Source of the DNA: Comamonadaceae bacterium
Lineage (GTDB): Bacteria > Pseudomonadota > Gammaproteobacteria > Burkholderiales > Burkholderiaceae_C
Assembly: GCA_947455145.1 (NCBI GenBank)
Contig: CANGME010000003.1
Coordinates: forward strand, 124,001 to 188,000
DNA: 64,000 nt
Direction of reading: 5' to 3'
The position numbers and the translations under genes are program-made. The notes under the pieces are model-generated. The model was not told where the DNA came from and did no database searches. It saw nothing but the letters and a program-made list of their open reading frames with translations. Every line of letters begins with the position of its first letter. The first letter of the stretch is position 1. Positions 1 to 64,000 of this stretch are shown here, one piece after another.

Positions 1-202
1 CACCCGCCACTTCAAGGCCGGGAATGTCAGATGCACCGGGTGGCACCGGGTAGTTGCCGGTGCGCTGAAAAACGTCGGGCCGGTTGATACCGCTGGCCGA
101 CACGCGGATCAGCAGCTCATCCTGACCCGCTACCGGGTCAGGACGCTCAGCCAAACGCAAAACGTCGGGCGCGCCGTAGGAGGTAATTTCAATGGCTTTC
201 AT
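1..202 (-). CDS. Zinc-type NAD(P)H quinone oxidoreductase, N-terminal part (cut by window edge)
   Basis: Only the first 67 codons are visible; the gene runs off the left edge. The translation begins MKAIEITSYGAPDVLRL and continues through INRPDVFQRTGNYPVPPG and IPGLEVAG. This is the N-terminal GroES-like fold of the quinone oxidoreductase (QOR/PIG3) branch of medium-chain dehydrogenases, which reduce quinones with NAD(P)H in the cytoplasm. The ATG at 200-202 is the first plausible start and follows the pnp terminator hairpin directly. The family is clear, the substrate is not. Confidence 0.8.
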   Translation of the reverse strand, partial: MKAIEITSYGAPDVLRLAERPDPVAGQDELLIRVSASGINRPDVFQRTGNYPVPPGASDIPGLEVAG

Positions 203-217
203 GGTCTCTTTACTTGA

Positions 218-250
218 GAAAACCCTTGCGGGATGAGCGCAAGGGTTTTC
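218..250 (-). terminator. Terminator hairpin downstream of pnp
   Basis: A perfect 13-bp inverted repeat (218-230 and 238-250, loop of 7) lies 23 bases past the pnp stop. On the minus strand the 3' arm ends GGGTTTTC, so the U-rich part lies inside the stem. It separates pnp from the quinone oxidoreductase gene. Confidence 0.7.
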
Positions 251-272
251 ATTGGGGTTTCAGAAAAGCGAC

Positions 273-2387
273 TTAAGCGTGCTCAGTCTGAGCGGGGCGA
301 TCCAGCAAGGCCTTCATGGACAGCTTGACGCGGCCTTTTTCGTCCGTCTCCATGACCTTGACCTTGACAATCTGGCCTTCTTTCAGGTAGTCGGTCACCT
401 TTTCGACACGCTCGTGTGCGATCTGGCTGATGTGCAGCAGACCGTCTTTGCCAGGCAGCAAATTGACCAGCGCACCGAAGTCCAAAATCTTGGTGATCGG
501 GCCTTCGTAGATCTTGCCGATTTCGACTTCCGCCGTAATCTGCTCGATGCGACGCTTGGCTTCCTCGGCCTTGGCCGGGTCGCTGGAAGCGATGGTGATC
601 GTGCCGTCTTCGTCGATGTTGATCTGCGTGCCGGTTTCTTCCGTCAGCGCGCGAATCACCGAGCCGCCCTTGCCGATCACGTCACGGATTTTGTCCGGGT
701 TGATCTTCATGGTGAACAGACGGGGTGCGAAGTTGGAGACTTCGGTTTTCGCCTCAGACATGGCTTCTTGCATCTTGGCCAGAATGTGCATCCGGGCTTC
801 TTTGGCCTGGGCCAATGCGACCTGCATGATTTCCTTGGTGATGCCCTGGATTTTGATGTCCATTTGCAGCGCGGTAATACCGTTGGTGGTACCGGCCACT
901 TTGAAGTCCATATCACCCAGGTGATCTTCGTCACCCAGGATGTCGGTTAGCACGGCGAAGCGGTTGTCATCTTTGATCAGGCCCATGGCGATACCAGCCA
1001 CGTGGGCTTTCATCGGCACGCCAGCGTCCATCAAGCTCAGGCAGCCGCCGCAGACCGAAGCCATTGACGACGAACCGTTGGACTCGGTGACTTCAGACAC
1101 CACACGCATGGTGTAGGGGAATTCTTCTTTGCTTGGCAGCACGGCGACAAGCGCACGCTTGGCCAAACGACCGTGGCCGATTTCGCGGCGCTTGGTGGAG
1201 CCCATGCGACCCACTTCGCCGGTGGCGAAGGGAGGCATGTTGTAGTGCAGCATGAAGCGGTCTTCGTACTCACCGGCCAGGGCGTCAATGCGCTGGGCAT
1301 CGCGCTCGGTGCCCAGCGTGGTGATGACCAAGGCTTGCGTCTCGCCACGGGTGAACAGAGCAGAGCCGTGCGTGCGGGGCAACACGCTGTTGCGGATCTC
1401 AATCGGGCGAACGGTGCGCGTGTCGCGACCATCAATGCGGGGCTCGCCAGCCAAAATTTGGCTGCGAACAATGCCCGCTTCGATATCAAACAACATGCTC
1501 TCGACCTTGACAGCGTCAAAGGCCACACCCTGCTCGGCCAGATCGACCTTGACAACGGCGTAGGCTTCGCGGCAGGCTTGCGTGCGGGCTTGCTTGTTGC
1601 GGATTTGGTAGGCAGCGCGCAGCTTGCTGTCGGCAATGGCAGACACCTTGGCAATCAACGCTTCGTCTTTGGCGGGGGCTTTCCAGTCCCACATCGGCTT
1701 GCCAGCGTCACGCACGAGTTCGTGAATGGCGTTGATGGCAATGTTGCCTTGCTCGTGGCCAAACACCACAGCGCCCAACATGATTTCTTCAGACAGTTGC
1801 TGGGCTTCAGATTCCACCATCAACACGGCTGATTCGGTACCGGCCACGACCAAATCCATGATCGAATCTTTGCGGGCGGTCTGACCGGGGTTGAGCACGT
1901 ATTGGCCGTTGATGTAACCCACGCGGGCCGCACCGATGGGGCCATTGAATGGGATGCCGCTGATGGACAGCGCAGCGCTGGTACCAATCATGGCGGCGAT
2001 GTCAGCGTCCACCTCAGGGTTCAACGACAACACGTGAATCACCACGTGCACTTCGTTGTAAAAACCTTCGGGGAACAGCGGACGAATCGGGCGGTCGATC
2101 AGGCGGCTGGTCAGCGTCTCCAGCTCGCTGGGGCGGCCTTCGCGCTTGAAGAAGCTGCCGGGGATCTTGCCTGCGGCGTATGTTTTCTCGATGTAATCCA
2201 CCGTCAGGGGGAAGAAGTCCTGGCCGGGCTTGGCACCCTTGGATGCCACTACGGTGGCCAAAATCACGGTGTCTTCGATGTTGACGATCACGGCACCACC
2301 GGCTTGGCGGCTGATTTCACCCGTTTCCAAGATGACCTTGTGCTGGCCCCACTGGAAGGTTTTAGTAACTTTATTGAACATGCTCAT
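273..2387 (-). CDS. pnp: Polyribonucleotide nucleotidyltransferase (PNPase)
   Basis: Phosphorolytic 3'-5' exoribonuclease of mRNA decay, working as a cytoplasmic trimer and often bound to RNase E. The 704-residue length is normal. Two RNase PH-like cores come first (the second includes the FTRGETQ and [19 protein letters not shown] stretches). A KH domain follows with VIGKGG at about 570-575, then an S1 domain at about 623-692 ([16 protein letters not shown]). AGGAG lies 8 bases before the ATG at 2387; a second ATG two codons on is possible. It sits downstream of rpsO in the usual rpsO-pnp order, with a strong hairpin between them, so it is probably transcribed by read-through plus its own promoter. 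Confidence 0.98.
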
Positions 2388-2571
2388 TTTTAATTCTCCT
2401 AGTCAATTGACGGAAGGTAAAGGCCACCTCACCCAGGCCCGGAGTTAACAATTCAGAACACGATGCCATTCCAGAGAAACCCGGCAATTGATTCATTTGC
2501 CAGTGATTAATTTCTATGGAATGACACAGCTTCGCTCTGTCTTTGCTTACCCCAACGTACTCACAAACGAA

Positions 2572-2607
2572 GAAGCGCCTGAGCTAGTGAACTAACTCAG
2601 GCGCTTC
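2572..2607 (-). terminator. Long rpsO-pnp intergenic hairpin
   Basis: Perfect 12-bp inverted repeat, 2572-2583 pairing with 2596-2607, with 4 more pairs possible inside around a TGAA loop. It lies 28 bases past the rpsO stop. On the minus strand only a short T-rich stretch follows, so it may be a partial terminator or, as known for the E. coli rpsO-pnp spacer, a processing site. The sequence alone does not decide. Confidence 0.6.
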
Positions 2608-2635
2608 GTCATGATTTTGCCGTGAATTCTGACAA

Positions 2636-2902
2636 TTACTTGCGCAGACCCAACTTGGCGATCAGAGCGACATAGCGGTCATGATCTCGTGAATTCAGGT
2701 AGTCCAACAGTTTGCGGCGACGGCTCACCATGCGCAACAGACCACGGCGACCATGGTGGTCTTTGGCGTGGGTCTTGAAGTGGGGGGTGAGTTCATTGAT
2801 GCGGGCGGTCAGCAAGGCGACTTGCACTTCGGGGCTACCCGTATCACCGGCTTGACGGGCGTTGTCTTTGACAACGGCAGCTTTGATGCTGGATGCGATC
2901 AT
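2636..2902 (-). CDS. rpsO: 30S ribosomal protein S15
   Basis: Primary 16S rRNA-binding protein of the small-subunit platform. The 88 residues are the standard length, with the family signatures [32 protein letters not shown] and RKLLDYL. It lies upstream of pnp on the same strand, a classic pairing. The 117 bases between tsaD and this gene should hold its promoter; I do not see an unambiguous -35/-10 there. Confidence 0.98.
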
Positions 2903-3019
2903 TTCTTATTTCCTGAGTTACTGGCGGTCATAAAGACATCGACCAGCGGTTGAACAACTTGCGCCTGCGGCTGGAACTGCTACAGGCGTGCGCTAAAGCG
3001 GAAATGCTTAGCCTGTCGA

Positions 3020-4096
3020 TTATAGACTGATTGCGTCCAACGGCCAGCGCGGCTTGACTTCAAAGCTGTAGTCCCGGTTGGCATCCTGCACGCACGCCTG
3101 CAAGCGCATGGCCGCCGCCATCGCGATCATGGCGCCGTTGTCGGTGCACAAATGCAGCTCCGGGTAGTGCACGCGAACGCCTTGCTGCGCGCACAGCGTG
3201 TTGAGCTGCTGACGCAAGAGCTTGTTCGCCCCCACGCCGCCCGCCACCACCATGCGTTTGAGGCCGGTTAGCTTGAGCGCAGTGAGGGACTTTTTCACCA
3301 GCACCTCCACGATGGCCGCTTGCGTGGACGCGGCCAAGTCAGCCCGCAGTTGCTCAGGCCAGTCTTCGACCGGCTCCGTTTGCGTGAGCGCTACTTTTTT
3401 GACCTGCGTCAAAACAGCCGTCTTCAGTCCTGCAAAAGAAAAGTCCAAATTACCACTGTGCAGCAGCGGGCGCGGCAGCTTGAAAGCCGTGCCATCGCCC
3501 TGCTCCGCCAGCTTGGACAGCGCCGCACCGCCGGGGTAATCAATCCCAAGTAACTTGGCCGACTTATCAAACGCCTCGCCCGCCGCATCGTCAATCGTCT
3601 CACCCAAAATCTCGTAGCGCCCCACGCCTTCCACCCGCATCAACTGGGTATGACCACCGGACACCAAAAGTGCCACAAACGGGAATTGCGGCGGGTCGGC
3701 GCTCAAAAACGGGGACAGCAAATGCCCCTCCAAATGGTGCACACCCAGCACCGGCTTGCCCAAGGCCGCACCCAAAGCGCAAGCCACCCCCGCCCCCACC
3801 AGCAGCGCACCGGCCAAGCCAGGGCCACGGGTGAAGGCCACCACGTCAACGTCTTTGAGCTCGCGCCCCGAATCATCCAACACCTTTTGTGCCAGAGGCA
3901 GCACCCGGCGAATATGGTCGCGGCTGGCCAACTCAGGCACCACCCCGCCATAGGCCTGATGCATCTCAATCTGGCTGTACAGCGCGTCGGCCAGCAGCGT
4001 GGGCAGCTCGTCAGCGCGCGATGGCACCAGAACCAAGGCGACACCGGTTTCGTCACATGAGGATTCGATGCCCAATACCAACAAGTTTTTCAACAT
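3020..4096 (-). CDS. tsaD: tRNA N6-threonylcarbamoyladenosine synthase, TsaD subunit
   Basis: Transfers threonylcarbamoyl to A37 of ANN-decoding tRNAs together with TsaB and TsaE; a tsaE gene is also in this window at 57017. The Kae1/TsaD fold starts with [14 protein letters not shown]. The metal-binding HLEGH motif is at 121-125, followed by LVSGGHTQL and [10 protein letters not shown], with a C-terminal [12 protein letters not shown]. The 358 residues match the family (about 340). It is divergent from nasT across an 80-bp spacer. Confidence 0.97.
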
Positions 4097-4148
4097 AGGG
4101 AGCGAGTTTAGGTGAAGCTGGTTGCTGTCATGGTCAGCGTCAAAGCAA

Positions 4149-4165
4149 TTGGCCCGTTTTTTGCG
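4149..4165 (+). promoter_or_regulatory. Candidate sigma-54 promoter of nasT
   Basis: TTGGCCCGTTTTTTGCG has GG (4151-4152) and GC (4163-4164) exactly 10 bases apart, the sigma-54 -24/-12 spacing. Start of transcription would fall near 4176, one base before the nasT ATG, so the message would be nearly leaderless. I found no convincing NtrC palindrome directly upstream. Confidence 0.6.
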
Positions 4166-4176
4166 TTGATTCCCTC

Positions 4177-4824
4177 ATGGACAAAGCATTACGCATCGTG
4201 GTCGTGGCCCCTGATTTGGTCATTGCCGACCCGAACGACCAGTACGCCCTGGCGCAGGCCGAGCGATCGCGCAGCCTGCGCATTGGCCTGCTGGAGAGCG
4301 GCTTCAACCTGATAGCGGTTCTTCCCGCAGATGCTTTTCTGCAAGATCGACTGCATCAGCTCCAGCCTGACATGGTCATCTTGGATGCCGAGAGTGAGGC
4401 GCGCGACGCGTTGGAGCGTGTCGTCACCGCCACCCGTGACGCGCGCCGCCCGATAGTGATGTTCACCAATGACAGCGACACCTCGCACGTCAAAGCCGCC
4501 GTAGCAGCAGGCGTGACGGCCTATATCGTGGCGGGCTTGTCAACCGAGCGCATCCGCCCCATTTTGGACGTGGCCATGGCGCGCTTTCAGCACGAACAAG
4601 CGCTTCGACAAGAACTGGCCGACACCAAATCAGAACTGAGCGAACTCAGCACCGAGCTGCATGACCGCAAGGTAATTGACCGAGCCAAGGGCATGCTCAT
4701 GGCGCGGCAAAGTCTGACCGAGCAAGCAGCCTATGAAAAGTTGCGTAAAACAGCCATGGACAAGAACCTCAAAGTAGCCGAAGTGGCACAACGCATGTTG
4801 GATGTGGCTGAGCTCTTGAACTGA
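4177..4824 (+). CDS. nasT: NasT-type ANTAR antitermination response regulator
   Basis: RNA-binding regulator that stops early termination in nitrate-assimilation leaders. The N-terminal receiver-like domain has LRIVVVAP at about 5-12 and a likely acceptor aspartate at 70 (DMVILDAE). It appears to carry an extra stretch of about 13 residues after strand 1 (around 18-33). A coiled linker follows, then the C-terminal ANTAR domain at about 155-210 (VIDRAKGMLMARQSLTEQAAY, EVAQRMLDVAE). No Shine-Dalgarno precedes the ATG, which fits a leaderless transcript from the sigma-54 promoter. The next operon has a matching hexaloop leader. The usual partner NasS is not seen here. Confidence 0.92.
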   Translation: MDKALRIVVVAPDLVIADPNDQYALAQAERSRSLRIGLLESGFNLIAVLPADAFLQDRLHQLQPDMVILDAESEARDALERVVTATRDARRPIVMFTNDSDTSHVKAAVAAGVTAYIVAGLSTERIRPILDVAMARFQHEQALRQELADTKSELSELSTELHDRKVIDRAKGMLMARQSLTEQAAYEKLRKTAMDKNLKVAEVAQRMLDVAELLN

Positions 4825-4838
4825 TGCGTGAACTGATG

Positions 4839-4864
4839 TTGGTGCATAGCACCAACTTGGTGCA
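4839..4864 (+). promoter_or_regulatory. NtrC-type enhancer upstream of the nrt operon
   Basis: AGCACCAACTTGGTGCA (4848-4864) matches the NtrC consensus TGCACCAAAATGGTGCA at 14 of 17 positions. An overlapping palindrome TTGGTGCATAGCACCAA (4839-4855) shares its half-site. They lie 104-129 bases upstream of the -24 element of the nrtA promoter, a normal enhancer distance. The first bases also form a hairpin just after the nasT stop, so a partial terminator role is possible. Confidence 0.7.
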
Positions 4865-4967
4865 AACCTGGTTAAAGCCAGACACTTATCTATAAATTCA
4901 GGCTGCAGCCCTTTATTTAATTGCGGTAAAAGCTACTTAATAAATAGCAACACACATTCAAGAGTTT

Positions 4968-4984
4968 TTGGCACGAGCCTTGCG
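4968..4984 (+). promoter_or_regulatory. Sigma-54 promoter of the nrtABC operon
   Basis: TTGGCACGAGCCTTGCG matches the sigma-54 consensus TGGCACG-N4-TTGC exactly. GG at 4970-4971 and GC at 4982-4983 are 10 bases apart. The predicted start is about 4995, three bases before the first ANTAR hexaloop hairpin, so the leader RNA would begin with the regulatory structure. Confidence 0.85.
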
Positions 4985-4997
4985 TAAAAGTTAACAA

Positions 4998-5066
4998 GAC
5001 CAAAGACGGTCACCGGGCCAGCCCTCCAACGGCGGAGGGAAGGGCTCCAAAAGGACAAAGGCGTCC
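4998..5066 (+). promoter_or_regulatory. NasT/ANTAR-target leader RNA with three hexaloop hairpins
   Basis: Three consecutive hairpins have six-base loops with A at position 1 and G at position 4, the signature of ANTAR RNA targets. Hairpin 1 is GACC-AAAGAC-GGTC (4998-5011). Hairpin 2 is CCCTCC-AACGGC-GGAGGG (5022-5039). Hairpin 3 is GGAC-AAAGGC-GTCC (5053-5066). The loop and 3' arm of hairpin 3 (5057-5066) are also the 5' arm of the terminator, so the two folds exclude each other. Known targets have two such loops. A competing pairing AGCCCT (5020-5025) with AGGGCT (5041-5046) could replace hairpin 2. Confidence 0.85.
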
Positions 5067-5123
5067 CCACGGATTTGCAGCGTCACCTGACGCACTGCAT
5101 CTCCCGTGTGGACGCCTTTTTTT
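5057..5123 (+). terminator. Leader terminator upstream of nrtA
   Basis: AAAGGCGTCC (5057-5066) pairs with GGACGCCTTT (5110-5119). After one mismatch the stem continues with 5068-5072 pairing to 5104-5108. An inner hairpin (TGCAG CGTC / GACG ... CTGCA) fills the loop, and a T run follows through 5123. It is a strong intrinsic terminator 30 bases before the nrtA start, as expected for attenuation relieved by NasT. Confidence 0.88.
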
Positions 5124-5154
5124 ATTGCTTTTTTTAAACATCAATGGAGATGTC

Positions 5155-6399
5155 ATGACTGAACATTTGAAAGCCACCCTCAGCCGCCGCACCGTGCTTC
5201 AAACTGCCGCTGTGGGTGCCTTCGCCATCAACCCCGCCTTGCGAGCCGCAGTTTATGCAGCAGGCTCGGACGCGCCGGAGAAAAAAGAGGTCAAGATTGG
5301 CTTCATCCCCCTGACCGACTGCGCCAGCGTGGTGATGGCCTCAGTGCTGGGCCTGGACGAAAAATACGGCATCAAAATCATTCCCACCAAAGAGGCCAGC
5401 TGGGCTGGTGTGCGCGACAAGCTGGTCAGTAGCGAGCTGGACATGGCGCACGTGCTGTACGGGCTGATCTATGGTGTGCACCTCGGTACGGCAGGCCCCA
5501 AGAAAGACATGGCCGTCCTCATGAGCATCAACAACAACGGTCAGGCCATCTCCCTGTCCAAGGCACTGGCGAACAAGGGCGCTGTTGATGGCCCCTCGCT
5601 GGCCAAGTTGATGTCCAAGGAAAAACGCGAGTACACATTTGCGGGCACCTTCCCCACAGGCACCCACGCCATGTGGATGCACTACTGGCTGGCGGCCGCT
5701 GGTATTAACCCCTTGACTGACGCCAAGTTGATTACCGTGCCACCACCGCAAATGGTGGCCAATATGCGGGTCGGCGCAATGGACGGTTTTTGTGTGGGAG
5801 AGCCCTGGAATCACCGCGCCATCATGGATGGCATCGGCATAACCGCCAATACCACCCAGGACATCTGGAAGGATCACCCTGAAAAGGTACTCGGAACCTC
5901 TGCAGACTTCGTCAAGAAGTACCCCAACACCACCCGCGCAGTCATGATGGCCGTGCTCGAAGCTAGCCGCTGGATCGACGCCAGTCTGACCAACAAGATG
6001 AAGATGGCAGAGACGGTCGCACAAAAGTCCTACATCAACACCAGTGTGGACGTCATTAACCAGCGCATTCTGGGGCGCTACGAAAACGGCTTGGGAAAGA
6101 CCTGGGACGACCCCAACCACATGAAGTTTTTTAACGATGGTGCAGTGAACTTCCCCTACCTCTCCGACGGCATGTGGTTTTTGACGCAACACAAGCGCTG
6201 GGGTCTGCTCAAAACACACCCCGACTACCTCAAAGTAGCCACCGAGATCAATCAAATCGCACTTTACAAAGAGGTGGCATCCGCCTTGAAGATCAACGTG
6301 CCCAAAGACCCCATGCGCACCAGCAAGCTGATGGACGGCGTGGTGTGGGACGGCAAAGACCCCAAGAAATACGCCGACGCTTTCAAGATCAAAGCCTGA
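5155..6399 (+). CDS. nrtA: Nitrate ABC transporter substrate-binding protein, NrtA/CmpA family
   Basis: Periplasmic nitrate (or nitrite/cyanate-like anion) receptor. A twin-arginine-type signal is visible near the start (SRRTVLQTAAVGAFAI), then KIGFIPLTDCASVVMASVLG, the usual opening of the NrtA fold, and later FCVGEPWNHRAI. About 414 residues. The ATG at 5155 is preferred because GGAGA lies 4 bases upstream; a longer in-frame TTG start would sit inside the leader terminator. It is first in an operon with the permease and ATPase, under a sigma-54 promoter and a NasT leader. Its signal peptide argues that it is the transporter subunit and not the cytoplasmic sensor NasS. Confidence 0.93.
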   Translation: MTEHLKATLSRRTVLQTAAVGAFAINPALRAAVYAAGSDAPEKKEVKIGFIPLTDCASVVMASVLGLDEKYGIKIIPTKEASWAGVRDKLVSSELDMAHVLYGLIYGVHLGTAGPKKDMAVLMSINNNGQAISLSKALANKGAVDGPSLAKLMSKEKREYTFAGTFPTGTHAMWMHYWLAAAGINPLTDAKLITVPPPQMVANMRVGAMDGFCVGEPWNHRAIMDGIGITANTTQDIWKDHPEKVLGTSADFVKKYPNTTRAVMMAVLEASRWIDASLTNKMKMAETVAQKSYINTSVDVINQRILGRYENGLGKTWDDPNHMKFFNDGAVNFPYLSDGMWFLTQHKRWGLLKTHPDYLKVATEINQIALYKEVASALKINVPKDPMRTSKLMDGVVWDGKDPKKYADAFKIKA

Positions 6400-6429
6400 A
6401 CACCCTTTCAAAGCTACAGGAGAAATTTC

Positions 6430-7368
6430 ATGTCCAGTGCCGTATTACACATGCCGTTGCCTAAAAACACCAAGCAGACTTCCGTTCGCCCTGAGCTTGT
6501 CGAAGGGCCTCTCCCGGCTTCGACAAGCTCAGCCCAAACGGACAACACGCAAGCACCGACCTCACACAAATCTCGCTCGCCCTACGACTGGAACGCCCTG
6601 TGGTTTTCGGTGCTGCCACCCCTGCTGGGCTTGGCCCTGCTGATCGGCGTGTGGGCGATGGTGTCGGTCGTCACAGCGGGCAGCATTCCTACACCGTTGG
6701 ACACTTGGGCGCAGGCCGTCACTTTGTTTAGCGACCCGTTCTACCGCAAAGGGCCCAACGACCAAGGTGTCGGCTGGAACGTGCTGATGTCGCTAGAGCG
6801 CGTGGCCGTGGGCTTTGGGCTGGCGGCTGCGGTGGGCATTCCGGCGGGTTTTGCCATTGGTCGATTTGATTTTTTGAGCCGCATGTTCAACCCGCTCATC
6901 AGTCTGCTGCGTCCGGTCTCTCCCTTGGCCTGGTTGCCCATTGGCCTGCTGGTGTTCAAGGGAGCCAACCCAGCCGCCATCTGGACCATCTTTATCTGCT
7001 CCATTTGGCCCATGATCATCAACACCGCCGTGGGCGTGCAGCGCGTGCCCAGCGACTACATGAACGTGGCGCGCGTGCTCAACTTGTCAGAGTGGAAGAT
7101 CGTCACCAAGATCCTCTTCCCCTCGGTGCTGCCCTACATGCTGACGGGTGTGAGGCTGGCGGTGGGCACGGCATGGCTGGTGATCGTCGCCGCTGAGATG
7201 CTGACGGGCGGCGTGGGCATTGGCTTTTGGGTCTGGGACGAGTGGAACAACCTGAACGTCAAGAACATCATCATCGCCATCTTCGTGATTGGCATCGTCG
7301 GGCTGGCCCTGGAGTACGCCCTGATCAAACTCGCCACCGCATTTACTTTTGAAGAGGTGAAATCATGA
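6430..7368 (+). CDS. nrtB: Nitrate ABC transporter permease
   Basis: Inner-membrane subunit of the NrtABC importer. A cytoplasmic tail of about 50 residues is followed by roughly six membrane segments and the binding-protein-dependent permease loop (MNVARVLNLSEWKIVTKILF), which docks to the ATPase. AGGAGA lies 7 bases before the ATG. Residues about 18-37 (VRPELVEGPLPASTSSAQ) are encoded by a palindromic repeat inserted in frame, so the tail is longer than usual. The stop overlaps the next start as ATGA, giving translational coupling. Confidence 0.93.
   Translation: MSSAVLHMPLPKNTKQTSVRPELVEGPLPASTSSAQTDNTQAPTSHKSRSPYDWNALWFSVLPPLLGLALLIGVWAMVSVVTAGSIPTPLDTWAQAVTLFSDPFYRKGPNDQGVGWNVLMSLERVAVGFGLAAAVGIPAGFAIGRFDFLSRMFNPLISLLRPVSPLAWLPIGLLVFKGANPAAIWTIFICSIWPMIINTAVGVQRVPSDYMNVARVLNLSEWKIVTKILFPSVLPYMLTGVRLAVGTAWLVIVAAEMLTGGVGIGFWVWDEWNNLNVKNIIIAIFVIGIVGLALEYALIKLATAFTFEEVKS
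6482..6541. repeat. Palindromic interspersed repeat inside nrtB (copy 1)
   Basis: Arms CTGAGCTTGTCGAAG (6491-6505) and CTTCGACAAGCTCAG (6518-6532) are a perfect 15-bp inverted repeat, with imperfect extension to CCGTT/AACGG at the ends. The same element recurs at 22228-22288 and 50420-50497. Here it is read in frame as about 20 residues of the NrtB N-terminal tail. Confidence 0.85.
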
Positions 7369-8204
7369 TCGACAGCCGCAATGCCAAATACATCGAAATC
7401 CAGAACGTCGAGCAAACCTTCAAGACCAAGAAGGGCCCCTATTGCGCCCTGCGTGACGTTAATCTCACCGTGGCCAAAGGCGAGTTTGTCGCGCTGATCG
7501 GCCACTCGGGCTGCGGCAAGTCCACGCTGCTCAACCTGATTGCCGGCCTCACCACCCCGACCCAAGGCACGCTGATCTGCGCCAACCGCGAGATCACTGG
7601 GCCAGGCCCGGATCGGGGCGTCGTGTTTCAAAACCATTCCTTGCTGCCCTGGTTGACCTGTTTTGAGAACGTGTACTTGGCGGTCGAGCGCGTCTTTGGT
7701 GCACAAGCCCAAACCGTGGGCGCACCATCCGACAACAAAGCCCAATTGAGGGCACGCACCGATGCGGCGCTGGCCCTGGTAGGGCTGACCGAAGCGGCAC
7801 AAAAGCGCCCCGGCGAAATCTCAGGCGGCATGAAACAGCGCGTAGGCATTGCCCGCGCCCTGTCCATGGAGCCCAAGGTGCTCTTGATGGACGAGCCCTT
7901 TGGTGCGCTGGACGCGCTGACCCGCGCCAAGCTGCAAGACGAGCTGCTGGAGATCGTGGCCCGCACCCAAAGCACGGTGGTGATGGTGACCCACGATGTG
8001 GACGAAGCCGTGCTGCTGTCCGACAAGATCGTGATGCTGACCAACGGCCCCGCCGCCACCATTGGCGAAGTGCTTCACGTCGATCTGCCGCGCCCGCGCA
8101 ACCGCGTGGCATTGGCCGACAACCCGCAGTACCAGCTCTACCGAAAATCCGTGATTGATTTCCTCTACACCCGCCAGTCGCATGTGGAGAACCGGGCGGC
8201 ATGA
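7365..8204 (+). CDS. nrtC: Nitrate ABC transporter ATP-binding protein
   Basis: Cytoplasmic ATPase powering the NrtAB importer. Walker A GHSGCGKST is at 46-54, followed by the signature ISGGMKQRVGIARAL, Walker B VLLMDEPFGALDAL and the switch region VTHDVDEAVLLSD. At 279 residues it is the single-domain form, like NrtD/NasD, without the NrtA-like C-terminal sensor domain found in cyanobacterial NrtC. It overlaps nrtB by ATGA. A 92-bp gap separates it from the thioredoxin gene. Confidence 0.93.
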   Translation: MIDSRNAKYIEIQNVEQTFKTKKGPYCALRDVNLTVAKGEFVALIGHSGCGKSTLLNLIAGLTTPTQGTLICANREITGPGPDRGVVFQNHSLLPWLTCFENVYLAVERVFGAQAQTVGAPSDNKAQLRARTDAALALVGLTEAAQKRPGEISGGMKQRVGIARALSMEPKVLLMDEPFGALDALTRAKLQDELLEIVARTQSTVVMVTHDVDEAVLLSDKIVMLTNGPAATIGEVLHVDLPRPRNRVALADNPQYQLYRKSVIDFLYTRQSHVENRAA

Positions 8205-8296
8205 GGAATGAATTTTTCCTTGAGGTTGTAAGAAACCAGGCAGCTCCACGACTAACGCTAGAGTCCCTGCAACACTTCAACCCCTAGGAAACCTTT

Positions 8297-8683
8297 ATGA
8301 CACTCACCAAAAAAGCCCTTTTGATCGCTCTGTCCGCCCTGGCCTCGCTTGCGATGGCCGGCGAGATCAAGCCTTTCACCCAACCAGATTTCGACAAGCT
8401 GACCGCTGAGGGCAAGTCGGTCGTGGTGGATGTCAGCGCGCCTTGGTGTCCCACCTGCAAGGCGCAAAAGCCCATCATTGATGGGCTGATGAAGCAGCCC
8501 GCCTACAAAGACGTGACGGTCATGACCGTGGATTTCGACACCAACAAGCCGACACTGAAAAATTTTAAAGTCACCTCGCAAAGCACGCTCCTGGCCTTCA
8601 AGGGCAACAAGGAAGTTGCTCGCTCTGTCGGCGACACCTCCGCCAATGGCATTGAAGGCTTGGTCAAGAAAACGCTGAACTGA
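8297..8683 (+). CDS. Exported thioredoxin-fold protein (periplasmic reductant)
   Basis: A signal peptide (MTLTKKALLIALSALASLAMA) precedes a thioredoxin domain with the active site WCPTC at 50-54 and a cis-Pro region near SQSTLLAF. The 128 residues are compact. Such proteins receive electrons from a CcdA/DsbD-type membrane protein and reduce periplasmic disulfides. The next gene is a CcdA homologue whose start overlaps this stop (ATG within TGATG), which strongly supports that pairing. The protein target is unknown. Confidence 0.88.
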   Translation: MTLTKKALLIALSALASLAMAGEIKPFTQPDFDKLTAEGKSVVVDVSAPWCPTCKAQKPIIDGLMKQPAYKDVTVMTVDFDTNKPTLKNFKVTSQSTLLAFKGNKEVARSVGDTSANGIEGLVKKTLN

Positions 8684-9411
8684 TGGAGTTCGGTCTCGGC
8701 TCCTACGGCTTGGGTTTTTTGGCGGGGCTGCTCTCAACGCTGTCGCCTTGCGTGCTGCCCATCATCCCGATCCTCTTGAGCTCGGCGACCAACGCGCATC
8801 GGCGTGCGCCCTTGGCGTTGGCAGCAGGGCTGGCCCTCTCCTACGCGTTAATTGGCAGCACCTTGGCTTGGGCAGGGTCTAACCTGGACGTTGACGGGTC
8901 GGTCTTCCGCCTTGTCGGCGCGGGCCTTCTGGGCGCACTGGGGCTGGTGCTGATGTCCGGGGGCTTGCAACAGCGCTTCGCCTCGGCGACATCGGGCCTT
9001 GGCAATGTCGGTAACGACCTACTTGCACGCTTGAAGCTTGACGGCTTGTGGGGCCAATTTGCCATTGGCTTGGTGCTGGGTGTGGTGTGGAGCCCCTGCG
9101 TGGGCCCCACCTTGGGCGCGGCTGTCGTTTTGGCCAGCCAAGGCTCGCAACTGCCGCAAGTGGTGCTGTTGATGGGGGTTTTCGGCATCGGCGCAAGCCT
9201 GCCTATCGTCGCACTGGCCTACGTCTCTCGCAACACCATGCTCAAGCTGCGTGGCAAGCTCATGCAAGCGGGGAAGTCCGGCAAGCTGATCCTGGGGGCC
9301 ATCATGGTCACCCTGGCCGCGCTGATCCTCTCAGGGGCTGACAAACCCATTGAGTCTTGGCTTGTAGATCACTCACCTGCCTGGCTGACCCAGCTGACGA
9401 CTCGCTTCTAA
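8683..9411 (+). CDS. CcdA-family transmembrane thiol-electron transporter
   Basis: A hydrophobic protein of 242 residues with about six membrane segments. Each half has one conserved cysteine in a Ser-Pro-Cys context: STLSPCVLPIIP (Cys 23) and VWSPCVGPT (Cys 139). This is the CcdA/DsbD-beta pattern for moving thiol electrons from cytoplasmic thioredoxin across the membrane. It is translationally coupled to the exported thioredoxin. The pair lies between the nitrate ABC operon and the NarK-type gene. Confidence 0.9.
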   Translation: MEFGLGSYGLGFLAGLLSTLSPCVLPIIPILLSSATNAHRRAPLALAAGLALSYALIGSTLAWAGSNLDVDGSVFRLVGAGLLGALGLVLMSGGLQQRFASATSGLGNVGNDLLARLKLDGLWGQFAIGLVLGVVWSPCVGPTLGAAVVLASQGSQLPQVVLLMGVFGIGASLPIVALAYVSRNTMLKLRGKLMQAGKSGKLILGAIMVTLAALILSGADKPIESWLVDHSPAWLTQLTTRF

Positions 9412-9417
9412 CCCAAG

Positions 9418-9433
9418 CTGGCACGCTTCTCGC
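9418..9433 (+). promoter_or_regulatory. Candidate sigma-54 promoter of the NarK-type gene
   Basis: CTGGCACGCTTCTCGC has a consensus -24 block TGGCACG. Its GG (9420-9421) and GC (9432-9433) are 10 bases apart; the -12 block is TCGC instead of TTGC. The predicted start is near 9445, leaving only 32 bases before the ATG, so there is no room for a hexaloop leader. Confidence 0.65.
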
Positions 9434-9476
9434 TTTTCCTTGCTGAATATCACAGCATTTATCAAGGAATTGCAAC

Positions 9477-10691
9477 ATGGCTTACTTTCGCACCTTCCTC
9501 AAGTCAGGGCATGCGCCGACGCTCTACGTCTCGTTCATGTATTTCGCCTTCTCCTGTTGCATCTGGGTGATGAACGGGGCCATGGCACCCTTCATTTCTG
9601 AGGACTACGGTCTATCACCCGCACAAAAAGGCGTGATGCTGTCCATCCCCATCTTCGCCGGGGCCTTCATGCGCTTCCCGCTCGGCATGATGGCGCAATA
9701 CATTGGCCGCAAGAACGCCACGCTGGTGGAGATGGTGATGATTGTGGTGGCCCTCTTGTTCGGCTATTTTTTCGTCAGTTCATACACCAGCCTGCTCGCC
9801 ATGGGCGTGCTGCTGGGCATTGCCGGGGCCAGCTTTGGTGTGGCGCTCAGTCTGGGTTCGGGCTCCTTCCCAGCGCGCTACAAAGGTTTGGCCATGGGGC
9901 TGGTGGGTGCGGGCAATGTGGGCACAGCGGTTTCGGTGCTGGTGGCCCCTGCGCTGGCCCAGCGTTACGGCTGGCAGGCCGTGTACGGTATCGCAGCCGC
10001 GGCCATGTTGCTGCCCATCATCGCCATGGTGGTGTTTGCCAAGGAACCCACCGATGTGGATGCCCATGCCACGTTAAAAGAGCACGCCGCCTGCCTGTAC
10101 GAAAAAGACGGCTGGGCCTTCAGCCTGATCTACGCCATCACCTTTGGCGGCTTCATCGGCTTGGCCACCTTTTTGCCCACCTACTACTACGACCAGTTTG
10201 GCGTGAGCAAAGTACAAGCTGGTCAACTGGCCATGCTGGCCGCCTTCATGGGGGCAGCGGTGCGCGTCTTTGGTGGCTGGATTTCTGACCACTGGGGCGG
10301 CGTCAACACGCTGACGGCCGTGCTGATTGCGGTCGCCATCACGCTGGTGTTGTGCGGATTGTCAGGCGGTTCACTGGCTGCATCTACCCTGCTGTTCATT
10401 CTGTGCTTTGCCGCCTTGGGCGCAGGCAACGGCGCATTGTTCCAACTGGTGCCCCTACGCTGGCCCGCAAGCACCGCCGTGGCGGGCTCCATGATCGGTG
10501 AAGCTGGTGCCCTGGGCGGTGGCCTGGTGCCCAACGCCATGGGCCTGAGCAAACAGTACACCGGCACCTACCTCTGGGGTTTCGTGCTGTTCGCCGTGCT
10601 CACCGTGAGCGTGCTCTTGATGATGCGGCAAATGCAACTGCGCTGGACAAGGACTTGGGCGGAGAAAGGGGGCCGCGCACGCAGCGCGTGA
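9477..10691 (+). CDS. NarK-type nitrate/nitrite MFS transporter (NNP family)
   Basis: Major facilitator protein of 404 residues with about 12 membrane segments. An early GAMAPFISEDYGLSPAQKGV is followed by PLGMMAQYIGRKNA and the nitrate-signature-like stretch GLVGAGNVGTAVSVLVAP in helix 5. Family members move nitrate or exchange nitrate for nitrite at the inner membrane. AAGGA precedes the ATG. It has its own sigma-54 promoter, so its expression may depend on NtrC but not on NasT. It ends 3 bases from the convergent GGDEF/EAL gene. Confidence 0.88.
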   Translation: MAYFRTFLKSGHAPTLYVSFMYFAFSCCIWVMNGAMAPFISEDYGLSPAQKGVMLSIPIFAGAFMRFPLGMMAQYIGRKNATLVEMVMIVVALLFGYFFVSSYTSLLAMGVLLGIAGASFGVALSLGSGSFPARYKGLAMGLVGAGNVGTAVSVLVAPALAQRYGWQAVYGIAAAAMLLPIIAMVVFAKEPTDVDAHATLKEHAACLYEKDGWAFSLIYAITFGGFIGLATFLPTYYYDQFGVSKVQAGQLAMLAAFMGAAVRVFGGWISDHWGGVNTLTAVLIAVAITLVLCGLSGGSLAASTLLFILCFAALGAGNGALFQLVPLRWPASTAVAGSMIGEAGALGGGLVPNAMGLSKQYTGTYLWGFVLFAVLTVSVLLMMRQMQLRWTRTWAEKGGRARSA

Positions 10692-10694
10692 ATT

Positions 10695-13373
10695 TCAGGA
10701 TTTAAGCAAAAACTTTTCAAAAGCATCCACCGGCACCGGGCGACAAAACAAATAGCCCTGACCATAGTCGCAACCCATCGCGCTCAAGAGTTCACTTTGC
10801 ATCTGGGTTTCCACGCCCTCGGCGATGACTTTGAGACCAAGCTTGTGCGCCATCACCACAATCGCCTCGCACAACGCCAAGTCGGATGAGTTGGGAGCCA
10901 GATTTTTGACGAATGACTGATCAATTTTCAAAAAATCAATGTCAAATTTTTTCAAATACGACAGCGAGGAATAGCCAGTACCAAAGTCGTCGATGGCCAC
11001 CTGGATACCGGCATCGCGAAACATGAGCAATCGCTCCGTCACTTTGGCGTCCGGGTTCATCACCAAGCCCTCAGTAACTTCAACCGCAATGCTGGCACCC
11101 TCCACGCCCATCAATACAAGACGTTCGACCCAATGGGTGTGATGGTTGGCCTCAGCGGTAAATTGAACCGGGGAACTATTCACGCTGATCTGAAACTCAC
11201 CCACCAGCAATTTCAACCGCTTAACCTGCTCGCAGGCCTGCATGAAAACCCAGTCGCCAATGTCATGGATTGCACCCGACATCTCAGCCACAGGAATAAA
11301 CACTGCCGGACTTACGAAACCAAGCGTCGGATGCATCCAGCGCAACAACGCCTCTGCCTTCGTCACACGGCCCGTTTTGAGATCAATAATCGGTTGGTAA
11401 TAAACCTGAAATTGCTGGAGCTTGAGTGCGTACCGCAAGTCATTCGACAGACTTATCCGTGCTTCAACCGCTTCTTGCATATTTTGGGTGAAAAACCGAA
11501 AGCAGTTGCGCCCTTGGTCTTTGGCCACATACATCGCCTGATCAGCGTGCTTGATGGCATCCGTCGCACTCATCGCGTCGTCCGGCACGATGGAAATTCC
11601 AATGCTGACCGACAGAACGACTTCATGCCCCGCGAGAATAAATGGCTTCGAAATTCGGTCTATTATTTTTTCAACAATTAGCCCGATGTCTGACGTATCG
11701 TGCAAATTACACAAGATCACGGTGAACTCATCACCCCCCAAGCGAGCCAAGGTATCGAACTCCCTCACACAGCTCCGCAGGCGCTGTGCAGCCTCAATCA
11801 ACAGCAAATCACCAACTTCATGACCTAGTGAGTCATTTACGTCTTTGAAATGATCCAAGTCCAAAAACAGCAAACCCACCTTAAAGTTGTCGCGTTGTGA
11901 TTTTCGAATTTCCTGCTCAAGCCGGTCATGGAACAATCGTCGGTTGGGCAGCTTGGTTAGTTGATCAAAGTTGGCTTCGATCCAAATGGTATTTTCGATC
12001 CGCTTGCGTTCGGTAATATCACGCGAAGCGTTGAAGAGAACTTTTTCTCCATCCAATTCCAGCGCATGCGCGGTCACTTCCACATCGAAGAAGCTGCCGT
12101 CCTTGCGCCGGTGGCGGGTCTCAATGGTCGACATTTCTCCGGTTGCGAAATCACGCGCGATTTTGACTCTAAGTTCTTCGATGGTGAGCTTACTCTCCCA
12201 CTGGCTGACATTCATGCCGATCAACTCGGGCTTGGAGTAACCGAGCATTTGGCAAAAGGAGTCGCTGGCATCGAGAATGTTGCCGAACTCGTCAAGTATA
12301 TGAATGCCATCGCTGGACGACTGCAAGAGTAATTGACTTCGCTGGCTGGCCTTTTGAACATTTTTCAGCGAGCGCCAGAGCAACCAAGAAAAGAGATACA
12401 CCACAGACAAAAACACACCCGCCATCACCACAGATTCAGTGACGCTTCTTTTCCAATCCTTAAGGTAATCAATCGAGCCCTCGCCGATCACAATGTTATA
12501 GGACATGCTCGGAATGCGACGGTAACTGAAGATGCGCTCGCTCCCGTCTGCGGTTTTCTGGGCATGAAGTGTTTGCGCCATCACGCCCGATGGCATTGCC
12601 GCCCCCAGTTCTGGGGAGTAAATCTTCTCCCCGATGGGTCGCTTGGGATCAAACGGGTGGCGGACGACAAGGCCAGTATCGGCATCGCGAATCAAGGCCG
12701 TGCCGTTGGTACCTACATTAATGGCGGAAATGATCTTCTGAAAATAACTGAGCGGCACGGCAGCGGCCACCACCCCCCCGAAACTGCCGTTGGGCAGATC
12801 GTAGCGCCGACTAAAAACAATCACCCATAGACCACTGATCCGTCCGATCACCGGATTACTGACAATCAAGCTTGAGGGGGTCTGATTTTTATGTTTTATG
12901 AAAAAAGGTCGGTCGGCATAGCTGGCCGTGCTGTTGGTCGCAACTCCCACCCCATACTTAACCTGACCCAATTCATTAGTCACCCGGAACTCACTCAAGT
13001 CAGCCACCCAGTGGCTCCGCTCGAACAACATCTTTTCGAGTTTCTGTCGGTCCAACTTTCCAGTCAAACTCAGTTCTTCCTGGACGCTTTCAACGATGCT
13101 GAGCAGTGCCAAGTCAACTTTTTCAGTGATGCTCTGGATACTGCGGTCCAGCAGCAGCGACAGATTTTCCACATTGACACGAACTTCAAGTTCTTTTTGC
13201 GCCTTGGCTTTGCTGTGAATATTGAACAGCATGCCAGCAACAAACAAGGTGAGCAACACAAGAACAACCAACAAGAAATGTCCAGATTTCCTTGAAGAAG
13301 CGGTTGATGCCTGAGGACTACGTTCACTCACATAAACAGAGTACGCCCAAGGGAAACTTGGCAAAAATTTCAT
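10695..13373 (-). CDS. Membrane Cache-PAS-GGDEF-EAL cyclic-di-GMP protein
   Basis: An 892-residue signalling protein. An N-terminal membrane segment near 30-50 is followed by a periplasmic Cache-type domain to about 310, a second membrane segment and a PAS domain at about 345-455. GGDEF lies at about 465-630 (RLGGDEF intact, with an upstream RxxD inhibitory site REFD). EAL lies at about 640-890 (EALLRW, DDFGTGYSSL, VIAEGVET). All catalytic motifs look intact, so it could both make and degrade c-di-GMP. The ligand is not known. It is convergent with the NarK-type gene. Confidence 0.92.
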   Translation of the reverse strand: MKFLPSFPWAYSVYVSERSPQASTASSRKSGHFLLVVLVLLTLFVAGMLFNIHSKAKAQKELEVRVNVENLSLLLDRSIQSITEKVDLALLSIVESVQEELSLTGKLDRQKLEKMLFERSHWVADLSEFRVTNELGQVKYGVGVATNSTASYADRPFFIKHKNQTPSSLIVSNPVIGRISGLWVIVFSRRYDLPNGSFGGVVAAAVPLSYFQKIISAINVGTNGTALIRDADTGLVVRHPFDPKRPIGEKIYSPELGAAMPSGVMAQTLHAQKTADGSERIFSYRRIPSMSYNIVIGEGSIDYLKDWKRSVTESVVMAGVFLSVVYLFSWLLWRSLKNVQKASQRSQLLLQSSSDGIHILDEFGNILDASDSFCQMLGYSKPELIGMNVSQWESKLTIEELRVKIARDFATGEMSTIETRHRRKDGSFFDVEVTAHALELDGEKVLFNASRDITERKRIENTIWIEANFDQLTKLPNRRLFHDRLEQEIRKSQRDNFKVGLLFLDLDHFKDVNDSLGHEVGDLLLIEAAQRLRSCVREFDTLARLGGDEFTVILCNLHDTSDIGLIVEKIIDRISKPFILAGHEVVLSVSIGISIVPDDAMSATDAIKHADQAMYVAKDQGRNCFRFFTQNMQEAVEARISLSNDLRYALKLQQFQVYYQPIIDLKTGRVTKAEALLRWMHPTLGFVSPAVFIPVAEMSGAIHDIGDWVFMQACEQVKRLKLLVGEFQISVNSSPVQFTAEANHHTHWVERLVLMGVEGASIAVEVTEGLVMNPDAKVTERLLMFRDAGIQVAIDDFGTGYSSLSYLKKFDIDFLKIDQSFVKNLAPNSSDLALCEAIVVMAHKLGLKVIAEGVETQMQSELLSAMGCDYGQGYLFCRPVPVDAFEKFLLKS

Positions 13374-13499
13374 TTAAATATTATGCATAAAATTATTCAA
13401 GCCTCAAAAATACTGGTTTACTGGCGTGGGCCGATGCTGCATACCTAGGCAATGGTCAAACTGGCATGATAGGGGGTTGTACTGAACACGCACCCAATC

Positions 13500-14210
13500 A
13501 TGAACGAACCCCTTGCCATCACGTCAGCAGAAGAAGCCGCTGTAACGATTCCTTCCAAGCACACTCGCCCCGCCCGGCCCAACGTCTTGCCCGTGCTGGA
13601 AAAACTCGCCGCCCTGTACCCACACCTGTTTGGCGCGACGTTTCGCCCCCTGAAGCGCGGTATCTTTCAAGACCTGCTGGACGCCCAGCCGGGCAGCTTT
13701 GAGAAAGAGTCGCTCAAAGACGCACTGTCCACCCACACCCGTTCCACGCGCTACCTGGCATCGGTTGCGTCCGGCATGCCCAGGACTGATCTGCTCGGCC
13801 AGCCTGTAGAAGCCATGGCGCCTGAGCACGTCCACCACGCCCTGCTGGAGGTGTTTCGCCGCCGCCAGGGCCGCGCCACTGAGGACCTGACGCCTCAACT
13901 GCAAGCGCGCATCGTGCAAGCCATTGATGCGTCCGGTCTGTCACCCGAGGCCTATGCTGAACTGGTACGCGCCCGTAATGAAGCCGCCAATGCCGTGCTC
14001 GACCAAGCCCTGAGCGACATCGCACAACGCACCGCCAAAGACGAAGCCTTGCTGCGCGCATATGAGGCCAGCGGCCAGACGACGGTTGAGGCTTTTGCCG
14101 AGATGTACGGCATGAAGCTGCCCGTGGTGGCTGCGGCGCTCAAGCGGGCTCGCACACCTCTGACCATTGCGGCAACGCCTGAGGCTCAAGCGCCATCAAC
14201 CACGCATTGA
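13500..14210 (+). CDS. ProQ/FinO-family RNA chaperone
   Basis: The FinO-type RNA-binding domain is visible at about 30-135 (VLEKLAALYPHLF, RPLKRGIFQDLL, THTRSTRYLASVASG). A helical C-terminal extension with no clear Tudor-like domain brings it to 236 residues. Members bind structured small RNAs and mRNA 3' ends. The ATG at 13500 is the first of the reading frame. The 3' end overlaps the convergent dusC gene by 71 bases, so both messages share antisense ends. Confidence 0.88.
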   Translation: MNEPLAITSAEEAAVTIPSKHTRPARPNVLPVLEKLAALYPHLFGATFRPLKRGIFQDLLDAQPGSFEKESLKDALSTHTRSTRYLASVASGMPRTDLLGQPVEAMAPEHVHHALLEVFRRRQGRATEDLTPQLQARIVQAIDASGLSPEAYAELVRARNEAANAVLDQALSDIAQRTAKDEALLRAYEASGQTTVEAFAEMYGMKLPVVAAALKRARTPLTIAATPEAQAPSTTH

Positions 14211-15135
14211 TGAGTTCCGGGTCCTTGATCGTCTTGAGGGCCTGATAGGCCAATTCCGCCTCGGGGAAGCGACGGCGCAAGAAGTTGAGCCATTGCTTCA
14301 GGCGACCCGCTTGGGCACGAGTGTCCAGCCGGGTGCGCACGATGTGCCAAAAATCGAGCAGGTGGGGAACCAGTTGGGGCCAGGTGAGCACTGCTTTAGC
14401 GCCTTCCTCAGAAGTGTTCGCAGACGCTTTGATGGCCATCCCCAAGCCGGGGTCCACCACCGCACCGCGCCCAATCATCAGCATGTCGCAGCCCGAGGCC
14501 TCACGGCAGCGGTGGGCGTCGTCCACCGTCCATATCTCGCCATTGGCTATCACCGGGATGCTCACCACCGCGCGAATGTCGGCAATGCGCTCCCAGTAGG
14601 CGGGCGGGCGGTAGGCTTGCGCTTTGGTGCGGGCGTGTACTACCAACTCAGCCGCGCCACCGCTGGCAATCGCTTGCGCGCAGTCCAGCGCCAGCGCGTC
14701 GTCGTGGTAGCCCAGGCGCATCTTGGCCGACACCGGCATGTGTGCGGGGACGGCGCGGCGCACGGCGGCCACGATGGCGTGAATGGTTTCGGGTTCTTTG
14801 AGCAGTGCCGCACCGCCGCCATGGCGGTTCACCACATTGGCTGGGCAGCCGAAGTTGATATCAATGCCATGCGGCCCCAGGCTAGCCAGCCGAGCCGCGT
14901 TATCGGCCATGCAAGCCGGGTCTGAGCCCAGCAGCTGCGCACGCACCGGCACACCCGCCCCCGTGCGCCCGCCGTTGTGCAGCTCGGGCACGATGCGGGT
15001 GAACACGCGCTCGGGCAGCAGCTGGTCGGTGATGCGAATGAACTCCGACACGCAGCGGTCAATGCCGCCCACACGGGTGAGCACGTCACGCAACACAAAA
15101 TCGAGCAGGCCCTCCATGGGCGCCAACACAATCAT
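14140..15135 (-). CDS. dusC: tRNA-dihydrouridine synthase C
   Basis: FMN enzyme reducing uridine to dihydrouridine in the tRNA D-loop (position 16 for the DusC class). It opens MIVLAPMEGLLDFVLRDVLT, the DusC style. The catalytic cysteine is Cys 97 in INFGCPANVV, followed by KMRLGYHD and the FMN/phosphate-binding MIGRGAVVDP. The 331 residues are normal. The last 71 bases overlap the end of the ProQ-family gene on the other strand. Confidence 0.93.
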   Translation of the reverse strand: MIVLAPMEGLLDFVLRDVLTRVGGIDRCVSEFIRITDQLLPERVFTRIVPELHNGGRTGAGVPVRAQLLGSDPACMADNAARLASLGPHGIDINFGCPANVVNRHGGGAALLKEPETIHAIVAAVRRAVPAHMPVSAKMRLGYHDDALALDCAQAIASGGAAELVVHARTKAQAYRPPAYWERIADIRAVVSIPVIANGEIWTVDDAHRCREASGCDMLMIGRGAVVDPGLGMAIKASANTSEEGAKAVLTWPQLVPHLLDFWHIVRTRLDTRAQAGRLKQWLNFLRRRFPEAELAYQALKTIKDPELINAWLMALEPQALPQWSEVCEPA

Positions 15136-15145
15136 GGTGTTGCTT

Positions 15146-16396
15146 TTATGCCGCCACCAAGCGCCACAGCGATGTCACCTCTGCCGCGCGTGCGGCGTGC
15201 AGCGGGTCGCTGGTGTCTTGCGTTTTGGGGTGTTCGGCTTTCACGTCCATGCGCCCTGCCACCTTCAGCCCGCCCGCTGCTATGGCCGCGAGCAGCTCAG
15301 CGCGGGTGCGCAGGCCCAGGTGCTCGGCAAAGTCTGACAGGATGAGCCAGCCCTCACCACCCGGTGCCAGGTGCGCGGCCAGGCCTTTGAGAAAGCCAAG
15401 CAACATGCGGCTGCCTTCGTCGTACACCGCGCCTTCCAGCGGCGAGCCGGGGCGCGCGGGCAGCCACGGCGGGTTGCAGACGATGACGGACGCCAAGCCT
15501 TCGGGGAACAAGTCGGCCTGCATGACTTTGACCGGCGTGGTCAGGTGCAGGCGTTGCAGGTTCTCACGCGCACAGGCCAGCGCGCGCGGGTCTTGATCGG
15601 TGGCCACCACTTGGTCAATGGTGGGGCGTAGCGACAGCACAGCAGCCAGCACGCCCGTGCCCGTGCCGATGTCAAAGGCCACAACTTTGTTTTGTTGGGC
15701 CGACGGCAAAGGGGCCTTGGCCACCAAATCCACATACTCGCCCCGCACCGGCGAGAACACACCGTAGTGCGGGTGAATGCGGTTCTTGGGCGGCTCGCCC
15801 AGGGCGGGGATTTCAACGCCGCGTTTGCGCCATTCGTGCGCGCTGATGACGCCCATCAACTCTCGCAGCGATGCCACGGCATTCCCAGCTTGGGGATCGG
15901 CGGCACCCCAGGCCTCGGTGCAAGCCTGTTTGGCATCCGGCGCACGGCGCAGATCAATGCCGTAGTCCGCGTCAAACTCAATCAGCAACATGCCCAGCAC
16001 CCGTGCGCGCTGCGACTGGGCTTGGCGGTGCAGGTGAAAGGCCTGTCCGGCGGGCACGCCCTGCTCAGCGGCAACAACGGCCTTTTTGCGCGCCACCTTG
16101 GCTTGCTTGGATGCCTTGGGCGGCTTGTCGATACGCCGCGCCAGGGCTTGCAAGAGTTGACGCGCGTTCTGAAAATCTCCGCGCCACAGCAGGCCCGTGC
16201 CCTCGCAAGCCAGGCGGTAAGCGCTGTCGGCATTCATGGTGTCGTCGGCCAGGACAATGCGCTTGGGTGGCAGCGCGCCGCGCTCTGAGCGCCAGTGGGC
16301 CGAGTGGGCTTGGCCCTCCTCGGTCCAGCTCAAGGTGGACGGCAGGTTGGCTGCGGTGGCAGTAGAAACGGGGGTGGAAGCAATTAATATCGACAT
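15146..16396 (-). CDS. Class I SAM-dependent methyltransferase
   Basis: A C-terminal Rossmann methyltransferase domain at about 190-400 carries the SAM-binding VVAFDIGTGTGVLAAVL and the catalytic NPPW motif (VIVCNPPWLPA). This is the signature of enzymes acting on exocyclic or amide nitrogen in adenine, guanine or glutamine (HemK/RlmG-like). The N-terminal half is a helical substrate-recognition region without a clear match. I chose the ATG at 16396; an upstream TTG at 16423 would add nine residues and neither has a good ribosome site. The stop is 10 bases from dusC, so they may be co-transcribed. The target is unknown. Confidence 0.85.
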   Translation of the reverse strand: MSILIASTPVSTATAANLPSTLSWTEEGQAHSAHWRSERGALPPKRIVLADDTMNADSAYRLACEGTGLLWRGDFQNARQLLQALARRIDKPPKASKQAKVARKKAVVAAEQGVPAGQAFHLHRQAQSQRARVLGMLLIEFDADYGIDLRRAPDAKQACTEAWGAADPQAGNAVASLRELMGVISAHEWRKRGVEIPALGEPPKNRIHPHYGVFSPVRGEYVDLVAKAPLPSAQQNKVVAFDIGTGTGVLAAVLSLRPTIDQVVATDQDPRALACARENLQRLHLTTPVKVMQADLFPEGLASVIVCNPPWLPARPGSPLEGAVYDEGSRMLLGFLKGLAAHLAPGGEGWLILSDFAEHLGLRTRAELLAAIAAGGLKVAGRMDVKAEHPKTQDTSDPLHAARAAEVTSLWRLVAA

Positions 16397-16456
16397 GAAC
16401 AAGTACAAGTGGTGTGAGCCCAAGTATCAACCCAAACCCAGATCTGACCTTTCACC

Positions 16457-16834
16457 ATGACAAACAAGTCCTTCAGCAGCCTGGTCTATTCCACCGACAG
16501 TGGCCGCATGTGCCCCGTGTGCCGCCAACCCGTGGCGCAGTGCCAGTGCCTGTCTGCCGCGCAGACCAAAGTGGCCGCCGCTCAAGCCGCGTCCGACGGC
16601 GTGGTGCAGGTGCAGCGCGAGAGCAAGGGCCGTGGCGGCAAAAGCGTCACCGTGGTCAAAGGCCTGCTGATGGATGCCGCGCAACTCACTCAACTGGGTA
16701 AGCAGCTCAAGGCGGCTTGTGGCTCGGGTGGCACAGTAAAAGACGGGGTGATTGAAGTGCAAGGCGACCATGTTGAAGCCGTCATGGCGACGCTGGTGAA
16801 ACAAGGGCATCGCGTCAAACGGGTTGGCGGCTAG
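16457..16834 (+). CDS. yciH: SUI1/eIF1-family translation factor (YciH-like)
   Basis: A 125-residue protein with a small N-terminal Cys pair (CPVCRQPVAQCQC) and a C-terminal SUI1 domain (VQRESKGRGGKSVTVV, KQLKAACGSGGTVKDG, VEAVMATLVKQGHRVKRVGG). Bacterial YciH resembles eIF1 and influences initiation fidelity. It is monocistronic, divergent from the methyltransferase. Confidence 0.9.
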   Translation: MTNKSFSSLVYSTDSGRMCPVCRQPVAQCQCLSAAQTKVAAAQAASDGVVQVQRESKGRGGKSVTVVKGLLMDAAQLTQLGKQLKAACGSGGTVKDGVIEVQGDHVEAVMATLVKQGHRVKRVGG

Positions 16835-16880
16835 GCGGTGCAAAATCAATACTCAATACGATCATAAGCAAAGTACACCC

Positions 16881-17861
16881 ATGACTTCAAATCCTCCCTC
16901 ACGCCGCCAACTGCTTTGCGCAGCCCTCGCCACACTGGCCCTGCCCGCATTGGCACAGACCAGCAAAATTTTAAAAATCATCGTGCCCTTTGCCACGGGC
17001 GGCGCGAACGATGTGTTTGCACGCCAAATGGCCAAACTTTTGACCGATATCCGCTCACAACCCGTGGTGGTAGAAAACAAGCCCGGCGCGGGCGGCAATG
17101 TGGGCACCGAGCAAGTAGTGCGCAGCGTGGCCGATGGCACCACGCTGCTCTTGGGCCATACCGGCACGGTCTCCATCAACCCGGCGCTGTACGGCAACCT
17201 CAAATTCGACACACAAAAAGATCTGCTGCCCGTGGCCATGTTTGCCTCGTCCGCGTTGGTGTTGGTCGTGCCCGCGGCACTCCCTGCCAAATCAGTGGAA
17301 GAGCTGTTGGCGCTGGCAGCAGCTAAGCCCGGTGGCTTCAACTACGGCTCCAGCGGCAACGGCACGGGCTCACATTTGAGCGGCGAGTTGCTGGCCTACA
17401 AGACCGGGGCCAAGCTCACCCACGTGCCCTACAAGGGCACAGCTCCTGCATTGACTGACTTGGTGGGTGGGCAAGTGCAATTCATGTTCAGCGTCATCCC
17501 CCCGGCGCTGGCCCTCATCAAAAGCGGTCGCTTGCGCGCCATCGCCGTCACCGGAAGCCAGCGTTTGGCCAGCATGCCTGACGTGCCCACCATGAGCGAA
17601 TCCAGCCTTGCCGGCTTGGCCTTGTTTGAGAGCTCACTCACCTACGGCTTGCTCGCACCACGCGGCACGCCGGAGGCCATCGTAAAAGAGTTGTCAGCCC
17701 AAGTGCTCAAGGCCGCAACCACATCAGAGTTTCTGAACCGTTTGAGTACCGAAGGTGCGGTGCTGCGCCTGGGCAACGCCAGCGAGTACGCAGCACAAAT
17801 CCGCAAAGAATCTGCCCAGTGGGCCGCGCTGATCAAACTGGCGGCTGTGACCGCTGAATGA
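16881..17861 (+). CDS. Bug/TctC-family tripartite tricarboxylate binding protein
   Basis: Periplasmic solute receptor of 326 residues with an SRRQLL-containing export signal ending ALAQ. Family marks are IVPFATGGANDVFAR, the acid-binding loop region NKPGAGGNVGTEQV and HVPYKGTAPALTDLVGGQ. The family binds carboxylates, aromatic acids or amides. No TctA/TctB permease is nearby, which is common for Bug proteins in Burkholderiales. The ATG at 16881 starts the signal peptide; an upstream in-frame start at 16824 would overlap yciH. It is followed by a second Bug gene on the same strand. Confidence 0.9.
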   Translation: MTSNPPSRRQLLCAALATLALPALAQTSKILKIIVPFATGGANDVFARQMAKLLTDIRSQPVVVENKPGAGGNVGTEQVVRSVADGTTLLLGHTGTVSINPALYGNLKFDTQKDLLPVAMFASSALVLVVPAALPAKSVEELLALAAAKPGGFNYGSSGNGTGSHLSGELLAYKTGAKLTHVPYKGTAPALTDLVGGQVQFMFSVIPPALALIKSGRLRAIAVTGSQRLASMPDVPTMSESSLAGLALFESSLTYGLLAPRGTPEAIVKELSAQVLKAATTSEFLNRLSTEGAVLRLGNASEYAAQIRKESAQWAALIKLAAVTAE

Positions 17862-17917
17862 CCGCAGCGTAATTGCCAGAGTAATATTCACCACCCTAAC
17901 CGAACTGGAAAACGACC

Positions 17918-18898
17918 ATGAAAAGACGTCAAATTCTCAAAGCCGCCAGCACCGTTGCCACCGCAAGCTTAGTGCCTGCACTCGCGCAAGCCCAAGACAA
18001 ATACCCCAGCAAACCCATTACCTGGATCTGCCCCTATGCCGCTGGTGGCAATGCCGATTCGCGCTCCCGCCAAGTGGCCAAAGTCATGAGTTCGATCTTG
18101 GGCCAGCCCATCATCATCGACAACAAGTCCGGTGCGGGCGGCAACATCGGCACTGAGGCCATTGCACGCGGCAAGCCCGACGGCTACACCATTGGCATGG
18201 GCAACTTTGCCCCCTTGGCTGTAAACCAGTCCCTGTTCAAAAAACTCAACTTCGACCCCACCTCGGATCTAATGCCCATTTGCCTGATCGAACGCGGCCC
18301 GCTGATTTTGATGGTGCGCAACGACTCACCCTACAAGTCGGTCAAAGACGTGGTAGCCGCAGCCAAAGCCTCACCCGGCAAGCTCAGCTACGCATCAGGC
18401 GGCATTGGTGGATCACATCACCTGAGCGGTGCCTTGTTTGAACATACAGCGGGCATAGACATGATCCACGCCCCCTACAAAAGCGGCTCGGCAGGTGCAA
18501 CCGACTTGATGGGCGGCCAAGTCCACATGATGTTTGAGCAAATGTACGCCGCCATGCCCGCCATCAAGGCCGGACGCCTGCGTGCACTGGCCATCACCAG
18601 CAAAACCCGCTCACCCCTGGCCCCCGACATCCCCACCATGGCCGAGCAAGGCTACCCCGCTGTGGAGGTGCTCAACTGGCAAGGCGTGATCGGCCCCAAA
18701 GGCATGTCCGCCGAGCTCATCAGCAAGCTCAACGCCGCCTGCAACAAAGCCCTGCAAGACCCCGAAGTCAAAGAGAAAATTTTGAGCCAAGGCAATGAGA
18801 TTGGTGGCGGAACGCCAGAGCAATTTGCCTCACTCATCAAAACCGAAGCCCCACGCTGGGCTAAGGTGGTGAGGGATGCGAAGATTGATCCTGAGTGA
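17918..18898 (+). CDS. Bug/TctC-family tripartite tricarboxylate binding protein
   Basis: The second of two tandem Bug receptors, 326 residues. The export signal has a twin-arginine flavour (MKRRQILKAASTVATASLV, cut after AQAQ). Key stretches are WICPYAAGGNADSRSRQVAK, NKSGAGGNIGTEAIARGKPD and HAPYKSGSAGATDLMGGQVH. It is clearly diverged from its neighbour, so the two probably bind different ligands. The ligand cannot be read from sequence. Confidence 0.9.
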   Translation: MKRRQILKAASTVATASLVPALAQAQDKYPSKPITWICPYAAGGNADSRSRQVAKVMSSILGQPIIIDNKSGAGGNIGTEAIARGKPDGYTIGMGNFAPLAVNQSLFKKLNFDPTSDLMPICLIERGPLILMVRNDSPYKSVKDVVAAAKASPGKLSYASGGIGGSHHLSGALFEHTAGIDMIHAPYKSGSAGATDLMGGQVHMMFEQMYAAMPAIKAGRLRALAITSKTRSPLAPDIPTMAEQGYPAVEVLNWQGVIGPKGMSAELISKLNAACNKALQDPEVKEKILSQGNEIGGGTPEQFASLIKTEAPRWAKVVRDAKIDPE

Positions 18899-18910
18899 GG
18901 GTTTTAAATT

Positions 18911-18933
18911 TGAGCTTGCAATTTGCAAGCTCA
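18911..18933. repeat. Inverted repeat between convergent Bug genes
   Basis: TGAGCTTGCA (18911-18920) and TGCAAGCTCA (18924-18933) form a perfect 10-bp stem with a 3-base loop. It lies between two convergent genes, so it may help end both transcripts, but neither side has a good T run. Confidence 0.4.
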
Positions 18934-18954
18934 ACATCACTCAAGCTATAGGCC

Positions 18955-19920
18955 TCACAAGGGCTGAATATCCGCCTGCTTAACAATCTTCTGGTAGATA
19001 CCGATTTGCTCGCGCACGAAGCGGGCGAACTCTTCGGGTTTCATGGGGGATGGGGCGATGCCGAGTTTGGCGAATTGCTCGCGCACCTCGGGCTTTTGCA
19101 GGATGGCTTCGACTTGGGCGTTGATCTTGTTCACTACTGTCCCTGGCGTGCCGGTGGGGGCCCACACACCGAACCAGAGGGTGATGTCAAAGCCAGGCAG
19201 GCCTTGCTCGGCCAGGGGCGGCACCTCGGGCATCACGTCGGCGCGCTTGCGGGTGGACACGCCCAGGGCCGCGAGCTTGCCTTCTTTCATTTGCCCGACC
19301 ACGGTATTGATGGGGGCCATGTAAAAAGCGGTGCGCCCAGCCATGGAGTCTTGAATCGCCTCGGGGGAGCCTTTGTACGGGACGTGCAGCATTTTCACGC
19401 CCGCAACCTGTGCAAAGTACTCTGCCGCCAAGTGGGTGGAGCTGCCCACGCCTGCGGACGCAAACGGGATGCCGCCGGGCTTGGCCTTGGCCGCGTCAAT
19501 CAGTGACTTCACCGTGGGGTACTCGCCGCCTTTGGCCGTGACCATCACATAGGGCGTGATGCCCAAAATGCTCACATCCACCAGGTCTTTGAGCGGGTCA
19601 TAGGGCAGGGTTTTGTAGATGGCCGAATTAGCCGCATGCGAGGCGGACTGCACCAGCAGCGTGTAGCCATCGGCCTCGGCCTTCACCACCGCTTGCGTGC
19701 CGATTTGCCCGCCCGCGCCGGGGCGGTTTTCCACAATCACGGGCTGCTTCCAGACCTCGCTCAAATGGCGGGCAATGATGCGCCCGGCAATGTCTGCGCC
19801 CGAGCCAGCGGTGAGGGGCACGATGAGACGAACGGGCTTGCTTGGGTAGTCTTGTGCTGCGGCCCAAGTGGCCGTCAATGCCACGGCGATCAGGGTCGCG
19901 CGTTTGATGAAAGTGTTCAC
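18955..19920 (-). CDS. Bug/TctC-family tripartite tricarboxylate binding protein
   Basis: Periplasmic receptor of 321 residues with a typical signal peptide (MNTFIKRATLIAVALTATWA, cut after AAA/AQ). Family marks: LIVPLTAGSGADIAGRIIAR, NRPGAGGQIGTQAVVKAEAD and HVPYKGSPEAIQDSMAGR. It is convergent with the two plus-strand Bug genes. Just upstream on the same strand is the acyl-CoA synthetase cluster, of which it may be the distal member. Confidence 0.9.
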   Translation of the reverse strand: MNTFIKRATLIAVALTATWAAAQDYPSKPVRLIVPLTAGSGADIAGRIIARHLSEVWKQPVIVENRPGAGGQIGTQAVVKAEADGYTLLVQSASHAANSAIYKTLPYDPLKDLVDVSILGITPYVMVTAKGGEYPTVKSLIDAAKAKPGGIPFASAGVGSSTHLAAEYFAQVAGVKMLHVPYKGSPEAIQDSMAGRTAFYMAPINTVVGQMKEGKLAALGVSTRKRADVMPEVPPLAEQGLPGFDITLWFGVWAPTGTPGTVVNKINAQVEAILQKPEVREQFAKLGIAPSPMKPEEFARFVREQIGIYQKIVKQADIQPL

Positions 19921-20012
19921 GGTGTTGTCTCCTGTTTTAAATCTAAAAATATGACGGTACGGGAAGCTTGATCTTGTCGAATTATCAATGGGGAGGAGCA
20001 GAAATGCTTGTC

Positions 20013-22181
20013 CTAGCTGGCCAGCACCATCACCGCATCTGCCGCGCGCGCACCTTGCCCTTTTGGCAGCACAAAGAGCGGGTTGATTTCAGCCTCAAGG
20101 AGTCGATCACCCAAACTTTCGACCATGTTGGAGAAGGCCACGATGGCATCGAGCAGCGCATCAACATCCGCCAAGGGGCGACCTCGGTAACCGTTGAGCA
20201 GGGGCCAGGTTTTGAGGCTCTCCAGCATGTCGCGTGCACCAGCGCGGTCAACAGGGCACATTCGAAGTGCGGTGTCTTCCAGCAGCTCCGCCGCCGTGCC
20301 GCCCATGCCCAGCAGAATAGCGCTGCCCACGGGGTCACGGTGCATGCCCAGGATCATCTCGACGCCGCCGGTGACCATGTCTTGCAGCAAAAATTGATCG
20401 CACACCACGCCCGCATGGGCCTGCACGTCTGCACGCATTTGGTCCAAGCGCGCGCCCACCTGCTCTGGCCTGAGGTTGACCGCCACACCGCCCACATCGC
20501 TTTTATGCGTGAGGCTATTGGACAAGATTTTGAGAACGAATTTCTGTGAGCCGTTTGAGGCCATGGCTTTCGCCGCCTGCATCGCCTCAGCGCTGGTGGA
20601 CACCACCGTCTCGCGCGTGGCGGGCACTCCAAACTGCGCAAAAATTTGCTTGGCCTCAAACTCGTTTAAGGAGCCTTTGAGCTGGCTAGAGATGACGACG
20701 AGCGGCGCAGCCTCTGCACTCCGGTTTGTGTGCCGTTGGCGCTGGTATTGCGCTTGCTGCTGCATGCCCAAGAGCGCCTGCGCGCAGCTCTCAGGCGCGG
20801 TGAAAGCGGGCACGCCCAGTGATGACAGCACAGCCGCCGCCTCGGGTGAGTGCGGGCTGACATAGGCCAACACGGGCTTGTGGGCGAAGGCTGGCGCATC
20901 TTTTAAAGCACCGGCAATCGCGTCGGCCATAAGGCTGGGTTGCGCCACGCCAGACGAGCCGACGATGACGATGAGCGCGTCATAACTCGCGCTGGCCAGC
21001 AACGCCGCTACCGCGCCGCGCAGCACCGCAGGCTGCAAGCCCGCCAGGGTCACGTCAATCGGGTTTTTATCAAACACGGCGTGGTCACCCGTTTGCGTGG
21101 CGCGCAGTTTGAGTGCGGTGGCCGCATCCGGCGCGGGGGCCTCAAAGCCTGCCAGGCCCAGACTGTCAGACACCAGCGTGCCGGCACCACCGGTGGAGGT
21201 GAGAATCGCTACACGCTTGCCGTTTAACTTTTTCCCGGTACACAGCGCAAGCGGAATGTCCAGCAAATCACTGAAGACTTGCGCCCTGACCACGCCGCAA
21301 CTGGCAAAGAGCGCGTCATACATGCGGTCAGAGCCCGCCATGGCTCCGGTGTGCGAGACAGCGGCTTGCGCGCCTGCTTCTGAGCGGCCAATTTTGAAAG
21401 CGACGATGGGTTTGCCCAAGCCGCCGTTGGCTTGGCGCGCCTTGTGGCAGGCGGCTTTGAAGCGAGCCACGTTGCGCACGGTTTCGATGTAGAGCACGAT
21501 GACCTCGGTCGCCGGGTCATCGGCCAGGTAGTCCACGCAGTCGGCCAGATCAATGTCCACCTCATTGCTGGTTGAAATCAATTTGGCCAGCCCCACACCC
21601 CGCGCCGACGCACGCGACAAGAGCGAGCCCAAAATGCCGCCGCTTTGCGAGACCACGCTGATGCTGCCGTGGCTCAAGGCTTGCATGTCCAGCGCGCCAC
21701 TGGGCGAGAGCACGATGCTGTCCGTCAAATTAACCAAGCCAATGGTGTTGGGCCCGAGCAAGCGCATGGGTGGCAAGCCACTCAAGCCACTCAAACCACT
21801 ATCAGCGCGGCTCGCCGCTGCCAGCAGTGCCGCTTGGCGTGCAACGCCCGCCTCGCCCGTCTCTGCATAGCCGCTGGCCAACACGATGCAGGCCTGCACA
21901 CCCAAGGCCGCGAGTTCGCGCACCGCGCCTTCAGCGCGCTCTGCGCCCAAGAGCACCATCGCCACATCAGGCACCGCAGGTAGCGCGGCGATGCTGGGGT
22001 AGCAGGTGAGCGCATTGATTTCGCTCACGCGCGGGTTGACGGGGTAAATCGCCCCCGAAAAGCCGTGCTGTTGCAAATACGCAATCGGGCGACCAGAGGT
22101 TTTACTCGCGTCGGCTGACGCACCAATCACCGCCACTGAGCGCGGCTTGAACAACACGTCCATCACATTCGATACCTTCAT
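20013..22181 (-). CDS. ADP-forming acyl-CoA synthetase (fused alpha/beta)
   Basis: NDP-forming acyl-CoA ligase of about 722 residues. The N-terminal CoA-binding Rossmann domain (VLFKPRSVAVIGASADASK) comes first. Next are succinyl-CoA-ligase-like domains (ISVVSQSGGILGSLL, VSHTGAMAGSD with the likely phospho-histidine). The C-terminal ATP-grasp domain starts near 510 (LNEFEAKQIFAQFGVPATRE, KILSNSLTHKSDVGGVA). It would turn a carboxylic acid, CoA and ATP into acyl-CoA, ADP and Pi. The ATG at 22181 is chosen over one at 22193 that abuts the purine-rich site. Neighbours suggest a role in an acid-degradation pathway; the substrate is unknown. Confidence 0.88.
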   Translation of the reverse strand: MKVSNVMDVLFKPRSVAVIGASADASKTSGRPIAYLQQHGFSGAIYPVNPRVSEINALTCYPSIAALPAVPDVAMVLLGAERAEGAVRELAALGVQACIVLASGYAETGEAGVARQAALLAAASRADSGLSGLSGLPPMRLLGPNTIGLVNLTDSIVLSPSGALDMQALSHGSISVVSQSGGILGSLLSRASARGVGLAKLISTSNEVDIDLADCVDYLADDPATEVIVLYIETVRNVARFKAACHKARQANGGLGKPIVAFKIGRSEAGAQAAVSHTGAMAGSDRMYDALFASCGVVRAQVFSDLLDIPLALCTGKKLNGKRVAILTSTGGAGTLVSDSLGLAGFEAPAPDAATALKLRATQTGDHAVFDKNPIDVTLAGLQPAVLRGAVAALLASASYDALIVIVGSSGVAQPSLMADAIAGALKDAPAFAHKPVLAYVSPHSPEAAAVLSSLGVPAFTAPESCAQALLGMQQQAQYQRQRHTNRSAEAAPLVVISSQLKGSLNEFEAKQIFAQFGVPATRETVVSTSAEAMQAAKAMASNGSQKFVLKILSNSLTHKSDVGGVAVNLRPEQVGARLDQMRADVQAHAGVVCDQFLLQDMVTGGVEMILGMHRDPVGSAILLGMGGTAAELLEDTALRMCPVDRAGARDMLESLKTWPLLNGYRGRPLADVDALLDAIVAFSNMVESLGDRLLEAEINPLFVLPKGQGARAADAVMVLAS

Positions 22182-22227
22182 GGTGGTACACATTCCTTTT
22201 GATCCGAGATTGTTCATTACAGATTTT

Positions 22228-22288
22228 CCCGTTCGGGCTGAGCCTGTCGAAGCCTGGGCAACCCTTCGACAAGCTCAGGGCGAACGGG
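22228..22288. repeat. Palindromic interspersed repeat, intergenic (copy 2)
   Basis: CCCGTTCGGGCTGAGCCTGTCGAAG-type arm at 22228-22252 pairs imperfectly with 22264-22288. It shares the TGTCGAAG/CTTCGACA core and the CCGTTCG/CGAACGG ends with the copies inside nrtB and uvrD. It lies between the MmgE/PrpD gene and the acyl-CoA synthetase gene, both on the minus strand, so it could act as an mRNA hairpin between them. Confidence 0.85.
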
Positions 22289-22342
22289 GCTAATGGACAT
22301 TCTCGGTTGATTGCTGATTCACGATTGAAGAAGGCCCGCTTT

Positions 22343-23713
22343 TTATTCAGATTGCCAATAGTTGGCCAGTGCCGCCACCGGCACATCCGCCTCGCCCATG
22401 ATGGCCATGGAGAGTGCCTCAGCATGGGCACGGCCAATACGGGGCGTAGTGAGTTCATAGAACTTGTCCAGCAACTCTTCGTCGGTGAGGGGGTCGTCCG
22501 GGTCGCCGTGGCGTGTGTCTTGGTGGCGTGAAAAAACCTCGCCACTCAACAATTCAATCTCAATCTGCGCGCTGCGTTTTTTCGGGAAGTGCTGTGTGCA
22601 AGCGGGCGCTTCATGCACGGTGATTTTGTCTTCCAGGGCGCGAATCTGCGGGTTGGCCAGTGTGTCTGGCATGAACGCCAGCTCTCTGACGCGGCCCAAC
22701 ACCAGACGCGCCGCCACGGTGTAAGTCAAACTGAATTTGGCTTCAAACGCGCTTTGCGGCCGGCGATAAGCGCACACCTCCACGCCCGCCTTGTAGGCCC
22801 CAATGCGGATGGCTTTGATGGTGTCGGGCGCGATGCGGTGCTGCGCTTGCAAGGCCGCCGCACCGTCAATGGCGGGAAAGGTGTGGCCACAGCAGCCGTG
22901 ATTTTTAAACGTCATGCGGGTGATGTTGAAGTCTGTGCCCAGGCCATCCAGCGCCTCGCCCCAGCGCGCACCCGCACTCATGGCGGCACCAAAACCGGCT
23001 TCGCCTTCCAGCAGATCGGGCGTGCCCGTCATGCCCGCCGCTGCCGCCAGCGCAGCACTCAAGCCCACTTCAGCGGCGTGCCCGCCGTGCATGGGCTTGG
23101 TCATAGCGTCCGAGCGAAAGGCTTGCTGCAATCCGCTGGCAAACGTGCCTGCGGTGGCCATGGCGTGGCAAGCCTCGTCTGCGCTCAGTTGCACCAGCGC
23201 CGCGCACGCCGCCGCCGCGCCAAACACGCCCGCCGTGCCCGTGGTGTGAAAGTATTTGTAGTGGCTGGGCTGCACGGCAGAGCCAATGCGGGTAGAGACC
23301 TCATAGCCCGCAGTGATGGCTTTGAGCAGCGCGTCGCGCCCCAGCCCGCGCGCTTGCGCCAAGGCAAACGCGGGAGAGATGGTAGGGCTGGCGGGGTGGT
23401 ACGCGCCGTCGCGGTAGATGTCGTCGTACTCTGCCAAGTGGGAGAGCGTGCCGTTGATAAACGCCGCTGCGCGAAGCTGGGCTTTAGCCGTTGAGCCTGC
23501 AATGCTGCAAGGTGCGTGCCCCGCGCCTGGGGCCAGCAACTCATCGGCGTAAGCCTTGCGCAGCAGGTCAGCGGTCGGCAAATTGCCACCGGCAATCAGC
23601 GCCCCCGTCCAATCGAGCAAGGCGCGTTTGGTGTGGTGTTGAACATCAGCGCTCTGCGCTTGTTGTGCGGCCTTGGCGATGTAAGCACCGTAACTTTGCA
23701 GCAGCGTTGTCAT
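22343..23713 (-). CDS. MmgE/PrpD family protein
   Basis: A 456-residue member of the family of 2-methylcitrate dehydratase, cis-aconitate decarboxylase and relatives. Seen in the sequence: ALLDWTGALIAGG near the N-terminus, LAEYDDIYRDGAYHPASPTISPA, the family stretch KPMHGGHAAEVGLSAALAA at about 205-225, and the second-domain FKNHGCCGHTFPAIDGA. Many members are not methylcitrate dehydratases but act on other tricarboxylates or hydroxy acids. The start overlaps the stop of the upstream Bug gene by ATGA, tying it to that transporter receptor. Confidence 0.9.
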   Translation of the reverse strand: MTTLLQSYGAYIAKAAQQAQSADVQHHTKRALLDWTGALIAGGNLPTADLLRKAYADELLAPGAGHAPCSIAGSTAKAQLRAAAFINGTLSHLAEYDDIYRDGAYHPASPTISPAFALAQARGLGRDALLKAITAGYEVSTRIGSAVQPSHYKYFHTTGTAGVFGAAAACAALVQLSADEACHAMATAGTFASGLQQAFRSDAMTKPMHGGHAAEVGLSAALAAAAGMTGTPDLLEGEAGFGAAMSAGARWGEALDGLGTDFNITRMTFKNHGCCGHTFPAIDGAAALQAQHRIAPDTIKAIRIGAYKAGVEVCAYRRPQSAFEAKFSLTYTVAARLVLGRVRELAFMPDTLANPQIRALEDKITVHEAPACTQHFPKKRSAQIEIELLSGEVFSRHQDTRHGDPDDPLTDEELLDKFYELTTPRIGRAHAEALSMAIMGEADVPVAALANYWQSE

Positions 23714-24711
23714 TCGGCCCTCGCGCCTGAGGCCTTGACAATCGGGGCCCAGGTTTCGTACTCGGTACGCACAAAGCTAGAGAACTCATCCACACTCATC
23801 GGAATCGGCTCAGCACCTTGCGCGACCAGACGGGCATTGACCTCCGGACTTTGCAAAATCTCGTTCATCTCTTTGTTGAGCTTTTGCACAATGGCCATGG
23901 GTGTGCCTTTGGGTGCAAAAAACCCGAACCATGAGCCCGTGGCCATATCGACACCCAGCTCTTTGAGCGTCGGCGTATCTGGCAAGGCGCGCGAGCGAAT
24001 TTTGGTGGAGATCGCCAAGGGTTTGAGTTGGCCGCCCTTGATCAGTTGCGTGACCGAGGGCACGGTGGCAAACATGTACTGCAAGCGCCCGGCCACCAAA
24101 TCGCGTGTAGCCTCGGCCCCTTTATAGGGAATGTGCAGCGCATTCAGGCCGGTGCGTGCGCTGTACAAATAGCCCGTCATGTGGGCTGCAGTGCCGATGC
24201 CGGTGGAGCCATAACTGACTTTGTCGGGGTTGGCTTTGGCGAATTTGCTGAGGTCGGCAATCGAGTTGATCACGGGTGCGCTCGCAATCGTGGGCACGAC
24301 CAAGACCGTGGGCACTTCGGCGATCAAGGCAATGGGTTGCAGCTCTTTTTGCGGGTTGACCGGCAGCTTGGCGAACAGCGAGGGATTGATCGCAATTGGG
24401 CCAAAAGAGTTGACGAGGATGGTGTAGCCATCGGGCGCGGCGCGGCCTACATACTCCGTGCCCAAGTTGCCTGCTGCACCGGCTTTGTTTTCCACCACCA
24501 CCGTGGCGTTCCACTTGGTCGTCAACTGCGCTGCCACCTCGCGGGCCAAGATGTCCGTGGTGCCGCCTGCGGTGAAAGACACGATGAATCGGATGGGTTT
24601 TTCAGGGTATTTATCGGCAGATGCTGCTGTCGTTTGGGCGTGCGCACTGTGGGCGGCAAAGCTCAGCAGAAACAGCGCGCTCAGGCGGTAAATTGCGTTG
24701 ATTTGTTTCAT
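23710..24711 (-). CDS. Bug/TctC-family tripartite tricarboxylate binding protein
   Basis: Periplasmic receptor of 333 residues. The signal peptide MKQINAIYRLSALFLLSFAA ends near AHAQ. Family marks: FIVSFTAGGTTDILAREVAA, NKAGAAGNLGTEYVGRAAPD and HIPYKGAEATRDLVAGR. I chose the ATG at 24711; a longer frame would run back into the acyl-CoA dehydrogenase gene. The 4-base overlap with the MmgE/PrpD start suggests the bound solute is the substrate of that enzyme group. Confidence 0.9.
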   Translation of the reverse strand: MKQINAIYRLSALFLLSFAAHSAHAQTTAASADKYPEKPIRFIVSFTAGGTTDILAREVAAQLTTKWNATVVVENKAGAAGNLGTEYVGRAAPDGYTILVNSFGPIAINPSLFAKLPVNPQKELQPIALIAEVPTVLVVPTIASAPVINSIADLSKFAKANPDKVSYGSTGIGTAAHMTGYLYSARTGLNALHIPYKGAEATRDLVAGRLQYMFATVPSVTQLIKGGQLKPLAISTKIRSRALPDTPTLKELGVDMATGSWFGFFAPKGTPMAIVQKLNKEMNEILQSPEVNARLVAQGAEPIPMSVDEFSSFVRTEYETWAPIVKASGARAE

Positions 24712-24742
24712 GGCATTGGTCTCTTCGTTTAGTCTCTTTTGT

Positions 24743-25912
24743 TCAGGCTCTTTGGTTAAATTTGGTCTCAAGCACTTCTTCGGCAATGCGGTTTTTGAGT
24801 ATTTCCAGCGAGCCACCGGCGATCATCCAGCCTCGGGTTCTGCGCAAACAATACTCCACCAGCTCCATTTGGCTGTAGCCACTCGCACCCATGACCTGTA
24901 GCGCCTCATTGGCCACCTCAAAACCAGCCGTGTTGCACATGTATTTGGCAATGGCCGTCTCGTAGGCCGATGGCAAGCCTGTGTCGGATTGATCGGCGTT
25001 GCTGGCCGCGCGGTACAAGAGCAACTGCGCCGCATCCAGCTTGGTCGCCATCTCGGCGAACTTCCACTGGATGCCTTGAAAGTCGGCAATGCGCTTTCCA
25101 AACTGCTTGCGCTCCAGCGCATAGGTTTTGGCGCGGTTAAAGGCATAGCGGCCCAGTGCCAAGGCGCGCGACGAGTTACCCAAGCGCTCCACGTTAAACC
25201 CGGCAATTTGCTTTTTGAACCCGCCTTCGCCCAGCAACAGGTTTTCATCCGGCACAAAGCAATCGTCAAAGTAGAGTTGCGACCATTCCTCACCGCTCAT
25301 GAAGCTGGAGGGTTGCCCGATGGTGAGGCCAGGTGCGTCGCGGTCAACCACCACCGAGCCAATCGCTTGCAGGCCCTTGGCTGCATCCCCTTGGCCAAAG
25401 CGCACGTACACTAAAAATGCGGTGGCCGTGGGGCTGTGGGTTGAGAACACCTTGGTGCCGTTGATGCGGTAACCCCCCGGTACTTGAGTGGCGGTGGTGA
25501 CCAGCTCTGTCACCGCAGAGCCTGCACCGGGCTCACTCATGCCCAGCCCAATCAAGGTGCGGCCTGCCAGCAAATCGCGCAGGTATTTTTCTTTCAATCG
25601 GGGGCTGGCAAATTGGGCAAAGGTGCGGATCGGCCCGAAGTTACCGGCTTGCACCACGTCAGCGCTTTTAGGGCAGTGCTGGGCAATGGTTTGGATGGCA
25701 ATCACGGCGTCCATCAGCGTGCCGCCTTGCCCGCCTTCGGCCTCGGGCATGGTGATGCCGAGCAAGCCGTTGTCAGCCATGAGTTGGGCCACATCCCAGG
25801 GGTAGTCGGTGCTGTGGGCACGCTTGAGCGCACCCGGTGCAAGCTCAGTGCGGGCAAGGCGATCGACGCTGTCGGCAAACGCGATTTGGTCAGGGCTTAA
25901 TGAGAAATTCAT
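24743..25912 (-). CDS. Acyl-CoA dehydrogenase
   Basis: FAD enzyme of 389 residues. It introduces a double bond alpha-beta to an acyl-CoA and passes electrons to ETF. N-terminal helical domain, then the FAD/substrate region IGLGMSEPGAGSAVTELVTTA at about 130, KVFSTHSPTATAFLVYV, and a C-terminal domain with YSQMELVEYCLRRTRGW and GGSLEILKNRIAEEVL. The ATG at 25912 is preferred over a TTG two codons upstream. It lies between the hydrolase and the Bug gene in one minus-strand run, consistent with acyl-CoA catabolism after the ADP-forming ligase. Confidence 0.92.
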   Translation of the reverse strand: MNFSLSPDQIAFADSVDRLARTELAPGALKRAHSTDYPWDVAQLMADNGLLGITMPEAEGGQGGTLMDAVIAIQTIAQHCPKSADVVQAGNFGPIRTFAQFASPRLKEKYLRDLLAGRTLIGLGMSEPGAGSAVTELVTTATQVPGGYRINGTKVFSTHSPTATAFLVYVRFGQGDAAKGLQAIGSVVVDRDAPGLTIGQPSSFMSGEEWSQLYFDDCFVPDENLLLGEGGFKKQIAGFNVERLGNSSRALALGRYAFNRAKTYALERKQFGKRIADFQGIQWKFAEMATKLDAAQLLLYRAASNADQSDTGLPSAYETAIAKYMCNTAGFEVANEALQVMGASGYSQMELVEYCLRRTRGWMIAGGSLEILKNRIAEEVLETKFNQRA

Positions 25913-25946
25913 GGTCAAAAATGGTGTGTCCGCTCATCGCTATTTT

Positions 25947-26765
25947 TTAATTGCTGCTGTCAACGCGGTCAATAAACGCACGCAATGAACGGTTGAAGGC
26001 CTCGGGCTGCTCGATGTTGGCTAAGTGCGCTGCGTCTTCCAAAATCTCGAACTGCGAGCCGTCGATCATGCGGTGCAAAACGGTGGCTTGCTCTACCGTG
26101 CAAGCCGGGTCTTGGCGACCAGTCAGGATGAGCGTAGGCGTTTTGATTTTGAGCAACATGGTGGTTTGCGCCATGTCGCGCACAGCGCTGGCGCAACCGA
26201 TATAGCCCTGCGCGCCGGTGCTCAAAATGAAGGTGCGCACTTTGGCGATATCAGCGGGCGCACGTTCGATGAAAGGCGCGGTGAACCAGCGCTTGATGGT
26301 GCCGTCCACCAGCCCGGCAACGCCTTGCTGCTCGGCAATCGCCAAGCGCTCGGCCCACAGGCTGCGCGGTGGCATTTCGCTGGCGGTGTCGCACAGCAAG
26401 AGCGACAACACTTTATGCGGGTAGCGCGCCCCGAGTTGCTGGCCAATCATGCCGCCCATGGATAGGCCGACGAAGTGCACGGCCTTGATGCCCAGGGCGT
26501 CGATCAGACCCGCCGCGTCGTCAGCCAATTGCTCGATGCTGTAAGGCGCGGGCGTGGTGCCAGAGCGGCCATGGCCACGGGTGTCGTAGCGCAGGACGCG
26601 GTAGCGGTCGCTCAAGGCGGGCACGTTCCAGTCCCACATGTCGTAGTTGGACATCAGACTGTTGCTAAGCATGACGACGGGCGCGTTCTCAGGGCCGTCG
26701 AAGCGGTAGGCGAGATCGACGCCGTTGATGTGGGCGGTGGTGTGGATGCTATTTGTGTTGCTCAT
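25947..26765 (-). CDS. Alpha/beta hydrolase, 3-oxoadipate enol-lactonase-like
   Basis: A 272-residue hydrolase. Catalytic serine 102 sits in the nucleophile elbow GLSMGG, the aspartate is in TGRQDPACTVEQA and the histidine in DAAHLANIEQPEAF. The layout (LAYRFDGPENAPVVMLSNSL, YDTRGHGRSG) is that of PcaD/BioH-type esterases, especially 3-oxoadipate enol-lactonases. No other beta-ketoadipate gene is nearby, so it may cleave a lactone or ester of the local pathway instead. It is probably first in the minus-strand catabolic run. Confidence 0.82.
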   Translation of the reverse strand: MSNTNSIHTTAHINGVDLAYRFDGPENAPVVMLSNSLMSNYDMWDWNVPALSDRYRVLRYDTRGHGRSGTTPAPYSIEQLADDAAGLIDALGIKAVHFVGLSMGGMIGQQLGARYPHKVLSLLLCDTASEMPPRSLWAERLAIAEQQGVAGLVDGTIKRWFTAPFIERAPADIAKVRTFILSTGAQGYIGCASAVRDMAQTTMLLKIKTPTLILTGRQDPACTVEQATVLHRMIDGSQFEILEDAAHLANIEQPEAFNRSLRAFIDRVDSSN

Positions 26766-26820
26766 GGCTAACTATTGAAAAAGTGAATTTGAGGAATTCT
26801 CGACCAGCGACGTCATTGTC

Positions 26821-27789
26821 TCAGCGCAGCAAGCCGATCTCGCGCAAGTAGCGCTGCGCGCCCGGATGGATCAAATCGGTGCGCGGCGCGGCGGCCACAG
26901 TGTAGGCGGCAGTGCTCTCTATGGCTTGCGGCCAGCGCTTGCCTAAAGCGGCCTCGCCTTTGTGCAGAGCGCGGGCGAGCCGGTAGGCCAGCTCATCAGG
27001 CAGGCTAGGCCGGGCGATCACAAACGACCATGCGCCGACGGATGGCAAAGCAGCCTCTTGGCCGGGGTAGCTGCGGGCAGGAATAGCCATGGGTTTGAGT
27101 AGCGTGTGCTTGGCCACGATGCGCTGAATCTGCGCTGCATCGGGCACGATGAAGCGCGCACCGGTGGGGCTGCTGGCCACAGCGGTAAAGCCCGGCCAAC
27201 CGCTGCCGCCACCCCACAGCGCGGCCACGCGGCCATCGGCCAACATGGCGGGGCCGTCGCCTGCGCGGTCCAGCAAGACGGGTTTGAAGTCTTTGTCCAT
27301 GTCGTAGCCCAGGCCGTCCAGCACGTAGCGCGCCAAGATCACCAGGCCCGAGCCCTTGGCCCCAAAGGCCACGGGTTTGCCCAGCAGGTCTTCAATGCGA
27401 CGCGCGGTGCTGTCAGCGCGGGTCACAAACATGCCGGGGGACGAGTACATGGCGGTGAGGATGCTCAGATGAGCCGGGGCGCGACCAATGCCGTTGATGG
27501 CTTCGTAAAACGGCTCGCCGGTGACCAGGGCCAAGTCGAGCTGGCCGGCTTCGATCAGGGGGATATTCTCGGTGCTGCCTTTGGTGTTGCGGGTTTGGAT
27601 GTGCAACGTGGCATCGACCTCTTCAATCGTTTGCGCAAAGGCCGCGCCGTACAGCGGGAAGCCGCCGCCCGGTGTGGCCGTGCCCAGCACCACGGTGGTC
27701 TTGGCATTGATTTGAGTTTGAGCCTGTACCTCAAGGTGGGGCACCAGGCAAAGCAGGCTTGCACCTAATAGAGAACGACGAGAGTTCAT
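26821..27789 (-). CDS. TAXI-family TRAP transporter solute-binding protein
   Basis: An exported protein of 322 residues with signal MNSRRSLLGASLLCLVPHLE ending at VQAQ. The TAXI pattern is visible: VVLGTATPGGGFPLYGAAFA, RNTKGSTENIPLIEAGQLDLALV, LLGKPVAFGAKGSG and ALWGGGSGWPGF. TAXI receptors usually work with a fused DctQM permease; none is next to it here, so it is an orphan or uses a permease elsewhere. It lies at the upstream end of the catabolic run but is separated from it by a 55-bp gap. Confidence 0.85.
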   Translation of the reverse strand: MNSRRSLLGASLLCLVPHLEVQAQTQINAKTTVVLGTATPGGGFPLYGAAFAQTIEEVDATLHIQTRNTKGSTENIPLIEAGQLDLALVTGEPFYEAINGIGRAPAHLSILTAMYSSPGMFVTRADSTARRIEDLLGKPVAFGAKGSGLVILARYVLDGLGYDMDKDFKPVLLDRAGDGPAMLADGRVAALWGGGSGWPGFTAVASSPTGARFIVPDAAQIQRIVAKHTLLKPMAIPARSYPGQEAALPSVGAWSFVIARPSLPDELAYRLARALHKGEAALGKRWPQAIESTAAYTVAAAPRTDLIHPGAQRYLREIGLLR

Positions 27790-27824
27790 GGAGTTTCCTT
27801 CACAAATTTTAAAATATATTGCTC

Positions 27825-29093
27825 TTACTTTGATAGCGCGTCACGCAAAATTAACAAACCCAATCCACCTTTATTCCATAAGTTTTCGATGCTTTCGCCA
27901 CGCTCCAGCAGCAGCAGCTGCATCAGCGGCTCGAGCTTTGTGGTGTCCGGGTCAGCCAGCAGCACGTAGCGGGCATTGTCAGGCGCATCGTCGTCGCTGA
28001 GTTGTTGCACCCAATCCAGCGCCGAGAGGGTTTCCAACACCGGCTCCAGTTGCAATGTATCCACTTGAAGCGCGCGGACCAACTCAGCGGCGCACAAGCC
28101 CTTGGCTGGCGTGTTCTGGGCCGCATGGAGCTGCTGCAACACTTCCACCGCCAACTGAAACTGCCAGCCATGCGCGCCGCCGCGACGCTTCACGCCCGCC
28201 AGCAAGCTGGGCAGGTACGCGGTAATCACAGCGCCTAGCAGCACGATGACCCAGGCCACATAAATCCACACCAGCAAAATCGGCACGGTGGCAAACGCAC
28301 CGTACATGGCCGAATAGGTGGGCACGAGCTTGAGGTAAACCGTCAATAATTTTTTCGCAATCTCAATCCCGGCCGACGCAAAAATGCCGCCCACCCAGGC
28401 GTGGCCCCACTTCACCTGCGCGTTGGGCACGTAGTGGTAGGTAGCCGCCATGGCGGCGGCGAACAGGCTGTACTCCAGCGTATCAAGCAGCAGCCGCAAG
28501 AAACCATCCATCTCGCCAATCAAACCGCTGGACGCGGTGAGCAGGTAGGAGGTGATGCTCAAGCTCAGCGCCATCAAGAGCGGCCCCAGCGTGATGGCCG
28601 CCCAGTAGATCAACACCCGCTGCCCCAGGGAGCGCGGTCGGCGCACGCGCCAGATGCTGCTGAGCGTGCGGTCAATGGTGAACACCAGCGTCAAAGCCGT
28701 GATGAACAGCGCTGCTAAGCCCACGGAACCGAGCTTGCTGGCCTTGCCCGAAAACTGGGTGAGGTAGCCCAGCACTTGGCGGGCGATGTTGTCTGGAATC
28801 AGGCTTTGCACCAGCCATTTTTGCAGCACGCCTTGAAATTCGGAGAACATGGGAAAGGCGGTGAACACCGCCAGCGCCACAGTGATGAAGGGCACCAGGG
28901 CAATGGTGGTGGTGAAGGTCAAGCTGCTGGCGGTCAAGCCCAGGCGATCTTCGCGAAAGCGCTCGCGCAGGGTCAGCGCGGTGCTTTTCCATGGAAAGTC
29001 AGCCAGACCGCTCAGAAACGACTGTAAAAGTTGGCGGCAGCTCTGCGGCCAGGAAACAGGCAGCGGACGGGGCGAAGATGGTGACGGGCGCAT
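27825..29093 (-). CDS. YihY/virulence factor BrkB family membrane protein
   Basis: Inner-membrane protein of about 422 residues, once called RNase BN. Typical stretches are LTASSLTFTTTIALVPFITVALAVF, LTLVFTIDRTLSSIWRVRRPRS, and repeated helices up to VWIYVAWVIVLLGAVITAYLPSL. It ends with a cytoplasmic winged-helix-like tail of about 120 residues (ELVRALQVDTLQLEPVLETL). The function is unknown. The ATG at 29093 leaves 21 bases to the divergent DUF2069 gene; a longer start would overlap it. Confidence 0.88.
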   Translation of the reverse strand: MRPSPSSPRPLPVSWPQSCRQLLQSFLSGLADFPWKSTALTLRERFREDRLGLTASSLTFTTTIALVPFITVALAVFTAFPMFSEFQGVLQKWLVQSLIPDNIARQVLGYLTQFSGKASKLGSVGLAALFITALTLVFTIDRTLSSIWRVRRPRSLGQRVLIYWAAITLGPLLMALSLSITSYLLTASSGLIGEMDGFLRLLLDTLEYSLFAAAMAATYHYVPNAQVKWGHAWVGGIFASAGIEIAKKLLTVYLKLVPTYSAMYGAFATVPILLVWIYVAWVIVLLGAVITAYLPSLLAGVKRRGGAHGWQFQLAVEVLQQLHAAQNTPAKGLCAAELVRALQVDTLQLEPVLETLSALDWVQQLSDDDAPDNARYVLLADPDTTKLEPLMQLLLLERGESIENLWNKGGLGLLILRDALSK

Positions 29094-29114
29094 GGCCGCT
29101 ATGATGCCACCTCC

Positions 29115-29531
29115 ATGCAAACCACCCACAACCCAGCTTCGCCCTCTGTTCAAATGACCCGCGTCTTGGCCGTGGGCAGTCTGCTGGGCTTGATCGCCCT
29201 CGGGCTGGCTTGGGAACTGTGGTTGGCCCCACTGCGGCCAGGCGGCTCGTGGCTGGTGCTCAAAGTCTTGCCGCTTTGCATCCCGCTGGCCGGACTGCTG
29301 AAGAACCGCATGTACACCTACCGCTGGGTTAGCTTACTGGTATGGTTTTACTTCACCGAAGGCGCGGTGCGCGCCACCTCTGAGCCGGCGCCGGGCGCAT
29401 GGCTGGCGGGGCTGGAGGTGTTTTTGTGTCTAATGCTTTTTACAGCCTGTGCGATGCATGTGCGACTGCGGCTTAAAGCCGCGAAAATAAACCCGAACTC
29501 TGAAACCCCAACGATCACGGAAAACCCATGA
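29115..29531 (+). CDS. DUF2069 membrane protein
   Basis: A 138-residue protein with about four membrane segments (LAVGSLLGLIALGLAWELWL, LVLKVLPLCIPLAGLL, RWVSLLVWFYFTEGAVR, LEVFLCLMLFTACAMHVRL). The NRMYTYRW-to-TEGAVRA core marks DUF2069, a proteobacterial family without an assigned function. Its stop overlaps the start of the flavoprotein gene (ATGA). Confidence 0.85.
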   Translation: MQTTHNPASPSVQMTRVLAVGSLLGLIALGLAWELWLAPLRPGGSWLVLKVLPLCIPLAGLLKNRMYTYRWVSLLVWFYFTEGAVRATSEPAPGAWLAGLEVFLCLMLFTACAMHVRLRLKAAKINPNSETPTITENP

Positions 29532-30949
29532 CGATCCACACAGAACTGCTAAACCAACTGCGCCAAATCGTCGGCGCGCCCAACGTCCTGACTGAAGGAG
29601 ACCTAGAAGCCTACGAGCTCGACTGGCGTCGCCGCGAGCGCGGCCGATCGCTGGCCGTGGTGCGCCCTGGTTCCACAGAGGAAGTGGCGGCCGTGGTGAG
29701 AGCCTGCGTCGTCGCCAAGGTAAGCATGGTGCCCCAAGGCGGCAACACCGGCATGGTGGTGGGCTCCACACCCGACGCCAGCGGCACACAGGTGCTGCTG
29801 AGCCTGCAACGCATGAACCGCGTGCGCAAGCTCGACGCCGGTAACCTGACCATCACCGTGGATGCCGGTTGCGTGCTGCAAAACATCCAGGATGCCTGCG
29901 AAAAAGACGGCTTCTTGTTCCCCTTGAGTCTGGCGTCTGAGGGCAGTTGCACCATCGGCGGCAATCTGGGCACCAACGCCGGTGGCACGCAAGTCGTGCG
30001 CTATGGCAACACGCGTGAGCTGTGTCTTGGCCTGGAAGTGGTCACAGCCCAAGGCGATATCTGGAACGGCCTGACCGGCCTGCGCAAAGACAACACCGGC
30101 TACGACCTGCGCCACCTCTTCATCGGCTCGGAAGGCACGCTGGGCGTCATAACCGCCGCCACCATGAAGCTCTACCCCATGCCAGTCTCGCAGCTCACCG
30201 CGTTTGCCGCTGTGCCTTCGATGGAAGCTGCTGTGGAGCTGCTGGGGCTGGCGCATCGCTTCTTGAGTTCGGGTCTGACCGGTTTTGAAGTCATGGGCCA
30301 GTTTGCCCTGAGTCTGGTGGCCAAGCATTACCCGCAGCAGCGCGTGCCCTTCTGGCAAGAAACCCCTTGGTGCGTGGTGCTGGAGAACTCTGACAACGAA
30401 TCCGAAACCCATGCGCGCGAATGCCTGGAGCGCCTGCTGGAAGCGGCCATGGAACAGGGCTGCGTGACCGACGCGGTGGTGGCCGAAAGCATGGCGCAAG
30501 CCAAGGCGCTGTGGCACATCCGCGAGAGCATTCCGCTGGCGCAGGCCGATGAGGGCTTGAACATCAAGCACGACATCTCGATTGGTGTCTCGCGCATCCC
30601 CGAGTTTGTGCGCCTGACCGACGCGGCACTGACAAAAGCCTTCCCCGGTGCCCGCCTGGTCACCTACGGCCACCTGGGCGACGGCAACCTGCACTACAAC
30701 GTTCAAGCCCCGGCCAGTGACGATGCGGCACGCTTCCTGAACGAAGAAGAAGCACCCATCAACGCACTGGTGTTTGAGTTCGTCGATCAGTTCAACGGCT
30801 CGATCTCGGCCGAGCACGGCATTGGCAGCCTGAAGGTGGAGAAACTGGAGCACCACAAATCCCCCGTGGCACTGAGCCTGATGCGCAACATCAAGCTAGC
30901 ACTTGACCCGCACAACCTGATGAACCCGGGGCGTGTGATCCGCTTGTAA
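29528..30949 (+). CDS. FAD-binding oxidoreductase, GlcD / D-2-hydroxyacid dehydrogenase type
   Basis: A 473-residue flavoprotein. The PCMH FAD-binding domain is at about 40-220 (MVPQGGNTGMVVGSTP, CTIGGNLGTNAGGTQVVRYG, HLFIGSEGTLGVI). The C-terminal oxidase domain has the metal or substrate histidines in YGHLGDGNLHYNV and the closing ISAEHGIGSLK. Family members oxidise D-lactate, glycolate or D-2-hydroxyglutarate. No GlcE/GlcF partners are adjacent, which favours a single-subunit D-2-hydroxyglutarate-type dehydrogenase; this is inference. It is coupled to DUF2069. Confidence 0.88.
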   Translation: MTIHTELLNQLRQIVGAPNVLTEGDLEAYELDWRRRERGRSLAVVRPGSTEEVAAVVRACVVAKVSMVPQGGNTGMVVGSTPDASGTQVLLSLQRMNRVRKLDAGNLTITVDAGCVLQNIQDACEKDGFLFPLSLASEGSCTIGGNLGTNAGGTQVVRYGNTRELCLGLEVVTAQGDIWNGLTGLRKDNTGYDLRHLFIGSEGTLGVITAATMKLYPMPVSQLTAFAAVPSMEAAVELLGLAHRFLSSGLTGFEVMGQFALSLVAKHYPQQRVPFWQETPWCVVLENSDNESETHARECLERLLEAAMEQGCVTDAVVAESMAQAKALWHIRESIPLAQADEGLNIKHDISIGVSRIPEFVRLTDAALTKAFPGARLVTYGHLGDGNLHYNVQAPASDDAARFLNEEEAPINALVFEFVDQFNGSISAEHGIGSLKVEKLEHHKSPVALSLMRNIKLALDPHNLMNPGRVIRL

Positions 30950-30971
30950 TGCAGCGCGATCTTGTCAAGAC

Positions 30972-30997
30972 ATGCGCAAAAATCATGCGCATACAAT
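30972..30997 (+). promoter_or_regulatory. Candidate ccdAB operator and -10 region
   Basis: ATGCGCA (30972-30978) and TGCGCAT (30986-30992) form an inverted repeat with a 7-base spacer. It runs into a -10-like TACAAT (30992-30997) placed 27 bases before the antitoxin ATG. An operator overlapping the promoter is what an autoregulating toxin-antitoxin pair would have. No good -35 is visible. Confidence 0.45.
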
Positions 30998-31024
30998 AGC
31001 CACATCCCCGAACAGGAGTGCGCC

Positions 31025-31300
31025 ATGCTACAGATCGACAAAGCCCCCAAAAAAGCCACCAACCTCACACTCAACTCCAAAGTGCTGGAGATGGCGCGTG
31101 AAATGGGCATGAACGTCTCACAAACGGTGGACACGCTGCTGGCCGAGGAGGTCAAGCGGCGCTACTGGGCTAAGTGGAACGAGGACAACAAAGAAGCGCT
31201 TGATGCCCACAATCGGCTGATCGAAAAATTTGGCCTGCCGCTGGCCAAATACCGCACCTGGGGAAAAGCCCTGGGCGATGGTCGCATCAAGAAAGCCTGA
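31025..31300 (+). CDS. ccdA: CcdA-type antitoxin
   Basis: A 91-residue type II antitoxin. The N-terminal ribbon-helix-helix DNA-binding part is visible (KKATNLTLNSKVLEMAREMGMNVSQTVDTLL). A charged C-terminal tail (NEDNKEALDAHNRLIEKFGL) is the region that wraps and inhibits CcdB in this family. AGGAG lies 5 bases before the ATG. It precedes the toxin by 2 bases and probably represses the shared promoter. This is the plasmid-addiction CcdA, unrelated to the cytochrome-biogenesis CcdA-family gene at 8683. Confidence 0.9.
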   Translation: MLQIDKAPKKATNLTLNSKVLEMAREMGMNVSQTVDTLLAEEVKRRYWAKWNEDNKEALDAHNRLIEKFGLPLAKYRTWGKALGDGRIKKA

Positions 31301-31302
31301 CG

Positions 31303-31614
31303 ATGGCACGATTTGATGTTTACCCGAATCCAGAACTTGATGAACGCGCCTTCATTCCTTTTTTTCTCGATATTCAAAATACTTTTGTGACGGTGGGCTC
31401 GCGCGTCGTCATCCCCTTGATGGCCACGAAACTACTCAGCCACAAGGTGCGCGACCTCAACCCCGAGTTCGTGGTGGCCGGCAAGACCTTGGTGTTGCAC
31501 ACCTCGGCTATGGGCGCAGTGGCAGAATCCGATTTGCGCAGCCCGATTGGCAATCTATCCGTACACCAAGCGACGATTCAACAAGCCCTGGACACTCTGT
31601 TTGGGGGCTATTGA
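31303..31614 (+). CDS. ccdB: CcdB-type toxin
   Basis: A 103-residue CcdB-family protein ([53 protein letters not shown]). F-plasmid CcdB poisons DNA gyrase and needs its C-terminal Trp-Gly-Ile. Here the end reads LFGGY, so the tryptophan position appears to be glycine. Whether it still poisons gyrase is open. It sits 2 bases after the antitoxin, and its stop lies 23 bases before the thyA start. Confidence 0.88.
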
Positions 31615-31637
31615 CCCGACTGACTGACATGACCGAC

Positions 31638-32468
31638 ATGACCCACCCCATCCGCTCCCAATACGAAGACTTCATGCGTCATGTGGACACCCACGGCGCA
31701 CCCAAGACCGACCGCACCGGCACCGGCACTAAAAGCGTGTTTGGCTACCAGATGCGGTTCGATTTGAATGAGGGCTTTCCGCTGGTGACTACCAAGAAGG
31801 TTCACCTCAAGTCCATCATCAATGAGCTGCTGTGGTTCCTGACCGGCTCCAGCAACAACAACTGGCTCAAAGAGCGCGGCGTCTCGATCTGGGATGAATG
31901 GGCCAAGCCCGACGGCGATTTAGGCCCGGTCTATGGCGTGCAGTGGCGCAGTTGGCCCACGCCCGACGGTGGCCACATTGACCAGATTGCAGAGGTCATC
32001 AAAACCCTCAAAACCAACCCAGACTCGCGCCGCATCATCGTTAGCGCCTGGAACGTGGCCGATCTCAACCAAATGGCGCTGATGCCCTGCCACGCCTTCT
32101 TCCAGTTCTACGTCGCACCCTCCCCCGTGCCGGGTGAAAAAGCACGCTTAAGCTGCCAGCTCTACCAACGCAGTGCCGACATTTTTCTGGGCGTGCCCTT
32201 CAACATCGCCAGCTACGCCTTGCTCACCCACATGGTGGCGCAGCAGTGCGACTTGGCGGTGGGGGACTTCATCTGGACGGGCGGTGATTGCCACATTTAC
32301 AGCAACCACCACGAGCAAGTGGCCTTGCAGCTCAGCCGCGCACCCCACGCCTACCCCACGCTGAACATCAAGCGCCGTCCGGACTCGATTTTTGACTACG
32401 CGTTTGAAGACTTTGAGGTACAGGGCTACGAGTGCCACCCGGCCATCAAAGCCCCCGTCGCGGTCTGA
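31638..32468 (+). CDS. thyA: Thymidylate synthase
   Basis: Makes dTMP from dUMP with methylene-tetrahydrofolate, yielding dihydrofolate. Visible: the N-terminal [11 protein letters not shown], the catalytic Cys 151 in [30 protein letters not shown] and the dUMP-binding HIYSNHHEQ. About 276 residues, normal. Starts at 31629 or 31638 are both possible; 31638 fits family N-termini ([16 protein letters not shown]). It is followed after 4 bases by a DMT transporter and then folA, whose product regenerates tetrahydrofolate. Confidence 0.96.
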
Positions 32469-32472
32469 ACAC

Positions 32473-33369
32473 GTGGTTACTCGCCGCCAGTTGCTAACGC
32501 TGCTCATCCTCACGTTGATGTGGGGCATCAATTGGCCCATGATGAAGCTCTCGCTGCGCGAGATTTCACCGCTGTATTTCCGAGCCCTCACCATGACAGT
32601 AGGGTCGATGGTTCTCTTTTTTTGGTTTCGCGCCAAGGGCATGCGCATGTGGCCACAGGGGGCTGAGTGGCGCTCGGTGGTGGTGCTGGGCTTGCCCAAT
32701 ATGCTGGGCTGGCACACGATCTCCATCTTGGGTGTCAAAGAGCTGGCCTCGGGCCGGGCTGCGACCTTGGGCTTCACCATGCCAATCTGGACGGTCGTTC
32801 TGGGCGTGCTGTTTTTAGGCGAGAAACTCACACGCCGCGTAGCCTTGGCGGCGGTGTGTGTGGCGGTGGCGATTGGGCTGCTCATCTCGCATGAGTTCGC
32901 CTCCATGGCCGGGCGTCCTATGGGCATTGTCTGGATGGAAATCGCCGCCCTTGTCTGGGCCGTGGGCACGCTGATGATGCGCCGCACCACACTCACCCTG
33001 CCGGCAGCCACTTTGACCGTGTGGATGATGATTTTGGCCAGTGCCTGCCTGTGGGTGATTGCGGCCTTGAGCGAGCCCTGGCCTGTGTGGCAGTTCTCGG
33101 GCCTGATGTGGCTTAGCCTGGCCTATGGGGCTTTCATCAACTATGGCTTAGCCCAAACCCTGTGGGTGGATCTGACGCTCAAACTCCCGCCCGTCACCAG
33201 CGCCATGGGCATCACCGCCGTGCCACTGATCGGCACCATGACAGCCACCTTCATTGTGGGTGAATGGCCGCATTGGCAAGACTTTGTCGCCATCGTGTTT
33301 GTGATGACGGCCATGGCTGCGGTCTTGTTACCGCCTCAATTTTTTCGACGAATAAAAGCAAGCGCATGA
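32473..33369 (+). CDS. EamA/DMT-family transporter between thyA and folA
   Basis: A 298-residue membrane protein with ten predicted segments and two EamA halves (LLILTLMWGINWPMMKLSLR; LASGRAATLGFTMPIWTVVLGVLFLGEKLT; GITAVPLIGTMTATFIVGEWPHWQDF). I chose the GTG at 32473 because earlier in-frame starts lie deep inside thyA. It begins 4 bases after the thyA stop and ends in an ATGA overlap with folA, so the three are one translation unit. The family exports or imports many metabolites; the substrate is unknown. Confidence 0.88.
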   Translation: MVTRRQLLTLLILTLMWGINWPMMKLSLREISPLYFRALTMTVGSMVLFFWFRAKGMRMWPQGAEWRSVVVLGLPNMLGWHTISILGVKELASGRAATLGFTMPIWTVVLGVLFLGEKLTRRVALAAVCVAVAIGLLISHEFASMAGRPMGIVWMEIAALVWAVGTLMMRRTTLTLPAATLTVWMMILASACLWVIAALSEPWPVWQFSGLMWLSLAYGAFINYGLAQTLWVDLTLKLPPVTSAMGITAVPLIGTMTATFIVGEWPHWQDFVAIVFVMTAMAAVLLPPQFFRRIKASA

Positions 33370-33860
33370 AACTTCACCTCATCTTTGCGCGCGCCGCCAA
33401 CGGCGTGATCGGCATGGCGGGCACCATGCCCTGGCATCTGCCCGAAGATCTGGCGCACTTCAAGCGCACCACGTTGGGCTGCCCGGTCATCATGGGGCGC
33501 AAGACCTGGGAATCTATTCCACTCAAATTTCGCCCCCTGCCAGGGCGGCTCAACGTGGTGGTGACGCGCCAGAACGATTGGCTGGCCCCAGGGGCCAGCG
33601 TGGCCCACTCTCTGCCCGAAGCCACGGCCCTGTGCTGCGACGTGAGTGACGCGTGGATCATGGGCGGTGCCGACATCTATGCCCAAGCCCTGCCACTAGC
33701 AGAAACGGCCGTGGTGACCGAGATTCACGCCACTTTTGAGGGCGACGCTTTTGCCCCACAATTCGGGCCAGAGTGGGTGGAGACAGCGCGTGAATCGCAC
33801 GTCTCATCAACCGGCTTGAAGTACAGTTTTGTTACCCTTTCACGAACCCAAGGAGATTGA
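33366..33860 (+). CDS. folA: Dihydrofolate reductase
   Basis: Reduces dihydrofolate to tetrahydrofolate with NADPH, restoring the cofactor used by ThyA. 164 residues. Visible: IFARAANGVIGMAGTMPWHLPEDLAHFK (Met20-type loop and acidic active-site residue), IMGRKTWESIP, LPGRLNVVVTRQ and the NADPH-binding WIMGGADIYAQALP. The ATG at 33366 overlaps the transporter stop. Confidence 0.95.
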   Translation: MKLHLIFARAANGVIGMAGTMPWHLPEDLAHFKRTTLGCPVIMGRKTWESIPLKFRPLPGRLNVVVTRQNDWLAPGASVAHSLPEATALCCDVSDAWIMGGADIYAQALPLAETAVVTEIHATFEGDAFAPQFGPEWVETARESHVSSTGLKYSFVTLSRTQGD

Positions 33861-33861
33861 T

Positions 33862-34458
33862 ATGTCTGGTGCAGGTTTTCACGTCCACGGCCCCCACGAC
33901 CACGAACTGGAGCACGCCGCCCAAGGCGCACATGGTGGTGGTGGCGAACACAGCGGCATGATCAACCAGATCGCCATGTTCACCGCCATCATCGCCACCA
34001 TTGGTGCGATTTTTGGCTATATGGGCGGGGCCACGCAGGCCAATGCGGGTCTGTTCAAAAACAATGCGGCCATCAAGAAGACCGAGGCATCGAACCAGTG
34101 GAACTACTTCCAGTCCAAAAGCACAAAGCAATCGCTGGCCGAAGTCTCGCGTGACCTGACCCCGCGCGAAGATGAAAAGGGCAAGTACCAAGCCAAGATT
34201 GACCGCTACGAGAAAGAAAAAAACGAAATCAAGGTGGGTGCTGAAAAGCTGGAAGCCGAAGCCACCGCTTGGGATAAGCAAAGCGATGAGCAAATGCACC
34301 AACACCACCGCTGGGCCCAAGCCACTACCGTGCTCCAGGTCTGTATTGCATTGGCCGCCATTTCTTTGCTGACCAAGAAAAAATGGCTGGAGTACGCCAT
34401 GTTTGGCGCGGGTGGACTAGGTGTGATTGTCGGCATTCTTGCCGCGCTGCATATCTGA
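33862..34458 (+). CDS. DUF4337 membrane protein with coiled coil
   Basis: A 198-residue protein. The histidine-rich N-terminus (HVHGPHDHELEHAAQGAHGG) is followed by a membrane segment (INQIAMFTAIIATIGAIFGY). A long charged, probably coiled, middle comes next (KYQAKIDRYEKEKNEIKVGAEKLEAE; NQWNYFQSKSTKQ is typical of DUF4337). Two C-terminal membrane helices close it. AAGGAG lies upstream of the ATG at 33862, one base after the folA stop. The function is not known. Confidence 0.82.
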   Translation: MSGAGFHVHGPHDHELEHAAQGAHGGGGEHSGMINQIAMFTAIIATIGAIFGYMGGATQANAGLFKNNAAIKKTEASNQWNYFQSKSTKQSLAEVSRDLTPREDEKGKYQAKIDRYEKEKNEIKVGAEKLEAEATAWDKQSDEQMHQHHRWAQATTVLQVCIALAAISLLTKKKWLEYAMFGAGGLGVIVGILAALHI

Positions 34459-34467
34459 AAACACGTC

Positions 34468-34495
34468 CGTCATTTGCGCGCAGGCGGGAATGACG
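34468..34495. repeat. Degenerate CGTCATTCCCGC-type palindrome
   Basis: CGTCATT (34468-34474) and AATGACG (34489-34495) bracket a GCGCGCAGGCGGG core. The right half GGCGGGAATGACG is also found at 52417-52427 and 52436-52445, so it is a second small repeat family in this genome. It sits between the DUF4337 gene and xth. Confidence 0.55.
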
Positions 34496-34522
34496 ACAAG
34501 CTTAATTTGTAGAAATTTTCGA

Positions 34523-35287
34523 ATGAAACTCGCCACCTGGAACGTCAACTCCCTCACCGTTCGCTTGCCTCAAGTGCTGGACTGGCTGGCCGCTAACCCG
34601 GTGGATGTACTGGCCTTGCAAGAGCTCAAACTCACCGACGACAAGTTCCCATTTGAGGCGCTGGCCCAGGCGGGTTACTCGGCCCAGTGCTTTGGCCAGA
34701 AGACCTATAACGGCGTGGCCCTGCTGTCTCGCACACCGGCCACTGACGTGGTGCGCAACATCCCCGGCTTTGACGACGAGATGGCCCGCGTCATCACTGG
34801 CACGGTGGACGGCGTGCGCGTGGTGGGTGCTTATTTCCCCAATGGCCAAGAGCCGGGGTCCGACAAGTTCGACTACAAAATGAACTGGCTCAAGGGCTTG
34901 CGCCTGTGGCTGCGCGATGAGTTGATCAAGCACCCCAAGCTGGTGCTCATGGGCGACTACAACATCACCTTTGACGAGGCTGATATGTGGGACCCTGTGG
35001 GCCTGGCCGACACGATTCACTGCACGGAAGAAGAGCGCTACCACCTGCGGGCGCTGATTGCTTTGGGTTTTACCGATTCGTTCCGCATGTTTACACAGCC
35101 TGCGAAGAGTTTTTCTTGGTGGGACTACCGCGACGGTGGCTTTCGCCGTAATCGCGGGTTGCGAATTGACCATGTTTTGGTGAGCGATGCGCTCAAGGCG
35201 CAAGTACTGTCTTGCCACATCGACAAGACGCCGCGCAACAATGAGCGGCCCAGCGATCACGTACCAGTGGTGCTCACGCTCCGCTAA
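34523..35287 (+). CDS. xth: Exodeoxyribonuclease III
   Basis: Major AP endonuclease and 3' exonuclease of base-excision repair, 254 residues. Visible: KLATWNVNSLTVRLPQVLDWL, catalytic glutamate in LALQELKLTDD, YNGVALLSR, GDYNITFDEADMWD, and the C-terminal RIDHVLVSD and PSDHVPVVLTL with the catalytic histidine. The ATG at 34523 matches family starts. The last 14 bases overlap the convergent MHYT-GGDEF-EAL gene. Confidence 0.95.
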   Translation: MKLATWNVNSLTVRLPQVLDWLAANPVDVLALQELKLTDDKFPFEALAQAGYSAQCFGQKTYNGVALLSRTPATDVVRNIPGFDDEMARVITGTVDGVRVVGAYFPNGQEPGSDKFDYKMNWLKGLRLWLRDELIKHPKLVLMGDYNITFDEADMWDPVGLADTIHCTEEERYHLRALIALGFTDSFRMFTQPAKSFSWWDYRDGGFRRNRGLRIDHVLVSDALKAQVLSCHIDKTPRNNERPSDHVPVVLTLR

Positions 35288-38200
35288 GAACTTCGGGGAT
35301 CGACTGCTGCGAGGCGATATTAGTCAATGATGTAAGCGAACGGAGAAATTCTTCGGCAGCCTCTGCTTTTCCAAATAAAAAACCTTGGAAATACTGACAA
35401 CCTTGTTCACTCAAGAAATGTCGCTGCCCTTCAGTTTCAACTCCTTCTGCAACCACTTCCAATGCCAGGCTCTTCGCCAATGTCATGATGGTGCTCACAA
35501 TTGCCGCATCGTCCGCATCGGTGAAGACATCTTGGACAAATGAGCGGTCAATTTTGACTTCATTCAGTGGCAAGCGCTTGAGGTAATAGAGAGAAGAATA
35601 TCCAGTCCCAAAATCATCCAGTGAGAAACTCACGCCTTTGGAATTGAGGACGTTCATTTTTTCGATGATGGCCTCCACATCATCCATCAGCAAACTCTCG
35701 GTTACCTCCAATTTGAGCCGCTGCGCACTGGCACCCGACTGCGCCAAGGACTCAAGCACTAGGTCCACAAAATCGGACTGGCGAAACTGCCGAAAACTGA
35801 TATTGACCGCCATAACCAAATGCGCGGTTTCAACTTGATGAGCCCAAGCCATCAATTGACGGCAGGCTGCTTGCAGCACCCATTTGCCCAGAGGAACTAT
35901 CAACCCCGTTTGCTCGGCCACGTGAATGAATTCAACGGGTAACAAAAGGCCACGAGTGGGATGCTGCCAACGTACCAAAGCCTCGCAGCCCACAGGCTCC
36001 CCCTTAGCGTTGACTTGAACTTGATAATGAAGCAAAAACTGCTCTTTTAACAGCCCCTCCTGGATATCAGACTCTAACTTGGCACGTTGCATGACAGCCG
36101 TTTGCATGGCAGGATCGAAAAATCGCAACGTATTACGCCCGGCTTCCTTGGCCTGGTACATGGCCACATCGGCATACTTCAAGAGTACATCGACGGACTC
36201 TTTGTACGCGTGAAACAAGGTGACACCTAAGCTTGGCGTGCTGCGGTAATCTGAGCCAAGCAATTGGTAGGGAAGATTGAGTGTCGCCAGTATTTTTTCA
36301 CCCACCGTTTTTGCTTGATTGGCAGCCTCCAAAGCGGAATCACTCAAGCTCTCCAGCATGACGATAAATTCATCACCCCCCAGACGTGCCACTGTGTCTT
36401 CCTCTCGCATACAGGCGGTCAGTCTCAGTGCAACTTGCTGCAACAAAATATCGCCTTGGTCATGTCCTCGGGTGTCATTCAAGGTTTTGAAGTTGTCTAA
36501 GTCAATAAAGAAAATTGCCCCATACAGACCACTACGGGCGCTACTAGCCAAAGCATGATCCAAGCGGTCCATCATCAAACGGCGGTTGGGCAAGTTTGTG
36601 AGGTGATCGTAGAACGCCAACTGTTGGATTGCCGCTTCGTTGGCCTTGCGCTCAGTGATGTCTGTGTGCTGGCCCACATAGTGAGTCACCCGACCTTGAG
36701 CGCTTTTGACTGCTGTGATGGCTTGCAAACTCGGGTAGGTGTCGCCATTTTTACGGCGAACCCACATTTCCCCCTGCCAACTCCCCGACTGGATCAATGA
36801 TTGACGCATGTTTTCATAAAACTCTGCGTCATGCCGATCAGACCTGAGAAGCATTGGTGACATGTTCACCAACTCTTCAGATGTATACCCTGTTTTATCC
36901 AAAAAGGCTTGGTTACAACGCAAAATTATGTTTGTGTGATCTGTGATAACCATAGCCTCTTGTGAATCAAAGGCTGTGGCTGCGACGCGCAAATCTGCCT
37001 CTACTCTGCGCATCTCTCGCAGGTACAAAAACATCGCAAAAACGGTCACCACCAGAAACCCCCCCGTCGCGGTGATCAACACAAAAAGTCCCCACTTTTC
37101 ATACGATAGTAATGACCACTCCGTAATCGGGCTCATGACATGGATAGAAAGCAAACCATCCTCCAGGGATTCCGAGGCCATTACGATGGGATATGAACTT
37201 TGCCCTAATTTCGATGCGCGTGGCATGCTCGACTCATCCCAGGGGCTAATGTCAAGTGCCGTAAGGCTACTTTGACCATATTGCAATTTAATCCCCTCAA
37301 GCGTCAATCGAGACACTTTGTCTTCAGACAAAAACTTGAATTCCAATGACTTGTCAGCTGCCAGGACAATCACGCCATTTGCATCTGAAACAAAGGCTTG
37401 AGCCTGACCCACCCAACTGGCAAGTTTGGATATATTGCGTTTGACCACCACAGCACCCACAAAGCGCCCTTGATCAAACAGCGGTTGGGAGTAGTAAATA
37501 CCGGGTATGCGGGTTAGTAAACCCAACGCGTATTGCTTACCAGGCTTTCCTGCTTTCGCTTCCAAAAAATACTGACGAGAAGCGAAGTTTGACCCGATAA
37601 AACTGTCGGGATCACCATAATTGCTGGAGGCAACACTATCACCAGCCGCATTGATAACCCAAATTACATCAGCCTTGAATTGCAGGGCGGCCACGAGTAA
37701 AGTTCGACTCGTTTCAAGCAGTTCAGGGTCATCGGTCCACATTCGCTTTTGTGTTTCCAAAGGCAGCACAGACGCAGTGGCATTCGATCCAAAACGTCGC
37801 AAGATGCTGTGTACATCAGCGTAGTTGGTGTACATCAAAGGAATGGCTTTGAGAAGTTGCAAACTTTCATTCATCAAAGTTGTTTCGGTATTGACACGGC
37901 GCGTTGTGTCAAGCACGGCACTCTCATAAAGCGAGCCAAGCTTTTGCTCCGTGTACTGCTGGGCAATGACCCAGGCTGTCAACATCCATGCCAAGATCAC
38001 AGCAGCAATTATTTTGTAGGATTGCTTCAATGAACGCAGTTTAGGTTTTCCGAAATAAGTCGCAATCACTGTCAAAGCTATGACTAGTAATGTCACAGGC
38101 AGGACGATAAAGGCCAAAAAAGTAGGGCCTAACATTGAGTCGATGTCATTAGCTTCACCCTCTCGAATGAAGTACGCCGCTGACATTGCCGTGTAGTGCA

Positions 38201-38840
38201 TGGCCGATACCGCCAAACCCAGGGTCAAAGCTGATAAAGGCAGACTCACGCGACTCCCGTACGAGATCCATGACTGCAATCTAAACTTGATCCAAATGGC
38301 CAATGTTGACAATGCCACGGCCACCACCAGCGACAGCACAACCCAGCTCAAGTTGTAACGAATCAAACCGTCCAAGCGCATTGCTGCCATGCCGATGTAG
38401 TGCATTGCACCAATGCCAACGCCCATCAACAACCCGCCCACAGCAAGTAAAAGAGCAGAAATGGCAGGGCGGCTGATGATTTGCAACGCCAATGCACTGA
38501 CCAAAACACTAGGGAGAATGGAGATCAAGGTCAGTGAGCTGTCATACCCCGTAGCGCAAGGCAGACTGAGAGCCAACATGCCAATGAAATGCATGGCCCA
38601 AATACCAAACCCCAGACACAGGCTTCCTGCAATCGACCACCAACGGGAACTCGATTCAATCGAAGATTTGGCAATGATTTGAGAAACCAACAGTGCAGCG
38701 TAAGACGCCAGCACGGCCACACTTATAGACATTGCGACCAGCACGCCGTTGTACACCCCTGAGTACAGCAAACTGCTGTCGGGCGCGGCAATAAAAAGAC
38801 CTACGAAATCAGGCATGTTGGATGCTAAAAAGCTATCCAA
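35274..38840 (-). CDS. MHYT-Cache-PAS-GGDEF-EAL cyclic-di-GMP protein
   Basis: A 1188-residue multidomain sensor. The N-terminal seven-helix MHYT domain (about 15-270) has the repeats MHFIGMLAL, MHYIGMAAM and MHYTAMSAAY, proposed to bind copper and sense O2, CO or NO. A Cache-like periplasmic domain between two further helices runs to about 610, then PAS (about 625-745). GGDEF (about 760-915) has RLGGDEF and an RxxD site REED. EAL (about 930-1170) has EALVRW, DDFGTGYSSL and VVAEGVETEGQ. Both enzymatic domains look active. It may link gas sensing to c-di-GMP; the link to the neighbouring ntr genes is only by position. Confidence 0.9.
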   Translation of the reverse strand: MDSFLASNMPDFVGLFIAAPDSSLLYSGVYNGVLVAMSISVAVLASYAALLVSQIIAKSSIESSSRWWSIAGSLCLGFGIWAMHFIGMLALSLPCATGYDSSLTLISILPSVLVSALALQIISRPAISALLLAVGGLLMGVGIGAMHYIGMAAMRLDGLIRYNLSWVVLSLVVAVALSTLAIWIKFRLQSWISYGSRVSLPLSALTLGLAVSAMHYTAMSAAYFIREGEANDIDSMLGPTFLAFIVLPVTLLVIALTVIATYFGKPKLRSLKQSYKIIAAVILAWMLTAWVIAQQYTEQKLGSLYESAVLDTTRRVNTETTLMNESLQLLKAIPLMYTNYADVHSILRRFGSNATASVLPLETQKRMWTDDPELLETSRTLLVAALQFKADVIWVINAAGDSVASSNYGDPDSFIGSNFASRQYFLEAKAGKPGKQYALGLLTRIPGIYYSQPLFDQGRFVGAVVVKRNISKLASWVGQAQAFVSDANGVIVLAADKSLEFKFLSEDKVSRLTLEGIKLQYGQSSLTALDISPWDESSMPRASKLGQSSYPIVMASESLEDGLLSIHVMSPITEWSLLSYEKWGLFVLITATGGFLVVTVFAMFLYLREMRRVEADLRVAATAFDSQEAMVITDHTNIILRCNQAFLDKTGYTSEELVNMSPMLLRSDRHDAEFYENMRQSLIQSGSWQGEMWVRRKNGDTYPSLQAITAVKSAQGRVTHYVGQHTDITERKANEAAIQQLAFYDHLTNLPNRRLMMDRLDHALASSARSGLYGAIFFIDLDNFKTLNDTRGHDQGDILLQQVALRLTACMREEDTVARLGGDEFIVMLESLSDSALEAANQAKTVGEKILATLNLPYQLLGSDYRSTPSLGVTLFHAYKESVDVLLKYADVAMYQAKEAGRNTLRFFDPAMQTAVMQRAKLESDIQEGLLKEQFLLHYQVQVNAKGEPVGCEALVRWQHPTRGLLLPVEFIHVAEQTGLIVPLGKWVLQAACRQLMAWAHQVETAHLVMAVNISFRQFRQSDFVDLVLESLAQSGASAQRLKLEVTESLLMDDVEAIIEKMNVLNSKGVSFSLDDFGTGYSSLYYLKRLPLNEVKIDRSFVQDVFTDADDAAIVSTIMTLAKSLALEVVAEGVETEGQRHFLSEQGCQYFQGFLFGKAEAAEEFLRSLTSLTNIASQQSIPEVLSGA

Positions 38841-38904
38841 TCATCCTAACAAAAATCGGCTTCAGTTTTTTACTTTGATACCCAGTAAAACCCATTATCG
38901 TGAC

Positions 38905-40413
38905 TTATTCCAACCCTAATTCCTGTATCTTTCTGGTTATGGTGTTGCGTCCTATTCCAAGTTTTTGCGCTGCTTCAATCCTGCGTCCTTTGGTGTTTTC
39001 CAATGCGGTCTGAATGAGAATTGATTCAAAGCGTTTGCTCATAATGTCCCATACATCCGTTTTCCCGCTGCTGAGCAGGGCAATTGCCTCGGTCTGCAAT
39101 GCAGACTCCCACCCCTCATTAGGCGCAATGACTTCGAGTTCAATAGGGTGAACACGAGGCAATGCAGGGCTTTCAGTCACATGAATAAGTCCCTCGTCCG
39201 CAGACGTGTGAGCCGAGGTGGGCGCTAAAGTTTTTTCTCCCGATGCGGCCCGAACGGCAACTTCAGGCGGTAGGTCTTTGGGCTCAATCACTTGGGCGGG
39301 AGCCATCACGGTCAACCAGTGGCAGATATTCTCCAACTGCCGCACATTACCGGGAAAATTAAAGCGACTCAACCAATTCAAGGACGAATCGGCAATGCGC
39401 TTGGGCTCCACCCCGAGCTGCTGAGCACTGGTGCTGAGGAAATGCCGCGTCAGCATGGGGATGTCTTCACGCCGCTCGCGCAAGGCCGGCAAGCGCAGGC
39501 GGATGACGTTCAAGCGGTGGAACAAATCCTCGCGGAACACGCCTTCTTTGACGCGCTGCTCCAAGTCCTGATGCGTCGCCGCGATCACGCGCACATTGGT
39601 CTTGACCGCGCTATGACCACCGACCCGGTAAAAATGCCCGTCGCTCAAAACCCGAAGCAAACGGGTTTGCAGGTCAAACGGCATGTCGCCGATTTCGTCC
39701 AAAAACAGCGTGCCGCCATCGGCCTGCTCAAAGCGGCCCCGGCGCATGGTTTGTGCACCGGTGAAGGCTCCCCGCTCATGGCCAAACAACTCGGACTCCA
39801 ACAGATCTTTGGGAATAGCCGCGGTGTTAATGGCCACAAACGGGCCTTTGGCTCTGAGCGAATGTTTGTGCAGCGCGTGAGCCACCAGCTCTTTGCCCGT
39901 GCCGGATTCGCCCGTGATGAGTACCGTGACGTTGCTCTGGCTTAGGCGACCAATGGCGCGAAACACGTCTTGCATGGCTGGTGCCTGGCCCAGCATTTCA
40001 GGGGTGACAACCACCGCTTCCAACGCAACCTCTTCGCGCTGGCTTTCTTCCACGGCGCGACGAATCAACTCCACAGCCTTGGGCACATCAAAAGGTTTGG
40101 GCAGGTACTCGAAGGCCCCGCCCTGAAAGGCCGATACGGCGCTGTCCAGGTCGGAAAATGCCGTCATGATGATGACGGGCAGCCCAGGGAAACGCGCCTT
40201 GACTTTATCCAGCAAGTCCAAGCCGGTGCCGCCCGGCATGCGGATGTCGCTCACCAGAACTTGCGGACCACCGTCTTCTTCGGCGTGCTCCAGGGCAGCC
40301 AGAACGTCTTTGGGGTTGGTGAAGCTGCGGGTGGGCAGTTCTTCGCGTTGCAGCGCTTTTTCAAGGACAAAGCGGATGGACTGGTCATCATCTACGATCC
40401 AAATCGGCTTCAT
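38905..40413 (-). CDS. ntrC: Nitrogen regulator NtrC (sigma-54 activator)
   Basis: Response regulator of 502 residues activating sigma-54 promoters under nitrogen limitation. The receiver domain has phospho-acceptor Asp 56 (VLVSDIRMPGG). The AAA+ domain has Walker A GESGTGKE at 168-175, the sigma-54 contact loop GAFTGA and Walker B LFLDEIGDMP. A C-terminal Fis-type helix-turn-helix is visible (IEAAQKLGIGRNTITRKIQELGLE). It lies 37 bases after ntrB on the same strand. Its likely targets in this window are the promoters before glnA, nrtA, the NarK-type gene and perhaps nasT. Confidence 0.97.
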   Translation of the reverse strand: MKPIWIVDDDQSIRFVLEKALQREELPTRSFTNPKDVLAALEHAEEDGGPQVLVSDIRMPGGTGLDLLDKVKARFPGLPVIIMTAFSDLDSAVSAFQGGAFEYLPKPFDVPKAVELIRRAVEESQREEVALEAVVVTPEMLGQAPAMQDVFRAIGRLSQSNVTVLITGESGTGKELVAHALHKHSLRAKGPFVAINTAAIPKDLLESELFGHERGAFTGAQTMRRGRFEQADGGTLFLDEIGDMPFDLQTRLLRVLSDGHFYRVGGHSAVKTNVRVIAATHQDLEQRVKEGVFREDLFHRLNVIRLRLPALRERREDIPMLTRHFLSTSAQQLGVEPKRIADSSLNWLSRFNFPGNVRQLENICHWLTVMAPAQVIEPKDLPPEVAVRAASGEKTLAPTSAHTSADEGLIHVTESPALPRVHPIELEVIAPNEGWESALQTEAIALLSSGKTDVWDIMSKRFESILIQTALENTKGRRIEAAQKLGIGRNTITRKIQELGLE

Positions 40414-40450
40414 GTGTGTTTGTCCTTTGGGTCGTGCTGCTCTGAACCTT

Positions 40451-41521
40451 TCAGGGCAGCGGTATCAGTATTTTGAAATCCGTGTGTCCGGGCACGCTGT
40501 CACACTCGATCAAGCCATGGTGTTGCTGAACAAAGGTTTGCGCCAATGTAAGCCCCAAGCCAGACCCCCCCTCTCGCCCTGACACCAGCGGGTAAAAAAT
40601 GCGGTCTTTGATCGAGTCTGGTACACCAGGCCCGTTGTCTATGACATGCAATTCCAGTGCCAATCGGTAGCGTTGTTTGCCGAAGGTGACGCCCCGAGCC
40701 ACCCGGGTGGCAAAGGTCAAGCGCGCATCGCCTGAGGTCATTCTCTCAGCCAACGCCTGGCAGGCGTTGTGCGCGATGTTGAGCACCGTCTGGATGAGTT
40801 GCTCTTTATCCCCCCGAAACTCGGGGATCGACGTGTCATAGTCGCGAACCACGCGCAGGCCTTTGGGGAACTCGGCCAAGATCAGCGAGCGAACCCGCTC
40901 GCACACCTCGTGGATGTTGACATCCCCCACCACATGGGGCCGCCGGTGCGGGGCCAGCAAACGATCCACCAAAGTTTGCAGCCGGTCTGCTTCATGAATG
41001 ATGACTTGGGTGTATTCCTTGAGTTCGCGCGAGTCGATCTCCATCTCCAGCAGCTGCGCCGCACCGCGAATGCCGCCCAAGGGGTTTTTAATTTCATGCG
41101 CCAGATTGCGAATCAGCTCTTTGTTGGCCTGCGCCTGATCGAGCAGTCGCTCTTCGCGCTCTTGGCGGGCCTGCAGCTCCAACGGTAGCATTTCGACGAT
41201 GAAGGTTTTGGGTTCGTCGGTTTGGGTGACGATCACATGAACGGGCAGCAGCTCAGGCGTGTGTCGCTTGAGCCAGGCGTCGTAACGCAGCGCCGCAAAT
41301 TGGTTGCCCTCGGCCCCGAGCAGGGCATTTTGGAGTACATGGGGCTCAGCAAAACTGGCACAAAAATTACTGCCTTCGATGTTACGGCGCGAGGTGCCCA
41401 AGGCATCTTCCAGCGCAGCATTGGCAAACAGCACGGAGCCGTCGCTGTGAACAACGACGATCAGTGTGGCCAGCAGGTCAAACGGCTGGAAACGGGGGGT
41501 GGGGGAAGTTGGCTTTTTCAA
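40451..41521 (-). CDS. ntrB: Nitrogen sensor histidine kinase NtrB
   Basis: Cytoplasmic kinase/phosphatase of 356 residues controlling NtrC, itself controlled by PII. An N-terminal PAS domain (about 15-115) is followed by the HisKA box with His 142 (NLAHEIKNPLGGIRGAAQLLE). The ATPase domain shows the N box (IAHNACQAL), DNGPGVPDSIKDRIFYPLVSG and GGSGLGLTLAQTFVQQHHG. No membrane segment, as expected. It starts 2 bases after the DUF4124 gene, so those two are probably co-transcribed. Confidence 0.96.
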   Translation of the reverse strand: MKKPTSPTPRFQPFDLLATLIVVVHSDGSVLFANAALEDALGTSRRNIEGSNFCASFAEPHVLQNALLGAEGNQFAALRYDAWLKRHTPELLPVHVIVTQTDEPKTFIVEMLPLELQARQEREERLLDQAQANKELIRNLAHEIKNPLGGIRGAAQLLEMEIDSRELKEYTQVIIHEADRLQTLVDRLLAPHRRPHVVGDVNIHEVCERVRSLILAEFPKGLRVVRDYDTSIPEFRGDKEQLIQTVLNIAHNACQALAERMTSGDARLTFATRVARGVTFGKQRYRLALELHVIDNGPGVPDSIKDRIFYPLVSGREGGSGLGLTLAQTFVQQHHGLIECDSVPGHTDFKILIPLP

Positions 41522-41523
41522 GC

Positions 41524-42027
41524 CTAGTATTTTGACGCAGAGTTGCTCGATGGAGCTAGACGGCCGATTTCACGCTGAATACCGGCAATATCGCTGTTAT
41601 TACGGTCGATATTGGCCTTGAGTTCAGCCACACGGTCCAAGTATTTTTGGTGATTACGGGTCTCAGGGCCGAGCTTATCGGGTTCACCATTGTTGTATTC
41701 CTTCAGCAATTCTTCGCGACGGATTTGAGACCGCTTCAACTCGGAGTCCAAAATCTGCTTTGCATCGGAGTCTCGGGAGCGCTGCTCGGGAGCATCAACG
41801 CGCTGGCTTGACTGAGGAGCAGTTGCCACGCGCACCGGTGCGGCAGCTGCGGGGCGTTGAGATTGCACCACCGTCACGTTTCCGCCTTCGAGCAACTTGC
41901 AGTTGTTCTTCTGCCCGGCAGGCACGGTGTTGGTGTATTCATTACCGCAACGGTAAATACGGTCTTGGGCAAAACTGTTTGCCACCAAAAACGTTGCGGC
42001 GAGTGGGATTAATAAAGCGTGTTTCAT
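41524..42027 (-). CDS. Exported DUF4124-domain protein between glnA and ntrB
   Basis: A 167-residue protein with a signal peptide (MKHALLIPLAATFLVANSFAQ). A short DUF4124-like part follows (DRIYRCGNEYTNTVPAGQKNNCKLLEGG, two cysteines), then a Pro/Ala-rich linker and a C-terminal charged helix likely to form a coiled coil (SQIRREELLKEYNNGE ... VAELKANIDRNN). No enzymatic motif is seen. It is inserted between glnA and ntrB, after the glnA terminator, and ends 2 bases before ntrB. A nitrogen role is not evident from the sequence. Confidence 0.85.
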   Translation of the reverse strand: MKHALLIPLAATFLVANSFAQDRIYRCGNEYTNTVPAGQKNNCKLLEGGNVTVVQSQRPAAAAPVRVATAPQSSQRVDAPEQRSRDSDAKQILDSELKRSQIRREELLKEYNNGEPDKLGPETRNHQKYLDRVAELKANIDRNNSDIAGIQREIGRLAPSSNSASKY

Positions 42028-42114
42028 ACTGTCTTTCGCACCGCAGTGGACGCGGGGCCGGTCTAGCAGTATCTCTCAACGCTGAAATAAATCAAGCCCT
42101 CCCGACGCGCGCCA

Positions 42115-42146
42115 ACAAAAAGGACGGCCAAAGCCGTCCTTTTTGT
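42115..42146 (-). terminator. glnA terminator
   Basis: A perfect 14-bp inverted repeat, 42115-42128 with 42133-42146 and a 4-base loop. On the minus strand it ends CCGTCCTTTTTGT, an intrinsic terminator 40 bases past the glnA stop. The symmetric A run makes it potentially bidirectional. It would separate glnA from the DUF4124-ntrBC genes. Confidence 0.9.
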
Positions 42147-42185
42147 GCGACAGCTTGTAACGCGATACAAGCCGTTGCGAGGCCC

Positions 42186-43601
42186 TTACAGGGAATAGTA
42201 CATATCGTATTCGACAGGGTGTACAGCCTGACGGAAGCGGGTAACTTCTTGCATCTTGAGCTCGATGTAAGCGTCCAGCATGCTGTCGGTGAACACACCA
42301 CCTTTAGTCAAGAAGGCGCGGTCTTTGTCAAGGTACTCAAGCGCCTGATCCAAGCTGTGGCACACGGTTGGCACCAACGCGTCTTCTTCGGGTGGCAGAT
42401 GGTACAAATCTTTTGTGGCGGCTTCGCCAGGGTGGATCTTGTTCTCTACGCCGTCCAGACCGGCCATCAGCAGAGCCGAGAAGCACAGGTAGGGGTTGGC
42501 CAGTGGATCGGGGAAACGTGCCTCGATGCGGCGACCTTTGGGGTTGGCCACATGGGGGATACGGATCGAAGCCGAGCGGTTGCGTGACGAGTAAGCCAGC
42601 TTCACCGGCGCCTCAAAACCAGGCACCAGACGCTTGTAGCTGTTGGTGCCGGGATTGGTGATGGCGTTCAAAGCGCGTGCATGTTTGATGATGCCGCCGA
42701 TGTAGTACAGCGCGTAGTCGCTCAAGCCTGCATAGCCGTCACCAGCAAACAGGTTCTTGCCGTCTTTCCAGACCGACTGGTGCACGTGCATGCCGGAGCC
42801 GTTGTCGCCCACCAGAGGTTTAGGCATGAAAGTGGCGGTTTTGCCGTAAGCATTGGCCACATTGTGTACCACGTACTTGAGCAGGATCGTCCAGTCAGCG
42901 CGCTCAACCAGGGTGCTGAAACGGGTGCCGAGTTCGTTTTGGCCTGGGCCAGCGACTTCGTGGTGGTGCACTTCGACAGGGATGCCCAATGATTCAAGGA
43001 TCAAAGACATCTCGGAGCGCATGTCTTGCATGCTGTCCACTGGGGGCACGGGGAAGTAGCCGCCTTTGACTGTGGGGCGGTGACCGCGGTTGCCGCCTTC
43101 GAGCTGAGCGTTGGTGTTCCAAGGGGCTTCGTATTCGCTGATCTCGAAAGAAGCGCCGCTCATCTCGTTTTTCCAGCGCACGCCGTCAAACACAAAGAAC
43201 TCTGGCTCTGGGCCGAAGTAGGCGGTATCGCCCAGGCCGGAGGCCTTGAGGTAGGCTTCAGCGCGCTTGGCCACCGAACGCGGATCGCGGTCGTAGGCCT
43301 TGCCGTCGCTAGGCTCGACCACGTCGCAGCTCATGAACAGAGTGGTCTCTTCATAGAAAGGGTCGATGTTGGCAGTGTTCGGGTCAGGCATGAGTTGCAT
43401 GTCTGAGGCTTCAATGCCCTTCCAACCAGCGATGGATGAGCCGTCGAAGGCGTGGCCAGCGGTGAATTTGTCTTCATCGAAGTGGGACACAGGCACGGTG
43501 ACGTGCTGCTCTTTGCCACGGGTATCAGTGAATCGGAAGTCAACAAACTTGACCTCGTTTTCCTTAACCATTTTCATCACGTCTGCGACGGTCTTTGCCA
43601 T
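42186..43601 (-). CDS. glnA: Type I glutamine synthetase
   Basis: Makes glutamine from glutamate, ammonia and ATP as a dodecamer; 471 residues, normal for GSI-beta. Visible: the N-terminal [30 protein letters not shown], the metal-site region [15 protein letters not shown], the ATP region [18 protein letters not shown] and NPYKRL-like NSYKRLVPG. Adenylylation tyrosine is about 400 ([10 protein letters not shown]), so GlnE control is expected. The ATG at 43601 is preferred over an upstream TTG; AGGAG lies 7 bases before it. It is preceded by a sigma-54 promoter and an NtrC-type site. Confidence 0.98.
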
Positions 43602-43648
43602 CAAAATCTCCTAGTTGGATGGTTGCTAAAAAGTCTCTTACACCTGAA

Positions 43649-43665
43649 TGCAGTTTTTATGCCAA
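43649..43665 (-). promoter_or_regulatory. Sigma-54 promoter of glnA
   Basis: On the minus strand this reads TTGGCATAAAAACTGCA, with GG and GC exactly 10 bases apart, close to the -24/-12 consensus. The predicted start is near 43638, giving a leader of about 36 bases. Confidence 0.75.
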
Positions 43666-43799
43666 CACGGCTTCTTACGCCGATTTGCCAAACCGCATAT
43701 TTTGCCTTGAGTTTGGGCATTTTCCAAACAATTGGAATTTCAATCTAGGATTAATGATAAATACAGGCACCAGTCAAGTGCGCTTTGGTCACTTCGAAT

Positions 43800-43816
43800 T
43801 GCACCAAAATAGTGCG
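43800..43816 (-). promoter_or_regulatory. NtrC-type enhancer upstream of glnA
   Basis: TGCACCAAAATAGTGCG keeps a perfect left half and spacer of the NtrC consensus TGCACCAAAATGGTGCA and most of the right half. It lies about 135 bases upstream of the -24 element. An adjoining palindrome GTGCGC/GCGCAC (43812-43831) may be a second, weaker site; it runs into the end of the CinA-like gene. Confidence 0.7.
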
Positions 43817-43819
43817 CGT

Positions 43820-44635
43820 CTATTTGCGCACCATTTCCGGGCCCAATCTGGCGTTGAATGCATTGAGTCCTGTTAGAAGTTCAGCATAAGCAGGCGCAAC
43901 AGCTATAGGAGCGCCTTTCACGCCCAACTCAATATGTCGCCCATGCACAGGATGGTCAACGCTAGGCAGACTGAAAACTTTGATGCCGGGGTGGTTTTGC
44001 TCCAGCGACTCCATCAGGGGCGTCAAAGTCGCCTCCATCGCACCAAACACCACCACAGACTGCTCCACCCACGCCTCGCGGTTGAAATGTTCGGCATAGT
44101 GTGTGTCTAGCACCCACGCCATCATCGGCCAGGCCATAACGGGAAAGCCCGGCACGAAGTGGACAGCGCCCCCATGCTCCCCCTGACAACTAAACCCCGC
44201 TATCTTGTTGTAGGGGTTGGGGATGATCGCCGCACCCACCGGGAACACGCCCATGTTGAGGCGATGGATGTTGTCAGGCCGATCAGGTTCATACACCGTG
44301 CCCTGCTCTTTGGCCGTGTCTTGCATGCGCTCGCGGATCAAGGCTTCGGCCTGCGGGTGCAAGGCCAGCTCGCGCCCCAGCGCCCGGCCCGCACATTGGC
44401 GGGTGTGGTCATCAGGCGTGGCACCAATGCCGCCGGTGGAAAACACCACATCGCCCGAGGCGAAAGCGCGTTTGAGCGTTTCTGTGATGCGCTCGGGGGA
44501 GTCCCCCACGTACTCGGCCCAGGCCAAGGACAAGCCGCGCTCATGCAGCAGCTCAATGAACTTGGGCAGGTGTTTGTCGGCCCGCTTGCCTGAGAGAATT
44601 TCATCGCCAACGATGATGAGACCGAAATCAGGCAT
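43820..44635 (-). CDS. CinA-like molybdopterin-binding-domain protein (stand-alone)
   Basis: A MoCF-biosynthesis fold of about 271 residues. It starts MPDFGLIIVGDEILSGKRADKH, then VVFSTGGIGATPDDHTRQCAGRALGRELALHP, the CinA/MoeA nucleotide-binding pattern. The C-terminal nicotinamide-nucleotide amidase domain of full CinA is absent, so this is the short form whose role (FAD pyrophosphatase or nucleotide repair in relatives) is not certain. I chose the ATG at 44635, which overlaps the EI24 stop by 8 bases; an upstream start at 44659 is possible. Confidence 0.85.
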   Translation of the reverse strand: MPDFGLIIVGDEILSGKRADKHLPKFIELLHERGLSLAWAEYVGDSPERITETLKRAFASGDVVFSTGGIGATPDDHTRQCAGRALGRELALHPQAEALIRERMQDTAKEQGTVYEPDRPDNIHRLNMGVFPVGAAIIPNPYNKIAGFSCQGEHGGAVHFVPGFPVMAWPMMAWVLDTHYAEHFNREAWVEQSVVVFGAMEATLTPLMESLEQNHPGIKVFSLPSVDHPVHGRHIELGVKGAPIAVAPAYAELLTGLNAFNARLGPEMVRK

Positions 44636-45467
44636 TGATGAGTCGCTTGTCATGGTCATGAGTGTCCCCCTTAACTTTGTTTCGTAAATCCGTTAATGCC
44701 TCCAGGCAAAAGTGGGCAAACCACAACGCTGAAAAAGCAAACACCAGTGTGTAAATCCATATTGCCAAAGGCACTATTAATGGCGCCATCACCACTACCA
44801 TCGCCCCCATTGCAAACACCAGCCCCGGCGCAGCACCGAGATAACCTGTAACCACACCAATCGTCAGCAGCCAGAACCGATAGCGACGTGTAAGGGCAAT
44901 TCGCTCCTCTTGACTCGCATGCTCGGTCAGCACGTCGTACACCATGACGCGGTAGGTGAGCCAACCCCAAATCAAAGGCGGAAAAATTAAAATTAAAGGA
45001 GGAATCAGCCACAAGGGAATAGAGATCACCAGTGCAATGACGGCCAATACAGACGAACCTAGCCCCAAGCCTACGCTGCGCCAGAAGCTGCCACCATTTC
45101 TGCGCTCCAGTTGTGGGAAACGCCTCTCCGCCACTAATAAAACCATTGCAGGCGTCATAAGCCAAGACACGCTGAGCAGCGCAAGCAAAATGACGATGGG
45201 CAAGCTTAATAACAGCATAAGCAACGGCCCGACAACGTTGCGCAGATCGTTAAAGCCCATTCTCTGAAGCCAGCGCGTTAAGCCCTCCAGCAATGACCAT
45301 TCATTTATCCATGCTTGCATGCCTTGAATGGCGCTATCCCAGAAAAAATAAACGCCCGCAGCATAAATTGCCACAGTGAGCAGCAGAGGCAACAAGGACA
45401 AGGCAATGACACGCGGGTGCACGCAATAAGCCAAAGCACGCCAAAAAGAGTTGAGTAAAAGATTCAT
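44628..45467 (-). CDS. EI24-domain membrane protein (CysZ-like)
   Basis: A 279-residue inner-membrane protein with about six segments. The opening LLNSFWRALAYCVHPRVIALSLLP is typical of the EI24 family, with later ISIPLWLIPPLILIFPPLIWGWLTYRVMVYDVLTEHAS. CysZ members carry sulfate; for this branch the substrate is unknown. It ends inside the start of the CinA-like gene, so the two are translationally coupled. Confidence 0.85.
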   Translation of the reverse strand: MNLLLNSFWRALAYCVHPRVIALSLLPLLLTVAIYAAGVYFFWDSAIQGMQAWINEWSLLEGLTRWLQRMGFNDLRNVVGPLLMLLLSLPIVILLALLSVSWLMTPAMVLLVAERRFPQLERRNGGSFWRSVGLGLGSSVLAVIALVISIPLWLIPPLILIFPPLIWGWLTYRVMVYDVLTEHASQEERIALTRRYRFWLLTIGVVTGYLGAAPGLVFAMGAMVVVMAPLIVPLAIWIYTLVFAFSALWFAHFCLEALTDLRNKVKGDTHDHDKRLINA

Positions 45468-45482
45468 GGCGTCAAGGATACG

Positions 45483-46454
45483 TCAGGCCCGCCCCAGCAA
45501 CCGCAAGACACCTTGCCACTGCTGCGACCAAAAGCCACGCCCGTAGTTACGCACATGACCTTTCGCATCCGGCTCCACTTGGTCGCGCACGCCTGTTGGG
45601 TCGAAGCGCAACTCAAAGTTGGCCGTACCAAACAGCATGTCCCACCAAGGCAGCAACACGCCAAAATTGCTTCCCCCTAGCGTGAACCGACCTTTTGACT
45701 CGTGCCCGATGCCAATGGCGTGGTGCAAGCGATGAAATCGAGGACTGATCCACAAACGTTCGGCTACCGCGCCAAACCACAAACGCACATTGGCGTGTTG
45801 AAAGCTCTCGCTGAGTTGGGTCACGGCCACGATGGCCACAAACTGACTGGGTGCAATGCCAATGAACTGGGCCGCAATCACCAAAATCACATCGCGAATC
45901 AGGTCGTCCAACAGATGGTTTCGGTTGTCGCTCCACATCGTCATTTGGCGTTGTGCGTGGTGTAGCGAATGCAGCCGCCACCACCACTCGAAATGATGCT
46001 GACCCCGGTGCACCCAGTAGTCCAGAAAATCAATGACCAAAAGGTAAATCAGCAAACTCACCAGCGCCTGGTCAGTCACCCCCGGCCAAAGGTCGTCCAG
46101 ATGAAAAGTACCCACGCCCGCCACGCGCAGCACGCCAAAAACATCATCCAGCAAGGGCGTCAGAGTGAAGAACAAGGCCAGACGAAACAGACCCAGCCGG
46201 TGGATCACGGTGTAGAGCATGTCGGTTCGCACCGTTTGGCGGTCGGTGATGGGCTCGACCGGACGCCAGCGCTGTAGGGGCCCAATCAGCAGCACCAGCA
46301 CCGCCAACTGAAGCAGCCCGACCAACAGCCAGCCCGTGGCGTCATAGGCGTTTTCTAGCCGATGACCCAGGCCGATGGCAAAGGCCAGCGGTTGGATCAG
46401 CGTTTCAAACAACCACTGCTGTACGAAGGCAAAGGGTTCAACAAACCAGTCCAT
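45483..46454 (-). CDS. Sterol desaturase / fatty acid hydroxylase family protein
   Basis: A diiron membrane oxygenase of about 323 residues. Histidine clusters are visible: HRGQHHFEWWWRLHSLHHAQ, then FHRLHHAIG near 235. Four or more membrane helices precede them. Members hydroxylate or desaturate lipids and carotenoid-like substrates. I chose the ATG at 46454; the upstream open frame would overlap the deacetylase gene. The real substrate is unknown. Confidence 0.88.
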   Translation of the reverse strand: MDWFVEPFAFVQQWLFETLIQPLAFAIGLGHRLENAYDATGWLLVGLLQLAVLVLLIGPLQRWRPVEPITDRQTVRTDMLYTVIHRLGLFRLALFFTLTPLLDDVFGVLRVAGVGTFHLDDLWPGVTDQALVSLLIYLLVIDFLDYWVHRGQHHFEWWWRLHSLHHAQRQMTMWSDNRNHLLDDLIRDVILVIAAQFIGIAPSQFVAIVAVTQLSESFQHANVRLWFGAVAERLWISPRFHRLHHAIGIGHESKGRFTLGGSNFGVLLPWWDMLFGTANFELRFDPTGVRDQVEPDAKGHVRNYGRGFWSQQWQGVLRLLGRA

Positions 46455-46468
46455 CTCAGCACCCCGGT

Positions 46469-47284
46469 TTATGGCGTTCGCGCAGCAATCCAGCCCTTGT
46501 AAGCCGGGTGCTCGCGCAGGGTTTGAAAGCAAAAGCCTTTGGCCTTGAGACCCACAATCAGCGGCTCCAGCACGGCGGGTGCCCACGGGTCTTTGCGCGA
46601 CCAGATGCCCAGGTGCGCCAACAAGATGTCTCCCGTGCGAATGTCCTTGAGGGCTTTGTCCAGCAGGAACTGGTTGCTGAATTTCTCGCTCGACAATTCG
46701 TCACCCAAAAAGCCAGCAGCCGCCCAACCCACGTGCTCAAACCCGCAGGCCTTCGCAGCCGCCAAGAGCTTGGGCGAGGTCTTGCCGCCAGGGGCGCGAA
46801 AGAGTGGCAGCGGTTTGCGCCCAGTGTGGTCTTGCAAACGCTCAGCCGCGTAGGCGATGTTGTCGCAGTATTTTTTGGCATTCCAGGTGAACTCACGCTC
46901 GGCCAGCGCGCCTGCAGTGGGCCGGATGCGGAACTGGGGCTCAACACCGCGCACATCACCTCGCCAGTAGGCATGGTCATAGGTGTGGGAGGCAAACTCG
47001 TGACCCTCGGCAGCACGTGCCTTCCACCATGGGGCCCAGTCCTTACTCAAACTGCCGTTGCCCACTTGGGTGCGCTCGTTGGCTGCAAAGAAGGTGACCT
47101 TGACTTGCTGGCGCTGGAGCACCTCGGCCACCAGCGGCGCAATGCCCATGTGGCCAGTGTCAAAGGTCAGGTAGATCGGATTTACACACTGGTTATCGAC
47201 TGCAGGCCAAGCAGCACTGACGCAAGAAGCCATAAAAACTATAGCAACTAAAGAACGCTTCAATTGTTTACTGACGTGCAGCAT
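46469..47284 (-). CDS. Exported polysaccharide deacetylase (NodB-fold) protein
   Basis: About 271 residues, with a signal peptide (LKRSLVAIVFMASCVSAAWP). NodB motif 1 reads YLTFDTGHMG, with Thr where the usual second aspartate stands. Motif 2 is HEFASHTYDHAYW with the two metal histidines. Motif 3 is RAPGGKTS, and LLAHLGIWS closes the fold. Family members remove N-acetyl groups from cell-wall or exported glycans. The ATG at 47284 overlaps the upstream gene's stop by 17 bases; a TTG at 47256 is an alternative. Confidence 0.85.
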   Translation of the reverse strand: MLHVSKQLKRSLVAIVFMASCVSAAWPAVDNQCVNPIYLTFDTGHMGIAPLVAEVLQRQQVKVTFFAANERTQVGNGSLSKDWAPWWKARAAEGHEFASHTYDHAYWRGDVRGVEPQFRIRPTAGALAEREFTWNAKKYCDNIAYAAERLQDHTGRKPLPLFRAPGGKTSPKLLAAAKACGFEHVGWAAAGFLGDELSSEKFSNQFLLDKALKDIRTGDILLAHLGIWSRKDPWAPAVLEPLIVGLKAKGFCFQTLREHPAYKGWIAARTP

Positions 47285-48260
47285 GGTCCAGCGTCCACAC
47301 ACCGTGCGGCGATTTCCCGACCTTGATCTGCCGCACCACTTTGCGGGTGGTGGTGTCGATCACGGTGAGCTTTTGCGCCCAACGTGAAGCAACAAGCAGG
47401 GTTTTACCGTCGGCGGAAAGGTCAATGCAGTCTGGCCCGCTGGGTGCGGTGAATTCATCCACCACTGTCATATTCTGGTAGTCAATTTTGTTGATGGTGT
47501 TGGCCACGCGGTTGCTCACATACACATGACGTTTATCACCCGCTGCGCGAAAAGCGTGTGCCCCCTTGCCTGTCTTGATGAACTGGGTCAATTTGGGCGC
47601 AGCACCCGTGACGTCATAGACTTCAACGCCCTGCCCACCGGTCAGGCCAATCAGCAAAAAGCGGTCGTCGGGCGTTCCAAACACATCTGCCGGCATGGGC
47701 CCGGTCTTGCTGCGCCATTTCAGAGTCTGTGTTGCCAAGTCGATAGCCACCAGCTCGTCACTGTCTTGCATGGTGGCATAAATCGTGGTGCTACGACTGT
47801 CAATCCACAAGTGGCTGGGGGTTTTCCCCGTGGCGATGCGTTTGACCAAGGTGGGGGTGTTGTTCTCCCATCGGTAAATATCCACATGGTTGAGGCGGTT
47901 GGCCACGGTGACAAACCACTTCATGTCGGGGGAGAACCGCAACTGATAGGGATCCAAAATGCCACGCACCGTACGCTGCACCTCGGCAGTGCGGGGGTCG
48001 ATGAAAGTCAGCGAATCGCTCAATGCATTGGCGATGATGAGCGATTTTTCATCCGGGGTGAGGTAGAGGTGGTGCGGCTCTTTACCCGTGGGGATGCGCT
48101 TTATTTCTTTCCAGCTCACTGAGTCAATCACGCTGACATTGGCATCCAATGAGTTGAGAACAAAAATTGGCCGAGCCTGCGCCACGGCCTCAGGCGTGGC
48201 GACGAATGTGCCGATCAAGAAGGCCAAAACCGCAAACGGCGTACGAAACAGAAAATTCAC
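47268..48260 (-). CDS. YVTN/YncE-type beta-propeller protein
   Basis: An exported protein of 330 residues: signal peptide MNFLFRTPFAVLAFLIGTFV, then repeated blades (ANVSVIDSVSWKEIKRIPTGKEPHHL, DSLTFIDPRTAEVQRTVRGI, LTVIDTTTRKVVRQIKVGKSPHG) of the YVTN/cytochrome-d1-like propeller. No heme motif is seen, so it is likely a binding or scaffold protein. It overlaps the deacetylase start, suggesting joint expression. Confidence 0.85.
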   Translation of the reverse strand: MNFLFRTPFAVLAFLIGTFVATPEAVAQARPIFVLNSLDANVSVIDSVSWKEIKRIPTGKEPHHLYLTPDEKSLIIANALSDSLTFIDPRTAEVQRTVRGILDPYQLRFSPDMKWFVTVANRLNHVDIYRWENNTPTLVKRIATGKTPSHLWIDSRSTTIYATMQDSDELVAIDLATQTLKWRSKTGPMPADVFGTPDDRFLLIGLTGGQGVEVYDVTGAAPKLTQFIKTGKGAHAFRAAGDKRHVYVSNRVANTINKIDYQNMTVVDEFTAPSGPDCIDLSADGKTLLVASRWAQKLTVIDTTTRKVVRQIKVGKSPHGVWTLDHAARQ

Positions 48261-48309
48261 GTCAAATCACCCAATAAGACAACCCTTGAGTGTAGCGGTG
48301 CGCGTGTTC

Positions 48310-49053
48310 TCAAGTACCAATGCGGGCCAAATCCGCTGAACTGAGCCAGCGCCACTGTCCCGGTGCAAGCTCCTCAGGCAGCGTCAGACCGCCAATTTTC
48401 GAGCGATGCAGTCCCTCGACCCGGTTGCTCACCGCCGCCACCATGCGCTTGACCTGGTGATACTTCCCCTCGGTCAACGTCAGGCGCAGGTGATATTCAC
48501 TCACTGCCTCACACGCGGCAGCACGCACGGGCGCAGGATCATCGTCCAGCACCACGCCTGAGAGCAGCTTTTGCACCTGCTTGTCGTCCAGCGGGTGCTT
48601 GACCGTCACCTCGTACACCTTGGGCACGTGGTGGCGCGGTGAACTCATGCGATGGATGAACTTGCCGTCATCGGTGAGCAGCAGCAGGCCCGTAGTGTCC
48701 TGGTCCAAGCGACCCACCGCCTGCACGCCCTGAACCGCTGCCTTTTGGGGCCGCAAGCGCAGCGGCGAGGGCAGCAAGGTGTAGATGCTGGGGTAGGTGG
48801 AGGGTTTTTGCGAACACTCAGTGCCCGCAGGCTTGTTGAGCATCAGGTAGGCCTTCTCGTGGTAGGGCCAGTCCACGCCTTGAACCCGAAAACGCAATCC
48901 TTCGGCGGCAAAGTCAGCCACTGCTTGCGTGCACCCCACAGGGGGCTCGTTCGAGCCCCCTGGGTAAACCTGAACATGGCCCTGCTGGATCAGGCCCGCG
49001 CACACACGTCGTGTGCCAAAGCCCTGGGAATAAAGAATCTCTTGAAGTTGCAT
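48310..49053 (-). CDS. rsuA: 16S rRNA pseudouridine synthase, RsuA family
   Basis: Isomerises uridine in rRNA (U516 of 16S for RsuA). The N-terminal S4 RNA-binding domain (QEILYSQGFGTRRVCAGLIQ) is followed by the synthase domain with catalytic aspartate in GRLDQDTTGLLLLTDDG and the KVYEVTVKHPLDD and GKYHQVKRMVAAVSNRV motifs. 247 residues. RsuA and RluB/E/F are close, so the exact target uridine is inferred. Confidence 0.88.
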   Translation of the reverse strand: MQLQEILYSQGFGTRRVCAGLIQQGHVQVYPGGSNEPPVGCTQAVADFAAEGLRFRVQGVDWPYHEKAYLMLNKPAGTECSQKPSTYPSIYTLLPSPLRLRPQKAAVQGVQAVGRLDQDTTGLLLLTDDGKFIHRMSSPRHHVPKVYEVTVKHPLDDKQVQKLLSGVVLDDDPAPVRAAACEAVSEYHLRLTLTEGKYHQVKRMVAAVSNRVEGLHRSKIGGLTLPEELAPGQWRWLSSADLARIGT

Positions 49054-49119
49054 GGGCCTGAGTATCGCAAACTCAGATCCGTCAAATGAATACTTGGTTC
49101 TGCACGCAGCGTCTCAATC

Positions 49120-49560
49120 CTAGTCACGGCCATGACCGTGACCATGCCCGCGGCCTTTGCCGCGCCCGTTATCACGGTCGTGATCGCCACCATGTCCATC
49201 ACGCCCACGTCCCTCGTTACCCCGACGCTCTTCATAACGCTCACGCACCCAGCTGTCCTGCACAAAATAAACCGGCTGTCCACAAGCGCTATAGCGGGAG
49301 CAGTGCTTGGCCCAGTTCTTTTGATGACCGGGTGGGACGTATAAATAGATGGGTCGTTGGTGCATCGCAATGGGGGATGGCGCAATCACCATCGGCTGCG
49401 GATACACAAGCCGGGGCTGGGGGAAATTACCAATATCAACGCGTCCGTACACGCCGGGTTGCTGGATGCCGATGGACACGCCCACATTGGTTTGGGCCAT
49501 CGCAGGCACAAAGGCACAAGCCGCAAAACCCGCCAAGGCGAGCGCAAGTAATTTCTTCAT
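49120..49560 (-). CDS. Exported protein with Gly/His/Arg-rich tail, function unknown
   Basis: A 146-residue protein with signal peptide MKKLLALALAGFAACAFVPA, cut after MAQ. A middle region (GRVDIGNFPQPRLVYPQPMV, VPPGHQKNWAKHCSRYSACGQPVYFVQDSW) with two cysteines is followed by a low-complexity tail ending KGRGHGHGHGRD. The ATG at 49560 starts the signal peptide. A canonical FNR box lies about 130 bases upstream. The His-rich tail could bind metal, but that is a guess. Confidence 0.78.
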   Translation of the reverse strand: MKKLLALALAGFAACAFVPAMAQTNVGVSIGIQQPGVYGRVDIGNFPQPRLVYPQPMVIAPSPIAMHQRPIYLYVPPGHQKNWAKHCSRYSACGQPVYFVQDSWVRERYEERRGNEGRGRDGHGGDHDRDNGRGKGRGHGHGHGRD

Positions 49561-49690
49561 CTGATTTCTCCAGTTGTTTGTGTATATGTAACGCGCGACC
49601 TCACAGGCTGGCCGACAAGGAAAACTCACCATTCCAATGCATTACAGCTACTTACAACTTACATAGTGGGACGGCAGGCGAAGTCGTGCT

Positions 49691-49704
49691 TTGATGTGCA
49701 TCAA
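49691..49704 (-). promoter_or_regulatory. Candidate FNR/Anr box
   Basis: TTGATGTGCATCAA is a perfect TTGAT-N4-ATCAA palindrome. On the minus strand a -10-like TATGTA (49660-49665) follows with centre-to-centre distance of 35 bases, close to a class II FNR promoter, reading toward the exported Gly/His-rich protein gene. It overlaps the end of uvrD by four bases. Confidence 0.55.
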
Positions 49705-52193
49705 ATAGGGGTCAATTTAGCCACCGATAGAGCCAACCACTTCACACCGTGACGCGGAAAGTTAACTTGGGCGCGGGCGTCATTGCCCGTGCCTTCAATG
49801 GCCTGTACCTTGCCTTCGCCAAATTTGGAGTGAAACACTGCCATGCCAGCCTTGATGCCGTGACCAGCTTCGGCCTTTTGTACGGGCACAGGGGGACTTT
49901 TGAAGACCTCAGAATTTGAACCTAAACTGCTTCTACCCCACGCAGGATTGGCATAAGCAGCTCCTTTATTACTAGCGCCACTTGAATTAAAACCCGCCCC
50001 AAACCCACTGCCAAAGCCTGGATTTTTAGGGGTAATCCACTTGAGCGCCGTCTCAGGCAACTCGTCAAAGAAGCGACTCTTGAGGTTGTAGCGGGTCTGG
50101 CCGTGCAGCATGCGGGTTTGCGAGTGGCTCAGATACAGGCGCTGGCGGGCACGGGTGATGGCGACGTACATCAGGCGGCGTTCTTCTTCAAGGCCCTCAT
50201 AGTCACTCATGGCGTTTTCGTGCGGGAACAGACCCTCCTCCATGCCACCGATGAAGACCGCGTCAAACTCCAGCCCCTTGCTGGCGTGCACCGTCATGAG
50301 CTGGATGGCGTCTTGCCCGGCCTGGGCCTGGTTGTCGCCCGACTCCAACGCGGCGTGGGTGAGGAAGGCGGCGAGCGGGCTCAGGGTTTCGCCGGTCTCG
50401 GCGTCGGGGGCTAGGCCCTCCGTTCGGGCTGAGCTTGGCCTGTCCTGAGTTGGTCGAAGGGTCGAAGCCGGTCCTTCGACTGGCTCAGGACGAACGGGCA
50501 GGCCCTGGCTCACAGGCGACTGCGTCAGCGGCTCGCCCCATTCGTCCACCGGCAGCGCAACGGCATCGCGGCCAAAGCCTTCTTGCGTGACAAAGCTCTC
50601 AGCGGCGTTGACCAGCTCCTCCAAATTTTCAATGCGATCCGCACCTTCTTTCTCGGCGCGGTAGTGGGTGAGCAGCCCGCTGTGGTCGAGCACCAAGTCG
50701 ATGATCTCACGCAAGTTCAAACCCGTGGTCTGCTCGCGCAGCACGTCGATCTTGGCCACAAAGGCGCTCAAGTTGGCCCCGGCCTTGCCGGGAATGGCGC
50801 TGACGGCTGCGTGCAATGAACAGCCCTTGCCGCCCTCAAATGCGCGCGCCGCATCTTGCAGTTGCTCAATGGTGCGCGCGCCAATGCCACGCGGCGGGAA
50901 GTTCACCACGCGCATAAAGCTGGTGTCGTCTACCGGGTTCTCAAGCAAGCGCAGGTAGGCCAATGCGTGCTTGATCTCGGCACGCTCAAAGAAGCGCAGG
51001 CCGCCATACACGCGGTAGGGCACGCCCGCATTAAAGAGCGCGGTTTCAATTACCCGGCTTTGCGCGTTGGAGCGGTAAAGCACGGCAATTTCTTTACGGT
51101 TCAGCCCCTCGCGCACGAGTTGCTTCATCTCGTCCACCATCCACTGCGCTTCGGCAAAGTCACTGGTGGACTCGATCACGCGCACCGGCTCGCCGGGGCC
51201 TTGGCTGGTGCGCAGGTTCTTGCCCAAGCGCTTGGTGTTGTGGCTGATGAGTTCGTTGGCCGAATCCAGAATGTTGCTGCCACTGCGGTAATTTTCTTCC
51301 AGCTTGATCTGGTGCTGCACGTTGAACTCGCGCACGAAGTCGGCCATATTGCCCACGCGCGCACCGCGAAAGGCGTAGATGCTTTGGTCATCGTCCCCCA
51401 CAGCCAACACGGCGGCGCCACCGCCTTCAGCAGGCAGACCGGCAATCATCTTGATCCACGCGTATTGCAGCTTGTTGGTGTCTTGAAACTCGTCAATCAA
51501 GATGTGCCGAAAGCGGCGGCGGTAGTGCTCGCGGATCGGGTCGTTGTCGCGCAGCAGCTCAAAGGAGCGCAGCATCAGCTCGCCAAAATCCACCACGCCT
51601 TCGCGCTGGCACTGCTCTTCGTACAGTTGGTAGATCTCGATCTTTTTGCGGGTCTCGGGATCGCGTGCGTCCAGCATGTTGGGGCGCTGGCCTTCTTCTT
51701 TGCAAGCGCCAATAAAACGTGCCAGTTTTTTGGGGGCAAAGCGCTCATCGTCAGTGTCCACGTTGAACTGTTTGCACAAGCGTTTGATAGCACTGAGCTG
51801 GTCTTGCGTGTCCAAAATTTGAAATGCTTCAGGTAAATTGGCCAACTTGAAGTGCGAACGTAAAAACCGGTTGCACAGGCCGTGAAAGGTGCCAATCCAC
51901 ATACCGCGCACATTCACCGGCAGCATGGCCTGCAAGCGCGTCATCATTTCTTTGGCGGCCTTGTTGGTGAAGGTCACGGCCAGCACGCCACCGGGTGTGA
52001 CTTGGCCAGTTTGCAAGAGCCAGGCAATGCGCGTGGTGAGCACCCGCGTCTTGCCCGAACCCGCCCCAGCCAGGATCAGCGCAGGCTCGGGCGGCAGGGT
52101 GACGGCTGCGAGTTGCTCCGGGTTGAGGTGTTGCAGCAGGGGGGAGTGGTGGGCGTCAAACGAGGCACCCGAATGCGTATGGGCAGAGAACAT
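49701..52193 (-). CDS. uvrD: UvrD/PcrA-type DNA helicase
   Basis: A superfamily 1A 3'-5' helicase of 830 residues for mismatch and excision repair. Motif I is GAGSGKT at 43-49. Others visible: TFTNKAAKEM, IDEFQDTNKLQY (motif II), VGDDDQSIYAFRGA (III), LEENYRSGSNIL (IV), MTVHASKGLEFDAVFI (V) and VAITRARQRLYLSHS (VI). Residues about 566-591 (PVRPEPVEGPASTLRPTQD) come from a palindromic repeat inserted in frame. The ATG at 52193 is preferred over longer frames. Confidence 0.95.
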   Translation of the reverse strand: MFSAHTHSGASFDAHHSPLLQHLNPEQLAAVTLPPEPALILAGAGSGKTRVLTTRIAWLLQTGQVTPGGVLAVTFTNKAAKEMMTRLQAMLPVNVRGMWIGTFHGLCNRFLRSHFKLANLPEAFQILDTQDQLSAIKRLCKQFNVDTDDERFAPKKLARFIGACKEEGQRPNMLDARDPETRKKIEIYQLYEEQCQREGVVDFGELMLRSFELLRDNDPIREHYRRRFRHILIDEFQDTNKLQYAWIKMIAGLPAEGGGAAVLAVGDDDQSIYAFRGARVGNMADFVREFNVQHQIKLEENYRSGSNILDSANELISHNTKRLGKNLRTSQGPGEPVRVIESTSDFAEAQWMVDEMKQLVREGLNRKEIAVLYRSNAQSRVIETALFNAGVPYRVYGGLRFFERAEIKHALAYLRLLENPVDDTSFMRVVNFPPRGIGARTIEQLQDAARAFEGGKGCSLHAAVSAIPGKAGANLSAFVAKIDVLREQTTGLNLREIIDLVLDHSGLLTHYRAEKEGADRIENLEELVNAAESFVTQEGFGRDAVALPVDEWGEPLTQSPVSQGLPVRPEPVEGPASTLRPTQDRPSSARTEGLAPDAETGETLSPLAAFLTHAALESGDNQAQAGQDAIQLMTVHASKGLEFDAVFIGGMEEGLFPHENAMSDYEGLEEERRLMYVAITRARQRLYLSHSQTRMLHGQTRYNLKSRFFDELPETALKWITPKNPGFGSGFGAGFNSSGASNKGAAYANPAWGRSSLGSNSEVFKSPPVPVQKAEAGHGIKAGMAVFHSKFGEGKVQAIEGTGNDARAQVNFPRHGVKWLALSVAKLTPI
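50420..50497. repeat. Palindromic interspersed repeat inside uvrD (copy 3)
   Basis: The ends CCGTTCGGGCTGAG and its counterpart CTCAGGACGAACGGG match copies 1 and 2; the core TCCTGAGTTGGTCGAAGG (50443-50460) pairs imperfectly with 50473-50490. It keeps the frame open and is read as PVRPEPVEG..., the same frame as in nrtB. Confidence 0.82.
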
Positions 52194-52296
52194 GCCTGCA
52201 TTGTAGAAACCTCGGCTTGTGTGCTTGGTTTGTTGCGACAGACCTACAAAACGCTCCAAGGTAGGTCATGAATTAACCACGAGGTCAAATGAGACT

Positions 52297-52330
52297 CCCC
52301 CTTTCCACCCCGGCGGGGGTGGAAAGGGGG
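52297..52330. repeat. GC-rich 15-bp hairpin upstream of uvrD
   Basis: A perfect inverted repeat, 52297-52311 with 52316-52330 and a 4-base loop. It lies in the 268-base space between uvrD and the hydrolase gene, both on the minus strand, and is followed on the plus strand by G runs. It could stop transcripts from the hydrolase gene. Confidence 0.6.
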
Positions 52331-52404
52331 CTGGGGGGATAGGGGGGGGAAGGCGAGCACTTGCGCAAGCGAACCAAATAAAACAAAACTTGCCAAGTCA
52401 CTGG

Positions 52405-52446
52405 ATTCCCGCCTTCGCGGGAATGACGAGAGGGGCGGGAATGACG
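52405..52446. repeat. ATTCCCGC/GCGGGAAT palindrome with partial second copy
   Basis: ATTCCCGC (52405-52412) and GCGGGAAT (52417-52424) form an 8-bp stem with a CTTC loop, followed by GACG. The half-unit GCGGGAATGACGG appears again at 52435-52446. This is the same family as the degenerate copy at 34468-34495. Confidence 0.65.
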
Positions 52447-52461
52447 GAATGTGCTCGCAGG

Positions 52462-53316
52462 TCAGCCCAACACCAACTTGCTAGCCAACTTATGCAGCCG
52501 CGCCCACGGCGCAGTCAAATCCTCCAACACACTGAAATGATTGCGGTCGGGAATGGTGGTGCACACGGGAACGATTTTTTTATCCCAGGCGGTCTGAATC
52601 AATGTGTTGTGACGCAAGAACTCGGCGCTCTCGTCAGCACCGGCCACGGCGTAGAGCTTGCCCTGGCGTGGGCGGGGCATCCAGGCGGGGCTGCACAGTT
52701 GCACCTGTTCGGGGGTGAGCTTCAAAGACTCTTTCAGGAAGGGCGTGTGCATGATCGGCTCCAGGTCATACAGACCTGAAATCGACATGGCATTCTTGAC
52801 CAAATCCACCGGCAAACCTTTGGCATAAATGGGCCAAGCGCAGGCCAGCAACATGGCTGCCAAATGGCCGCCCGCTGAGTGACCAATGACCGTGATGCGG
52901 CTTGGGTCGCCGCCGAACTTACGTGCGTTGCGGTACGTCCAGGCCAGCGCCTTGACCATCTGCATCACGATCTGCGGCAGCGTGACCGCTGGGCACAAGG
53001 CATAGTTGGGAATCACCACGCACGCGCCTTGGTTGACGAAAGCCGGGGCGATGAAGGAGTGATCGGACTTATCCAGCGAGCGCCAGTAGCCGCCGTGGAT
53101 GAACACCACCACCGGCGCACCCTTTTTGACTTTGGCGGGGAAGACGTCCAGCGTCTCCATGGGGCCGTCGCCATAGGCGATGTCAAGCTGGTTGCTGTGC
53201 GCGTCGCGCGCGTCATCCGACGCTTCGGCCCACTGCACTAAGTGCCGTGCGTGGTCGGGCACCAAGGCCCGGTTGTTGTACATGCTGTCAAGCCAGTTCG
53301 CGTTGTATGTGGTCAT
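52462..53316 (-). CDS. Alpha/beta hydrolase, kynurenine-formamidase-like esterase
   Basis: A 284-residue hydrolase. The oxyanion-hole motif is FIHGGYWRSLDKSDHSFIAP, the nucleophile elbow GHSAGGHLAAML. The aspartate region is near AVAGADESAEF and the histidine in PDRNHFSVLEDL. The HGGYW form and NANWLDSMYNNRALVPDHA opening are those of KynB-like/arylformamidase esterases. No other tryptophan-degradation genes are near, so the natural substrate is uncertain. The ATG at 53316 is chosen by alignment to that opening. Confidence 0.82.
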   Translation of the reverse strand: MTTYNANWLDSMYNNRALVPDHARHLVQWAEASDDARDAHSNQLDIAYGDGPMETLDVFPAKVKKGAPVVVFIHGGYWRSLDKSDHSFIAPAFVNQGACVVIPNYALCPAVTLPQIVMQMVKALAWTYRNARKFGGDPSRITVIGHSAGGHLAAMLLACAWPIYAKGLPVDLVKNAMSISGLYDLEPIMHTPFLKESLKLTPEQVQLCSPAWMPRPRQGKLYAVAGADESAEFLRHNTLIQTAWDKKIVPVCTTIPDRNHFSVLEDLTAPWARLHKLASKLVLG

Positions 53317-53447
53317 GGTTTTTCTTTGCTTCAAAGCTTTATCTTGACACAGTCCCGGCAAAGGTCATTTGGAGCGAATCTCAACAGGGAACGAATTTGA
53401 CTGGACGAGCTCCAATGTTTTACTTTCAAACTTTGGGGGTAAGCGTT

Positions 53448-54146
53448 ATGGACGCTTTAAGACGTAAAACTGTGCTATCACTCCTCGCGCTGCCTGCGGG
53501 TTGCGGCCTCCAGCCTCTCGCACCGCTACAAACACGAGCCTTCGTTGGCCCTGCCAGCCCGGTTCAGATGAGACCACCGGCCCTGGGGCAATCGTGGACT
53601 TACCGAAAACTCAATATTTACAACGGTGAAGTCGTCGCCATTGAGCGTGAAGTAGTGGCATCCCTCAGCCCGCGCATTATTCTTGAGCGCAGCACACCAG
53701 CCGGTATGGAGCTCGCTCAGGAGCATCACCTTCAATGGGGCCTGCTTCTGCGCGAACCCCACTGGGACATGACGCAAAACTATGTCGACGCCGTGCCGCT
53801 GTGGCCCCAGGATCTGCGAGTGGGCGCGTCCAGTCAAATCCGCACTGATTACCGCGTGGGTGATTTTTCGTATCCGTTCTGGATCAATGTGCACACCGAG
53901 GTCAAGGCTTGGGAAAAGGTCATCTTGCCCTTGGGTGAATTCAATGCCCTACGCATTGAGCGATTGATCGGTTTGAAGCACCAAGACTTCTCCCGCAAAT
54001 CGACCATCCGCTGGGAGCACCTCTGGCTGGTGCCAGAAATTGGCCGTTGGGTGGTGCGCCAACTATCGGGCGAGTACACGACGTCAGGCAGACGCGGTGA
54101 TGGGCGAGAAGATCATTTCCGTTGGGAACTGACAGCTTTTTCTTGA
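53448..54146 (+). CDS. Putative lipoprotein, function unknown
   Basis: A 232-residue protein with a short signal and lipobox (RRKTVLSLLALPAGCGLQ, Cys near 19), so probably lipid-anchored in the envelope. The mature part looks all-beta (LGQSWTYRKLNIYNGEVVAIE, LGEFNALRIERLIGLKHQDF, IRWEHLWLVPEIGRWVVRQLSGEY). I do not recognise a family. The ATG at 53448 gives the signal; a G-rich stretch 7 bases upstream may serve as ribosome site. It is divergent from the hydrolase gene across 131 bases. Confidence 0.75.
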   Translation: MDALRRKTVLSLLALPAGCGLQPLAPLQTRAFVGPASPVQMRPPALGQSWTYRKLNIYNGEVVAIEREVVASLSPRIILERSTPAGMELAQEHHLQWGLLLREPHWDMTQNYVDAVPLWPQDLRVGASSQIRTDYRVGDFSYPFWINVHTEVKAWEKVILPLGEFNALRIERLIGLKHQDFSRKSTIRWEHLWLVPEIGRWVVRQLSGEYTTSGRRGDGREDHFRWELTAFS

Positions 54147-54176
54147 CGGTTGGACCCTCTACGCCTCCAGCCCCCC

Positions 54177-55175
54177 CTACTCCACCTTAGCGCCCGAGTC
54201 CTTCACAACCTTGGCCCATTTGGTGATCTCGGCGCGCTGGTAAGTGGCCAGCTCTTCAGACGTTGAACCCACGGGTTCCAGCCCAATGTCGGTGAGTTTT
54301 TTGGCGATCTCGGGTTGCTTGAGGATTCGCTGAATTTCAGCCTGAATTTTCTCCACCACGGGTTTCGGTGTTGATGACGGAGCGAACATGCCGAACCACG
54401 ACACCGCTTCAAAGCCAGGCAAGCCCTGCTCGGCAATGGTGGGAATGTCGGGCGCAGCGGCGGAGCGCGTCAAGCTGGTCACGCCCAGGGCGCGCAGCTT
54501 GCCCTCGCGCACCAGCGGCAGGCTGGACGGCATGTTGTCAAACATCATGGTCACGCGCCCACCCAGCAGGTCAGGAATGGCGCTGGCGCGGCCTTTGTAG
54601 GGAACGTGCAGCATGTCAATGTTGGTCAGGCTCTTGAACAACTCACCCGATACATGCACCGAGGTGCCCGAGCCGGGTGAGGCAAAACTCATCTTGCCCT
54701 CGCGCTTGCCAAGTGCGATGAGTTCTTGCAGTGTTTTGGCGGGCACATCGTTGTTGATCACCAGCAGGTTAGGCGTGGTAGCCAGCAGGCTGACGGGGGT
54801 GAAGTCGCGCACCATGTCGTATGGCATCTTGGCATAGAGCGCGCCGTTGATGGAGTGCGTGCCTACCGTGCCCAACACCAAGGTGTAGCCATCCGGCGCG
54901 GCTTTGGCCACAAAATCAGCCCCGATGTTGCCGCCCGAGCCGGGCTTGTTGTCGATGATGACCGGCTGCCCCCAAGCCGCCGTGAAGCGCTCCCCTAGCA
55001 GCCGCGCAATGATGTCAGGCGCGCCGCCAGTGGTAAAGGTTACAACGATGCGTAAAGGCTTGTTGGGAAAGCTCGCCGCGCTTGTTTGAGTAGCGGTTTG
55101 TGCCCCGACCCCAGCCGCTGTGGCGAGCGCCGCTGTGGCGAGGGCGAACTTTGTGATGCATTGTTTCAAACTCAT
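54177..55175 (-). CDS. Bug/TctC-family tripartite tricarboxylate binding protein
   Basis: The fifth Bug receptor of the window, 332 residues. Signal MSLKQCITKFALATAALATA ends at VGAQ. Family marks: IVVTFTTGGAPDIIARLLGE, NKPGSGGNIGADFVAKAAPD and HVPYKGRASAIPDLLGGR. It is monocistronic, far from the other four, with no permease or enzyme genes of an obvious pathway nearby. Confidence 0.9.
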   Translation of the reverse strand: MSLKQCITKFALATAALATAAGVGAQTATQTSAASFPNKPLRIVVTFTTGGAPDIIARLLGERFTAAWGQPVIIDNKPGSGGNIGADFVAKAAPDGYTLVLGTVGTHSINGALYAKMPYDMVRDFTPVSLLATTPNLLVINNDVPAKTLQELIALGKREGKMSFASPGSGTSVHVSGELFKSLTNIDMLHVPYKGRASAIPDLLGGRVTMMFDNMPSSLPLVREGKLRALGVTSLTRSAAAPDIPTIAEQGLPGFEAVSWFGMFAPSSTPKPVVEKIQAEIQRILKQPEIAKKLTDIGLEPVGSTSEELATYQRAEITKWAKVVKDSGAKVE

Positions 55176-55265
55176 GGTGTCTCCAACTTTGGGTTTCAAG
55201 GTGTAATGCCAGGAACCATTATGAGGGAGCGATTGCATTACCCGAAACATCGTTCAAATCAGAGC

Positions 55266-55853
55266 TCAAATCAGCGTAGCCGCGAAGGCATTTATCGCAT
55301 CAAGCTCGGGCGGCAAGGTAGTGAAATTCAGACCTTCCCGTCTTAATGTCTGCGCCAAACCTCTGTCCACTTCCCGCGCTTGATCTTCGTCCTGAAAGCG
55401 CCCTGTGTGAATGTACTTTCGATCGCTACGCTGCACCAACACATTGACGTTATTGTGTTGTTTGTACCAATCGAGGATCTGGCTTCGGGTCTTGGATCGG
55501 TCGCAAATATTGTCGGGGTAGTGCTCGTTGTAGTACATGACTTGCGGCAGCGAACATTCTGTAACAAGGTACTGCACTTGGCCGTCCAGCAGCTCAATCA
55601 TGCGAAATTGTTGCTGGGCGATGTGGTACTGGTTTTTCAGCGCTTCGTAGTCTTTTTGCCAGACCAGGGACTTGGCGAAATCCGGGATTTGTTCAACCGT
55701 TTTTTGGTGCAAGTTCAGGTACAGAATGATGGCCGCCGTGAACAGCGACTTATCGCAACCCGGCCCGCCAATGATGTTGATGACCTGGGTCGGGTACAGA
55801 CGCATCTTGTTCTCGGGCAACTGATTCGAGACATAGGTGTATTGCATAGCCAT
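55266..55853 (-). CDS. Phage-like P-loop ATPase/kinase with altered Walker A
   Basis: A 195-residue protein. The P-loop IIGGPGCDKSLFTA (about 27-40) has Asp where GxxxxGKS needs the last glycine. Then VEQIPDFAKSLVWQKDYEAL, YLVTECSLPQVMYYNEHYPD and, near the C-terminus, NVLVQRSDRKYIHTGRFQDE followed by DQAREVDRGLAQTL. This layout resembles small AAA-type ATPases common in phage genomes. The ATG at 55853 has AGGAG 8 bases upstream. It stands alone, without other phage genes; it may be a relic or a domesticated gene. Activity is doubtful given the altered loop. Confidence 0.7.
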   Translation of the reverse strand: MAMQYTYVSNQLPENKMRLYPTQVINIIGGPGCDKSLFTAAIILYLNLHQKTVEQIPDFAKSLVWQKDYEALKNQYHIAQQQFRMIELLDGQVQYLVTECSLPQVMYYNEHYPDNICDRSKTRSQILDWYKQHNNVNVLVQRSDRKYIHTGRFQDEDQAREVDRGLAQTLRREGLNFTTLPPELDAINAFAATLI

Positions 55854-55880
55854 GGGGTGCACTCCTTTTAATCAGTTGAA

Positions 55881-55919
55881 GACAGAGCAAAGTTCGCTAT
55901 GCGTATCCCTTGCTCTGTC
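55881..55919. repeat. Inverted repeat between queG and the P-loop gene
   Basis: GACAGAGCAA (55881-55890) and TTGCTCTGTC (55910-55919) form a perfect 10-bp stem around a 19-base loop. It follows the queG stop by 17 bases on the minus strand and may end that transcript, though the T run is poor. Confidence 0.45.
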
Positions 55920-55936
55920 CCACACGTTCTCAATGC

Positions 55937-57037
55937 TTACTGAACTTTTCCCGACGACTCATCATCAAGCACTTGCTCCAGCGCCCATTGCACATGCTCA
56001 TGCACCAACGCACTGGCACGGGCCAAGCTCTGCTGCAAAGCTGCCCGCATGACCCAGTCAGGTCGGATACGCAAAGCATTGCCCATCGCCACGGCGATAT
56101 TGCGCTGCCAGCGTTCATGACCAATGCGCCTAATCGGTGTGCCTTCGGTATGGCTTAAAAATTCAGCCTCGCTCCACTGGTACATCGACACCAATTGCTG
56201 CCCACTTAAGCCCTTTCGCTCGTCAAAGTCGGGCAGTGCGCTGCGCTGGGCAAATTTGTTCCAGGGGCAGATCAACTGGCAGTCATCACAGCCATAGATG
56301 CGGTTGCCCATCAGCGGGCGCAGCTCTAGCGGGATGGGGCCTGCGTGCTCAATCGTCAGGTAAGAAATGCAGCGCCGTGCGTCCAGTAGGTAGGGCGCGA
56401 TGATGGCCTGGGTCGGGCACACGTCAATGCATGAGGTGCAACTGCCGCAATGCCCGCTGACGGGCCCACTCTCAGGCAGGGCCACATCGACATAGATTTC
56501 ACCCAGGAAGAACATTGAGCCCGCCTCGCGGTTCAGCACCAGCGTGTGCTTACCGCGCCAGCCCTGGCCGCTGCGCGCGGCAAGTTCGGCCTCCAGCACC
56601 GGCGCTGAATCGGTAAAGGCGCGATAGCCAAAGGGGCCGATGTGCTGCGCCATACGGTCGGCCAGTTTTTGCAGGCGCGAGCGCAGCACCTTGTGGTAGT
56701 CCCGCCCACGGGCATAGACCGACACCACGGCCTCATCTGGGCGTTGAAGTCGCTCAAACTCCAGCGCCTGCCAGCCCTCGGGTGTGTGGGCGGGCAGGTA
56801 ATCCATGCGTGCGGTGATGACGCTGACTGTGCCCGGCACCAGCTCGGCCGGTCGGGCGCGCCTCAAACCATGCGCGGCCATATAGGCCATGTCGCCATGA
56901 AATCCACGCGCCAGCCAGTCCAGCAAGCCCGCCTCGGCGCTGCTCAAATCCACACCACTGACGCCAATTTGAGAGAATCCAAGCTCACGGGCCCATCCCT
57001 GGATCAAGGAAACGAATTGAGTGTTGTTGAGCGTCAC
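55937..57037 (-). CDS. queG: Epoxyqueuosine reductase
   Basis: Cobalamin and [4Fe-4S] enzyme performing the last step of queuosine synthesis in tRNA; about 366 residues. Visible: FSQIGVSGVDLSSAEAGLLDWL, YARGRDYHKVLR, DSAPVLEAELAARSGQGW, and two cluster motifs CGSCTSCIDVCPTQAI and CDDCQLICPWNKF. A HEAT-like C-terminal tail follows. The start is inferred as GTG at 57037; the longer open frame is antisense to tsaE. With that start it overlaps the divergent tsaE start by 21 bases. Confidence 0.92.
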   Translation of the reverse strand: MTLNNTQFVSLIQGWARELGFSQIGVSGVDLSSAEAGLLDWLARGFHGDMAYMAAHGLRRARPAELVPGTVSVITARMDYLPAHTPEGWQALEFERLQRPDEAVVSVYARGRDYHKVLRSRLQKLADRMAQHIGPFGYRAFTDSAPVLEAELAARSGQGWRGKHTLVLNREAGSMFFLGEIYVDVALPESGPVSGHCGSCTSCIDVCPTQAIIAPYLLDARRCISYLTIEHAGPIPLELRPLMGNRIYGCDDCQLICPWNKFAQRSALPDFDERKGLSGQQLVSMYQWSEAEFLSHTEGTPIRRIGHERWQRNIAVAMGNALRIRPDWVMRAALQQSLARASALVHEHVQWALEQVLDDESSGKVQ

Positions 57038-57571
57038 CCGCCCATTGTAAAAAATCTGCGCTGCCCGGACGAGGCCGCCACGCAAGCCGTGGCTGAAAAT
57101 CTGGCCGCCAACCCGGCCTTGCGCAACGCCTTCATTGAGCTGCAAGGTGACTTGGGTGCGGGCAAGACCACGCTGGTGCGCCACTTGCTGCGCGCGCTGG
57201 GGGTGCAAGGGCGCATTAAGAGCCCGACCTATGCGGTGGTGGAGGCGTATGAAGTGATGGGAGCTGACGCCACCTCTCCCTTTAACGCCCCTCTCAATAT
57301 CTGGCACTTCGACTTCTACCGTTTTCAAGACCCGCAAGAGTGGGAAGACGCAGGCTTTCGCGACATCTTCACCAACCCCGGTCTGAAGCTGGCCGAGTGG
57401 CCGGACAAAGTGGGCGATTTTCTGCCGCGCGCTGATCTGAGCATCCACTTGGCGACGCTGGACGACGAGGCACGCGTGCTCACCCTCACGGCGCAAAGCC
57501 CCATAGGCGAAGCGCTTGTGCAAAACTTACAAAGCGTTCAAGAACCATCCCATAACGAGGGCACGGCATGA
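57017..57571 (+). CDS. tsaE: tRNA threonylcarbamoyladenosine ATPase TsaE
   Basis: The ATPase that resets the TsaBD complex in t6A synthesis, 184 residues. Walker A is GDLGAGKTTLVRHLLRALG; other marks are IKSPTYAVVEAYE, IWHFDFYRFQDPQEWEDAGF and LKLAEWPDKVG. The start is inferred as TTG at 57017 because AAGGA lies 5 bases upstream and no ATG or GTG fits. It overlaps the amiC start by ATGA; tsaE-amiC order is common in proteobacteria. Confidence 0.93.
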   Translation: MSVVERHPPIVKNLRCPDEAATQAVAENLAANPALRNAFIELQGDLGAGKTTLVRHLLRALGVQGRIKSPTYAVVEAYEVMGADATSPFNAPLNIWHFDFYRFQDPQEWEDAGFRDIFTNPGLKLAEWPDKVGDFLPRADLSIHLATLDDEARVLTLTAQSPIGEALVQNLQSVQEPSHNEGTA

Positions 57572-58929
57572 AACGCCGTGACCTGCTGACCACTGGCACC
57601 CTGGTGCTGCTGCTGGGCCACCAGCAACTGGCACGCGGTGCCAGCATCATGGCAGTGCGCGTCTGGCCCGCGCCCGACTACTCTCGCGTCACAATCGAAT
57701 CCGACACCCAACTCATCGCGCGTCAAACCTTTGTCACCAACCCACCACGTCTGGCGGTGGACATTGAAGGCATTGACCTCATCCCCACCTTGCGCGAGCT
57801 GGTGGCCAAGGTGCGCAGCGATGACCCCAACATCGCAGGAATACGCGTCGGGCAAAACTCCCCCAATGTTGTGCGGCTTGTGATTGATCTCAAGCTTCCC
57901 ATCACTCCGCAGGTTTTCACGCTGGCCCCAGTCGCCGCCTACCAGCACCGCTTGGTGTTTGACCTATACCCGGTACATGTTGCTGACCCACTGGCTGCCT
58001 TGATTGCTGAGCGACTCAAGGACAAAGGTGCCTCGGCTCCCACGCCGAGCAGCGACCCACTGGGTGAGCTCATGGCCCAGCGGATGAACCCGGCATTGAA
58101 AATCCCTATCCCGCTCTCGCTTCCAAACCCAACGACAGGCACGCACACCGGTACTCACACAGGCCCACGCGATGCGCAAGCCCAAGCTTCGCCAGCGCCG
58201 CAAACCGACCGCCTCATCATCATCGCCCTAGACCCCGGCCACGGAGGCGAGGACCCCGGCGCTATTGGGCCGAATGGAACACGTGAAAAGGACGTGGTGC
58301 TCAAACTCGCTCACCTGCTGCGTGACCGCATCAACGCCACGACCATCAAGGGCAACCCCATGCGTGCCTACCTCACGCGCGATGCTGATTTTTTTGTGCC
58401 TCTGCACGTGCGCGTGCAAAAGGCACGCAAGGTGCAGGCCGACCTGTTTGTCAGCCTGCATGCCGACGCCTTTTTCACCCCTCGCCCGCAAGGGGCCAGC
58501 GTCTTTGCCCTGAGCCAGGGCGGTGCCTCCAGCTCTGCGGCGCGCTGGATGGCGGCCAAAGAAAACAAGGCCGATCTGATTGGCGGGATCAACACTCAAA
58601 GCAAAGACGCTCAAGTGCAACATGCCCTGCTCGACATGAGCACCACCGCGCAAATCAATGACAGCCTCAAGCTGGGCGGCACGCTACTGGCCGAGATGGG
58701 TCGCGTGGGCAAGTTGCACAAACCCAAGGTAGAGCAGGCCAGCTTTGCCGTGCTCAAAGCGCCCGACATTCCCAGTGTATTGGTCGAGGCCGCCTTCATC
58801 AGCAACCCGGAGGAAGAAGTCAAACTCAACAGCGAGGCCTATCAAGAACAACTCGCCAATGCGCTGATGCGCGGCATCGAGAGCTACTTTGCTCGCAACC
58901 CGCCGCTCGCGCGCAGCCGCAGCACCTGA
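57568..58929 (+). CDS. amiC: N-acetylmuramoyl-L-alanine amidase AmiC
   Basis: Periplasmic zinc amidase splitting septal peptidoglycan in cell division; 453 residues. A twin-arginine-like signal (MKRRDLLTTGTLVLLLGH) is followed by an AMIN septum-targeting domain at about 30-140 and a Ser/Thr/Pro linker. The amidase_3 domain at about 215-445 has IIALDPGHGGEDPGAIG (zinc His), SLHADAF (His) and VLVEAAFISNPEEE (catalytic Glu). Coupled to tsaE. Confidence 0.94.
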   Translation: MKRRDLLTTGTLVLLLGHQQLARGASIMAVRVWPAPDYSRVTIESDTQLIARQTFVTNPPRLAVDIEGIDLIPTLRELVAKVRSDDPNIAGIRVGQNSPNVVRLVIDLKLPITPQVFTLAPVAAYQHRLVFDLYPVHVADPLAALIAERLKDKGASAPTPSSDPLGELMAQRMNPALKIPIPLSLPNPTTGTHTGTHTGPRDAQAQASPAPQTDRLIIIALDPGHGGEDPGAIGPNGTREKDVVLKLAHLLRDRINATTIKGNPMRAYLTRDADFFVPLHVRVQKARKVQADLFVSLHADAFFTPRPQGASVFALSQGGASSSAARWMAAKENKADLIGGINTQSKDAQVQHALLDMSTTAQINDSLKLGGTLLAEMGRVGKLHKPKVEQASFAVLKAPDIPSVLVEAAFISNPEEEVKLNSEAYQEQLANALMRGIESYFARNPPLARSRST

Positions 58930-58942
58930 TTCCAACATCTCA

Positions 58943-59251
58943 TCAGTAGTCATCAAACCGAGGGTGCGACAAGCCTTCTGCGGGTGAACCGGTGTCGGGA
59001 TCAATCCAGTCGGAGATTCCGATCTCGTCTTCAGCCTCTTGCAGTGTTTCTCCTGGTGCAGGAGTCTCTTCGTCGGCCGACTCCAAGTCAGCCAGCGCCA
59101 TATCCAGGCTATCAAAAGGGCCGAACTCGTTGCGCCCATCCAGGGTGCGCCAGTAGTAACCATCAGGTCGTGACATGATTTGTTCACCACTTTTCTGGAT
59201 TGCGGCACGGTCAGACACTGCGCGCTCCAGCGCTGTTTTCTTGCGTTTCAT
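58943..59251 (-). CDS. Small conserved acidic protein, function unknown
   Basis: A 102-residue soluble protein. The basic N-terminus (MKRKKTALERAVSDRAAI) is followed by GYYWRTLDGRNEFGPFDSLDMALADLE and an acidic tail (AEDEIGISDWIDPDTGSPAEGL). GGAGGT lies 4 bases before the ATG at 59251, a strong ribosome site that supports a real gene. I do not recognise a named domain. It is convergent with amiC. Confidence 0.75.
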   Translation of the reverse strand: MKRKKTALERAVSDRAAIQKSGEQIMSRPDGYYWRTLDGRNEFGPFDSLDMALADLESADEETPAPGETLQEAEDEIGISDWIDPDTGSPAEGLSHPRFDDY

Positions 59252-59315
59252 TACCACCTCCTGCAATGAAACGGTAGCTTAATCCTTATGGCTTGCATCG
59301 GCAAGCGTGCAAAGC

Positions 59316-59969
59316 TTATTCGTTTGTAGACAGACTTTCGCGTCTAGCCCGCCACGCACCCACCATGATCAGCAGACCAGGAATCAAAATCATGGCCCAG
59401 ATGATTTTGTCCAGATGCGCTTTGACGAAGGGGAAGTTGCCAAAGAAATAACCGATGGTGACGATGCCGCCCACCCACAGGGCGCCGCCCGTCACGTCAA
59501 AGAAGGTGAAGCGGCTGCGCGTCATCTGAGCCACCCCGGCGACGAAGGGCGCAAAGGTGCGAAGAAAGGGCATGAAGCGCGCGGCGATCAAGGTGACGCC
59601 GCCATATTTTTCGTAAAACGCATGCGCCTGCTCGAAAGCGGCCTTATTAAACAGTCGTGAGTTTTCCCACTTGAAAACACGTGGCCCAAAGTAACGCCCC
59701 ACCGCGTAATTGGACTGGTTACCCAGAATCGCGGCCGCCAACAAGAGCCCGACCGAGAGCGGATAACTCATCAAGCCCACACCGCACATGGCCCCCACCA
59801 CAAAAAGCAGCGAATCGCCCGGCAAAAACGGCATGACCACGACGCCAGTTTCGACAAAGATGATGAGAAACAGCAAGGCGTACACCCAAGCGCCGTGCGT
59901 TTGTACAAACACCTCCAGGTGTTTGTCCACGTGAAGGATGAAGTCGAGAAGAAGAGCAATGAATTCCAT
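59316..59969 (-). CDS. DedA/SNARE-associated family membrane protein
   Basis: A 217-residue inner-membrane protein with about five segments. DedA marks: FVETGVVVMPFLPGDSLLFVVGAM, LLLAAAILGNQSNYAVGRYFG, and FYEKYGGVTLIAARFMPFLRTFAPFVAGVAQMTRSRFTFF region. Members help lipid-carrier recycling or membrane potential balance. The ATG at 59969 is the family start; longer frames cross into the intergenic region. Confidence 0.92.
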   Translation of the reverse strand: MEFIALLLDFILHVDKHLEVFVQTHGAWVYALLFLIIFVETGVVVMPFLPGDSLLFVVGAMCGVGLMSYPLSVGLLLAAAILGNQSNYAVGRYFGPRVFKWENSRLFNKAAFEQAHAFYEKYGGVTLIAARFMPFLRTFAPFVAGVAQMTRSRFTFFDVTGGALWVGGIVTIGYFFGNFPFVKAHLDKIIWAMILIPGLLIMVGAWRARRESLSTNE

Positions 59970-60000
59970 AGTTTTGATTATCACCGCGCATGCGATGAAA

Positions 60001-60720
60001 TCAAACCGCGCAGTATTTTTCCTGAATCTCTGCGTTGGCCAACAACTCAGCCGCATCGCCCTGGTGCACGATGTGGCCCTGATCCAGGATGTAGGCGCGG
60101 TCTGAGATGGACAGCGCGCGCTCCACGTTTTGCTCCACCAGCAAAATCGTGGTGCCCTGCTGCTTCATGCGCGTGAAGAGCTCAAACATCTCGTCCACCA
60201 GCAGCGGCATGATGCCCTCCGACGGCTCGTCCAGCAAGATCATGCGGGGCCGCGCCATCATCGCGCGGGCAATGGCAAGCATTTGCTGCTCACCGCCTGA
60301 CAGGGACGTGCCGTCTTGATCCAGGCGCTCTTTAAGCCTTGGGAAAGTTTGCGCAATCTCGTCCACCATCTCGTTCATCTCACCCCGGCGCTCACTGGCC
60401 AGCAGGCCGAGTTGCAGATTTTCGCGCACGGTCAGGCCCGTGACGATGCGGCGCTCTTCGGGCACGTAAGCCAGGCCTCGGTGAAAGCGGGTGTGGGGCG
60501 GCAGGGTCAGCAGCTCTTCGCCGTCAAACACCACGCTGCCTTTGCATTGAGACACCAAGCCCATGATCGTGCGCAGGGTGCTGGTCTTGCCCGCACCGTT
60601 GCGCCCCATGAGGGTGACGATCTCGCCGCGTTTGACTTCAAAGCTCAGGCCTTGAATGACATGGCTGTGGTCGTACCAAGCGTTGAGTTGTTCAACTTTC
60701 AACATGGCTTCATTCAACAT
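60001..60720 (-). CDS. livF: Branched-chain amino-acid ABC transporter ATPase LivF
   Basis: A cytoplasmic ATPase of 239 residues. Walker A GRNGAGKTS, signature SLSGGEQQMLAIARAMMARP, Walker B ILLDEPSEGIMP and LLVEQNVERALSISDRAYIL. The ending with EIQEKYCAV is typical LivF. A start five codons later (60705) is also possible. Last gene of the livHMGF order on this strand, 9 bases after livG. Confidence 0.94.
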   Translation of the reverse strand: MLNEAMLKVEQLNAWYDHSHVIQGLSFEVKRGEIVTLMGRNGAGKTSTLRTIMGLVSQCKGSVVFDGEELLTLPPHTRFHRGLAYVPEERRIVTGLTVRENLQLGLLASERRGEMNEMVDEIAQTFPRLKERLDQDGTSLSGGEQQMLAIARAMMARPRMILLDEPSEGIMPLLVDEMFELFTRMKQQGTTILLVEQNVERALSISDRAYILDQGHIVHQGDAAELLANAEIQEKYCAV

Positions 60721-60729
60721 GAATTGCTT

Positions 60730-61491
60730 TCAACTTTTGCCAAGGTACACACGCTTGACCTCGCTATTGTTTCGAATTTCATCGGGTGTTCCCTCGGCCA
60801 GCAGCTCGCCGTGGTGCAGCACGATCAGGCGGTTGCACAGGTTCATCACCAACTTCATTTTGTGCTCCACCAAAATCACGGTGCGCTCTTGGGCGAGCTG
60901 GCGGATCAAATCCATCATCACCGTGGTTTCTTGGGGCGACATACCTGCTGTGGGCTCGTCCATCAGCAGCAACTTTGGGTCGCAGGCCAAGGCCATGGCC
61001 ACCTCTAAAGAGCGTTGCTGACCGTGCGCCAAATCCCCCGCAGGTTTATTACGGCTGGACGTGAGCCCCACGCGCTCTAGCAGCGCATCAGCCTTGTCAA
61101 TAAGTTCGCCATAAGCATCACGGGGCCGCAGCAACTCAAAACGCGCCACGCCCATTTGGAGGGCCACGCGCACGTTCTCATGCGCGCTTAGTTGCTTGAA
61201 AACGTTGGTGATCTGAAAACTCTTGGCAATGCCGTTGCGCGCAAAGTCATGCGGGGCCATGCGGGTGATATCGCGCCCCTCGTACCAGACCTGGCCTTCA
61301 CTGGGCGGCACGCCGCCGCTGATGACGTTGAAGAAGGTGCTCTTACCCGCGCCATTAGGGCCGATGATGGCGGTGAGCTCACCCGGCTGGAACGACACGC
61401 TGACGTTGTTGAGCGCGCGGAATTTTCCGAAATAGCGCGATACGGCTTTGACTTCAAGAATGGGAGTGGTGGACATTTTGGTCGCGCTCAT
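60730..61491 (-). CDS. livG: Branched-chain amino-acid ABC transporter ATPase LivG
   Basis: The second ATPase, 253 residues. Walker A GPNGAGKST, the LivG-specific ARNGIAKSFQITNVFKQLSAHENV, signature region DLAHGQQRSLEVAMALA and Walker B LLLMDEPTAGMSP. Its ATG overlaps the livM stop as ATGA. Confidence 0.95.
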   Translation of the reverse strand: MSATKMSTTPILEVKAVSRYFGKFRALNNVSVSFQPGELTAIIGPNGAGKSTFFNVISGGVPPSEGQVWYEGRDITRMAPHDFARNGIAKSFQITNVFKQLSAHENVRVALQMGVARFELLRPRDAYGELIDKADALLERVGLTSSRNKPAGDLAHGQQRSLEVAMALACDPKLLLMDEPTAGMSPQETTVMMDLIRQLAQERTVILVEHKMKLVMNLCNRLIVLHHGELLAEGTPDEIRNNSEVKRVYLGKS

Positions 61492-62468
61492 GCTGCACCC
61501 TTCTGCCGACGCTGCCAGCGCTCAATCTGGTGAAGAATCGTGCCCCAAATACCCTTGGGAAAGAACAACACAAACACCATGAAGATGATGCCCACCACGC
61601 CCATCCAATAGCGCGTGAGGTTGGTCACCACATCTTCCAGATACAAGAACACAGCCGCTCCCACAAAGGGCCCAAAGAAAGTACCCATGCCGCCCAGCAG
61701 GGCCATCATGACCGCATGACCCGACAGCAAATAGTGCAGCGAATCAATCGGCACGATGGACAAGTGCAAGGCCCGCAACGCACCCGCCAAACCGCAGATG
61801 CCCGCTGACAGCACAAACACCAGCAGCTTGGTGCGCGCCACGTCATAGCCGCAGGCCACGGTGCGCTTCTCGTTCTCACGAATCGCCTCCATCACCGCGC
61901 CCAAAGGCGAGTTGAGAATGCGCGAGACAAACCACAGGGCCAGCGCAACGAATATCAAAATCACGTAGTACTTACTCAAAGGGTTGAGAAAATCAATGTG
62001 CAAACCCATCACATCAAAGGCCTCGACCTTGACGCCGCGCAAGCCGTTTTCACCACCCGTCCAGTACTCGGCCTTGTAGAAGGCGTAGTACACAATTTGC
62101 GCCAGGGCCAGCGTAACCATGGAGAAATAAATGCCGCGTGTGCGAATCGCCAAATAGCCAATAACCGCACCCGCAAGGCAAGACGACACCACCCCCACCC
62201 CAATGGCCAGCCACCAGGGCCAGCCAAAGTGCACCATCACGATACCCGCCAGATACGAGCCCACGCCCAAGAAGGCCGCATGGCCAAACGACAAGATGCC
62301 GGTGTAGCCAAATAGCAAGTTAAAACCCACCGCGTACAAGCCAAACAACAAAATGTTGACCGACAGCGCGTCATACGGCATGAGGAAGGGGAACACCAGC
62401 AAAAAAAGCAGCGTGGTGGCCACGCGATGGGCGCGCGCCAAGTTCAGCGCATTCGTTAGGAAGTTCAT
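61488..62468 (-). CDS. livM: Branched-chain amino-acid ABC transporter permease LivM
   Basis: A 326-residue permease with about ten membrane segments. Typical stretches are GLYAVGFNLLFGYTGILSFGHAAFLGVGSY and LGAVMEAIRENEKRTVACGYDV, and it ends with a basic tail. Overlaps livH by one base (TGATG) and livG by four, so the operon is tightly coupled. Confidence 0.95.
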   Translation of the reverse strand: MNFLTNALNLARAHRVATTLLFLLVFPFLMPYDALSVNILLFGLYAVGFNLLFGYTGILSFGHAAFLGVGSYLAGIVMVHFGWPWWLAIGVGVVSSCLAGAVIGYLAIRTRGIYFSMVTLALAQIVYYAFYKAEYWTGGENGLRGVKVEAFDVMGLHIDFLNPLSKYYVILIFVALALWFVSRILNSPLGAVMEAIRENEKRTVACGYDVARTKLLVFVLSAGICGLAGALRALHLSIVPIDSLHYLLSGHAVMMALLGGMGTFFGPFVGAAVFLYLEDVVTNLTRYWMGVVGIIFMVFVLFFPKGIWGTILHQIERWQRRQKGAA

Positions 62469-63352
62469 CAGCTCATCAACCCCGCTTTACCAAAAAACCC
62501 TTGAGGGCGAATGAGCAGCACCACCGCCATCAGGACAAAAATCGACAGTTCGGCATACTCTGGGGCGACCAATGAAGTCATAGCAAACACAATGCCAACC
62601 AGCAAGCCCGCCACCACCGCACCGGGCAGTGAACCCATGCCGCCCACCACTGTGACCACGAAAGACTCGGCCAGGATGGGGATGCCCATCTCCGGGTTCA
62701 CCGCCCGCGTCGGCGCGGCCAGCAGGCCAGAGAGGCCCGCGATGGCCGTACCGATGCCAAACACCAGCAGCCAGACCTTGGCAATGTCAATGCCCAACAC
62801 CTTGACGATCTCGGCGTCGCGCGAGCCGGCGCGGATGATGAGGCCGTAGCGCGTCTTCTCAATAAACAGCCACAGGCCCAGCACGATCACGGCCGTGGCC
62901 GCAATCAGGAACAAACGGTATAGAGGGAAGTGACCAAAACCCAGGTCGACTGCCCCCCTCAAATCAGCCGGGGTGGACGACGGCATGCCCTCGATGCCGA
63001 AGACCGCGCGCATCACATCCACCATCACGTAAGACAGGCCGAAGGTCAGCAGCAGCGGGTAGTCAATGCCACGCCCGTAGAGCGGGCGCACCAGAAAACG
63101 CTCGCACACCAAGCCAATAGCGCCTGTGGCCAGCGGTACGAGCAACAGGCTGAACCAGAAGCTGCCCGTTAAGGCCATGCTGTACACACCCAGAAATGCG
63201 CCCACCATGAAGAAAGCCCCGTGGGCAAAGTTCACCACGGTGAGCATGCCAAAGATCAAAGACAGGCCAATGGCCAGGAGCGCGTAAACGGCCCCCAGCG
63301 CAATGCCGGTCATCAACTGCAAGGCAAACAGTTGCGGGGAAATATCAAACAT
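62468..63352 (-). CDS. livH: Branched-chain amino-acid ABC transporter permease LivH
   Basis: A 294-residue permease with about eight segments. Typical stretches are GIALGAVYALLAIGLSLIFGMLTVVNFAHGAFFMVGAF, GLIIRAGSRDAEIVKVLGID and VTVVGGMGSLPGAVVAGLLVG. It follows the binding-protein gene after a 65-base space containing a strong hairpin. Confidence 0.95.
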   Translation of the reverse strand: MFDISPQLFALQLMTGIALGAVYALLAIGLSLIFGMLTVVNFAHGAFFMVGAFLGVYSMALTGSFWFSLLLVPLATGAIGLVCERFLVRPLYGRGIDYPLLLTFGLSYVMVDVMRAVFGIEGMPSSTPADLRGAVDLGFGHFPLYRLFLIAATAVIVLGLWLFIEKTRYGLIIRAGSRDAEIVKVLGIDIAKVWLLVFGIGTAIAGLSGLLAAPTRAVNPEMGIPILAESFVVTVVGGMGSLPGAVVAGLLVGIVFAMTSLVAPEYAELSIFVLMAVVLLIRPQGFFGKAGLMS

Positions 63353-63381
63353 GGTGTAGGTGCGTTAGTTTTCGTGGATTG

Positions 63382-63408
63382 GCTCCCTCCCCCAGCGGGG
63401 GAGGGAGC
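63382..63408 (-). terminator. Intercistronic hairpin between the liv binding protein and livH
   Basis: A perfect 12-bp GC-rich inverted repeat (63382-63393 and 63397-63408, 3-base loop) 10 bases after the binding-protein stop. There is no T run, so it is more likely an mRNA stabiliser or partial stop that keeps the receptor message more abundant than the permease message. Confidence 0.6.
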
Positions 63409-63417
63409 AAGAGCAGG

Positions 63418-64000
63418 TCAAGTGGAGACTTTGTGACCGAGTTCGTCGCAGGTGCGCAGATTTTTCTCATCTGCCGCTTCGACACCAATCACATTGAACA
63501 CGTCAAACTTGTCTTTCATGTTCTTGGATTTGGACTCGATCAGCACCACCGATTGCACCGACTGGTGATCGCACTTGCGGTAGAAGGAGTCGCCCTTGTA
63601 CCAGTTGTAGCGCAACTGGCGCAGCGCAATGCCGACCTTGAGTGAGTCGGTGGATTTGGCCTCGCGCACGGCCTGCAAGACGCTGCGCACACCGGCGTAG
63701 CCCAGCGCGCCGTAGTCTGACGGCACGCCGCCGTTGTGCGCCTTGCGGAACTTGTCGTTAAAGGCTTTGGCAGCGGGGATTTTGTCCTCCATGCCCCAGT
63801 AGTAAGAGGTGCCGCCCATCACGCCGTCAAAGGCCTCGGCACCACCAGCCATGCGCGCGGTGAACAGCAGCACGGGCGAGATGATTTTCATCTGCGACTT
63901 CAGGCCGAAATCGGTGGCTTGCTTGATGGCGTTGAGCTGGTCGCGGCCAAAATTATTCATCACCAAAATATCAGGCTTGAGCGACTGAATGCGTGGCAAG
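63418..64000 (-). CDS. ABC transporter substrate-binding protein, Leu/Ile/Val family, C-terminal part
   Basis: The visible 193 residues are the C-terminal half of a periplasmic type I receptor (PDILVMNNFGRDQLNAIKQATDFGLKSQM, GGTSYYWGMEDKIPAAKAFNDKFRKA, PSDYGALGYAGVRSVLQAVREA). The gene continues past the right edge. It precedes livHMGF and is the likely receptor of that importer. The YYW and DHQSVQSV stretches resemble receptors for aromatic or amide compounds as well as amino acids, so the ligand is open. Confidence 0.88.
   Translation of the reverse strand, partial: LPRIQSLKPDILVMNNFGRDQLNAIKQATDFGLKSQMKIISPVLLFTARMAGGAEAFDGVMGGTSYYWGMEDKIPAAKAFNDKFRKAHNGGVPSDYGALGYAGVRSVLQAVREAKSTDSLKVGIALRQLRYNWYKGDSFYRKCDHQSVQSVVLIESKSKNMKDKFDVFNVIGVEAADEKNLRTCDELGHKVST

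Follow-up and report, generated by a model that had tools for sequence, protein, structure and literature searches.

What a third hexaloop does in an RNA whose described counterparts have two is the question raised by the DNA upstream of nrtA in the window (the whole 64,000-nt stretch that was analysed). In the available portions of their descriptions, the dual-hexaloop leaders of eutP, nasF and amiE have hairpins whose hexaloops show A1 and G4; the last of these hairpins excludes a terminator, and the leaders are read by an ANTAR antiterminator (Ramesh 2012; NasR 2020; Walshe 2022). The nrtA leader (4995-5123) appears by its anatomy to be an ANTAR-type antitermination leader of this kind, presumably responding to NasT, but it contains three A1/G4 hexaloops instead of two, has an accessory 5'-terminal hairpin and bears its second hairpin on a two-tier stem. 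The departure from two loops had been pointed out in the original prediction and holds against the available text of the same three papers. Where a hairpin number per ANTAR leader is given in the accessible parts of the literature, it is two (PMC3369931, PMC8934654, PMC6759348, PMC3795266, PMC5424462, PMC8164766, PMC7496416, PMC12316311, PMC3369936), and PMC3795266 speaks of 'a series of regulatory hairpins' (data not shown). A search by titles and abstract openings, with most subscription papers outside its reach, found no paper on three-hexaloop leaders, and novelty is therefore provisional. That a single RNA may hold three hexaloops has a precedent in EutX and rli55: next to its dual motif, EutX is described as having one further hexaloop, which stands singly and carries G4 (Walshe 2022, PMC8934654); these are sequestering sRNAs, whereas the present RNA is the leader of the regulated operon. 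The nrtA leader is probably a NasT-controlled attenuator of a sigma-54-driven nitrate-transport operon, in which hairpins 2 and 3 (hp2, hp3) form the core pair, and hairpin 1 (hp1) is accessory, not obligatory, and may be a NasT dock.

The three six-base-loop hairpins with A1 and G4 that had been predicted can be read in the sequence and are reproduced by folding (Table 1). The inner hairpin of hp2, CCCTCC[AACGGC]GGAGGG (5022-5039, loop in brackets; inner stem 5022-5027/5034-5039), stands in the fold on an outer stem (5015-5019/5043-5047) that was absent from the earlier description. The terminator 5' arm, AAAGGCGTCC (5057-5066), is complementary to GGACGCCTTT (5110-5119), which is followed by the T-run; as had been proposed, this arm is contained in hp3, and sequence and folds agree that hp3 and the terminator are mutually exclusive. 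When 4995-5066 is folded alone, all three hairpins form, with hp2 upon its outer stem (-29.5 kcal/mol), and in the fold of 4995-5125 hp1 and hp2 remain and the terminator replaces hp3 (-63.8 kcal/mol). Minimum-energy folds of growing lengths, which are not a kinetic model, give hp1, then hp2 with its outer stem, then hp3, which is supplanted by the terminator between the lengths ending at 5112 and 5116. The fold z-score of 4980-5130 is -5.05. The linker between hp2 and hp3 measures 5 nt from the outer stem and 13 nt from the inner stem; the natural range between hairpins in the eut leaders of E. faecalis is given as 5-12 nt in the accessible text (Ramesh 2012). A fourth A1/G4 hexaloop hairpin, ACATC[AATGGA]GATGT (5138-5153), encloses what is probably the ribosome-binding site of nrtA, immediately ahead of the ATG, and is, by eye, absent from two leaders of the same genus (L003, L004).

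Table 1. Features of the nasT-nrtA region, in positions of the window
Feature	Position	Strand	Basis and remarks
nasT, 215-aa ANTAR protein, directly upstream of the leader	4177..4824	+	Pfam ANTAR, E 1.7e-20
Two overlapping dyads (TTGGTGCATAGCACCAA, GCACCAACTTGGTGC), NtrC-like sites	4839..4863	.	sequence
Predicted sigma-54 -24/-12 element, TGGCAC-N5-TTGC	4969..4983	+	sequence; best-site score
Predicted transcription start, about +1	4995	+	inferred from spacing to the -12 element
Hairpin 1 (hp1), GACC[AAAGAC]GGTC, loop AAAGAC	4998..5011	+	sequence, fold; accessory 5' hairpin
Hairpin 2 (hp2) with outer stem	5015..5047	+	fold; covariation of inner and outer stem
Hairpin 3 (hp3), GGAC[AAAGGC]GTCC, loop AAAGGC	5053..5066	+	sequence, fold; excludes the terminator
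Intrinsic terminator, stem 5057-5066/5110-5119 extended inwards, T-run to 5123	5057..5123	+	fold of 5057-5125, -37.7 kcal/mol
nrtA, binding protein of a nitrate-type ABC transporter	5155..6399	+	ORF; NMT1_2, E 2.4e-98; name by homology
nrtB, permease	6430..7368	+	BPD_transp_1
nrtC/D, ATPase	7365..8204	+	ABC_tran

The TGGCAC-N5-TTGC element resembles the sigma-54 -24/-12 consensus and, by its spacing, would place the transcription start near 4995, leaving about 3 nt between the predicted RNA 5' end and hp1. Among the 44 relatives with the same leader layout (see below), the best-site score for sigma-54 is 13 or 14 of 14 in all 44, compared with 34 of 20000 random windows, and the distance from the predicted 5' end to hp1 is 0-4 nt in every case (3 nt in 25). 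The dyads further upstream resemble the consensus of NtrC sites; if they are such sites, nitrogen limitation would act at initiation and nitrate at termination. The nrtA product has, by eye, a Tat-like N terminus. A thioredoxin-like gene and a gene for a CcdA-like membrane protein (the latter named by eye) occupy 8297-9411, flanked by the ABC transporter genes on one side and an MFS gene (9477-10691) on the other.

The product of nasT, the sole ANTAR-domain match in its own genome, is the presumed cognate ANTAR protein of the leader. Its receiver domain matches weakly, with Response_reg below the Pfam cut-off, and its ANTAR domain is alignable with those of EutV (6wsh, 6ww6) and NasR (4akk), with a phmmer E of 1.9e-15 against EutV 6wsh/6ww6. 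Five of the nine EutV residues reported as mutated in the available part of Walshe 2022 are identical in NasT and one is conservatively exchanged: R142, K143, E160, Y164 and M172 correspond to R164, K165, E182, Y186 and M194, K147 is replaced by R, and N173, R175 and R177 by D, N and K. A EutV methionine proposed there to exclude tetraloops (Walshe 2022) is kept in NasT. About 28 N-terminal residues of the nasT product lie outside its matches to many shorter NasT-like proteins.

NasS is the usual partner of NasT. The NasS-NasT nitrate systems of Paracoccus and Bradyrhizobium, as far as their accessible descriptions go, likewise combine a NasT-type ANTAR protein with the leader of a nitrate operon, but here no nasS was recognised adjoining nasT or elsewhere in the genome (97% complete), using one NasS-like query, an ORF of locus L021 named by eye. 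This query matches only nrtA and a second transporter-type protein, and the genome has further NMT1_2 matches; the apparent absence of NasS from the genome is a lead only. In another locus (L187), a 478-aa NrtA-like protein (4755-6191) has a long N-terminal extension before its Tat-like motif and adjoins a LuxR-type two-component pair (by eye). This second NrtA-like protein, which sits in an ABC transporter operon next to that pair, was considered as a NasS and not accepted.

In the attenuator that we favour, an RNA starting near 4995 is predicted to fold hp1, and then hp2 upon its outer stem, as they emerge. When active NasT is absent, the arms at 5057-5066 and 5110-5119 would pair and RNA polymerase would stop at the T-run. 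Active NasT would grip the hexaloops of hp2 and then of hp3, and because both are held, hp3 would keep the terminator arm and transcription would run into nrtA. We infer NasT binding and this order of events from the described ANTAR systems. Here belong, from the available text of the respective papers, the observations that induction of eutP is harmed by deletion of P1, by mutation of the P2 stem, by loop changes in either and by linkers of 3 or 14 nt (Ramesh 2012), and that NasR binds a single nasF hairpin at ~12 uM compared with 1 uM for the pair (NasR 2020). In this lineage, hp1 may give NasT an early third dock, raising the local NasT level before hp2 and hp3 exist. A EutV dimer is reported to touch one hexaloop at a time (Walshe 2022), and under such successive contact NasT could be loaded sooner where a third loop is made early. 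On whether an ANTAR dimer engages both of its loops simultaneously or one after the other, the accessible parts of Walshe 2022 and of the NasR 2020 model disagree.

A search of related genomes for the three-loop pattern, which the original prediction had proposed, revealed that it recurs within the family and beyond. DNA before nrtA was taken from 142 genomes of the family, chosen among the matches listed (matches in 197 of 299 genomes; at least 10 listed genomes left out), and 128 leaders were classified. The others comprise one at a contig end (L034), five without an hp3 in the scripted parse (L048, L071, L104, L132, L161; a separate parse does show hp3 in L071) and eight that were misparsed (L012, L022, L047, L052, L064, L072, L100, L117). 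Three A1/G4 hexaloops are present in 29 of the 128; in 17 more, two upstream A1/G4 loops precede an hp3 whose loop is G1/G4. Another 53 have a pair of upstream hairpins with A1/G4 in one of them, 28 have a single upstream hairpin, and one leader has no upstream hairpin of at least 3 bp. From 80 named loci, the 9 in which no leader could be located and the 17 with a promoter score below 13 were set aside; of the remaining 54, whose leaders have a good promoter, 35 are triples, including Acidovorax delafieldii DSM 64, A. temperans DSM 7270 and A. facilis DSM 649, all three with a further non-ANTAR hairpin before hp3. An extra non-ANTAR hairpin between hp2 and hp3 is seen in the Acidovorax leaders L283, L287, L291 and L315.

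In other families of the order, triples are located 3' of nasT (L013, L014, L015), 5' of nrtA (L167, L174) and 5' of narK-like MFS genes assigned by eye (L170, with a 3-bp hp1, L173, L178, L183); doubles include L018, L172 and L175. One triple with a 3-bp hp2 comes from outside the order (L333). The search model R1, applied across the order, is insensitive (15 candidates scored per genome; the triple in genome G037 was missed), and its 22 of 300 is no prevalence. Two further R1 matches in the window's own genome (24.1 and 16 bits) were considered as NasT targets and put down to chance, having no sigma-54 match in the sequence displayed for them and, by eye, no terminator. No Rfam family reached its gathering score in the leader, with P11 and narK RNA found below threshold only. 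P11 (RF00625, called a Pseudomonas sRNA) has the same succession of promoter, a hairpin resembling hp2 on outer pairs, hp3 and terminator; the leader scores 35.7 bits against a gathering score of 70 (E 2.5e-6, short scan), and the printed P11 consensus is without hp1. The narK RNA (RF03032) has similar promoter-like and hp3-like ends (22.9 bits, gathering score 43.2).

Conservation among leaders of the window's layout separates hp1 from the other two hairpins. Forty-four such leaders were chosen by eye from the 128, with the extra-hairpin leaders L038, L039 and L109 left out, and A1/G4 is kept in 44 of them at hp3, 43 at hp2 and 23 at hp1. These counts follow the rule even where RNAfold pairs A1 with U6 and leaves four bases, which is the case for 9 of the 23 A1/G4 loops at hp1 and 2 of the 43 at hp2; the window's own hp1 loop is open. 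Counting open loops only, hp1 retains A1/G4 in 14 of 44. Compared with 1 in 16 for random loops, both counts are high (binomial 1e-16 for 23/44, 3e-7 for 14/44, relatedness ignored); they were used instead of a figure of '23 of 26 hexaloops', which was discarded because the sorting rule favours such a result. The original prediction named loss of one hairpin in orthologous leaders without compensatory changes as evidence against it, and this came true in part, for the loop and not for the stem: the A1/G4 loop of hp1 is missing in 21 of the 44 (a four-base loop in 16 of these, 8 of them scored GNRA), but the hp1 stem stays, with 97.7% of cells paired over all 44. Leader L054 is an example with a GNRA tetraloop at hp1. 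The leaders span 26 genera, with an A1/G4 hp1 in 16, a different hp1 in 13 and both in 3, and at least 10 changes of hp1 loop state were counted on a quick NrtA tree (73 proteins; 22 of 70 inner branches drawn open; L008 on a long branch). These changes, together with the retained stem, suggest that the hp1 dock is easily gained or lost and the hairpin itself less so. The unequal loop conservation thus points to hp2 and hp3 as the usual ANTAR pair, with hp1 as an accessory 5' hairpin.

Covariation in the same 44 leaders supports the named four-helix structure, in which 86.8% of cells pair, compared with 78.5% in shuffles and at most 47.3% when the structure is slid. Cells changed on both sides number 91 (35.1 in shuffles), and the whole structure reaches a covariation score of 0.266, compared with 0.134 in shuffles and no more than 0.088 in slid versions. 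Ten pairs show both-sided change, a number that is not telling because 80 of 500 shuffles reach it, so that only the cell count and the score speak for covariation. These pairs comprise all seven of the hp2 outer stem, in which 66.4% of cells are paired and where the window's own stem is offset by one column in the alignment, and three of the four of the inner stem. The hp1 stem is nearly constant, with one-sided changes only, and since it hardly varies, covariation says little about it; the hp3 stem is identical in all 44 leaders, which is what its sharing of an arm with the terminator would lead one to expect. RNAalifold alone predicts the hp2 inner stem and hp3 and omits hp1 and the hp2 outer stem. 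A competing pairing, 5020-5025/5041-5046 (AGCCCT/AGGGCT), which had been proposed to break hp2, exists on paper; it did not survive as a built-in switch, being weaker (-18.9 kcal/mol compared with -29.5 kcal/mol for hp2 with its outer stem) and unconserved (39.4% of cells pair in the 44 relatives, 40.5% in shuffles).

Other layouts bear on a possible, though doubtful, alternative in which all three loops act as one array: NasT would start at hp1 or at hp2 before engaging hp3 (two registers), or it would pass along all of them (a graded response). Among 95 leaders with exactly two hairpins (at least 3 bp) before hp3, A1/G4 is found at both in 42, at the first only in 31, at the second only in 22 and at neither in none (Fisher 5e-5, a value that overstates the association because clades carry part of it); with open six-base loops only, the numbers are 23, 40, 32 and 0. 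That none of the 95 lacks the motif at both hairpins would suit an array, as would the recurrence of triples across several families, a second layout in which hp1 is mostly AACGGC or AAAGGC and the middle loop is variable, leader L118 with its hp2 loop lost and hp1 loop kept, and L067 and L099, which carry a single A1/G4 hairpin 2 nt before hp3. However, in the window's own layout the hp2 loop is nearly always kept and the hp1 loop is not, the association is partly clade-borne, and outside the 95 there is a leader (L085) whose single upstream hairpin has a G1 loop, GACGAA, and another (L117) that looks decayed by eye. Two more leaders outside the 95, L053 and L151, carry A1/G4 on a hairpin whose stem is just 2 bp long. 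In the second layout (L040, L056, L066, L098, L123 and others), hp3 is often GGAC[GAYGGC]GTCC, with G replacing A1 in the terminator-overlapping loop, where G1 could pair with C6.

It is rather unlikely that hp1 is a purely structural 5'-end hairpin, serving RNA stability or folding insulation, with an A1/G4 loop that does not bind NasT. Its place close to the predicted 5' end of all 44 leaders, the stem that outlasts exchange of the loop for GNRA and other four-base loops, and the possible A1-U6 closure in part of the A1/G4 loops are consistent with such a role, but the excess of A1/G4 over random loops, also when open loops alone are counted, argues against it.

Chance resemblance is scarcely credible: single A1/G4 hairpins are indeed common in the 64 kb (67 on the + strand, 90 on the - strand), but it is contradicted by dinucleotide shuffles, by conservation in other species and genera, by the nasT neighbour and by the terminator. 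Three non-overlapping A1/G4 hexaloop hairpins of at least 4 bp arose in 1 of 20000 shuffles of 4995-5123 (129 nt) and in 0 of 20000 of 4995-5066 (72 nt), and the nrtA leader is the only such cluster on the window's + strand. The - strand holds one cluster of three within 75 nt at about 45.2-45.4 kb (about 18665 of the reverse complement), probably by chance.

A further, improbable reading concerns the terminated RNA. In strict triples that have been terminated, the loops of hp1 and hp2 still form a complete ANTAR pair exposed outside the terminator, and for this reason the leader, once released, might capture NasT as a decoy, much as EutX does EutV, making one RNA both switch and NasT sink. 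If this were true, lineages with an hp1 tetraloop would have lost the sink and kept the switch. The natural variety of leaders, in which one to three upstream hairpins occur with A1/G4 loops or without them, supplies ready-made variants for the question of how an ANTAR dimer engages its loops, and it suggests that search models built on exactly two loops miss part of the architecture of ANTAR leaders.
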